NCBI GenBank assembly: GCA_020628545.1
Contig: JAHDEX010000046.1
Coordinates: 1-32,400 of the forward strand
DNA: 32,400 bases
DNA from: Paracoccaceae bacterium
GTDB lineage: Bacteria > Pseudomonadota > Alphaproteobacteria > Rhodobacterales > Rhodobacteraceae
Direction of reading: 5' to 3'
In this document: positions 1-32,400 of the stretch, one piece after another
How positions within the stretch are numbered: position 1 is the stretch's first letter
How the letters are laid out: each line of letters opens with the position of its first letter
Notes under the pieces: model-generated
The model's input: only the letters and a program-made list of their open reading frames with translations
Told to the model about the DNA's origin: nothing
Database searches by the model: none
Translations under genes and position numbers: made by a program

Positions 1-1271
1 TCCCCCGTCAGACATCCGCCGACTTCGACACAGAGCTTCAGGATCTCCGCGCCCATCGCCTCGCATGTTTCCAGATCGCCAGGCTTGTTGGCGTTATAGA
101 GGATCAACGGGTGCATGTTGCCATCACCAGCGTGAAACACGTTCCCAACGTCGAGGCCGAATTCCTTTGAAAGCTCCTGAATACGCCGCAAAACTTCTGG
201 CAGTGCGGAGACAGGGATCGTGCCATCAAGACACATGTAATCGTTGACCTGCCCCATCGCGCCAAAGGCAGACTTCCGGCCAAGCCAGATGCGGCCCGCT
301 TCATCAGCGTTCTTCGCCTCACGCAACTCAACCGGATTATGCGTGCGGGCAATGGCCATGATCTTTTCAAGCTGCTCGTCAATCTCCGCCTCAGACCCTT
401 CGACCTCTACGATCAGCAACGCTTCACACATTGGATAGCCCGCTTTGGCAAACGCCTCGCAGACTTCGATGCAGGGCCGATCCATGAATTCAATGGCGAC
501 TGGCAAGACGCCCGCCTTGATGATGTCGGAAACGCAGGCCCCGGCAACCTCTGAACTGTCGAAGCCCATCAACACCGGTCGTGCCCCTTCGGGTTTGTGC
601 AGGATGCGCAAGGTCGCTTCCGTGACCACGCCAAGTTGTCCCTCGGATCCGCAAATGAGACCCAGCAGATCGAGCCCGCCGGAATCGAGATGCGCACCAC
701 CGATCTCGACCACGGTGCCGTCCATCATGACCATCGTAACACCAAGCAAGTTGTTGGTGGTCACACCGTATTTAAGGCAATGCGCCCCGCCAGAATTCAT
801 CGCGATGTTACCTGCAATTGCACAGGCGAGCTGGCTCGACGGGTCGGGTGCATAGAAGAAGCCATGTTCTTCGACGGCACCTGTCACACTCAGGTTGGTG
901 CGGCCCGTCTGCACGCGAATGATGCGGTCGTCGTAGTTGGTCTCTAACACGTCACTCAGACGCGCAACGCCAAGAATAACTGAGTCCGCGGTCGGCATCG
1001 CACCGCCCGCGAGAGACGTTCCGGACCCACGCGGCACAACAGGTACATCCATGTCGTGGCAGACCTTTAAGACGGCCGAAACCTCTTCTGTGGAAGATGG
1101 CAGGACCGCACAAAGTGGCGGACAACGATAGGCCGACAAACCGTCGCATTCGTAGGCGCGAGTCTCTGCAACATCGTCGATGACGGCGTCATGGGGCAGG
1201 ACCTCGCGCAGGCGTTCGACGATCCGATCTTTGCGCGAAAGGATCGCATCACTTGGGGTTGGCATTTCCAT
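1..1271 (-). CDS. glcD: Glycolate oxidase FAD-binding subunit GlcD (3'-truncated)
   Basis: The translation begins MEMPTPSDAILSRKDRI and runs off the window edge, so the C-terminus is missing. It carries the PCMH-type FAD-binding signature VPRGSGTSLAGGAMP near residue 80, followed by AGNIAMNSGGAHCLKYGVTT, and then a C-terminal FAD-oxidase domain with HAGDGNMHP. This order is typical of GlcD, the flavoprotein subunit of the membrane-associated glycolate oxidase GlcDEF that converts glycolate to glyoxylate. D-lactate dehydrogenases share the fold, but the sequence looks like GlcD. The chosen ATG has a GAGG about eight bases upstream; a second in-frame ATG lies two codons in. In related genomes glcE and glcF usually follow, which would place them beyond the left edge here. 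The promoter region holds repeated AATTGG half-sites, so regulation by a dedicated repressor or activator is likely. Confidence 0.93.
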   Translation of the reverse strand, partial: MEMPTPSDAILSRKDRIVERLREVLPHDAVIDDVAETRAYECDGLSAYRCPPLCAVLPSSTEEVSAVLKVCHDMDVPVVPRGSGTSLAGGAMPTADSVILGVARLSDVLETNYDDRIIRVQTGRTNLSVTGAVEEHGFFYAPDPSSQLACAIAGNIAMNSGGAHCLKYGVTTNNLLGVTMVMMDGTVVEIGGAHLDSGGLDLLGLICGSEGQLGVVTEATLRILHKPEGARPVLMGFDSSEVAGACVSDIIKAGVLPVAIEFMDRPCIEVCEAFAKAGYPMCEALLIVEVEGSEAEIDEQLEKIMAIARTHNPVELREAKNADEAGRIWLGRKSAFGAMGQVNDYMCLDGTIPVSALPEVLRRIQELSKEFGLDVGNVFHAGDGNMHPLILYNANKPGDLETCEAMGAEILKLCVEVGGCLTG

Positions 1272-1291
1272 GGCGTACCTCGCACATCATC

Positions 1292-1328
1292 AATTGGTAA
1301 GAAAATATAACCAATTTCTGGAATTGGC
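1292..1328. promoter_or_regulatory. AATTGG half-site cluster in the glcD promoter
   Basis: Three half-sites stand in alternating orientation: AATTGGT (1292-1298), ACCAATT (1310-1316) and AATTGGC (1322-1328). The first pair forms a 7-bp-arm inverted repeat with an 11-base spacer, and the second pair a 6-bp-arm repeat with a 5-base spacer. On the glcD strand a TTGCCA / 17-base spacer / TATTTT promoter can be drawn through the same bases, so a bound protein would overlap RNA polymerase. GntR-family regulators of glycolate genes often use TTGGT..ACCAA-type operators, but the identity of the regulator here is inference. Confidence 0.45.
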
Positions 1329-1359
1329 AAGGTCCATCTCAACACGTTAGGGAAGGGCT

Positions 1360-2058
1360 ATGACTATGCTGGCGACATTGGCCCTCCTGACTTTGCTTGA
1401 TGCTGTTGCATTGGGTGCGCTGATTTTGGCTTTGGTTGGAAGCGGTTGGCTGATTGAGCATCCGCCTGCGTCGCGCCCGTCCGTCACAAAAATCATGTCC
1501 GGCCATCGCCGCGCCTGGATGCGTGTCTTTGTGACACGCGATCCACGGATCTTCGACGCGCAGATCGTCGCGAGCCTCAGACAAGGCACTGCTTTCTTTG
1601 CGTCGACCTGTGTCTTGGCCATCGGGGGTGTGCTGGCTCTGATTTCAAACACCGATCCGCTGAGTGGCGTTGCCGCTGAGGTTGCCATGCTGGAGGTCCC
1701 TGTCTTGATATGGCAGCTCAAGCTCGCGGTTGTCGCGCTCCTGTTGACGAACGGATTCCTAAAGTTCGTCTGGGCCAATCGCGTCTTCGGATATTGCGCT
1801 GTCTTGATGTCGGCTGTGCCAAATGATCCATCGGATCCCGAGGCTGACACGCTCGCGATGCAGGCCGCAGAACTGAACATCCGCGCGGCGATCAACTTCA
1901 ACAGGGGGCTACGGTCGCTTTACTTCGCGTTGGGGGCACTGGCCTGGCTGATTGGCCCGATCGCGCTTTTGGTGGCCACGGGGGCCGTTTTGTGGACGGT
2001 TCTTTCACGGGAATTTGCATCGCTTCCGCGCGACATTCTGCTAAAGAAGATGCCATGA
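1360..2058 (+). CDS. DUF599 family integral membrane protein
   Basis: This 232-residue protein has four clear hydrophobic segments (about residues 5-29, 76-98, 114-135 and 193-217). A conserved cytoplasmic-type motif follows the first segment, HRRAWMRVFVTRDPRIFDAQIV, and then SLRQGTAFFASTCVLAIGG. This is the pattern of the DUF599 membrane proteins, which have no established function. A GGGAAGGG ribosome-binding sequence precedes the ATG; an alternative ATG lies two codons downstream. The gene is divergent from glcD and its stop overlaps the start of the next gene by ATGA, so the two are probably cotranscribed. Confidence 0.85.
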   Translation: MTMLATLALLTLLDAVALGALILALVGSGWLIEHPPASRPSVTKIMSGHRRAWMRVFVTRDPRIFDAQIVASLRQGTAFFASTCVLAIGGVLALISNTDPLSGVAAEVAMLEVPVLIWQLKLAVVALLLTNGFLKFVWANRVFGYCAVLMSAVPNDPSDPEADTLAMQAAELNIRAAINFNRGLRSLYFALGALAWLIGPIALLVATGAVLWTVLSREFASLPRDILLKKMP

Positions 2059-2417
2059 CTTACTTCGCCCGCGCCGCTGCCATCCTCTTCGCAACCACCA
2101 CAATCGCACATGCCGACGCACCTGTTGTCGAAGCTGTCGATGCAACAAAGTCCGGTGACAGCTGGCGTTTTAGTGTGACGATCAGCCATGGTGATACAGG
2201 CTGGGATGACTATGCCGACGGTTGGGAAGTGATTGACGCTGACGGTAATCAGCTTGGAGAGCGGCCATTGGCACATCCGCATGTGGAAGAGCAGCCATTT
2301 ACCCGCTCGCAGTCCGGAATTGTGATCCCCGAGGGTGTCACCGAGGTCTACATTCGCGTGCGCGATAACGTGAACGGTTGGTATGAAGACCGGTATTCCT
2401 TCAAGCTGCCGAACTAG
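2055..2417 (+). CDS. Small secreted protein of unknown function
   Basis: I choose the ATG that overlaps the preceding stop codon (ATGA), giving 120 residues. The N-terminus MTYFARAAAILFATTTIAHA is a good Sec signal peptide with an AHA|DA cleavage site. The mature part is about 100 residues, rich in acidic and aromatic residues (ISHGDTGWDDYADGWEVID, VYIRVRDNVNGWYEDRYSF) and looks like a small beta-sandwich domain. I do not recognise the family confidently. The ATGA overlap with the DUF599 gene suggests translational coupling and an envelope-related partner role. The gene ends just before a repeat/terminator element. Confidence 0.8.
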   Translation: MTYFARAAAILFATTTIAHADAPVVEAVDATKSGDSWRFSVTISHGDTGWDDYADGWEVIDADGNQLGERPLAHPHVEEQPFTRSQSGIVIPEGVTEVYIRVRDNVNGWYEDRYSFKLPN

Positions 2418-2433
2418 GATCGGCTGACGCCGA

Positions 2434-2491
2434 TTGGGGGCTGTCTGCCCCCAACACCCCCGAAGGTATTTTCCTCCAAAAGAAGAAGCAG
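2434..2491. repeat. Rhodobacterales-type intergenic hairpin repeat, copy A (likely bidirectional terminator)
   Basis: A perfect 8-bp stem, TTGGGGGC / GCCCCCAA with loop TGTCT (2434-2454), is followed by ACCCCCGAAGGTATTTTC and an AAGAAGAAG run. The same order (G-rich stem, CCCC, GA-GGTATTT, AAGAAGAA) occurs twice more in this window. It lies between two convergent genes, which fits a terminator for both. Confidence 0.7.
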
Positions 2492-2514
2492 CGCGACAGG
2501 CTTAATCCAACGCG

Positions 2515-4590
2515 CTAACGACGTCCTTCGCGGAGCCATGCGCCGACAATCAGCAGGGACGCGAGCAGCAGGAAGGCCCAAGCCGGAAGCAAAGGCGTGA
2601 TCGTAATGTCAGCGGTTTGGTATGCGCCACGGGGCGTCACACCGATCCAGCCACGGCCTGCTGCTGGCCTGCCTGCACGCACGCTGCGAATGTCGACATC
2701 GCCAGCGGAAACGGGGAGGATCCCTCCGCCCGTGCCGGCCACGACAGGTGCAAGCATCTCGCCGGATGCGATGGTTTGCTCGAACTCTCGCGGCGCAGCT
2801 GGTCCAAGCGCAATCACGGCATCCATTTCGCCATCAGACAGGCGGTAAAGACCTACCTCAGGCGCCTCCCAGAGCGTTTCAAACCGCCCCGGGCTGACCT
2901 CTTCCAGCGTCAGGACTGTTTCAGACCCGTCAGGGTGCGTGATTGTCACGTCCCCGGTTTCCTCAGACAGTGTCCGGCGAATAATTCGCATCGTTTGCCC
3001 GGTCGGTTCGGCCCACAGCGCCTCTTCTTCCAACTCGGGTTCTTTCATCATCCAATGCGCAAGACGGCGCAGCAGCTCCAATTGCGGGCCGCCACCTTCG
3101 TAACCACGATCCCAAAGCCAGGATTGGTCAGAGGCGATAAGGGACACGCGTCCCTCACCAATGCGCTGCAAGGTCAAAAGGGGACGGTCTTCCATTCCGC
3201 TCATCACGGTCGTTGCCTCTTCGGGCGTGATCACATCCACAAGCCGAAACCAGCGGCCCCATCCTGGGCCTTCAGCGTGAGGTGAGACATAGGCGCTTTC
3301 CAACCCTTCCGTCACTGGATGGCGGGCCCCGACATCAGTGATCTGCGGAATAAAACCTTCCTCATAAACGCGTGCTGTCGGCACCCCTGGAAGCACATCT
3401 CCGAGGGGTGAGCGGAAGAGGCTTTCGGCAGAGCCATACTCTGGCCCAGATGAAACAAGCACCGCACCGCCCGCTTCGACATACTGGCGAATGTTGTCGA
3501 GGTATTCGTTGGGCAGGATACCGCGCCGCGAATAGCGATCAAAAATGATCAGATCGAATTCGTCGATCTTTTCGAGAAACAACTCCCGCGTCGGGAAGGC
3601 GATCAGCGACAACTCATTCACCGGCACGCCATCCTGTTTTGAGGGGGGGCGGAGAATGGTGAAATGCACAAGGTCCACGGACGCGTCAGACTTCAGCAGA
3701 TTGCGCCAGGTGCGTTCCCCGGGGTGCGGCTCACCCGACACAAGCAGGACGCGCAAGCGATCCCGCACGCCATTGATTTGCACAACAGCGGCATTGTTGC
3801 GATCCGTCAGTTCGCCGTCGAGCGATGGCGTCTCAAATTGCAGCACGTTCATGCCGCCGTGGGGCAGAGTGATGGGGAGTTCCACATCCTGGCCGATGGG
3901 GATGGTGAAGTCTTGCGGGGTATCGCCGTCGATGGCGATGTTCAGTGCGGCAAAGCCGATGCTTTCGGGGGCCGCGCCCTGGTCTTCCACACGAAGCGTC
4001 AGTGTGACAGGTTCACCAAGGATTGCGAAAGCAGGCGCATTGGCGACGACGAGCCGCCGATCCCAGTCGTCATCCTGTCCCGTCAGCAGAGTATGCATCG
4101 GGGCAGGCAAATTCGGCACACGCTGCAGGTCGTGCAGGCGACCGTCGGTAATCAGGACCATGCCTGCGATGCGGCCCTGCGGCTCTTCCGCCAAAGCCTC
4201 TGACAGCGCGGTCATCAGAAGCGTCCCGCTGTCGCCCTCAATTTCGCTATCACCAACAGTCACAATGCGGAGGTCTGTGTTGTCGAGCCGTGCAACCTCT
4301 GCTTCGAGGTTTGCCACTGCCGCGGCGGTTTGATCCGGGCGATCCGCGATGCGCTGGCTGGCACTTTCATCAACTACCGCAATCACGATGTCCGACAGCG
4401 TATCGCGGTCTTCCTGTTGCAGTGATGGGTTTGCGAGGGCGGCCAGAAGCGCGAGGCCTGCAAGCCCACGCAACCACCACCCCGGAAGCCGTCGCCAGAT
4501 GGCCATGCCCACAGCGATCGCCACAAGAAGTGCAGCTGCAATGAGTGCGGCAAGCGGGATCAGTGGAGCGATAACAATTGTACCGGTCAT
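2515..4590 (-). CDS. Membrane protein with vWA-like and GATase1-like domains (MoxR operon)
   Basis: Starting at MTGTIVIAPLIPLAAL gives 691 residues and places the start one base after the stop of the upstream gene. Two N-terminal TM segments (about 5-31 and 38-54) precede a vWA-like stretch, DIVIAVVDESASQR, in which D74-E-S-A-S78 keeps a DxSxS metal-site pattern. A class I glutamine-amidotransferase-like Rossmann domain follows (about 285-430, FDLIIFDRYS, GGAVLVSSGPEYG). Ser stands where active GATases have Cys, so it is probably not an amidase. A last TM segment, LPAWAFLLLASLLIVGAWL, ends the protein, so the bulk should be periplasmic. It is the distal gene of the moxR-DUF58-DUF4159 operon and is probably a surface-exposed partner of the MoxR ATPase. 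Exact function is unknown. Confidence 0.85.
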   Translation of the reverse strand: MTGTIVIAPLIPLAALIAAALLVAIAVGMAIWRRLPGWWLRGLAGLALLAALANPSLQQEDRDTLSDIVIAVVDESASQRIADRPDQTAAAVANLEAEVARLDNTDLRIVTVGDSEIEGDSGTLLMTALSEALAEEPQGRIAGMVLITDGRLHDLQRVPNLPAPMHTLLTGQDDDWDRRLVVANAPAFAILGEPVTLTLRVEDQGAAPESIGFAALNIAIDGDTPQDFTIPIGQDVELPITLPHGGMNVLQFETPSLDGELTDRNNAAVVQINGVRDRLRVLLVSGEPHPGERTWRNLLKSDASVDLVHFTILRPPSKQDGVPVNELSLIAFPTRELFLEKIDEFDLIIFDRYSRRGILPNEYLDNIRQYVEAGGAVLVSSGPEYGSAESLFRSPLGDVLPGVPTARVYEEGFIPQITDVGARHPVTEGLESAYVSPHAEGPGWGRWFRLVDVITPEEATTVMSGMEDRPLLTLQRIGEGRVSLIASDQSWLWDRGYEGGGPQLELLRRLAHWMMKEPELEEEALWAEPTGQTMRIIRRTLSEETGDVTITHPDGSETVLTLEEVSPGRFETLWEAPEVGLYRLSDGEMDAVIALGPAAPREFEQTIASGEMLAPVVAGTGGGILPVSAGDVDIRSVRAGRPAAGRGWIGVTPRGAYQTADITITPLLPAWAFLLLASLLIVGAWLREGRR

Positions 4591-4591
4591 G

Positions 4592-7351
4592 CTATTGCCC
4601 CAACCTATCCAAAAGTGCGGGAACATGGACCTGGTCAGACTTATAGTTACCAGTCAGGACATGCATGATCAGGTTCACGCCAAAACGGAACGCGATCTCG
4701 CGCTGACGCTCACCCGTTTGGCCGCGTCCGACAGGGAACATGCGGTTGCCGAAGTTATCAACGGCCCAGGCGCGTCCCCAGTCGTTGCCGCCAATCACCA
4801 CCGGCGTGACCCCATCGTTGAGATTGCGGAAGGGCACGCCTTCGGCTTGAACGGCACCCGGTGGCGCCGCCTCTACCCAGACATCACGACTATTGTAGCG
4901 CCCGGGAAACTGGTTGAGCAGATAGAATGTCCGCGTCAGAACATGGTCTTCCGGGATCGGTTCAAGGGCGGGAACGTCGAGTGACCGCGCAATAGCTTGG
5001 AGTTGACGCCCCTCGGGAGAGGCAGAGCCGAAACGGGCTGTATCGGCGTCGCGCGTATCAAACAGGATCATGCCGCCGCCCCGCAGATAGCGGTTTAGCT
5101 TTGCATAGGCCTCGCGCGAAGGAAGGGGCTGTTCGGCAGTGATGGGCCAATAAAGAAACGGGAAGAACGCAAGTTCGTCCGTTTCGATATTGACGCTCAT
5201 GGGTGCTGCGGGTTCGATACTTGTGCGCCGGAAAAGTGTCTGGGACAGTCCGCTGAGGCCCGCCAGCGCGATCTCATCGGTTTCGGCGTCTCCTGTCACC
5301 ACATGGGCCAACACAACTTCTGATGTAGCTGCGATGGCAAAGTCGTCATCCTGCGCCATAGCAGGTTGCGCAATCAGCATCAGACCCAAAAGGACGGTTG
5401 CCACGGCATCGGCGCGCGGCCCCCGCAGACGACCGCCAAGCGCCAATGTTGCAATCACGTCGAGGAGAAGCAGGCCAATCGCAAAAGACAGCAGCCAGCC
5501 TTTCAGCGGTGTCTCACGCGTCACCGCCATACCTTCGACCGCAACGCCTGCGGGCCAGACCGCAGGACCGAGGGCGCTGTCAGCAGACATGACATTGACT
5601 GCAAATTGCCGGTCTTCCCCCGCGTAGAGTCCGGGTTGTAGTGCGGGTCCTAACTGCGGGTCGACAAGGCTTTCACCAGCCACGCCGGGTAAGGTCTCCC
5701 CATCCTGCAGGCGACCGGTTGCGTCGAGAACGTCCTGCGGGAGCCACGTTGTTCCGGCAAGATCTTCAGCATCAGGTGTGGCAGTGTTGGTCGAGACCGC
5801 CAGACGTTCCAACATCTGAACAAAAAGCCCGGAAAGTGGCAGCGATGACCATTCGGCATTCGCGGTCACATGGACCAAGACCACCTGACCTTCGCCAGTG
5901 ATCTTGCGTGTCACCAGCGGTGTGCCATCAGCCAGCTGCGCGATAACGCGGTCGGCCAGCGTCGGGTCGGGCTGCGCCATGACCTGAGCGGTCACCACCA
6001 CGTCCTCAGGCACAGCAAGGCCAAAGAACGGGCTGTCATGATTGAATTCTGCAAGCGCCTTGGGTTCGCCCCATGACATGGCCCCTCCCACGCTGCGCCC
6101 GCCGGCACGCAGGCGGACCGGCAGCAGTGGATCGGCTTCAATGCGACCCGCATCGGAGGCCGCAAGGCGCGGGCCCGCAAACCGCAGCAGCATGCCGCCC
6201 TTTTCAACCCATTGCAGGACTGCCTCCGCATCCGTACCGCCAAGTGTTGCGACGTCCGCAAGGATGATCACATCGGGATTGGCGAGCAGGATGTCCTCAA
6301 GCGCGCCATCAATGAGGTCCGCCGTGGGTTCCAGTGCCTGGCGCAAGTAGAAAAGTGGATCGAGAAGGTCGAGGCCCTCCTGATCGCCGACGCCAGAAAT
6401 TAACGCAACTTCGCGCCGTTTCAGCGCATCATCCGTGAGTGCGACTGCAGCCGCAGAGCGGACACCGGGAAGTTCAAACCGGGTGATCCGGTTGCGCAAT
6501 TCCGGCGGCAGAACAAGCTTCGTCTCGGCCACTGCGTCGCCACCGGCAAAAGAAAACGTGGCTGTGGACAACTGCCGTTCCGCGCCGGAAGGATCAAGGC
6601 CGATGGCGTTTACGGGCACCTCAGACGCCTGGCCGACAGGTGTGCGGTTCGCAGACAAAACGATCTCTCCATCGACAAAGCGGGCCGGGCGCAGGCCAAC
6701 TGTTTGGCGCGGCGTCTGGTAAATTGTGACATTGCCGCGCGATTGCAGCGCGGACAGCACATCGTCGCGGCTCTCTCGCGCAAGGCCGTCCGACAGCCAG
6801 CGGGTGTCGAAATTGCCATCAAGTGTGGCGAGCCATTCTGCAAGCACATCTTCCTGGGGTTCCCATGCAGCGGGGGCAAGGTTTGGCAGAGATTGCGCGA
6901 CCGCATCAGCAGGTTGAAACGTAACTCCCTCCGGCGGCAGATCGGTGAGCGTTGTGATTGCCGCGGGGCGCCCCTGTCTGGCAGCCTCACCCAGCATCGC
7001 AGCAATCCGATCCTGCCTTGCAGGCCAGTCTCGGGCATCTGCCCAGGTCCCATCCGCAATAATCAGGAGTGGTCCGTTCCCGTCTGTCTGCGTTTGCGGA
7101 TTGAGGACGGGGCCAGCGAAGCCGAGGATCACGGCTGCGACAGCGATCATCCGCAAAAGCAGCAACCACCATGGCGTGCGGTCTGACTGGCTGTCTTCGT
7201 CTTGTAGGCCCAAAAGCAGTGCAACACCCGGGAACCGGCGCCGGATCGGCGCCGGTGGAACAGCGCGCAGAAGAAGCCATAGGACCGGCAGCGCAATAAG
7301 TGCGAGCAAAAGCCAGGGTGACAGAAAAGCGAGGGGGCCAATGCTAAACAT
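4592..7351 (-). CDS. BatA-N / DUF4159 domain membrane protein
   Basis: This protein has 919 residues. The start MFSIGPLAFLSPWLLLAL is preceded by a GGAGG about ten bases away, so I prefer it over the longer reading. The N-terminus matches the aerotolerance-regulator (BatA) N-terminal domain: two hydrophobic segments flanking RRRFPGVALLLGLQDEDSQSDRTPWW (residues about 5-75). A long central region has weak vWA/GATase-like character. It is followed by two TM segments near 650-700 and a C-terminal DUF4159 domain (LFDTRDAD, RAWAVDNFGNRMFPVG). It is the third gene of the MoxR operon and probably anchors vWA-type domains at the inner membrane. Its ribosome-binding site sits in a small hairpin next to repeat copy B, which may modulate translation. 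Confidence 0.88.
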   Translation of the reverse strand: MFSIGPLAFLSPWLLLALIALPVLWLLLRAVPPAPIRRRFPGVALLLGLQDEDSQSDRTPWWLLLLRMIAVAAVILGFAGPVLNPQTQTDGNGPLLIIADGTWADARDWPARQDRIAAMLGEAARQGRPAAITTLTDLPPEGVTFQPADAVAQSLPNLAPAAWEPQEDVLAEWLATLDGNFDTRWLSDGLARESRDDVLSALQSRGNVTIYQTPRQTVGLRPARFVDGEIVLSANRTPVGQASEVPVNAIGLDPSGAERQLSTATFSFAGGDAVAETKLVLPPELRNRITRFELPGVRSAAAVALTDDALKRREVALISGVGDQEGLDLLDPLFYLRQALEPTADLIDGALEDILLANPDVIILADVATLGGTDAEAVLQWVEKGGMLLRFAGPRLAASDAGRIEADPLLPVRLRAGGRSVGGAMSWGEPKALAEFNHDSPFFGLAVPEDVVVTAQVMAQPDPTLADRVIAQLADGTPLVTRKITGEGQVVLVHVTANAEWSSLPLSGLFVQMLERLAVSTNTATPDAEDLAGTTWLPQDVLDATGRLQDGETLPGVAGESLVDPQLGPALQPGLYAGEDRQFAVNVMSADSALGPAVWPAGVAVEGMAVTRETPLKGWLLSFAIGLLLLDVIATLALGGRLRGPRADAVATVLLGLMLIAQPAMAQDDDFAIAATSEVVLAHVVTGDAETDEIALAGLSGLSQTLFRRTSIEPAAPMSVNIETDELAFFPFLYWPITAEQPLPSREAYAKLNRYLRGGGMILFDTRDADTARFGSASPEGRQLQAIARSLDVPALEPIPEDHVLTRTFYLLNQFPGRYNSRDVWVEAAPPGAVQAEGVPFRNLNDGVTPVVIGGNDWGRAWAVDNFGNRMFPVGRGQTGERQREIAFRFGVNLIMHVLTGNYKSDQVHVPALLDRLGQ

Positions 7352-7360
7352 GTATGTTAG

Positions 7361-7373
7361 CCTCCTGCGGAGG
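7361..7373 (-). promoter_or_regulatory. Hairpin burying the Shine-Dalgarno of the DUF4159 gene
   Basis: On the mRNA strand the bases read CCTCC GCA GGAGG. The GGAGG is the ribosome-binding site ten bases before the DUF4159 start codon, and the CCTCC just upstream is its exact complement. The short loop makes a weak but real potential structure that would hide the SD. It abuts repeat copy B. Confidence 0.4.
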
Positions 7374-7376
7374 CTG

Positions 7377-7424
7377 CTGGGGCTCTGCCCCAGACCCCGA
7401 GGTATTTCGCGCAAGAAGAAGATG
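7377..7424. repeat. Intergenic hairpin repeat, copy B
   Basis: A 7-bp stem, CTGGGGC / GCCCCAG with loop TCT (7377-7393), is followed by ACCCCGAGGTATTTCG and AAGAAGAAGATG. It matches copies A and C in order and sequence. Unlike those it lies inside an operon, between the DUF58 and DUF4159 genes. It could cause partial termination or stabilise an mRNA end there. Confidence 0.65.
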
Positions 7425-7435
7425 AGGTTGCAACA

Positions 7436-8308
7436 TCATGCCTCACGTTCCAATGCGCCGAAGGTCCAGAGGAGCGGCGTGTTAGCAGATGTGCCCGTAT
7501 GATGCGTCTGGAACTGCCACCCAGTCAGGCGCGCCAGATCCGCAAGCTCTGCCTTGCGGGCAGCGAGCCGATCGAGGTAGCGGGCCTTGAGGTCGCCTGC
7601 CTTGAGCGTTTCATGTTCGACGGCACCGGTCATGGATTGAAAGATCGTGCGACCATCAAATGGAAACGCTTCCTCCTGCGGGTCGAGGATTTGGAGCAAC
7701 GCACCACGGACGCCACGGTCTGCCGCGCGCAGCAAGGCGTCCTTGGTGGAGGTGAGGTTGCCGAGAAAGTCGCTGATAAAAAGCGCGCGGGAATGCGGTA
7801 ACATGCCCTGAGCTTCCGGTGCGCCATAGTCGGTCACGTCATCCTGTGACAGCATCGCGGCCATGCGTTCCAATTGTTGTTTGCCGCGTTTCGGTGGCAG
7901 GCGCAGGCCAGTCAGCCCGACACGCTCGCCACCGCGGTTCAAGAGGATTGCCGCCGCAAGGCCGAGCAGCCGCGCGCGATGGCCTTTGCTGGGCAGGCTC
8001 TTGTCCGAGGTGAATTGCATGGAGGCCGCTTGATCGACCCAAAGCAGGACCGATTGGGCAATCTGCCATTCCTTGTCCTGCACAAAATTGCTATCTGATC
8101 TGGCCGAGCGGCGCCAGTCTATGCTGCGCGCGCTATCGCCAGCTTGCGCGGGGCGGTACTGCCAGAAGCTGTCGCCTGTGCCCGCGCGCCTGCGCCCGTG
8201 ATCCCCCAAGAGCACGGTGGACGCCAAATGTTCGGCCTCCGCAAGCAGCGGCGGCAATGGCGCGGCAAGGTCTTCTGCCGCTGAACGAAGGGTCAGCGAC
8301 GTGGTCAT
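7436..8308 (-). CDS. DUF58 domain protein of the MoxR operon
   Basis: This protein has 290 residues. The diagnostic DUF58 segment is GRRRAGTGDSFWQYRPAQAGDSARSIDWRRSARS (about residues 37-70), including the conserved D-x-R-x-I-D-W motif. It is followed by a vWA-like core beginning VLLWVDQAASMQF, where the usual D-x-S-x-S is altered to D-Q-A-A-S. There is no signal peptide or TM segment, so it should be cytoplasmic or peripheral. DUF58 proteins are near-universal partners of MoxR ATPases and are thought to act with them in chaperone-like maturation of complexes. The start overlaps the moxR stop by ATGA, pointing to translational coupling. Confidence 0.92.
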   Translation of the reverse strand: MTTSLTLRSAAEDLAAPLPPLLAEAEHLASTVLLGDHGRRRAGTGDSFWQYRPAQAGDSARSIDWRRSARSDSNFVQDKEWQIAQSVLLWVDQAASMQFTSDKSLPSKGHRARLLGLAAAILLNRGGERVGLTGLRLPPKRGKQQLERMAAMLSQDDVTDYGAPEAQGMLPHSRALFISDFLGNLTSTKDALLRAADRGVRGALLQILDPQEEAFPFDGRTIFQSMTGAVEHETLKAGDLKARYLDRLAARKAELADLARLTGWQFQTHHTGTSANTPLLWTFGALEREA

Positions 8309-9309
8309 GCGGCGGCAGTCACCTGCGTGATCTGTGCAGCCGTGGTATTGATGACATTGTCGATGGTCTCACCTCGGGCACGGGCGGCGAAGGTCAGTGC
8401 CATGCGGTGTTCGAGGACTGGCGTGGCCATCGTGCGCACGTCTTCGGCATTGGGCGCGAGGCGCCCATCAAGCAGGGCTGCTGCACGCACGGTCAGCATC
8501 AGGGCTTGCGCCGCGCGCGGACCGGGACCCCATCCGACGCTTTGACGGATCAACTCGGGCGCATCGTCATCCGGGCGGCAGGCGCGGACAAGATCGAGGA
8601 TCATCTCGACGATGTTGTCGCCGACCGGCATGCGGCGCAGCAGCGTTTGCGCGGCCAAGAGCTCCTCGGCAGTGAAAACCGCGGTTGATGCCTCTTCCTC
8701 TGTCCCTGTGGTCGCGATCAGAATATCGCGTTCCGCCGCACGGTCCGGGTAGGGTACGTCAATTTGAACGAGAAAGCGGTCAAGCTGTGCTTCGGGAAGG
8801 GGGTAGGTGCCTTCCTGCTCAATTGGGTTTTGCGTGGCGAGCACGTGGAACGGCACACCCAGTGGGCGATGTTCACCCGCGATCGTGACTTCCTTTTCCT
8901 GCATCGCTTGCAACAGTGCCGACTGCGTGCGCGGACTGGCACGGTTGATCTCATCCGCCATCAGCAATTGACAGAATACCGGCCCTTCGATGAAGCGGAA
9001 TGCGCGGCTGCCATCGGCATTTGTGTCGAGTATTTCGGAGCCCAAAATGTCAGCAGGCATCAAATCGGGCGTGAACTGAATACGGTTGCCTTTGAGGCCC
9101 ATCACGGTGGACAGCGTATCCACCAAACGCGTCTTGCCTAGGCCCGGCAGACCCACCAGGACCGCGTGACCACCGCAGATTAACGCGGACAGTGTTAGGT
9201 CGACCACACGTTCCTGCCCGATAAACCGTTTGCCGATGGAGGCGCGGGCCTGACCCAGTTTTTCGCCCAGCGCTTCGATATCCGCAACAAGATCGGCTTC
9301 AGTGGTCAT
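8305..9309 (-). CDS. MoxR family AAA+ ATPase
   Basis: This protein has 334 residues, usual for the family. It has a Walker A GLPGLGKT at residues 53-60, a Walker B LLMADEINRA near 115, the segment ASPRTQSALLQAMQEKEVTI containing the pre-sensor insert, sensor-1 ATQNPIEQEGTYPLPEAQLDRF, and the AAA-lid VGWGPGPRAAQALMLTVRAAALLDGR with sensor-2 Arg. MoxR ATPases work with DUF58 and vWA proteins as metal- or cofactor-insertion or stress-related chaperones. It is the first gene of a four-gene minus-strand operon, divergent from the DUF1285 gene across 70 bases, so its promoter must lie there. All catalytic motifs are intact. Confidence 0.95.
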   Translation of the reverse strand: MTTEADLVADIEALGEKLGQARASIGKRFIGQERVVDLTLSALICGGHAVLVGLPGLGKTRLVDTLSTVMGLKGNRIQFTPDLMPADILGSEILDTNADGSRAFRFIEGPVFCQLLMADEINRASPRTQSALLQAMQEKEVTIAGEHRPLGVPFHVLATQNPIEQEGTYPLPEAQLDRFLVQIDVPYPDRAAERDILIATTGTEEEASTAVFTAEELLAAQTLLRRMPVGDNIVEMILDLVRACRPDDDAPELIRQSVGWGPGPRAAQALMLTVRAAALLDGRLAPNAEDVRTMATPVLEHRMALTFAARARGETIDNVINTTAAQITQVTAAA

Positions 9310-9379
9310 GACATTTCTCCGCGCGCTTTATATTTAGGCCATAACATCAGATAAGACGACAAAGCCCAATGGCAAAAGC

Positions 9380-9970
9380 ATGACCGGACAAAAGATCGTG
9401 ACACCATCGGCGGAAAGCCTGGCATCCTCTGCGCGGGCTGCTGCCAAAGAAGGCAAACGCGGGATGCCGCCCGTGCATTTGTGGAACCCGCCGTTCTGCG
9501 GCGACCTTGATATGCGCATCGCGCGGGATGGGACATGGTTCTATCTCGGGACGCCGATTGGACGACCGGAACTGGTCAAGTTGTTTTCTTCGATCATCCG
9601 CAAGGACGGTGACGACTACTTCCTTGTGACGCCAGTGGAAAAAGTTGGCATCACGGTCGACGATGCGCCCTTTGTGGCTGTGGATTTTGAGCGCGAGGGT
9701 GATGGTCTACGCTTTGTTACCCAGGTGGGCGACAGCGTGGTCGCAGGCCCGGATCATCCGATTCGCGTCCACCGCGACCCGGAGACCGGAGAGCCATCAC
9801 CTTACGTTTTGATCCGCGCAAATCTCGAAGCGTTAATAGATCGTAAATCTTTTTATCGCCTGGTGGAGTTGGGTGAAGAAGAGATGGTGGATGACGTGAT
9901 GTGGTTTGGTGTGCGGTCGGCGGGGGCCTTTTTCCCGATCATTCCCGCGGCGGAGTTGTCTGAAACATGA
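9380..9970 (+). CDS. DUF1285 family protein
   Basis: This 196-residue soluble protein contains the DUF1285 hallmarks: PPVHLWNPPFCGDLDMRIARDGTWFYLGTPIGR, ELVKLFSSIIRKDGDDYFLVTPVEK and GITVDDAPFVAVDF. The family is common in alphaproteobacteria and its function is unknown. It is typically found beside a moxR operon in this group, as here, where the two are divergent. The stop codon overlaps the start of the following isomerase gene by ATGA, so the two are cotranscribed. No signal peptide is visible. Confidence 0.9.
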   Translation: MTGQKIVTPSAESLASSARAAAKEGKRGMPPVHLWNPPFCGDLDMRIARDGTWFYLGTPIGRPELVKLFSSIIRKDGDDYFLVTPVEKVGITVDDAPFVAVDFEREGDGLRFVTQVGDSVVAGPDHPIRVHRDPETGEPSPYVLIRANLEALIDRKSFYRLVELGEEEMVDDVMWFGVRSAGAFFPIIPAAELSET

Positions 9971-10716
9971 AAGCCTGTGCCAATCTTGGCACCATGTTTG
10001 CAGATCTGCCGATGGATGAGCGCTTTGGTGCCGCGCGCATCGCGGGGTTTCAGGGGATCGAAATTTCGTTTCCCTATGATCATGCCGTGCCGGGGTTGCT
10101 TGCGCGATTGGCGCAGAACGATCTGAAGTTCGTGATGCTGACATGCCCGCCGCCCAATTACACCGGCGCGGAACGTGGCTTTGCCGCAATGCCGGGGCAG
10201 GAAGACCGATTTCGCCGCGATTTCAAACGAACTTTGCGCTACGCCAAAGCGCTAGGCGTGGTGCATTTGCACGTAATGGCTGGCGCTGTGCGCGGGCCTG
10301 AAGCGCGCGAGATCTTGATCGCTAATCTGCGCTGGGCGCTGACAGAGGCGCCCGGACAAAGTCTGACGATTGAGCCGATGTGCCATGAAGACGTGCCCGG
10401 ATACTACCTGAACGATGCGATGAAAGCTGCTGAAATCGTTTCGGAAATTGGTGATCCGCGACTGGGGCTGCAGTTTGATGTGCATCACGTTCATCAGATG
10501 CATGGGGATGTGATCGCGATTTGGGAGGCGGTGGCGCCACAAGTCACGCATATCCAATTGTCGCAAAGCCCCACGCGCGTGGCCCCGGATAAGCCGGGCG
10601 ACGTTGATGTGAAAGCATTCCTCAAAGCGGTGAAATCCAGCAGCTATCGCGGCTGGATTTCGGGAGAGTACATGGCTGATCTAAGTGATACTGGCCACTT
10701 GTTTTGGGTGCCTTAG
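9967..10716 (+). CDS. hyi: Hydroxypyruvate isomerase-family TIM barrel protein
   Basis: This protein has 249 residues. The sequence follows the Hyi/OtnI branch of the xylose-isomerase-like TIM barrels: start KACANLGTMF, FQGIEISFPYDH, and the probable divalent-metal ligands E136 (TIEPM), D171 (QFDVHH), Q197 (HIQLSQ) and E234 (ISGEYM). Known members interconvert hydroxypyruvate and tartronate semialdehyde, or isomerise 2-oxo-tetronate; the exact substrate cannot be settled from sequence alone. It is slightly shorter than the E. coli enzyme. It overlaps the DUF1285 gene by ATGA and faces the vWA gene convergently with only 8 bases between stops. A role linked to glycolate/glyoxylate metabolism is plausible, given glcD elsewhere in the window. 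Confidence 0.85.
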   Translation: MKACANLGTMFADLPMDERFGAARIAGFQGIEISFPYDHAVPGLLARLAQNDLKFVMLTCPPPNYTGAERGFAAMPGQEDRFRRDFKRTLRYAKALGVVHLHVMAGAVRGPEAREILIANLRWALTEAPGQSLTIEPMCHEDVPGYYLNDAMKAAEIVSEIGDPRLGLQFDVHHVHQMHGDVIAIWEAVAPQVTHIQLSQSPTRVAPDKPGDVDVKAFLKAVKSSSYRGWISGEYMADLSDTGHLFWVP

Positions 10717-10724
10717 CGCATGGA

Positions 10725-12656
10725 TCAATTGCCCTTGAGCGTTGCGGCCAGTTGCATCAAGCGGATCGCTTCCGCACGATAGCCAAAGGCATCGTCGCTG
10801 CGATGCGCATTGGCCAACGCAATCGCATCACCAATTGACCAATCCGTTACGTGATCAGATCCGCGCAGAATTTGCCCGAATCCGGCAATCGCAGTTGCAA
10901 ACTTCGCCTCTGACCCAGCCGTCTGATCACGCAGAATTGGCGTTTCAATCAACTGGCTGGTGTCCGCACCGGGTGCCTTGTAGCGCAGTTTCAGAAACCC
11001 GATTTCGTTGCTTTCCAATTCTGCAGGCTCCTCCGCCGCATACCGCAATGGGTCCGACAGACGCGCTGGGCTGCCAACAGGTGTCACCTCATAGAGCGCG
11101 GTGACTGTGTGGCCCGCGCCAAGGTCGCCTGCGTCCACCTTGTCGTTGTTGAAATCCTCTCGGTTTAACGCACGGGTTTCATAGCCGATCAGGCGGTATT
11201 CTGCGATTTGGCTCGGATCAAATTCGACTTGAATTTTCACATCACTGGCGATCGGGAACAGCGCGCCGGTCAGTTGGTCAACCAGCACCTTTTGCGCCTC
11301 TGACAATGTGTCGATGTATGCGGCTGTGCCGTTGCCGTTTTGGGCAAGCGCCTGCATCGTGGAATCCTGCAAATTGCCGCGCCCAAACCCGAGAACCGAC
11401 AGATACGTGCCGGTGTCGCGCTTTGCCGCGATGAAGTCTTCCAATGCGGATGGATCACTGAGGCCAACGTTGAAATCACCATCGGTGGCCAGCAAAACGC
11501 GGCTGACTTCGCCTTGTTCGGTCATGCTTTCGGCAACTGCATAGGCCTGTTCAAGCCCGCCCTGACCATTGGTTGACCCGCCCGCGCCAAGGCTTTCCAG
11601 CGCTGTGCGGATCACCTGACGTTCGGCGGCTTTGGTTGGCGCCAGCACTTCACCGGCGGAGCCTGCGTATTCGACAATCGCGACCTCATCCTCTGGCCGA
11701 AGCTGGTCGAGCATCAGAAGGAACGACTGTTTCAAAAGCGGCAGTTTCGTTGGATCGGCCATGGACCCTGACGTATCAACCAGGAAAACGAGGTTCAGTG
11801 GCGGGCGGTCCTGGATCGCAGGCATCCGGCCTTGGATGGCGATGTGTACCAACTGCGTATCCGCGTTCCACGGCGTGTCCATCATGCTGACGGTGGGGCG
11901 GAAAGGGGCGCCGTCTGCTTCAGGCGCGGGATAGGCGTAGGGGAAGTAATTTATGAGTTCTTCGACCCGCGCGGCATCCGCGGATGGCAATTGGCCACGC
12001 ATAATGGACGAGCGCACCACAGCGTAAGACGCAGTGTCAACGTCGATAGAGAACGTCGAAACGGGTGTTTCGCTGGTGATTTTCAACGGGCTTTCGTCGG
12101 CGTTGGCGAAGGTTTCGGTGTTTGCCTCCGGTACAATCAAAGCGCCATCCACCGGCAAGGTGCGGGCAAAATTGTCAGTTGCCATCTGCGCCGTCGGGCC
12201 ACTGGCGACGTCACCAAGCATGACCACTGGCGCATTTGGCACTGGCTCCGCGAGATATTCCACAGCTTCGCGCTGGCGCGATGCGGTTGCCACGTCAAGT
12301 TCCGCGTCCGCGACGACAGGTTGCAGCTCTTCAGCGAAAGTCGTGGTGTTGCGATCATTAATCGCGCCGCGCCACATCTCTTGCCCCACCGGCGTCGCCA
12401 CCAGAAATCCGCAGGCCACCAAAGCAGTCGTCGCGGTCAGCCCGCCGCGAGAGGTCATTGCACCAAACATTGTCTTCACTCCTGTCCAAAGGCCCTTCCG
12501 GCCAGTTACAGAAGTGGGACGCAGCCCATCCCGCGATCCTTGGAGCGCATCGAAATTTTTTTGCGCAAGCGCCAGGTCAGCTGCCCGCTTCGCAGGATCA
12601 GGCGTGGGTGTCGCGGCCGTCATCATCGATTTGAGGTCATCAAGATCGTCAGTCAT
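10725..12656 (-). CDS. Single-pass vWA protein (YfbK-like), encoded with an ECF sigma factor
   Basis: This protein has 643 residues. An N-terminal hydrophilic segment (1-70) with basic residues precedes one TM helix (about 71-91), so the N-terminus should be cytoplasmic and the rest periplasmic. The YfbK-type N-terminal domain is visible at about 190-265 (FSIDVDTASYAVVRSSIMRGQLP, VEELINYFPYAYPAP). It is followed by a vWA domain with an intact MIDAS D294-T-S-G-S and a C-terminal DUF3520-like region. Its start overlaps the stop of the ECF sigma gene by ATGA. Genes in that position normally encode the anti-sigma factor, so the short cytoplasmic segment plus TM may act as one; this is inference. 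No zinc-finger ZAS motif (HxxxCxxC) is present. Confidence 0.9.
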   Translation of the reverse strand: MTDDLDDLKSMMTAATPTPDPAKRAADLALAQKNFDALQGSRDGLRPTSVTGRKGLWTGVKTMFGAMTSRGGLTATTALVACGFLVATPVGQEMWRGAINDRNTTTFAEELQPVVADAELDVATASRQREAVEYLAEPVPNAPVVMLGDVASGPTAQMATDNFARTLPVDGALIVPEANTETFANADESPLKITSETPVSTFSIDVDTASYAVVRSSIMRGQLPSADAARVEELINYFPYAYPAPEADGAPFRPTVSMMDTPWNADTQLVHIAIQGRMPAIQDRPPLNLVFLVDTSGSMADPTKLPLLKQSFLLMLDQLRPEDEVAIVEYAGSAGEVLAPTKAAERQVIRTALESLGAGGSTNGQGGLEQAYAVAESMTEQGEVSRVLLATDGDFNVGLSDPSALEDFIAAKRDTGTYLSVLGFGRGNLQDSTMQALAQNGNGTAAYIDTLSEAQKVLVDQLTGALFPIASDVKIQVEFDPSQIAEYRLIGYETRALNREDFNNDKVDAGDLGAGHTVTALYEVTPVGSPARLSDPLRYAAEEPAELESNEIGFLKLRYKAPGADTSQLIETPILRDQTAGSEAKFATAIAGFGQILRGSDHVTDWSIGDAIALANAHRSDDAFGYRAEAIRLMQLAATLKGN

Positions 12657-13195
12657 TGCGATGCCTCCTTTTCTTTGAGAGCTTTCAAATGTTTTTTGGC
12701 TTCAGAGACCCGCCAAGAGATTGTGCCTTCTGAGACGCGCATCACCTTCGCAGCCTCGGCATGTGTCATGTCATCAAGGATCAGAGCAAGCGTGTCACGC
12801 AAATCAACAGGCAGAAGGGCCATCGCTTGCGTCAGCCAGTCGATCTGCGAGGCGGTTTCTGCATTGGTCTCGGTCCGCGCCACTTCCCAATCCCCCCAGC
12901 CGGTCGCTGCCTTTGCATATGTCGCCATCTTGCGACGTCGGTCATGGGCTGCATTGAGTGCCACGCGATAAAGCCAGGTCGTTACCTTCGCCCGCCGCTC
13001 ATAGCTTTGCAGCTTTGCAGGCAGAGCCGCACAAATGTCTTGGGTCAGATCCTCTGCTTCGGTGCGCGAGCCGGTCATCCGAAAACAGAAAGCGAACAGG
13101 CGATCATAATGACGATCCAGCAAACTCGCAAACGCCTGCCCGTCTCCACGGGCGGCCGCCAAAGCCAGATCCTCATCCGAAGTTGTCATACGCAT
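12653..13195 (-). CDS. ECF (sigma-70 family) RNA polymerase sigma factor
   Basis: With the start at MRMTTSDEDLALAAA this protein has 180 residues, normal for ECF sigmas. Region 2 is seen as FASLLDRHYDRLFAFCFRMTGSRTEAEDLTQDICAAL, and region 2.3/2.4 continues as KVTTWLYRVALNAAHDRRRK. Region 4 is LPVDLRDTLALILDDMTHAEAAKVMRVSEGTISWRVSEAKKHL, with the helix-turn-helix at SEGTISWRV. The start is ambiguous: a GTG directly upstream, another ATG two codons later and a TTG 20 codons earlier are all in frame, and none has a strong SD. The gene directs core RNA polymerase to its own regulon. It is followed, with a 4-base overlap, by the membrane vWA protein. Confidence 0.93.
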   Translation of the reverse strand: MRMTTSDEDLALAAARGDGQAFASLLDRHYDRLFAFCFRMTGSRTEAEDLTQDICAALPAKLQSYERRAKVTTWLYRVALNAAHDRRRKMATYAKAATGWGDWEVARTETNAETASQIDWLTQAMALLPVDLRDTLALILDDMTHAEAAKVMRVSEGTISWRVSEAKKHLKALKEKEASQ

Positions 13196-13270
13196 CACGG
13201 TGGTAAGACGCCCGTCGATCGTCAATCCTTGGCGGCAGGGGAAATTTTTGTTCAAAAAGTCGCGGCGACA

Positions 13271-13285
13271 GCGAAAAGCTTTCGC
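13271..13285. promoter_or_regulatory. Inverted repeat upstream of the ECF sigma gene
   Basis: GCGAAA AGC TTTCGC has perfect 6-bp arms. It lies about 75 bases upstream of the sigma start and about 110 bases past the end of the thioredoxin-like gene. It could be an operator or a remnant terminator; there is no T-tract. The rest of 13196-13395 shows nothing I can name. Confidence 0.25.
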
Positions 13286-13395
13286 CTACAAATGGTGATT
13301 GACGACTTTCCTTAAGAGCGCGGGCCAATTTCACGACCATAAGTCAGCATCTTGGCCGAAGGTCGATGCGCTATTGCTTAAGCGACCGTCGCTAT

Positions 13396-13878
13396 TTACT
13401 GCCCCGCATGCGCCGTGAACGCTGCAAGCAGGACATCGCGATCCTGTGCCCCTTGCAGACGACGGGTTAGCGTGCCGCCTGCATCAAAAAACAAGAGCGT
13501 GGCATGAGCAGACCCATGCCGAGTCGCGAACGCACTACCGACATCGGAGGTTAGGCTCGCAACGCGGTAGGCGATCGTCTCGTCTGGCATCATGGCCAAG
13601 GCCGCGCGGGTCTCGCGTTGCAAATCAATGCAGATGGGGCAGGTCGGATCATGAACTTGCACGATGACGGGAACACCATCGCCGATGATGCTGAGGTCCT
13701 GCTCTGCAAGATCGGCGCGAACTGTTGACACGCCCCAAAAGCCGAGACCGCCCGCAACGACGACACCGGCAACAAGGTAGGGTGCCATCGCCATCACGTT
13801 CCGCCGCGTCGGTGCCGCGCGCTTCGCCTCAACGGCTTGACGCGCTTTCCTTTTGTTTGGTTTTTTCGGTTTCGCCAT
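13396..13878 (-). CDS. Membrane-anchored thioredoxin-like protein (CPIC motif)
   Basis: The start MAKPKKPNKRKARQAVEAKR is preceded by GAGGCG at SD distance, giving 160 residues. A strongly basic cytoplasmic N-terminus (about 30 residues) is followed by one TM segment (MAPYLVAGVVVAGGLGFWG). A periplasmic thioredoxin-fold domain carries C80-P-I-C83 after VIVQVHDPT. The segment ATLLFFDAGG matches the later strand, although the usual cis-Pro is not obvious. It probably acts as a thiol-disulfide or redox protein at the membrane; the CPIC dipeptide differs from the CGPC of classical thioredoxin. It stands alone, with a strong hairpin separating it from upstream gabD. Confidence 0.75.
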   Translation of the reverse strand: MAKPKKPNKRKARQAVEAKRAAPTRRNVMAMAPYLVAGVVVAGGLGFWGVSTVRADLAEQDLSIIGDGVPVIVQVHDPTCPICIDLQRETRAALAMMPDETIAYRVASLTSDVGSAFATRHGSAHATLLFFDAGGTLTRRLQGAQDRDVLLAAFTAHAGQ

Positions 13879-13928
13879 GCCCGTCGCCTCTCGATCTTTC
13901 TTGATGCGACGATAACGAAGCGACCATA

Positions 13929-13965
13929 GCGCCACACCTCACGTTGCGGTGATCAGGTGTGGCGC
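13929..13965. terminator. Hairpin terminator downstream of gabD
   Basis: Perfect 11-bp arms GCGCCACACCT (13929-13939) and AGGTGTGGCGC (13955-13965) enclose a 15-base loop that can itself pair CAC with GTG. It begins 26 bases past the gabD stop on the minus strand. No T-run follows, so it may act with Rho or as an mRNA 3'-end stabiliser. Confidence 0.55.
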
Positions 13966-13990
13966 GCAGCCTAGCAGAGCGGCCAGTCCT

Positions 13991-15469
13991 TCAGATCGAA
14001 GTGCAGATGTACTTCATTTCCATGTAGTCATCGATCCCGTGGTGAGAGCCCTCACGCCCCAGACCAGATTGCTTCACACCACCAAATGGGGCCACTTCGG
14101 TTGAGATGATACCGGTATTCACACCAACGATCCCGTATTCCAGCGCTTCGGCCACCTTCGTGACCCGACTGATGTCTTTAGCGTAAAAATAGCTGGCCAA
14201 ACCAAAGATCGTGTCGTTGGCTTTGGCAATGACGTCGTCCTCGTCCTCAAATTTGAAGAGCGGCGCAAACGGCCCAAAGGTTTCGTCGGTCGCCACCTGC
14301 ATGTCGGACGTGGCGTTTGTCACGATGGTCGGTTCAAAGAATAGCCCACCGAGATCGTGGGGTTTGCCACCGGTTAGGACGGTCCCACCTTTCGCCAACG
14401 CGTCATCGAGGTGTTCCTGCACCTTCTCGACAGCACTCTGCTCAATAAGCGGGCCAAGTGCCGTGCCGTCTTCCAGACCGTCGCCGACCTTCAACGCTTC
14501 GACCGCTGATTTCAACTTCTCAGAGAATTCATCATAAACACCCGCCTGTACGTAGATGCGATTGGCGCACACGCAAGTCTGGCCGTTGTTCCGGAACTTG
14601 CAGGCAATGGCACCTTCGACCGCCGCGTCCAGATCTGCGTCATCGAAAACGATAAATGGCGCGTTGCCGCCGAGTTCCATGGAACACTTCATCACCTGAT
14701 CTGCGGCTTGGCGCAGCAGAATGCGACCCACCTCTGTCGAGCCGGTGAAGGTCAGCTTGCGCACGATAGGGTTCTCGCAAAACTCTTTGCCGATTTCCGA
14801 TGCCGATGACGATGTCACGACAGAAAACAGACCCGCTGGCACACCAGCCTCTTCGGCAAGCTTCGCCATCGCCAAAGCAGAAAGCGGCGTCAACGTCGCT
14901 GGGCGTACGACGAACGCGCAGCCAGCGGCGAGCGCGGGGGCGACCTTGCGGGCGATCATCGCATTCGGGAAGTTCCAGGGCGTGATGCCCGCGGCGACAC
15001 CAATCGGTTGCTTGATCACCGTAATGCGCTTGTCGGCCATGTGGCCCGGGATCGTCTCACCATAGACGCGGCGGGCCTCTTCGGCGAACCACTCTATGAA
15101 GGACGCGCCATAGCCGACTTCGCCACGCGCCTCAGTCAAGGGTTTGCCCTGCTCGGCTGTCATGATCTGGGCGAGGTCTTCCTGATGTTCCATCATCAGA
15201 TCAAACCAAGCCCGCAGAACCTTCGTCCTTTCTTTTGCAGCCAAAGCCGCCCATGCCTTCTGCGCGGTCTCTGCTGCATCAATCGCTGCAGCGACCTCTT
15301 GGCGCGACAGGTCCGCCACCTGCGCGATGACATCGCCCCGTGCTGGGTTCGTGACATCGAATGTCTTGCCGTCTGCGGCCGAGATCCATTCGCCATTCAC
15401 GAAGGCCTGCGAGCACAAAAGGTCAGGTCGCGACAGGCGGCCGGTGAGGTCGGTTGTTTGGTCAAGCAT
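13991..15469 (-). CDS. gabD: NAD(P)-dependent succinate-semialdehyde dehydrogenase
   Basis: This protein has 492 residues from [18 protein letters not shown], with AAGGGGAA upstream as SD. It is an aldehyde dehydrogenase superfamily enzyme of the GabD type: [33 protein letters not shown], the general base E265 in MELGGNAPF, the catalytic C299 in [14 protein letters not shown], and a C-terminal [28 protein letters not shown]. The extra Cys at 301 fits GabD enzymes, where a nearby Cys can form a redox-switch disulfide. It oxidises succinate semialdehyde to succinate in 4-aminobutyrate catabolism. No transaminase gene is adjacent. A consensus-like promoter precedes it and a strong hairpin follows it, so it is probably monocistronic. 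Confidence 0.92.
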
Positions 15470-15519
15470 GGCAGTTCCCCTTGGTCCTTTGGTCATGCCG
15501 GTGCCGCGGGGGGCAGGGC

Positions 15520-15548
15520 ATTGTGTTGCCCCGCAATGTGCGTGTCAA
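15520..15548 (-). promoter_or_regulatory. Candidate sigma-70 promoter of gabD
   Basis: On the minus strand a perfect TTGACA (-35, 15548-15543) is followed by a 17-base spacer and CACAAT (-10, 15525-15520). This would put the transcript start about 40-50 bases before the gabD ATG. The spacer and -10 overlap a CATTG / CAATG inverted repeat, and a GGGGCA / TGCCCC pair (15510-15532) also lies here; either could be regulatory. Confidence 0.4.
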
Positions 15549-15581
15549 ATGGGTCAGGTCAAGCGAAAGCGGTAAGGCCAG

Positions 15582-15998
15582 TCAGATCGCGCGCACCCGG
15601 TTGTTGCGGGCATTGTGTTCCAACTCGACCAGTCCAAGCAATTCCATGGTGGGCGAAACATAGTTCGCAAAACGCCCGCGATATCCTTTCCGCAGCCCAT
15701 AGAATCCGCCGACAGGGTTATCATCCGACCGCGCCCAATGCTCCAGTGTTCCGTCTTTCGTGGGCTTGCCTTCATCCGCGTTGCCAAGCGGCATCCAGTC
15801 GCCATGTGCCTTCAGCATTGCATGCGCATCTGTCAGCGCACGCAACTTGTAGGACAATTGGGTTTTGCCGACCTGCACAACCAATGCCGGCGGATCGCGT
15901 GTCTCGTCCTTCCAAACCTGAAAGTCTGATGTGCGCGGCGGTGTTTGCAGGATCCATGGATCGTCAGGCGTGCCAGAACCAAAAGTGACATCATTCAT
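15582..15998 (-). CDS. Conserved hypothetical protein, downstream partner of an SRPBCC protein
   Basis: This 138-residue soluble protein begins MNDVTFGSGTPDDPWILQTPP. It contains TSDFQVWKDE, LSYKLRALTDAHAMLKAHGDWMPLG and, near the end, NPVGGFYGLRKGYRGRFANYVSPTMELLGLVELEHNARNNRVRAI. The compact GTPDDPW start and the C-terminal GFYGLRKGYRGRFANYV segment look family-specific. From memory it resembles proteins filed as DUF6855, which I could not check. There is no signal peptide or TM segment. The start overlaps the SRPBCC stop by ATGA, so both are made from one transcript, probably under the divergent YafY-type regulator. Confidence 0.8.
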   Translation of the reverse strand: MNDVTFGSGTPDDPWILQTPPRTSDFQVWKDETRDPPALVVQVGKTQLSYKLRALTDAHAMLKAHGDWMPLGNADEGKPTKDGTLEHWARSDDNPVGGFYGLRKGYRGRFANYVSPTMELLGLVELEHNARNNRVRAI

Positions 15999-16414
15999 CG
16001 TGCTTCTGCCTTTGATTTGAGTGCTTTTGCGAATTTCGAGAAACTTGGGTTCAGATCAGGCATGGACCGCGAAATCGGCCCCGACAATGGTCCGCTGAAG
16101 ACTTCATCCATCGTGAAGGACGTTCCGCCATTACGCGGAGAAAGTGTGAACGTGCGTGTCCCGCTGAAGAGGCCAAGTGGCATCCCACCGCGCCAGACCA
16201 TTTTGCGTGGTTCGTCGAAGGTAATGACCTTCAACGCAAAGGCGCGGTCTGGTGCAATCTCAGACCAAAGCTTAATCCTCGCGCCCAGCACGATCTTTCC
16301 CTCTAACTTGGTGATTCCAAATGCGACGGGGTTCTCTGCCAACTCATGGGTCAATGTGCTCCATACGTCGTTTGGTTTTGCGTCGATGTTTATCGAAATA
16401 TGGTAGTTTTTCAT
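15995..16414 (-). CDS. SRPBCC (START-like) domain protein
   Basis: This 139-residue protein has an SRPBCC/polyketide-cyclase-like layout: ISINIDAKPNDVWSTLTH at the N-terminus, GARIKLWSEIAPDRAFALKVITFDEPRKMVWRGGMPLGLFSGTRTFTL in the beta-sheet region, and a C-terminal amphipathic helix (FSKFAKALKSKAEA). Such domains bind hydrophobic ligands in a deep cavity. The ligand cannot be predicted. The gene is divergent from a YafY-type regulator, a pairing often seen in proteobacteria, and the 75-base gap contains a palindrome that may control both directions. Confidence 0.85.
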   Translation of the reverse strand: MKNYHISINIDAKPNDVWSTLTHELAENPVAFGITKLEGKIVLGARIKLWSEIAPDRAFALKVITFDEPRKMVWRGGMPLGLFSGTRTFTLSPRNGGTSFTMDEVFSGPLSGPISRSMPDLNPSFSKFAKALKSKAEAR

Positions 16415-16455
16415 GCGTCTCTCTTGTCTTGACGCTGCAGGGCCTAACAGGCCTT

Positions 16456-16476
16456 ATATGACATCTTTTGTCATAT
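16456..16476. promoter_or_regulatory. Palindromic operator between the SRPBCC and YafY-type genes
   Basis: Perfect 8-bp arms ATATGACA (16456-16463) and TGTCATAT (16469-16476) are separated by TCTTT. It is AT-rich in a GC-rich setting and ends 13 bases before the regulator start. It is a likely autoregulatory operator for the regulator and for the divergent SRPBCC operon. A second small inverted repeat, GGCCT AAC AGGCC, lies directly beside it. Confidence 0.6.
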
Positions 16477-16489
16477 TTAAGAGAGCGAT

Positions 16490-17125
16490 ATGCGCGCCGC
16501 CCGACTTTTGCAAATCCTGCTGCTGCTCCAAAACCGCGGTCGTCAGACGTCCGGGGCTTTGGCGGCCGAACTTGAAGTGACACCGCGCACCATCCTGCGC
16601 GATGTCGACGCGATGACGGAGGCGGGCCTTCCGATCATCGTCCATCAGGGCAATCGCGGCGGTATCGAACTGGGCTTCAACTATCGCACCCGTCTTACCG
16701 GACTGGCGCAGGATGAAGCAGAGGCTATGGGGCTGATCTTGTCGACCGCAAACCCGATTATTGCGGCCATTGGACTGGATCATGCCGCTACCCGAGCGAA
16801 AGCCAAACTGATTGAAAGCTTCCCCGATAAAGTCCGGCACCGTGTGACAGAGGCGATGGCGCACTTTTCGGTGACCTCCGACCCGCCGGATGATGATCCG
16901 CGCGTGCTGGCGCTCGCGCGGGCTATCAAAGCTCAAACCATTGTCCGTCTGCGGTTTACATCCGCAACCGAGCAAATCGTACATCCGACTGCACTGCACC
17001 TTGAAGGCAAGTCTTGGCGATTTCGGGATGACATCACCGGTGCGTGGATTGATCAGTCTATGTGGGGGCGGATGAACGTCTCCGCGAAGCGATATCAGTC
17101 TGTCACCACCATCGGCCCAAGGTAG
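16490..17125 (+). CDS. YafY-type HTH/WYL-like transcriptional regulator
   Basis: This protein has 211 residues. An N-terminal winged HTH of the DeoR/HTH_11 type is clear: RLLQILLLLQNRGRQTSGALAAELEVTPRTILRDVDAMTEAGLPI. The pattern GNRGGIELGFNYRTRLTGL follows, then a C-terminal WYL-like domain. The eponymous W-Y-L appears as W-R-F in LEGKSWRFRDDITGAWI, so ligand binding may be altered. The ending WGRMNVSAKRY is typical of this short subfamily. It probably represses the divergent SRPBCC operon through the palindrome in the shared promoter. Its last 31 bases overlap the 3' end of the convergent gene. Confidence 0.85.
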   Translation: MRAARLLQILLLLQNRGRQTSGALAAELEVTPRTILRDVDAMTEAGLPIIVHQGNRGGIELGFNYRTRLTGLAQDEAEAMGLILSTANPIIAAIGLDHAATRAKAKLIESFPDKVRHRVTEAMAHFSVTSDPPDDDPRVLALARAIKAQTIVRLRFTSATEQIVHPTALHLEGKSWRFRDDITGAWIDQSMWGRMNVSAKRYQSVTTIGPR

Positions 17126-17565
17126 CGCAGGCATGACGTATCGTTCAGCGCATAGGCCAGACCGCCGAAGGCAGGCTCTGCTATGATTACCAGCGTATTG
17201 GCACCAGCCATTTGATTTTCAACCCGCGCGACATCGCCGGGCAGAAGAAACTCTGCCAATCGCCGACTATAATTGTCGAACCGCACCTCGACGTGACTAG
17301 TGTCGACGTAGGCATTGGGCAGTTCGCGCGCCAGTGCCTCGTTCTCGCCGCGCGTGTGGTAAAAACAATAGTGCCAGGCAGCGGCGCTCGTCTCAAATTC
17401 ACCTGCAAACAAGTGAATGCGCAGCTTGCCAGGGGCGGTGCGCGGGGGCAGGTTCAGCTCCACCCGCCGATACTGGCGGGCCAAGACATCCTGAACCGAG
17501 ACGGCAGCAGGCCCTGCGGTCTGGCCCGCAAACCGCGCGGGCAAAAGACGTTTAACGAACGACAT
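17095..17565 (-). CDS. Uncharacterised protein, convergent with the YafY-type gene
   Basis: This 156-residue protein begins MSFVKRLLPARFAGQTAGPAA and has no convincing signal peptide or TM segment. Recognisable stretches are VLARQYRRVELNLPPRTAPGKLRIHLFAGEF, AAAWHYCFYHTRGENEALARELPNAYVDTSHVEVRFDNYSRRLAEFL and ANTLVIIAEPAFGGLAYALND. I do not recognise the family. The coding character (codon-position GC) and even composition make it a credible gene, and it fills the gap before the L,D-transpeptidase. Its 3' end overlaps the regulator gene tail to tail by 31 bases, so each transcript would be antisense to the other there. Confidence 0.7.
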   Translation of the reverse strand: MSFVKRLLPARFAGQTAGPAAVSVQDVLARQYRRVELNLPPRTAPGKLRIHLFAGEFETSAAAWHYCFYHTRGENEALARELPNAYVDTSHVEVRFDNYSRRLAEFLLPGDVARVENQMAGANTLVIIAEPAFGGLAYALNDTSCLRYLGPMVVTD

Positions 17566-17810
17566 GCCGCCTTGTTACCCGCCGCCCCCGGTGCTGTCAG
17601 GGTGCCAATGCGTGAACAAACCGTTGCGGAATCCTGCCTAAATACGGCCGGATTGCGTTGTGAAACGGTCACACACACGCCAACGTGACCCATGCGGGCC
17701 ATAAAAACGTGCAACCTTTCCGGTAGGTTACAGTTGAACATTAAGATTTTAAGCGCGCGGCGGGGCGGATCTGCGAAGTTTCCCCGCTCATTTTTGGTAG
17801 GAATATCAGA

Positions 17811-17824
17811 ATGTTGCGCAACAT
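17811..17824. promoter_or_regulatory. Perfect 14-bp palindrome before the L,D-transpeptidase gene
   Basis: ATGTTGCGCAACAT is its own reverse complement and ends 21 bases before the start codon. A repressor bound here would block transcription or translation initiation. The remaining part of the 280-base gap (17566-17845) is AT-richer and probably holds the promoter, but I cannot fix its boxes. Confidence 0.4.
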
Positions 17825-17845
17825 GACTAAGACAAAGGTGCTGCC

Positions 17846-18643
17846 ATGCCCGATTCTTCTGTTTATACACGCCGCAGCTTTGCGGCGATGATGCTTGCCA
17901 CAACCGCGGCCTGCGCAGGCCGCAGCGTTCCGGAATCATCACCCGAAAAACCGGCTTTGCCTGTGATCAACTTCGCCGAAGGTTATGGGCCAATCCAAGA
18001 TGGCGAGTATTATCTGCCGGGTATCCCGGACAGGTTCACCCAAGGCATCAATCGCCGCATGTTCGGTGAGTATCTGGGAGAGCAGGACGCCGGCACAATC
18101 GACGTCGATCCATACGCCAAGTTTTTGTACAACGTGAAAGCGGACGGATCTGCCGTGCGTTACCCCGTTGGCGTTGGTCGGCAGGGGCGTTCGATCAACG
18201 GCGGCGCAACCATTAAACTCAAGCGCGAATGGCCCGGCTGGACACCCACGCAAAACATGCTGCGCACGGAACCAGAGGTCTATGAGCCGTTCCGCGACGG
18301 CGTCCCCGGTGGTCTGTCTAGTCCGCTCGGCGCACGCGCGCTGTATCTCTATCGCGGCAGCCGTGACACCTACTACCGGATCCATGGCACCAACGATCTG
18401 GAATCTATTGGAAACTCCGGTTCAGCGGGCTGTATCCGCATGTTCAACCAAGACATTATTCACCTGTTTGAAGAGGTGGATGTACCGACCAAAGTCCACA
18501 TCCGGACCCGCGAAGAATCGCTGCGCGTTGATCCCGAAAACTATGAGCGTGGCGTTGAATTGCCGCCAAAAATCCTTTCCCCGGAAGAGGTTTTCGGGAC
18601 AGCTGACGCGTCGCTCGACGATTTGGATGTGTTCATCGAATAA
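17846..18643 (+). CDS. L,D-transpeptidase (YkuD domain), probable Tat-exported lipoprotein
   Basis: This protein has 265 residues. The N-terminus YTRRSFAAMMLATTAACAG has a twin-arginine motif and a Cys at residue 23 that could be lipidated. The YkuD catalytic domain follows: VDPYAKFLYNV, YPVGVGRQG, SPLGARALYLY, then YRIHGTNDLESIGNSGSAGCIRMFNQDI with catalytic H180 and C196 plus R198. These enzymes form 3-3 cross-links in peptidoglycan or attach proteins to it. The C-terminal tail (about residues 215-265) is acidic and variable. An AAGG sequence precedes the ATG. It is transcribed alone, between a palindrome and a hairpin terminator. Confidence 0.92.
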   Translation: MPDSSVYTRRSFAAMMLATTAACAGRSVPESSPEKPALPVINFAEGYGPIQDGEYYLPGIPDRFTQGINRRMFGEYLGEQDAGTIDVDPYAKFLYNVKADGSAVRYPVGVGRQGRSINGGATIKLKREWPGWTPTQNMLRTEPEVYEPFRDGVPGGLSSPLGARALYLYRGSRDTYYRIHGTNDLESIGNSGSAGCIRMFNQDIIHLFEEVDVPTKVHIRTREESLRVDPENYERGVELPPKILSPEEVFGTADASLDDLDVFIE

Positions 18644-18668
18644 CCTGATCGCAAAAGGGTCAGGTTTT
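18642..18668 (+). terminator. Rho-independent-like terminator after the L,D-transpeptidase gene
   Basis: AACCTGATC pairs with GG-TCAGGTT (including one G-U pair) around a short GCAAAAG-type loop. A short TT run follows the stem. The stem starts inside the stop codon. It separates this gene from the operon that follows. Confidence 0.5.
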
Positions 18669-18764
18669 CCACCATATCTGACACTTTGATCACTTCTGCG
18701 TTTGTAAACAAGCCAACGATTTCCTACGTTAAAGGTAACAACTTTGACGAGAGGGATATGGTTT

Positions 18765-19841
18765 ATGGCTGATTTTGACGCGCAAATTCGTGAATCACAG
18801 GCACAGGTGGCCGAAGCACAGGCCAAGATGGCTGACCTCACAAGCCGGATCGAAGTGGCACGCCAGAAAATGGCAGCCGGGACCGATATCTCCGTAGATA
18901 TCGAAAATGCGTCGCTTGATGAGGTACACGCCCATACCGAACTGATGAACGCCAACATCGCAGAGCTCATCATGGGCCTCGACGATGTGACGTCTGCGTT
19001 CTCCAAAGACTTCGATGAGATGCGCAACAAGACGGGGATGGAGTCCTTTATTGGTTTCTTCTCAAAGGCAAAGTCCGAAAGCATGCGGCAGGAGCGGATG
19101 CGCACGGCCTCCATCGACGACAAGCTGCAAGACCTAATCGGCAAATCCGACGTGATCACCAAACTTCTGCAAAACCAGTTGGCGGAACTGAACACGCAGA
19201 AAGAGAGCGTGGAAACAAACCTGTCCGGCACGCTGGAAGAGCGGGAAACCGTGGTAGGCGAGCTGGAAACTGCGCGAGCAGACATCCTCAAGATGGACCC
19301 GGACATTATTGCCCTGGAAAACAAAATTTCCGTTGAGCAAGACGCTGCGGCCCGCACGAAGCTGGAAAGCGAGCTGGCGGAGTTGAATACCAAGTACAAT
19401 GAACTTGTGCAGCACGAGCAGGTTTTGGTCGCGAAGTCCCAGACACTGGAACGCTACATCGAGAAAGGCAAAACCTGGATCGACTCCCTGCAGAACCAGG
19501 CCGCGACCCAGATGGTGCTGATCAACAAGTTGGAGACGGACACCAAGCAGCGCGTTGTATTATATGACGCCCTGTCAAAGTCGCTAAAGACCGCGCAGCA
19601 GCAGGACGTCGCCCACCAGATTAATGAGATCGGCGTGAAGACGGACCAAGAGGCGCAGACCGCGATGGCGGCCATCGGTGCAGCCACGAACAACCGCATG
19701 GCCGATATGCTGGAAGCCCACGAAGACCACATGGTATTCGCGCGTGAGGTGCTGGAGCAGAAGGCAAAAGCGGATGAGCGGTTTGTGCGGCGTTTCCAGA
19801 AGATCGTGGAGAAGCACGATAGCAATCAGTATGGGGCGTGA
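18765..19841 (+). CDS. Coiled-coil protein, first gene of the uncharacterised AAA+ operon
   Basis: From ATG-GCT (MADFDAQIRESQAQVAEAQA) this protein has 358 residues, with GAGAGG about ten bases upstream. It is almost entirely helical and heptad-rich, with long coiled coils near residues 1-35, 125-260 and 270-350. A short non-helical insert, MRNKTGMESFIGFFSKAKSE, lies near residue 90. There is no TM segment or signal peptide. The overall look is that of a cytoplasmic filament-forming or scaffolding protein. The C-terminal half loosely recalls the TelA toxic-anion-resistance family, but I see no firm match. It opens a run of eleven co-directional genes that includes a AAA+ ATPase, so it may be the substrate or adaptor of that ATPase. 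Confidence 0.82.
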   Translation: MADFDAQIRESQAQVAEAQAKMADLTSRIEVARQKMAAGTDISVDIENASLDEVHAHTELMNANIAELIMGLDDVTSAFSKDFDEMRNKTGMESFIGFFSKAKSESMRQERMRTASIDDKLQDLIGKSDVITKLLQNQLAELNTQKESVETNLSGTLEERETVVGELETARADILKMDPDIIALENKISVEQDAAARTKLESELAELNTKYNELVQHEQVLVAKSQTLERYIEKGKTWIDSLQNQAATQMVLINKLETDTKQRVVLYDALSKSLKTAQQQDVAHQINEIGVKTDQEAQTAMAAIGAATNNRMADMLEAHEDHMVFAREVLEQKAKADERFVRRFQKIVEKHDSNQYGA

Positions 19842-19908
19842 TGGTGAAGCCGTGGGCGCAACCTCTATCTTTGCTTAGTCGCAAATTTCTGAGCAATGCT
19901 AGGCTCCT

Positions 19909-20259
19909 ATGATCAAGTCCCAGATAAGAGACCAAACAGAAAGCGTCGGGTCGAAAGGGCTGAGACTTCTGATCATGGGAGTGCTTTTCCTTTTTTTGTT
20001 AATTGGACTTTTCGCAGTGTATTATTCGTCGACCGTGGACAGCGGCTGGCTTTTCGCCACAGGTGTTGGGATATCGATGGTTTCCGGTATTTCGGGCATC
20101 CTCTTTGTAGGGGTGAGTATTGTTAATGGGGCACCTCCGGTTTTGCTCAATCCAAAGGACAATTGGCATGAGTCGGGTAAGGGCCACATAACCAACACCG
20201 ATTTCTCTGGAGGATTTGGTGATTTTGGAGATGGCGGCGGAGGCGGAGGCGGCGACTGA
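19909..20259 (+). CDS. Two-TM protein with poly-glycine C-terminal tail
   Basis: This protein has 116 residues. Two TM helices are evident (about 19-39 and 47-72), followed by a soluble tail ending TDFSGGFGDFGDGG and five more Gly plus a final Asp. Similar Gly-rich acidic tails occur in some TPM-domain and other envelope proteins, but no such domain is present here. Its TGA overlaps the ATG of the next gene by one base (TGATG), showing translational coupling. The tail encodes a GGCGGAGGCGGAGGC tract, which could be prone to length change. Function is unknown; it is probably an inner-membrane component of the operon's machinery. Confidence 0.75.
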   Translation: MIKSQIRDQTESVGSKGLRLLIMGVLFLFLLIGLFAVYYSSTVDSGWLFATGVGISMVSGISGILFVGVSIVNGAPPVLLNPKDNWHESGKGHITNTDFSGGFGDFGDGGGGGGGD

Positions 20260-21380
20260 TGCCCAAGACTGACCTCTCCCAAGACCACTTCAAACTCGAA
20301 GACACGCGCGTCACCCGGCGCTACTTTGGCAAGTTCGAGCGGATCACCAACCACCTCAACAAGGTCGCAGCGACGATGGAGGCGGAGCGGCGGTTGTCGC
20401 GCGAGGATATTCAGGCTGTTGCGCGCTACCTTTATGGCCTCAATATCACCTTCCGCTCGCTGGCGCATAAATACCATTTCTCCGGCCGGTTCAGTCATGC
20501 GGGGCAGTTGACGTTTGACCGGGTGGAAAGCGGCTTTCCGGTCTATCAAGAGCTGCTGGAAATGGCCAATGACGCGCTGCAAGCGGAGCGGCATCTGGCG
20601 TCGATGCCGTCGGACGACGAGTTAAAAGACGAAATGGTCCGCACCATCGTCGGCGAACAGCAAATCCCGACAAAGCTGCAATACGCGTTGTCGCAGCGGC
20701 TCTATTACGAAGAACTGGTCAAAGGGCATCAGTTTTGGGCGCGCAACGACCCACAAGCAGTCTGGCTGGGCAACAACCGCGATCGGCGGACCTTTCAGAT
20801 CCACTGGGCGGTCTACGATAGTCAAGTGAACCTGCCGACGATCTACCTCATGGAAGTCGATGATACAGGCCGCACCGGACTGCCGAAGGACGAACGCCGC
20901 TGGCCAGAAGTACAGGCGCATTTGATGGCGCAGGCTGTCGGCGGGCTGAAGCTGCTGACGATTGCCAAAGGTTTTGACGAGGATTTCGACGATCTGCACC
21001 CAACGCGCCTGCGCCGCTTCCACATCGGGCCAATGTACAGTCACGCCTTCACCCGCCAGACCGGGCCACTGCGCGAGGTGCTGGAGGCCGCCAACAGCCC
21101 GGTTGGAGAGGATTGGGCCTTGGTCTGGACAGAAGAGGAGTTGATCGCGGAACGGGCGGAACGGGTGAAATCGGGCTGGTTCGGCACGGTCGAACGCCAG
21201 ATTTTTGCGCTCGATCCATTTGGCGGGCAGGGGGCGGATACAGGGGCGACACGCATGGAACGCGCGCTGATCATGCCCGAACGCCCGTATCAAGCGCTGG
21301 CCGAACGCAACCCGCCAGGCTTCCGAGATGTGCGCAAGTTTGTGGTCAGCGATAACGGCCGGGTGCTGAGTTATCGGTAA
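20259..21380 (+). CDS. Uncharacterised 373-aa soluble protein of the AAA+ operon
   Basis: I do not recognise the family. The protein is soluble. A basic, helical N-terminal third (TRRYFGKFERITNHLNKVAATMEAERRLSREDIQAVARYLYGL) is followed by a mixed alpha/beta region (FQIHWAVYDSQVNLPTIYLMEVDDTGRTGLP, HLMAQAVGGLKLLTIAKGFD). A C-terminal part is rich in charged residues (LVWTEEELIAERAERVKSGWFGTVERQIF). No Cys pair, Walker motif or obvious catalytic signature is seen. It is coupled to the poly-Gly membrane protein by a one-base overlap and is followed 35 bases later by the AAA+ ATPase gene. It is a reasonable candidate for an adaptor or regulator of that ATPase. Confidence 0.82.
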   Translation: MPKTDLSQDHFKLEDTRVTRRYFGKFERITNHLNKVAATMEAERRLSREDIQAVARYLYGLNITFRSLAHKYHFSGRFSHAGQLTFDRVESGFPVYQELLEMANDALQAERHLASMPSDDELKDEMVRTIVGEQQIPTKLQYALSQRLYYEELVKGHQFWARNDPQAVWLGNNRDRRTFQIHWAVYDSQVNLPTIYLMEVDDTGRTGLPKDERRWPEVQAHLMAQAVGGLKLLTIAKGFDEDFDDLHPTRLRRFHIGPMYSHAFTRQTGPLREVLEAANSPVGEDWALVWTEEELIAERAERVKSGWFGTVERQIFALDPFGGQGADTGATRMERALIMPERPYQALAERNPPGFRDVRKFVVSDNGRVLSYR

Positions 21381-21415
21381 GTGCGTGGGCGCTGCGCGCG
21401 GCAAAGGAGAAAGAC

Positions 21416-23356
21416 ATGAGCCAAACACACGATCAGATGGAATTGCGCGAAGAAGACGTGCGCGCCCATTACGCGGCCGCGCTGGATCTGATCGACGGGT
21501 TTGACCACGCCCCCCGGATCGGCACCGCAAAAGAAGCGAGCGCCCCGGCGGAGCGGTCCCCGGGTGTGGGCGGCACCAGGCGGCGATTTCGCTCGACGAC
21601 GCCCGGCCTCGCGGCGCGGCGGGTGACGCGGACCGAAGGGATCCAATTGACCACGCGGGTGGAAGCGGTCGAAGGCGGCGACGGGCTGACCTCACCCTTG
21701 CAAGCGACTGTACTGCAATCCCTGCGCCGCGCCATTGCGATTGCCTTGGCGGTGGCCGATCAATATGCGGACCGCACAGCGCTCAAAGACCTCAAACGCG
21801 CAAACCTCGAAGGCAGTTTGGCCGACGGTCAAAAGGCGGAGTTCACCGAGCTACTGACCGCCGAAGCGCTGATCACACTCTACGTCTTTGGGTCGGCGAC
21901 CGCATTCCTTCTGGCCTCCCACGCGACCGAGGAAACGGTCGAAGTGGGCGAGGTGGAAGAGGTGCTGACAGACAATGGCCAGCTCGCTCTGCACGGCGCA
22001 CTTTGGGAATTGGATCAAGACATTGCCGTCCACGCTTCATCTGAAGCAAAGCTGGTGGAGACGGTCCTCGCCTTCGCCGAAGCCTTGATGGACAAGGTCG
22101 CCGGCCGCGCCAGCACCGCGGGCCGCTTGGAACCGTTTGTCAGCGCGTCTTGGCGGGTGGAAGCCGACGACTTCACGGTTGATGGTTTTAGCCCTGCGTC
22201 GAAGGCCAAGGGGTCAACCCTCACCATGACCTTCAAAAAACCCAATGAGGTCGTGGGCAACCATATTGCTAAGTATCAGGCTATGAAGCTCTCCAAGATG
22301 CTGATGGCCTATGACTTTGACCGGCGGTTGAACCCTTTCGCCGAACTCGGCGGTTTCATTTTTACGTTCATGGGGGACGGGAAGCCCGGCACCGGGAAAA
22401 CCACACTGATCCAGATGATGGCGGGTCTGATCAACGACTATTGTGGCGTGGTGGGCTACCCGTTCCGCTATCAGAACTTGAGCACCGACAACATCGACAG
22501 CTATCAGGGCAAATCGGGCCAGAACGCAAAGGCGTTTATTAACAACGTGCTGGACCCCGGTGTGATTGGGTTTGGCACGATTGACGATATCGACCAACTT
22601 GCAGGTAAGCGGGGCGACCGGCAGTCCTCTGCTGGGCAGTTGGAAATCACTGCGGTGCTGATGGAAAGCTTCGCGGGCGCCAATACGGTTGTGCGCGGGA
22701 ATTGCACTTTTGGAATGTTCTCCAACTATCCGGAAAACGTCGATGATGCGCTGCGCCAACGTGCGGGTGCCCGGTTCCTCGTGGACGGACCGCAGACGCG
22801 CGAGGACTATATCGACATCCTCTACCTCTTGATGGGCAAGAACCACGATATCCCCGTGGGGGAGCATGAAGTCTTCAGCGCGCAGGAGATCAAAAAAGCC
22901 GTCGCGGCGTCCTTCGAAAGCCACTCCAAACCGCACGAAGAAGGCCTGCTAAAGGTCTTTGACCGCGTGCATTCCCAGATTGGAGAGTTGGATACGATTG
23001 CCAAAATGGGGACCTACCTGAAGGGCATTCAGGAGGCAGACGAACGCTTCACCGGCCGCGCCATCAAGAACATCACCGACGCGGTGAAGGTCCGCGCGAT
23101 GGACTTTGAATTGCCGGACGAGTGGATGGAAAACCCGGAGCTGTTCCTGTTCAAGGATTACGACGCGAAGAAGGCCATGATCGCGGACCTGCGTGTGCCG
23201 ATCACGACCGAGATGGTGATCCAGGAGATCAACCGCTATGCGGACAGTGAGTTCCGCTATGCCGATAAGTCGGACGAAGTGGCGATTGAAGCGATGGTGC
23301 GTGACTTCGGGCGGCAGGAAGAGGCGAAAAAGCGGTATTTGGAGAGCAAAGGGTGA
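21416..23356 (+). CDS. AAA+ ATPase with atypical Walker B
   Basis: This protein has 646 residues with a strong AAAGGAG SD. Residues 1-75 include an Arg-rich, probably disordered stretch (TRRRFRSTTPGLAARRVTRTEG). A helical domain follows to about 230. The AAA+ core has Walker A G-K-P-G-T-G-K-T (322-329), Walker B VIGFGTIDDID (383-393) with D390-D391 instead of the usual D-E, sensor-1-like GMFSNYPEN, and Arg-finger candidates R447, R449 and R453 in ALRQRAGARF. A helical C-terminal lid region continues to the end. There is no TM segment. It is the only enzyme I can identify in this operon, so it is presumably the motor. Its stop overlaps the next gene's GTG by four bases. Confidence 0.88.
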   Translation: MSQTHDQMELREEDVRAHYAAALDLIDGFDHAPRIGTAKEASAPAERSPGVGGTRRRFRSTTPGLAARRVTRTEGIQLTTRVEAVEGGDGLTSPLQATVLQSLRRAIAIALAVADQYADRTALKDLKRANLEGSLADGQKAEFTELLTAEALITLYVFGSATAFLLASHATEETVEVGEVEEVLTDNGQLALHGALWELDQDIAVHASSEAKLVETVLAFAEALMDKVAGRASTAGRLEPFVSASWRVEADDFTVDGFSPASKAKGSTLTMTFKKPNEVVGNHIAKYQAMKLSKMLMAYDFDRRLNPFAELGGFIFTFMGDGKPGTGKTTLIQMMAGLINDYCGVVGYPFRYQNLSTDNIDSYQGKSGQNAKAFINNVLDPGVIGFGTIDDIDQLAGKRGDRQSSAGQLEITAVLMESFAGANTVVRGNCTFGMFSNYPENVDDALRQRAGARFLVDGPQTREDYIDILYLLMGKNHDIPVGEHEVFSAQEIKKAVAASFESHSKPHEEGLLKVFDRVHSQIGELDTIAKMGTYLKGIQEADERFTGRAIKNITDAVKVRAMDFELPDEWMENPELFLFKDYDAKKAMIADLRVPITTEMVIQEINRYADSEFRYADKSDEVAIEAMVRDFGRQEEAKKRYLESKG

Positions 23357-23970
23357 CAGTCACTCGGCAAGCCTACGGGGCGCTGGTCGCCCTACTGGTT
23401 CTGGCGTTTTCCGTGGCCGCGATGCTGCAGGATTCCGGGCTTCTTTCGCGGATACCGCCCGTGTCGCCCGACGTGCCCACGCCTACCCCGGATGTCGCTG
23501 AAGGGGCAGAATACCCTCTATACCTCAGCGCTTTCACAGCTTGGGCCGCGCTGCTTTTGCTTCTTCCGGTCTACGCAACAGTTTGGCGTAGTGATCAACA
23601 AGGGCGCGCGATTTGGTTGTCCTACTGGACCGTCTCTTGGATCGCGTATGTCGTCCATCTGCTTGTCGCCATGTTTCTGTTTTTTCAGGGCGATTTCGCG
23701 TGGATGACATCGAGCAGTCGCGTGAGTGCTTTCTGGCCCGGCATGCTGATTGCGGTCTGGTGGCCCATCGATATCCTTCTCGCGAGGCGACAGGCCACTT
23801 GGGTCATCGTGCAGCGGCTACTGATTCATGTGCTGGTGCTGGTGTTGTTTGTTGGCGGGTCTGCGGTAAAGGGCGAAATTGTGACGGTCCAAGTGATCGG
23901 CTGGGTCTTGGCAATTTCTGCTTTGGTTGCCGCGCTCATTTTTAGCCGCAGGAGACTGCGACATGGGTAA
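23353..23970 (+). CDS. Six-TM membrane protein of the AAA+ operon
   Basis: This protein has 205 residues from a GTG start that overlaps the ATPase stop (GTGA). About six TM segments are visible (8-24, 58-76, 88-111, 126-143, 150-170 and 180-197). A Pro-rich loop after the first (RIPPVSPDVPTPTPD) is probably periplasmic. Conserved-looking aromatic and Trp residues (YWTVSWIAYVVHLLVAMF, FWPGMLIAVWWPID) lie in the membrane. The C-terminus is basic (SRRRLRHG), so it is probably cytoplasmic. I do not recognise the family. The tight coupling to the ATPase gene suggests it is a membrane partner made in step with it. Confidence 0.82.
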   Translation: MTVTRQAYGALVALLVLAFSVAAMLQDSGLLSRIPPVSPDVPTPTPDVAEGAEYPLYLSAFTAWAALLLLLPVYATVWRSDQQGRAIWLSYWTVSWIAYVVHLLVAMFLFFQGDFAWMTSSSRVSAFWPGMLIAVWWPIDILLARRQATWVIVQRLLIHVLVLVLFVGGSAVKGEIVTVQVIGWVLAISALVAALIFSRRRLRHG

Positions 23971-24316
23971 TCCGCTTTCTGACTTCGGCCTCGGCCTCAT
24001 TATTCCTACCGCCTTTCTTGCCGCGATTGCATGGCTTGTCCCGATCTGGCTTCGTTGGCGGATGCCGGAAGGGGTGCGGCCCCTGATGATGCTGTCCTTG
24101 CTCTCGACGATCATTGTCCTCAGCCTCGGCGCGCTGATGTTTCTTGGCCTTTACCTGCTTCAAGGGGCAGAACTCGCCGCACTCACGAGCGCAGGCATCG
24201 GCCCGGCCATCTGGTACTTCGTCCGCCTGTCGATCTCTGCCGGGCTGATCTGGGCGCCGATTATGGTTCTTTCTATCGCAGGTCTCCCCAAGACTTGGGT
24301 GCATGAGACGTGGTAA
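23963..24316 (+). CDS. Three-TM membrane protein of the AAA+ operon
   Basis: I take the ATG preceded by GGAG (MGNPLSDFGLGLIIPTAFLA), giving 117 residues and an 8-base overlap with the previous gene; a longer reading lacks an SD. Three TM helices are clear (about 9-31, 40-66 and 85-107). A basic loop, RWRMPEGVRP, between the first two points to a cytoplasmic side. No family is recognised. Together with the preceding six-TM protein it probably forms a membrane subcomplex. Confidence 0.78.
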   Translation: MGNPLSDFGLGLIIPTAFLAAIAWLVPIWLRWRMPEGVRPLMMLSLLSTIIVLSLGALMFLGLYLLQGAELAALTSAGIGPAIWYFVRLSISAGLIWAPIMVLSIAGLPKTWVHETW

Positions 24317-24325
24317 GGTGTTGAT

Positions 24326-25711
24326 ATGCATAGACTGATCGAAAAAGGCCTGATGTTTGGCAACCTGATCCGGGTGGACAGCCCGGTACTGGTGGAACGC
24401 TACAAGCGCGCGTTGCAACATCTGACGGGCAAGACGTTTGAGCTTGCCGATTTCCACATTGATATCTCAGGCTATTCGCCCGAGGTCGGGGATGCGCTGG
24501 GTGACGATCAGTACTTGAACCATGCGGGCGTGAACCGGCAGTTCATCCTGCTCACGACTGAGCAAAAAACTGCGCCGCTATTGAACGCGCAATTCTCAAC
24601 CGCACGCGGGATCCTCAAGCAGTTCATTACCGACAATGAACCGCAGTTGTTTGCCCTGACCGCGCAAGATGCGGTTGCGGGGGAGTTGGTGAACTCCGTC
24701 TATGATGCCTCCACCCTCGCCAAGCTCTTCGACATCCGCAAGATCACGATTGAGGCGGATACGACCAAAGGCACGGTCGCGACGGCCACGCGGTTGGGGG
24801 AAATGATCAATCAGTTCAAGACCGAGAAGGACGCTTGGTTTGACGATGTGCTGATCGCCAAGATGATCAGCCTGTCGAAGGAAACCGGAGACGTGACCCG
24901 CAACCCCGTGTCTTTGCGGCAGATGGAATTCGCGCAGGACAATTTCTGGACGGCGCATTTCGGCGGCATGTACTTGTTTCGCGATGTGGAGCATCCGGCG
25001 GCGATTTTGCGTGGGGCTCGTGACGCTTATGGCCAACTGCCAATTCAATACGCTTTTGACTTTGGCGACCGTCGCGCCATCGCAAAGTTCCTGTCGCTGA
25101 ATGATTTGATAGAGCCCATCGTGAAAGCAAAGGGCCCTGATGCGGCGGCGATCCTGCAGCAAAAGATGGACTTCATGGTGGTCGAAGTAGCGGCCGTGAT
25201 GGGCGAAGACCTGACCGGAGCCAGCCGCCGCGATCTGCGCATGTTGGGGCGGCGCTATGCCAAACTGTTGCCGGAGGCATGGCAGGGGCTGGCGGCCTTG
25301 GTGCGCTGGGCGGAAGAGGGCGGGTCGTGGCCGCGCATCACCTCCGACCATCCGTCATACTTCTATACGCTCCGCGCCAAGAAGCACAAAGATGCGGACC
25401 TCATCAACATGCTGCTGTCAGAGCTTTCACCACTCGACATCCGCCAGCTTTTCATCTGTCACAAGGAAGCGTTCTATGCGCTCTATGCCACGTGGCCTGA
25501 TGAGAAGCGGGAGTATGTGGCTGATTTTCTTGAACGCGAATATCAAGTCGACAAGGCGGGTACGCGCGAGACGCTCTTTGGGCATGAAGATGCCATGGAA
25601 GAGCCACAGGCCGCACCGGTGCGCGGCCCTTGGTCAAGCGGACACGGATATCGTATAGAGGCGGATATGATTGATCGGGTCGGCCCCTGGGGCGGTCTGA
25701 GGAGGAGGTAG
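24326..25711 (+). CDS. Uncharacterised 461-aa protein (possible DUF6638) of the AAA+ operon
   Basis: This soluble, mostly helical protein begins MHRLIEKGLMFGNLIRVDSPVLVERYKRALQHLTGKTFELADFHIDISGYSPEVGD. From memory such proteins are filed as DUF6638; I could not check this. The middle contains MEFAQDNFWTAHFGGMYLFRDVEHPAAIL, and the C-terminal part LLSELSPLDIRQLFICHKEAFYALYATWPDEKREYVADFLEREYQ. The last 40 residues are Gly/Pro/Arg-rich and look disordered. No catalytic motif is apparent. It follows the small membrane genes by 9 bases and precedes another small membrane gene by 2 bases, so it is firmly part of the operon. Confidence 0.83.
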   Translation: MHRLIEKGLMFGNLIRVDSPVLVERYKRALQHLTGKTFELADFHIDISGYSPEVGDALGDDQYLNHAGVNRQFILLTTEQKTAPLLNAQFSTARGILKQFITDNEPQLFALTAQDAVAGELVNSVYDASTLAKLFDIRKITIEADTTKGTVATATRLGEMINQFKTEKDAWFDDVLIAKMISLSKETGDVTRNPVSLRQMEFAQDNFWTAHFGGMYLFRDVEHPAAILRGARDAYGQLPIQYAFDFGDRRAIAKFLSLNDLIEPIVKAKGPDAAAILQQKMDFMVVEVAAVMGEDLTGASRRDLRMLGRRYAKLLPEAWQGLAALVRWAEEGGSWPRITSDHPSYFYTLRAKKHKDADLINMLLSELSPLDIRQLFICHKEAFYALYATWPDEKREYVADFLEREYQVDKAGTRETLFGHEDAMEEPQAAPVRGPWSSGHGYRIEADMIDRVGPWGGLRRR

Positions 25712-25713
25712 AC

Positions 25714-25980
25714 ATGGGATTGGTACGTCTTGTGGTGTTTGGCTTCGTGGCCTTAGGCATCATCTATTTATCGATCTCGATCTACTCCCGCTCTGTCCGG
25801 CGCGAGAAGCTTGAGAAGGCTTATGACGAAAACCCCGTTGCGGGGATGACGCGCGACGCTTACGTGCAACAAGGGGTCGAGGCCTACAACAAGAGCTTTC
25901 GCCCGAAACTGATTGGATTGGTTTTTGTGATCCCGCCGCTTGTCGTTGGGGCAATCATTTACATCACCAACGCGAACTGA
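25714..25980 (+). CDS. Small two-TM membrane protein of the AAA+ operon
   Basis: This protein has 88 residues. TM helices lie at about 4-24 and 65-85, with a roughly 40-residue charged segment between them (RREKLEKAYDENPVAGMTRDAYVQQGVEAYNKSFRPK). The positive charges in the loop place it in the cytoplasm, with both termini outside. GGAGG lies just before the ATG as a strong SD. No family is recognised. Its size and position suggest an accessory subunit. Confidence 0.8.
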   Translation: MGLVRLVVFGFVALGIIYLSISIYSRSVRREKLEKAYDENPVAGMTRDAYVQQGVEAYNKSFRPKLIGLVFVIPPLVVGAIIYITNAN

Positions 25981-25990
25981 GGATAGTTTC

Positions 25991-26689
25991 ATGCGCCGTT
26001 TCCGTATTGCCTTTCGTGTGATCCTTTTCCTGCTTGTCGGCAGCTTCTTCCACTATGTTTTGCCGCAGAACGATATCGTGCAGATCACGCAAACGGACAC
26101 GCGACGCACCGACTTTGGCGGCTTTAACCGCTGGTTCTATGCGCAAGCCGATGCGGGAAGCGCCGAGATGGCGAACCGCGATGTCCTCTATATTTACGCG
26201 GACCGGAAAAAGACCTTCCTGTTTGGTCTTGTGAAGCGCGATGCGATGGGGGTGATGGTCTACCGGAATGAGGACACAGGTTGGATTTGGCCGCCCTACT
26301 TCAAATTCGATAGCTCCAACCTTCAGGCGGAGGCTGCAAGTCTTGCCCGCCGGAACGAGAATGACGAGGGGGGGAACTGGGCGAAGGTCACCCACTACGG
26401 CTGGCGTATCCCATTCCTGTCGATTTTCCCCAATGCCGTGAATGTCGAACCGATTGAGGGGCCGGATGTGCGGATCATCCCGTGGTTCAACATCTTCTTT
26501 TTTGTCTTCTTAATCGTCGCCTTCTTCTTCGTAAGAGCGATGTGGATGCAATTGCGCGAACGCTCGCTGGATCCGCTGGTGGATAGTGCCGAGCACCGGA
26601 TCGATGAGGTGCAGGCCGGTGTCGCCGAGAAGCGGGGCCGTTTGCGCAAATGGCTCAATACTTGGCGGTCGAAAGACGACCAGTTGTGA
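25991..26689 (+). CDS. DUF1523 family membrane protein
   Basis: This protein has 232 residues. It matches the DUF1523 pattern: an N-terminal TM (about 8-24) followed by FHYVLPQNDIVQITQTDTRRTD, then a periplasmic domain with DVLYIYADRKKTFLFGLVKRDAMGVMVYRNEDTGWIWPPYFKFD and WAKVTHYGWRIPFLSIFPNAVNV. A second TM (about 163-186) leads to a charged helical cytoplasmic tail (IDEVQAGVAEKRGRLRKWL). DUF1523 is common in Rhodobacterales and has no assigned function. It continues the AAA+ operon, with an SD (GAGGA) overlapping the preceding stop, and overlaps the downstream propeller gene. Confidence 0.88.
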   Translation: MRRFRIAFRVILFLLVGSFFHYVLPQNDIVQITQTDTRRTDFGGFNRWFYAQADAGSAEMANRDVLYIYADRKKTFLFGLVKRDAMGVMVYRNEDTGWIWPPYFKFDSSNLQAEAASLARRNENDEGGNWAKVTHYGWRIPFLSIFPNAVNVEPIEGPDVRIIPWFNIFFFVFLIVAFFFVRAMWMQLRERSLDPLVDSAEHRIDEVQAGVAEKRGRLRKWLNTWRSKDDQL

Positions 26690-27582
26690 GGCCAGATTGG
26701 TCGCGGCGGCTTGATCCGCGTCAGGTCAGCCAGCTTGTCATCGCCAGCCGCGATGGCGCTGAAAAGGCTGTCATCTACGAAACTGGCGATCTGATAGAAG
26801 CGCCGAACTGGTCGCTCGACGGCAAGTGGCTGATCTTCAACGGGGATGGACGGATCTGGCGCATATCCGTTGATGGGAGCATCGGACCCGAACGGATCAA
26901 CACCGCACCAATTGAAGCTTGCAACAACGATCATGTCTTGGCCCCGGATGGCGCACATATCTTCCTCTCGGCCCGGGACGGCCACCTCTACATCTGCCCG
27001 TTAAAAGGCGGGACCCCGCGTCGCGTTTCAAACGATCAGGGGGCTGTCGGCGCGTTTCGGTACTATCTGCACGGTGTCTCACCGGATGGCGATGTGCTCG
27101 CCTATGTCGGACTGCAGGGCGAAGGCGCCCACCGCAAGACATGGATCGGCACGATCCCGGTGGCGGATGGCCCCGATCAGATCCTGACTGACGGCGCATG
27201 CCCTGTCGACGGACCAGAATTTAGTGCGGACGGCGCTTGGATCTACTTCAACTCCGAAGCCGCAGCGACGCAGCCGGGTCATGCGCAGATATTTCGGATG
27301 CGTCCTGATGGTCACGAGTTGACACAATTGACCTTTGACGACCGGGTGAACTGGTTCCCGCATGCGGCACCTGATGGGACGCTCTTTAGCTACATTTCAT
27401 ACCCGCCCGGAACACTGGGGCATCCAGCCGACAAGGACGTCGAAGTGCGCACGATGCATCCGGATGGCGGCGACATCCGGACAATTGATCGCTTCAATGG
27501 CGGCCAAGGCACTATCAACGTAAACTCGTGGTCCCCCGACAGTCGGCATTTCGCGTATGTGAGGTACCCGATACATAACTGA
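26686..27582 (+). CDS. TolB/WD40-like beta-propeller protein without signal peptide
   Basis: This protein has 298 residues from a GTG overlapping the DUF1523 stop (GTGA). An ATG 36 bases upstream is the alternative; neither start has a clear SD. Repeated TolB-type PD40 blades are obvious: EAPNWSLDGKWLIFNGDGRIWRI, VLAPDGAHIFLSARDGHLYI, GVSPDGDVLAYVGLQG, GPEFSADGAWIYFNSE, WFPHAAPDGTLFSYISYPPG and VNSWSPDSRHFAYVRY, giving about six blades. Most such proteins are periplasmic, but neither start gives a signal peptide, so this one should be cytoplasmic. It probably serves as a protein-interaction platform at the end of the AAA+ operon. A weak TTGCG/CGCAA hairpin follows the stop. Confidence 0.85.
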   Translation: MRPDWSRRLDPRQVSQLVIASRDGAEKAVIYETGDLIEAPNWSLDGKWLIFNGDGRIWRISVDGSIGPERINTAPIEACNNDHVLAPDGAHIFLSARDGHLYICPLKGGTPRRVSNDQGAVGAFRYYLHGVSPDGDVLAYVGLQGEGAHRKTWIGTIPVADGPDQILTDGACPVDGPEFSADGAWIYFNSEAAATQPGHAQIFRMRPDGHELTQLTFDDRVNWFPHAAPDGTLFSYISYPPGTLGHPADKDVEVRTMHPDGGDIRTIDRFNGGQGTINVNSWSPDSRHFAYVRYPIHN

Positions 27583-27661
27583 CATCATCATCTTGCGCCT
27601 TCGCAACAAATTAGGACATTTGAGCGTATTAAAGTGACGTGTGACGGTAAGGTTCGGCGCA

Positions 27662-28009
27662 ATGCAGACATTCGGTAGCCAACAGATTGGCGTGCAAGCA
27701 GGTGACCTGGTCCTATTCTCGGATTTTGAGGACGATGGCGACATGTGGAAAGGGGAGGGTGCGCGCATGGTGCGACGTGCCGTCACCTTTGATGAGCCGT
27801 TTTTACGGCCGCCGATTGTCACCGTTCACATGACGATGATCGATATGTCGAATGACGCGTTTATCCGCGCGGACATTCAGGCTGAGGCGATTACAAAAAC
27901 CGGTTTCGACATTGTTTTCCGTACTTGGGGCGATAGCCGCGTGGCGCGCATCCGCGCAGGCTGGCAGGCCATTGGGGCAGCCGTGGACGAGGACGGTTGG
28001 GAGTTGTGA
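27662..28009 (+). CDS. H-type lectin domain protein
   Basis: I take the ATG with AAGG upstream (MQTFGSQQIGVQAGDLVLFSDF), giving 115 residues; a GTG seven codons earlier is possible. The sequence RAVTFDEPFLRPPIVTVHMTMIDMSNDAFIRADIQAEAITKTGFDIVFRTWGDSRVARIRAGWQAIG fits the H-type lectin domain (discoidin/snail agglutinin C-terminal type), a small six-stranded sandwich that trimerises and binds GalNAc-type sugars. In bacteria these domains occur alone, often in Rhodobacterales, with unknown ligands. There is no signal peptide. It lies 79 bases after the propeller gene and is either the last gene of the operon or a separate unit. Confidence 0.82.
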   Translation: MQTFGSQQIGVQAGDLVLFSDFEDDGDMWKGEGARMVRRAVTFDEPFLRPPIVTVHMTMIDMSNDAFIRADIQAEAITKTGFDIVFRTWGDSRVARIRAGWQAIGAAVDEDGWEL

Positions 28010-28017
28010 GACTTGCT

Positions 28018-28036
28018 GTGCGCCATTAATGCGCAC
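28018..28036. terminator. Candidate bidirectional terminator between lectin and prs
   Basis: GTGCGC / GCGCAC with the 7-base loop CATTAAT lies in the 34-base gap between two convergent genes. There is no clear T-run on either side, so efficiency is uncertain. Confidence 0.4.
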
Positions 28037-28043
28037 CTTATGC

Positions 28044-29057
28044 TCAGCCGTTATACATACCTTCGTAAATCGGCCCCAGCGTCTCATGATCAAAGAGCGA
28101 TGAGACTGACGTACCATTTGACGTGTTCAGGATCGCCTGCGCGAACATCGGCGCGGTTGGTACGATCCGGATCTTCGCGCATCCTTGCACCGCCGCGGTT
28201 GGCGCGATGGTGTCGGTGATCACCAGATGTTTCATGACAGAGTTCGTCACACGCTCAATCGCCGGGCCGGACAGTACACCATGGGTGATATAGGCGTGGA
28301 CCTCTTTCGCGCCGTGTTCCATCAGGACCTCTGCGGCTTTGCAAAGCGTGCCCGCCGTGTCCACGATATCATCGACGATCAGACAAGTGCGGTCTTTCAC
28401 GTCCCCGATAACCGTCATCTCAGCCACCTCGCCCGGCTTGCCGCGCCGTTTGTCGACGATGGAAAGGGGAGCACCGATGCGCTGAGCCAAATCACGCGCC
28501 CGTGCCACGCCGCCGACGTCAGGTGAGACGACCATGATGTCGTCCATTTTATCCCGGAAGTTGTGCTTCACATCGAGGGCGAAGACGGGCGAAGCATAAA
28601 GGTTATCCACCGGAATATCGAAGAAACCCTGGATCTGCGTTGCGTGCAGGTCGAGGGTGAGAACCCGTTCAATTCCCGCCTCCACAATCATATTCGCGAC
28701 CAGCTTGGCCGTGATGGGCGTGCGCGCTTTCGACCGGCGATCTTGGCGTGCGTAACCGAAGTAGGGAATGACTGCCGTGATGCGGGCCGCTGATGACCGC
28801 CGCAGCGCATCGGAAATAATCAACAGTTCCATGAGGTTGTCGTTCGCGGGGTTTGACGTAGGCTGGAGGATGAACATGTCCTCGCCCCGGACATTCTCAA
28901 AGACCTCAACAAATACTTCACCATCGTTGAAGCGTTCAACCCGTGCATCCACGAGGCTGACTTTGCGGCCCCGATGCATCGACATTCGCCGCGCAACCCT
29001 TTCTGCCATCGGCCTGTTTGCATTCCCCGAAATGATCTTGGGTTCCTGAGGCAGCAT
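28044..29057 (-). CDS. prs: Ribose-phosphate pyrophosphokinase (PRPP synthetase)
   Basis: I choose the ATG with AAGGA ten bases upstream ([20 protein letters not shown]), giving 337 residues; an ATG 12 codons earlier has no SD. Class I Prs motifs are all present: [48 protein letters not shown], the signature [26 protein letters not shown], and the PRPP-binding loop [14 protein letters not shown]. The enzyme makes 5-phosphoribosyl-1-pyrophosphate from ribose 5-phosphate and ATP for nucleotide, His and Trp synthesis. It is about 20 residues longer than E. coli Prs, mainly at the N-terminus and in an internal segment. It stands alone. Confidence 0.96.
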
Positions 29058-29170
29058 GGGCAGCGGTCCTTTTGGTCGTTGGCGCTCTGTCATGTAACAG
29101 ATTCGTGGCGTTGACACCGCTTAACACGCCGTTACCGTCCCGCAAACATGTGACGCCAGAGGAGGGCAAA

Positions 29171-29767
29171 ATGGCCCATATCGACTATTATTTCGCGACC
29201 ATCTCACCCTTCACTTATCTGTCGGGAACCCGACCAGCGGAGATCGCGGCAAAGCACGGTGCCACGATCACATATAAACCGCTTGATATCATGCAGCTGT
29301 TCGCGCGCACCGGCGGCGTCCCCCCAAAAGACCGCCACCCGAACCGGCAGGACTACCGGTTTCAGGAATTGCGGCGGCGCTCCAAGCTCGCGGGTATGCC
29401 TTTGAACGAAAAACCGATGTTCTGGCCCACGAACCCTGCGCCGTCGTCTTACGCGATAATCGCCGCGCAAGACGCCGGTGGCGATGTCGCGGCACTGGTT
29501 GCCGGTCTCACCCGCGCGTGCTGGGCTGAGGAGAAAGACATCAGTCAGGATGAGGTGATCGTGGCCTGCCTGGAAGCCGCCGGGTTTGACGGTGGCTTGG
29601 CCACGTCCGGCATGCTGGCTGGCGCCGAGACCTATGCAGCTAATCTCGACGAAGCCGTGAACAAAGGGGCGTTCGGTGCGCCGTTCTTTATCACGGACGG
29701 GGATGAGCGGTTCTGGGGGGAAGATCGTTTGGCCGATCTGGACGCACATCTTTCGGGTCAGATTTAA
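29171..29767 (+). CDS. 2-hydroxychromene-2-carboxylate isomerase / DsbA-like (kappa-GST) protein
   Basis: This protein has 198 residues from MAHIDYYFATISPFTYLSG, with GGAGGG upstream. The thioredoxin-fold N-terminus places Ser at the SPFTYL position typical of HCCA isomerases, which use glutathione rather than a Cys pair. Also seen are YKPLDIMQLFARTGGVPPKDRHPNRQDYRFQEL, the helical lid, and the cis-Pro strand GAFGAPFFITDGDERFWGEDRLADLDAHL. Characterised members isomerise 2-hydroxychromene-2-carboxylate in naphthalene breakdown, but most homologues lie outside such pathways, as here, so the true substrate is unknown. It is divergent from prs and ends in a perfect inverted repeat that spans the stop codon. 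Confidence 0.88.
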   Translation: MAHIDYYFATISPFTYLSGTRPAEIAAKHGATITYKPLDIMQLFARTGGVPPKDRHPNRQDYRFQELRRRSKLAGMPLNEKPMFWPTNPAPSSYAIIAAQDAGGDVAALVAGLTRACWAEEKDISQDEVIVACLEAAGFDGGLATSGMLAGAETYAANLDEAVNKGAFGAPFFITDGDERFWGEDRLADLDAHLSGQI

Positions 29768-29777
29768 TCTGACCCGA
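29753..29777. terminator. 11-bp perfect inverted repeat spanning a stop codon
   Basis: TCGGGTCAGAT (29753-29763) and ATCTGACCCGA (29767-29777) flank TTA; the TAA stop codon of the isomerase gene lies in the loop and right arm. Such a stem can stop or protect transcripts, but a ribosome finishing translation would melt it. Confidence 0.5.
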
Positions 29778-29783
29778 CCGACT

Positions 29784-29860
29784 GGGGGTTTCACACCCGT
29801 CGCCATTGACGCTTAGACCAATGGCGACCCCCCGTGAGATATTTTCGGCAAGAAGAAAGA
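29784..29860. repeat. Intergenic hairpin repeat, copy C, with expanded stem
   Basis: It has the same frame as copies A and B: CTGGGGG, then CCCCCCGTGAGATATTTTC and AAGAAGAAAGAC. Here the loop is replaced by a further inverted repeat, GTCGCCATTG (29799-29808) / CAATGGCGAC (29819-29828), with perfect 10-bp arms. It lies between convergent genes and should act as a terminator for the isomerase gene, and probably for ltaE from the other side. Confidence 0.65.
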
Positions 29861-29871
29861 CAGGGTTTGCG

Positions 29872-30921
29872 TCAGCCTGCGGCGAAGTGCTGGAGGAACA
29901 TTTGGACCTGATCTGGCGTCATTGACCAATCGGTCACGAAGCGCGCTGTGAGTGGTTCATCTGGATCGCCTGTCTGCGCGTCGCCATCCCAGATGTAATA
30001 CGAGGCCCCCGCGTTTTGCAGGCGTTTGTGGTCGCGGCGCGGGAAGCGGGCGAAGGTGACGTTTGCCTTTGGCTGATAAAGTAGGTCAACTTGCGGCAGA
30101 GTCTCGAGGCCGGCAATGAGTTCGGCGGTACGGGTATTTGCGGCGCGCGCCATCTGCAGCCAAAGATCATCAGTGAGATAGGCGAGCATCTGGGCGGAGA
30201 GGTAGCGGTGTTTCGAGAAGAGATGCCCTCCGCGCTTGCGGCGCAGCTCAAACTCCCAAGCCAGCTTGGGATCGAAGATGATGCAGGCCTCAACGCCCAT
30301 GAGGCCATTCTTCGTGCCACCAAAGCTGACCGCATCGATCCCTGCTTTCCATGTCATCTCGGCCGGGGTGCAACTGAGAGTTACCAGTGCGTTGGTGAAT
30401 CGCGCGCCGTCCATGTGGGTCTTGCAGCCAAAATCTTTGGCGACTTCTGTAAGCGCCTGCAACTCCTCAACGGAATAGACCGTCCCTTTTTCGGTGGCCT
30501 GGGTGAGGGACACAGGCCCGCGCTGGGGCCCGTGAACGCCGCGAATTTCTTCGGCCTCCATCGCTGTCCGCAGGCTCTCTGGAGTCATTTTGGCATTCGT
30601 CTCAGGAACCAGCGTCAACTTCGCGCCTGTGTAGAACTCCGGCGCATTACACTCATCTTCATGGATATGCGCCATCGGAGAACAGAAAATGGTGTCCCAA
30701 GGATTTGCCAGCGTCGCCAGCAGGATCACATTGGCCGCGGTTCCGGTGCCGACCAGATAGACGGCCGCGTCCGGTGCCTCAAAAATCTCGCGCACCAGCC
30801 GCGTGACCTCTACCATTTCTGCATCCGCGCCATAGCCGCCGCGATAGCCCTCATTGGCGCGCACTAGCGCCTCCATCACTTTCGGATGCGCGGGCCCTGC
30901 ATTGTCAGAGGCAAAAAACAT
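29872..30921 (-). CDS. ltaE: Low-specificity L-threonine aldolase
   Basis: This protein has 349 residues. It is a PLP fold-type I aldolase: FFASDNAGPAHPKVMEAL at the start, YLVGTGTAANVILLATL, SPMAHIHEDECNAPEFYTGAKL, THMDGARFTNALV, and the PLP lysine K204 in SFGGTKNGLMG. It cleaves L-threonine and L-allo-threonine to glycine and acetaldehyde. Its ATG overlaps the stop of ycgN by one base (TGATG), so ribF, ycgN and ltaE form one translationally coupled set. Confidence 0.94.
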   Translation of the reverse strand: MFFASDNAGPAHPKVMEALVRANEGYRGGYGADAEMVEVTRLVREIFEAPDAAVYLVGTGTAANVILLATLANPWDTIFCSPMAHIHEDECNAPEFYTGAKLTLVPETNAKMTPESLRTAMEAEEIRGVHGPQRGPVSLTQATEKGTVYSVEELQALTEVAKDFGCKTHMDGARFTNALVTLSCTPAEMTWKAGIDAVSFGGTKNGLMGVEACIIFDPKLAWEFELRRKRGGHLFSKHRYLSAQMLAYLTDDLWLQMARAANTRTAELIAGLETLPQVDLLYQPKANVTFARFPRRDHKRLQNAGASYYIWDGDAQTGDPDEPLTARFVTDWSMTPDQVQMFLQHFAAG

Positions 30922-31385
30922 CAGCGCGGCTCCTCAATGATGTGGTCTTCCCAGTCGTCTTCATCGACCTCAAACTCCGGGATGGTGATCCCTTTTACGC
31001 TAATCCCTTCTGCATGCATGAGGTCGCTGTTGCCTGCAATCAGCGGGTGCCAGCTATAGAGCGGGCGCCTTTCGTAAAGCAGCCGGTAGGCGCACGTCTG
31101 GGGCAACCAATACATATTGTCTTCGAGGGTCTTGGGGGTCATCACGATACATTCCGGCACAAACTGATGCCGGATCGGATATTGGGTGCAGGTGCAGGTT
31201 TCGCCATCCAGCAAGCGGCAGGACAGCCGGGTGAGGGCTACGGTGCCGTCCTCGTCTTCGAGCTTGTTGAGACAGCACTTGCCGCAGCCGTCACACAAGG
31301 CCTCCCACTCCGCTTTGGTCATCGTCTCAAGCTTTTGCGTTTCCCAAAAGCGCGGACGAATGTTGTCTCGGGGGATCTCAGGCAT
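30921..31385 (-). CDS. YcgN/UPF0260 family Cys-cluster protein
   Basis: From MPEIPRDNIRPRFWETQKLE this protein has 154 residues. The family's Cys pattern is complete: CDGCGKCC, then CRLLDGETCTCTQYPIRHQFVPEC, and a later PQTCAYRLLYERRPLYSWHPL. The arrangement resembles the YkgJ-type zinc or iron-chelating proteins; the exact metal and role are unknown. It overlaps the ribF stop by eight bases (ATGCCTGA) and the ltaE start by one base. Confidence 0.92.
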   Translation of the reverse strand: MPEIPRDNIRPRFWETQKLETMTKAEWEALCDGCGKCCLNKLEDEDGTVALTRLSCRLLDGETCTCTQYPIRHQFVPECIVMTPKTLEDNMYWLPQTCAYRLLYERRPLYSWHPLIAGNSDLMHAEGISVKGITIPEFEVDEDDWEDHIIEEPR

Positions 31386-32316
31386 CGGCCAGGATCTTTC
31401 GCGCCTCGGCGCAATCTGCATCCATTTGCGTGATCAGCGCGTCGATTCCGTCAAATTTCAGTTCTGGGCGCAGATAGTCGACCAGGGCAACCGACACTGT
31501 CGAGCCATACAAATCGCCTTTGAAGTCAAAGATGAACGTCTCGCAATTCGGGTGATAGCCATCGAACATTGGGCGGACCCCGATCGACGCGGCGCCAGTG
31601 TATTTCCCAGCATGTGGTCCGTCCAGCACGTCAATCTTTACGGCATAGACGCCGAACTTTGGCATGTGCAGCCCGTCGATGGAGATGTTGGCGGTCGGAT
31701 ACCCCATCTCGCGCCCCCGCTGATGGCCGCGGATCACTTCACCTTCTAACCGGTGCCAATGCCCCAGCATTGCTGCCGCATCACCCGGTCGTCCATCCGT
31801 GAGGGCATCGCGAATGGCCGTAGATGAGACTTGCCCCGTGGGGAGAGTTTTCATCGGTGCAATGGTCACACCAAAACCCATCTCGGCCCCAAAGGCCTGC
31901 AGGTCGTCTGCTGTCCCTTCGCGCCCCTTTCCAAAGCAGAAATCAGCGCCGACAACGACGTGTTTGAGGCCAAGGCTGTCATGGATGATGTCGCGGGCAA
32001 AAGCCTCAGCCGTGAGGTCAGCAAGGGTGGCGTTGAAGGGAACTTCGTATAGTTTCTCAACGCCAAGACGCTCCAGCCTGTTTGCCCTGGCCTCAGCATT
32101 CATCAGCCGGAAGGGTTTGGGATCGCGACCAAAATAGCTGCGCGGGTGCGGTTCAAACGTCATGATGCCAAGGGGCGCGTCGTGCGCTTTGGCCGCGTCA
32201 CGGGCAAGGTCGATCACCGCCTGATGGCCCAGATGCACACCGTCAAAATTTCCAATTGCCGCAGCAGCGCCACGGTCTTCAGGAGCGATGTATAGCGTGT
32301 CTCGGATAATGCGCAT
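31378..32316 (-). CDS. ribF: Bifunctional riboflavin kinase / FAD synthetase
   Basis: This protein has 312 residues, the usual length. The N-terminal adenylyltransferase half has GNFDGVHLGHQAVIDLA and FEPHPRSYFGRDPKPFRL, then ADFCFGKGREGT and SSTAIRDALTDG. The C-terminal riboflavin kinase half has GYPTANIS, YTGAASIGVRPMFDG and ETFIFDFKGDLYGSTVSVALVDYLRPELKF. It converts riboflavin to FMN and FAD. No strong SD precedes the ATG, so the start could shift slightly, but MRIIRDTLYI reads as a normal RibF N-terminus. It leads the ribF-ycgN-ltaE set. Confidence 0.96.
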   Translation of the reverse strand: MRIIRDTLYIAPEDRGAAAAIGNFDGVHLGHQAVIDLARDAAKAHDAPLGIMTFEPHPRSYFGRDPKPFRLMNAEARANRLERLGVEKLYEVPFNATLADLTAEAFARDIIHDSLGLKHVVVGADFCFGKGREGTADDLQAFGAEMGFGVTIAPMKTLPTGQVSSTAIRDALTDGRPGDAAAMLGHWHRLEGEVIRGHQRGREMGYPTANISIDGLHMPKFGVYAVKIDVLDGPHAGKYTGAASIGVRPMFDGYHPNCETFIFDFKGDLYGSTVSVALVDYLRPELKFDGIDALITQMDADCAEARKILADA

Positions 32317-32352
32317 GGGGTTGCGTAACCCGCAGCGCAGGCCCTTGCAAGA

Positions 32353-32400
32353 TCAGTCGAATTTCCGCGACGGGGCAAGCACAGTGGCTTCACCAACAAG
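32353..32400 (-). CDS. C-terminal 15 codons of an upstream gene (partial)
   Basis: The minus strand at the window edge reads LVGEATVLAPSRKFD followed by TGA. This looks like the end of a protein whose start lies outside. A GEA-V-L-x-P-R-type ending is common for MaoC-type dehydratases, which often precede ribF in this group. This is too short to identify with confidence. Confidence 0.35.
   Translation of the reverse strand, partial: LVGEATVLAPSRKFD

Follow-up and report, generated by a model that had tools for sequence, protein, structure and literature searches.

The conserved unit in the operon studied here consists of four genes, not of all eleven described together previously: in order, they encode a coiled-coil protein (CC), the protein S373, an AAA+ ATPase (AAA) and a DUF6638 family protein. 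These four genes are inherited as a block. We propose, with a rough probability of 0.45, that they encode a four-protein AAA+ remodelling machine of two modules, in which an AAA ring would work on the C-terminal part of CC. The putative machine, an ATPase with three dedicated uncharacterised partners, spans the family Rhodobacteraceae (63 of 149 genomes), Rhizobiaceae including Sinorhizobium meliloti, and Vibrio. If the proposal is true, it represents a new substrate-adaptor arrangement in bacterial AAA+ remodelling, possibly at the membrane.

The whole analysed stretch of DNA, hereafter the window, comprises 32,400 nucleotides of a Paracoccaceae bacterium (contig JAHDEX010000046.1); the nearest named relatives of its genome by ATPase belong to Yoonia. 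The features of the operon are as follows.

18765–19841, + strand: CC, coiled-coil protein of 358 aa, core gene 1; proposed to serve the ATPase as substrate or scaffold, no Pfam family
19581–19616, + strand: CC block SLKTAQQQDVAH (residues 273–284), kept with the ATPase module and lost in four orphan CC proteins
19812–19838, + strand: CC C-terminal tail KHDSNQYGA, whose retention and loss follow those of the block
19909–20259, + strand: Gly-tailed protein with two TM segments, optional, in the slot between CC and S373
20259–21380, + strand: S373, core gene 2; modelled with a helical N-terminal part and a beta-rich C-terminal part
21416–23356, + strand: AAA+ ATPase of 646 aa, core gene 3; N-terminal part of ~280 residues and one AAA domain
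22373–22405, + strand: Walker A, GDGKPGTGKTT (residues 320–330); GDG.PGTGKT in 101 of 103 aligned rows
22499–22516, + strand: pore-loop-like SYQGKS (residues 362–367), in 102 of 103 rows, the other row being gapped
22577–22594, + strand: end of Walker B, TIDDID (residues 388–393), with D at the position of the classical catalytic E
23353–23970, + strand: TM205, membrane protein, optional
23963–24316, + strand: TM117, membrane protein, optional
24326–25711, + strand: DUF6638 protein (PF20343), core gene 4
25714–25980, + strand: TM88, small membrane protein, after DUF6638 in most Rhodobacteraceae loci
25991–26689, + strand: membrane protein of family DUF1523, with which the unit usually ends in Rhodobacteraceae
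26650–27582, + strand: TolB-like PD40 propeller, which does not share the conservation of the core
27641–28009, + strand: H-type lectin domain protein, local neighbour

The + strand carries all eleven reading frames, from 18765 to 28009, which confirms the co-directional, tightly packed arrangement given in the preliminary description. The TGATG junction between the Gly-tailed protein and S373 and the GTGA junction between the ATPase and TM205 are likewise present, but the eleven genes do not form one conserved unit. According to the coordinates, TM205 and TM117 overlap by 8 bases and DUF1523 and the propeller by 40 bases, and the remaining junctions have gaps of 67, 35, 9, 2, 10 and 58 bases. 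Besides the lectin (PF09458, E 1.9e-20), only four of the eleven proteins belong to named Pfam families: AAA (PF00004, E 2.3e-11; 44.7 bits against a cut-off of 21.2), DUF6638 (E 3e-229; 761.7 bits against a cut-off of 27), DUF1523 (PF07509, E 1.6e-59) and the PD40 propeller (E 1.8e-12). CC, the Gly-tailed protein, S373, TM205, TM117 and TM88 had no Pfam match above the cut-off.

Gene neighbourhoods were compared in 93 loci: the window, 80 named loci (L030–L109) fetched with the ATPase alignment as the best 80 of 561 confirmed, and 12 further loci (L018–L029); all eleven proteins were searched by tblastn. The titles of the 80 named loci indicate Rhodobacteraceae or unclassified Alphaproteobacteria. 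Loci L018–L109, fetched by similarity to AAA or DUF6638, are mostly Rhodobacteraceae and include at least two contigs (552610 and 909426 bases) that were counted twice. In the best 80 of 561 loci, AAA was detected in 80, S373 and DUF6638 in 78 each, CC in 77, TM88 and DUF1523 in 76 each, TM117 in 25 and TM205 in 2. The order and strand of CC-S373-AAA-DUF6638 were kept in 76 of these 80, and all four core genes stood in order on one strand in 89 of the 93 loci. Of the four exceptions, three (L036, L088 and L094) are truncated at contig ends, and L086 carries the ATPase alone. The genes of the core are therefore found together as a rule, the opposite of the rare co-occurrence that would have spoken against the association proposed earlier. 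Other flanking genes of the window are scarce in the 92 other loci: YkuD was found in 34, the gene at 17095–17565 in 8, and the WYL-like regulator, Prs, DsbA and aldolase-like genes in 0/92. The clustering of the core thus exceeds chance.

The spacing between core genes is variable in two slots, with 6–787 bases between CC and S373 and 39–2386 bases between AAA and DUF6638; in 63/89 complete loci, the latter holds an ORF predicted to have two or more TM segments. A Gly-tailed ORF occupies the first slot in 4/89 complete loci, the window included. The Gly-tailed protein, TM205 and TM117, formerly counted as members of the system, are optional occupants of these slots. TM88 is present in 85/89 complete loci and was not found in L119 or L022. 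The usual membrane-protein neighbour of the core is DUF1523 (87/89 complete loci), with DUF2333 in this place in Rhizobiaceae. Neither the propeller nor the lectin was detected in any of the best 80 of 561 loci (0/80 each). Both are window-local, and the roles assigned to them, as interaction part and as member of the system, were not borne out. The propeller is probably a local neighbour, possibly on one transcript with the DUF1523 unit.

Since these loci had been chosen by similarity, joint presence was tested on whole genomes. In the family sample of 149 genomes (one per genus by tally), the ATPase (E ≤ 1e-10) was found in 63 and CC in 65; all 63 hold both, so that presence or absence agrees in 147/149. 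The two genomes with CC only are incomplete: G485 (76% complete) has a weak partial match, and in G562 (83% complete) the match is close to a contig start. In the class sample, ATPase and S373 occur in the identical 7 of 385 genomes (agreement 385/385). DUF6638 is present in 32 of 60 near relatives, all within the window's own genus group (32/36), and in 26 of 398 phylum genomes: 14 Rhodobacteraceae, 10 of family f174, one of f179 and one outside the class. In the S373 search, the f174 proteins were closest to Mesorhizobium. Ten of these 26 places were fetched, five had already been seen (the window, L018, L019, L020 and L023) and 11 lie outside the count; the fetched loci, from four other families and Rhodobacteraceae, carry CC-S373-AAA-DUF6638 in order in 10/10 cases. 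Furthermore, the pairwise distances of the four core proteins correlate at 0.90–0.97 across 98 loci and at 0.77–0.91 within Rhodobacteraceae.

In the plasmid collection, the ATPase block was found in Sinorhizobium, Shinella, Rhizobium leguminosarum and Vibrio (10 records). In V. parahaemolyticus (NZ_CP062152), the annotation lists two hypothetical proteins, an ATP-binding protein and a DUF6638 family protein, followed by the mfd gene; identities between Vibrio and the window are 40% for CC, 28% for S373, 40% for AAA and 25% for DUF6638. S. meliloti Ak57 carries an endonuclease-domain gene and an ISRm16 transposase between AAA and DUF6638, with DUF2333 next. DUF2333 (PF10095) follows DUF6638 in 5/5 longer Rhizobiaceae stretches (L185–L188, L190), and also in L120 and L124. 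All four core genes are present in the R. leguminosarum TP16 record (L150). Neither DUF2333 nor DUF1523 was seen beside the core in TP16 or in the Vibrio loci; consequently, the membrane partner is not universal. DUF1523 was found in 12/385 class genomes, the 7 with the ATPase and five more, and therefore also occurs outside the unit; a profile search of the five core-less stretches recovered DUF1523 alone in four and nothing in L130. In one genome outside the class (G604, L118), the proteins are 57–71% identical to those of the window, which is read from the sequences as transfer of the whole block. A literature search returned no paper naming DUF6638.

By sequence, the ATPase is of the classical AAA type, for which a hexameric ring and ATP hydrolysis are predicted. 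Walker A, the pore-loop-like YQG, the sensor-1 SN and the LRQR motif, named here by general usage, are kept in 101 or 102 of 103 aligned rows. Walker B of classical AAA proteins ends in DE, the E being catalytic. Here, the catalytic glutamate is replaced by D: the Walker B end reads T[IV]DD[IV]D in all 102 ungapped rows of 103 and also in Vibrio. The substituted residue may still support catalysis. The nearest solved chains to the AAA part are all weak matches, namely i-AAA protease (2.4e-5), fidgetin-like 1 (4.5e-4) and Vps4 (2.5e-3). The predicted models of S373 (pLDDT 89.2, pTM 0.88) and DUF6638 (pLDDT 79.2, pTM 0.75) had no convincing match to any solved fold.

A natural loss series was found with a diverged CC query in 59 Rhizobiaceae genomes, 35 of which hold a relative. 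S373 adjoins CC in 30 of them, and the loci of G930 and G971 are incomplete because of contig ends. In G597, G936 and G800, DUF2333 adjoins CC in place of S373, and S373, AAA and DUF6638 are absent within 15–17 kb around CC; a search without positive control gave an AAA relative in 0/3 of these genomes at 1e-10. The fourth orphan is a CC-DUF2333 pair in the R. leguminosarum BIHB 1148 plasmid record (L149), flanked by thymidine kinase and formate-tetrahydrofolate ligase, a position at which S. meliloti holds the full block. L149 and G597 are close relatives (88%), so the four orphans represent about three lineages. The pair CC-DUF2333 can thus stand alone, and S373-AAA-DUF6638 was seen only with CC, except for the lone ATPase of L086.

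Two elements of CC, the SL[KR]TA.QQ..AH block and the H...Y tail, were both present in 129/129 CC proteins beside the module and in 0/4 orphans, with patterns that were written after the sequences had been seen. The 129 proteins (126 distinct by their last 250 residues) comprise 89 from four-gene loci, 14 from longer stretches with AAA in view and 26 with only S373 in view. Divergence alone is insufficient to explain the losses, because Vibrio CC, 37% identical to Rhizobiaceae CC (residues 41–276), keeps both elements, whereas the two closest orphans, at 33–34%, keep neither. The orphans are diverged over their whole length (20–34% identity vs 79–86% for intact Rhizobiaceae CC), and the losses may therefore belong to general decay. 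Given the co-loss of both elements with the module, the C-terminal part of CC is the best candidate for binding or threading, and the series points to specific residues, the block and the tail, as the expected binding site.

In the machine that we propose, a scaffold module would consist of CC and, in most lineages, the adjacently encoded membrane protein DUF1523 or DUF2333, and a motor module would comprise S373, AAA and DUF6638. Through its coiled coils, CC would assemble on the inner membrane or close to it, and S373 and/or DUF6638 would act as adaptors. The AAA ring would grip the C-terminal part of CC at the block and the tail, and its YQG pore loops would pull CC in an ATP-dependent cycle that dismantles CC assemblies or swaps their partners. 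The losses follow a pattern that suggests a long coiled-coil protein as the target of the motor. From what was directly observed (the order of the genes, their shared presence or absence, the motifs of AAA and the co-loss of the CC elements), we infer that the AAA module engages and remodels the C-terminal part of CC near the inner membrane, acting on CC polymers in the manner of Vps4; direct contact, threading, CC polymerisation, membrane docking and any physiological role are parts of this same inferred picture. The preliminary description had proposed an ATP-driven, membrane-docked assembly with a coiled-coil scaffold. For the core, a membrane-near assembly of this kind is the best reading because of block inheritance and the usual membrane-protein neighbour, but an eleven-gene system is not supported. 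That the system serves the upkeep of the envelope or membrane is a guess based on its membrane-protein neighbours.

It is possible, if doubtful, that CC is instead a structural tether holding AAA, S373 and DUF6638 at the membrane protein, with the block and tail as docking sites, and that the ATPase has another client, which could be a cytoplasmic enzyme or a complex of the envelope. Docking would account for the shared loss of the CC elements and the module no less than threading would, and CC with DUF2333 outlasts the motor, as expected of a stand-alone scaffold. However, no client gene is commonly linked: the slots vary, and the Vibrio locus has the four core genes only.

The proposed remodelling of CC resembles the action of Vps4, which works on ESCRT-III tails. 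Vps4/ESCRT-III, katanin, spastin, fidgetin and Msp1 share with our system the classical AAA domain, the pore-loop aromatic residue and arginine-finger motifs. As in Vps4/ESCRT-III, the partner is helical, and its C-terminal end is kept only where the ATPase is present (129/129 vs 0/4), a pattern that bears indirectly on whether the ATPase engages that end. In contrast to Vps4, Walker B carries D in 102/102 ungapped rows, and two extra core proteins have no known relatives. Snf7/ESCRT-III (PF03357) gave no Pfam match at E ≤ 1 in 8/8 CC members scanned, and no MIT domain was found in the window's ATPase, for which Pfam at E ≤ 1 lists AAA and ABC_tran only. Since these domain tests fail, membership of ESCRT-III/Vps4 is not claimed. 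An unlikely extension is that the system is an ESCRT-III/Vps4-like bacterial machine of unrelated or unrecognisably diverged parts: CC would be a membrane-tethered polymer, AAA with its D-for-E Walker B would thread the block and tail, S373 and DUF6638 would be adaptors of new fold, and some Rhizobiaceae would keep polymer and anchor after loss of the motor.

An equivalent of the Psp envelope-stress system, with CC as a PspA-like effector and the ATPase as its recycler, is improbable. What speaks for it is that one operon combines a coiled-coil protein with an AAA+ ATPase and membrane proteins; according to published surveys, AAA+ ATPases occur in PspA neighbourhoods (PMC11237479). However, CC has no PspA_IM30 (PF04012) match in 8/8 members at E ≤ 1, profile comparison with one PspA gave a probability of 1%, and Pfam assigned no window gene to PspB, PspC or PspF. 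In a single locus, L119, a genuine PspA gene (PF04012, 2.3e-25) is found downstream, past a TetR gene on the other strand. TelA family proteins are, like CC, soluble, helical and of similar size, but CC has no PF05816 match, and the profile probability was 0.2%, close to the 0.1% of reversed-sequence controls. Accordingly, CC was not detectable as ESCRT-III, PspA or TelA by Pfam, nor as PspA or TelA by profile comparison. TelA itself is encoded at a separate locus in the genome of the window.

That the ATPase regulates an anti-phage or other conflict system is very improbable. Patchy presence (AAA in 63/149 family genomes, DUF6638 in 26/398 phylum genomes) and the whole-block transfer to another class (57–71% identity) would suit such a role, also suggested earlier as defence. 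Against it, the core lacks a toxin or nuclease, and PADLOC (PADLOC-DB 2.0.0) gave three weak coiled-coil matches for CC (4e-4 to 1.2e-3), TRIP13 for the ATPase and none for eight other proteins, the lectin being outside the scan. For the ATPase, the best PADLOC match is TRIP13/Pch2 (E 1.8e-4, covering the AAA domain), but this match reflects generic AAA sequence only, and no core protein has a HORMA family match by Pfam. None of 50,697 phage records matched the ATPase. It is carried by 10 plasmid records, all >0.88 Mb and typed as non-mobilizable. Finally, horizontal transfer is indicated by G604 and the Vibrio megaplasmids, but the idea that the four genes stay together mainly through co-transfer and are otherwise functionally loose has the least in its favour, given their near-perfect joint presence, their loss as a module and the joint loss of the CC elements.

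The four-gene core of the window (the coiled-coil gene CC, S373, the AAA+ ATPase and DUF6638) is flanked by the following genes:

17846-18643, YkuD L,D-transpeptidase gene (PF03734), immediately upstream of CC
26650-28009, genes for a TolB-like propeller and an H-type lectin, downstream of the membrane protein gene DUF1523

The YkuD gene was present in 34 of 92 related loci; among the 80 named loci it occurred in 27, in 24 of these on the same strand. Among the loci examined, the window's genome was the sole case of a propeller and lectin following DUF1523. The propeller gene overlaps DUF1523 by 40 bases in the window, and its product has no evident signal peptide.

Elsewhere in the same genome, a TelA gene (PF05816; G000:C77:33819-34800) was found as two overlapping pieces, and one of the two PF05816 matches crosses a TGA. 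Among the matches listed, each of 15 same-genus relatives carried a single stop-free match. The split gene is either broken or an assembly error.

An ATPase gene with 77% identity was located on a MAG contig (L086:10001-11935), with a pheT-like gene downstream, and CC, S373 and DUF6638 were not found within 10 kb on either side. This lone ATPase is either a real orphan or a binning or assembly artefact.

In S. meliloti, we take choXWV to be SMc02737-39, and by this numbering SMc02733 might be the ATPase of the four-gene unit. A literature search on these tags (SMc02733, SMc02737-39) found no paper. A ChvI binding screen lists a DNA fragment within S. meliloti SMc02733 (PMC3687685).

Several other core loci had additional genes within or beside the block. 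In S. meliloti Ak57 it is interrupted between the ATPase and DUF6638 (L148:11079-12824) by a gene with an endonuclease domain and by an ISRm16 transposase. Two core loci with DUF2333 after DUF6638 (L120 and L124) have a similar small ORF (MRG...LWYELRGRRLNG) at the same place, between the ATPase and DUF6638. Downstream of the core in locus L119, a PspA/IM30 gene (PF04012, 2.3e-25; minus-strand coordinates 7105-7815) is separated from it by an opposite-strand TetR regulator and followed by a YiaAB-domain gene. In one Vibrio record, an mfd gene (transcription-repair coupling factor; L147:12271-15732) directly follows the core, and both are carried on an 882-kb plasmid.
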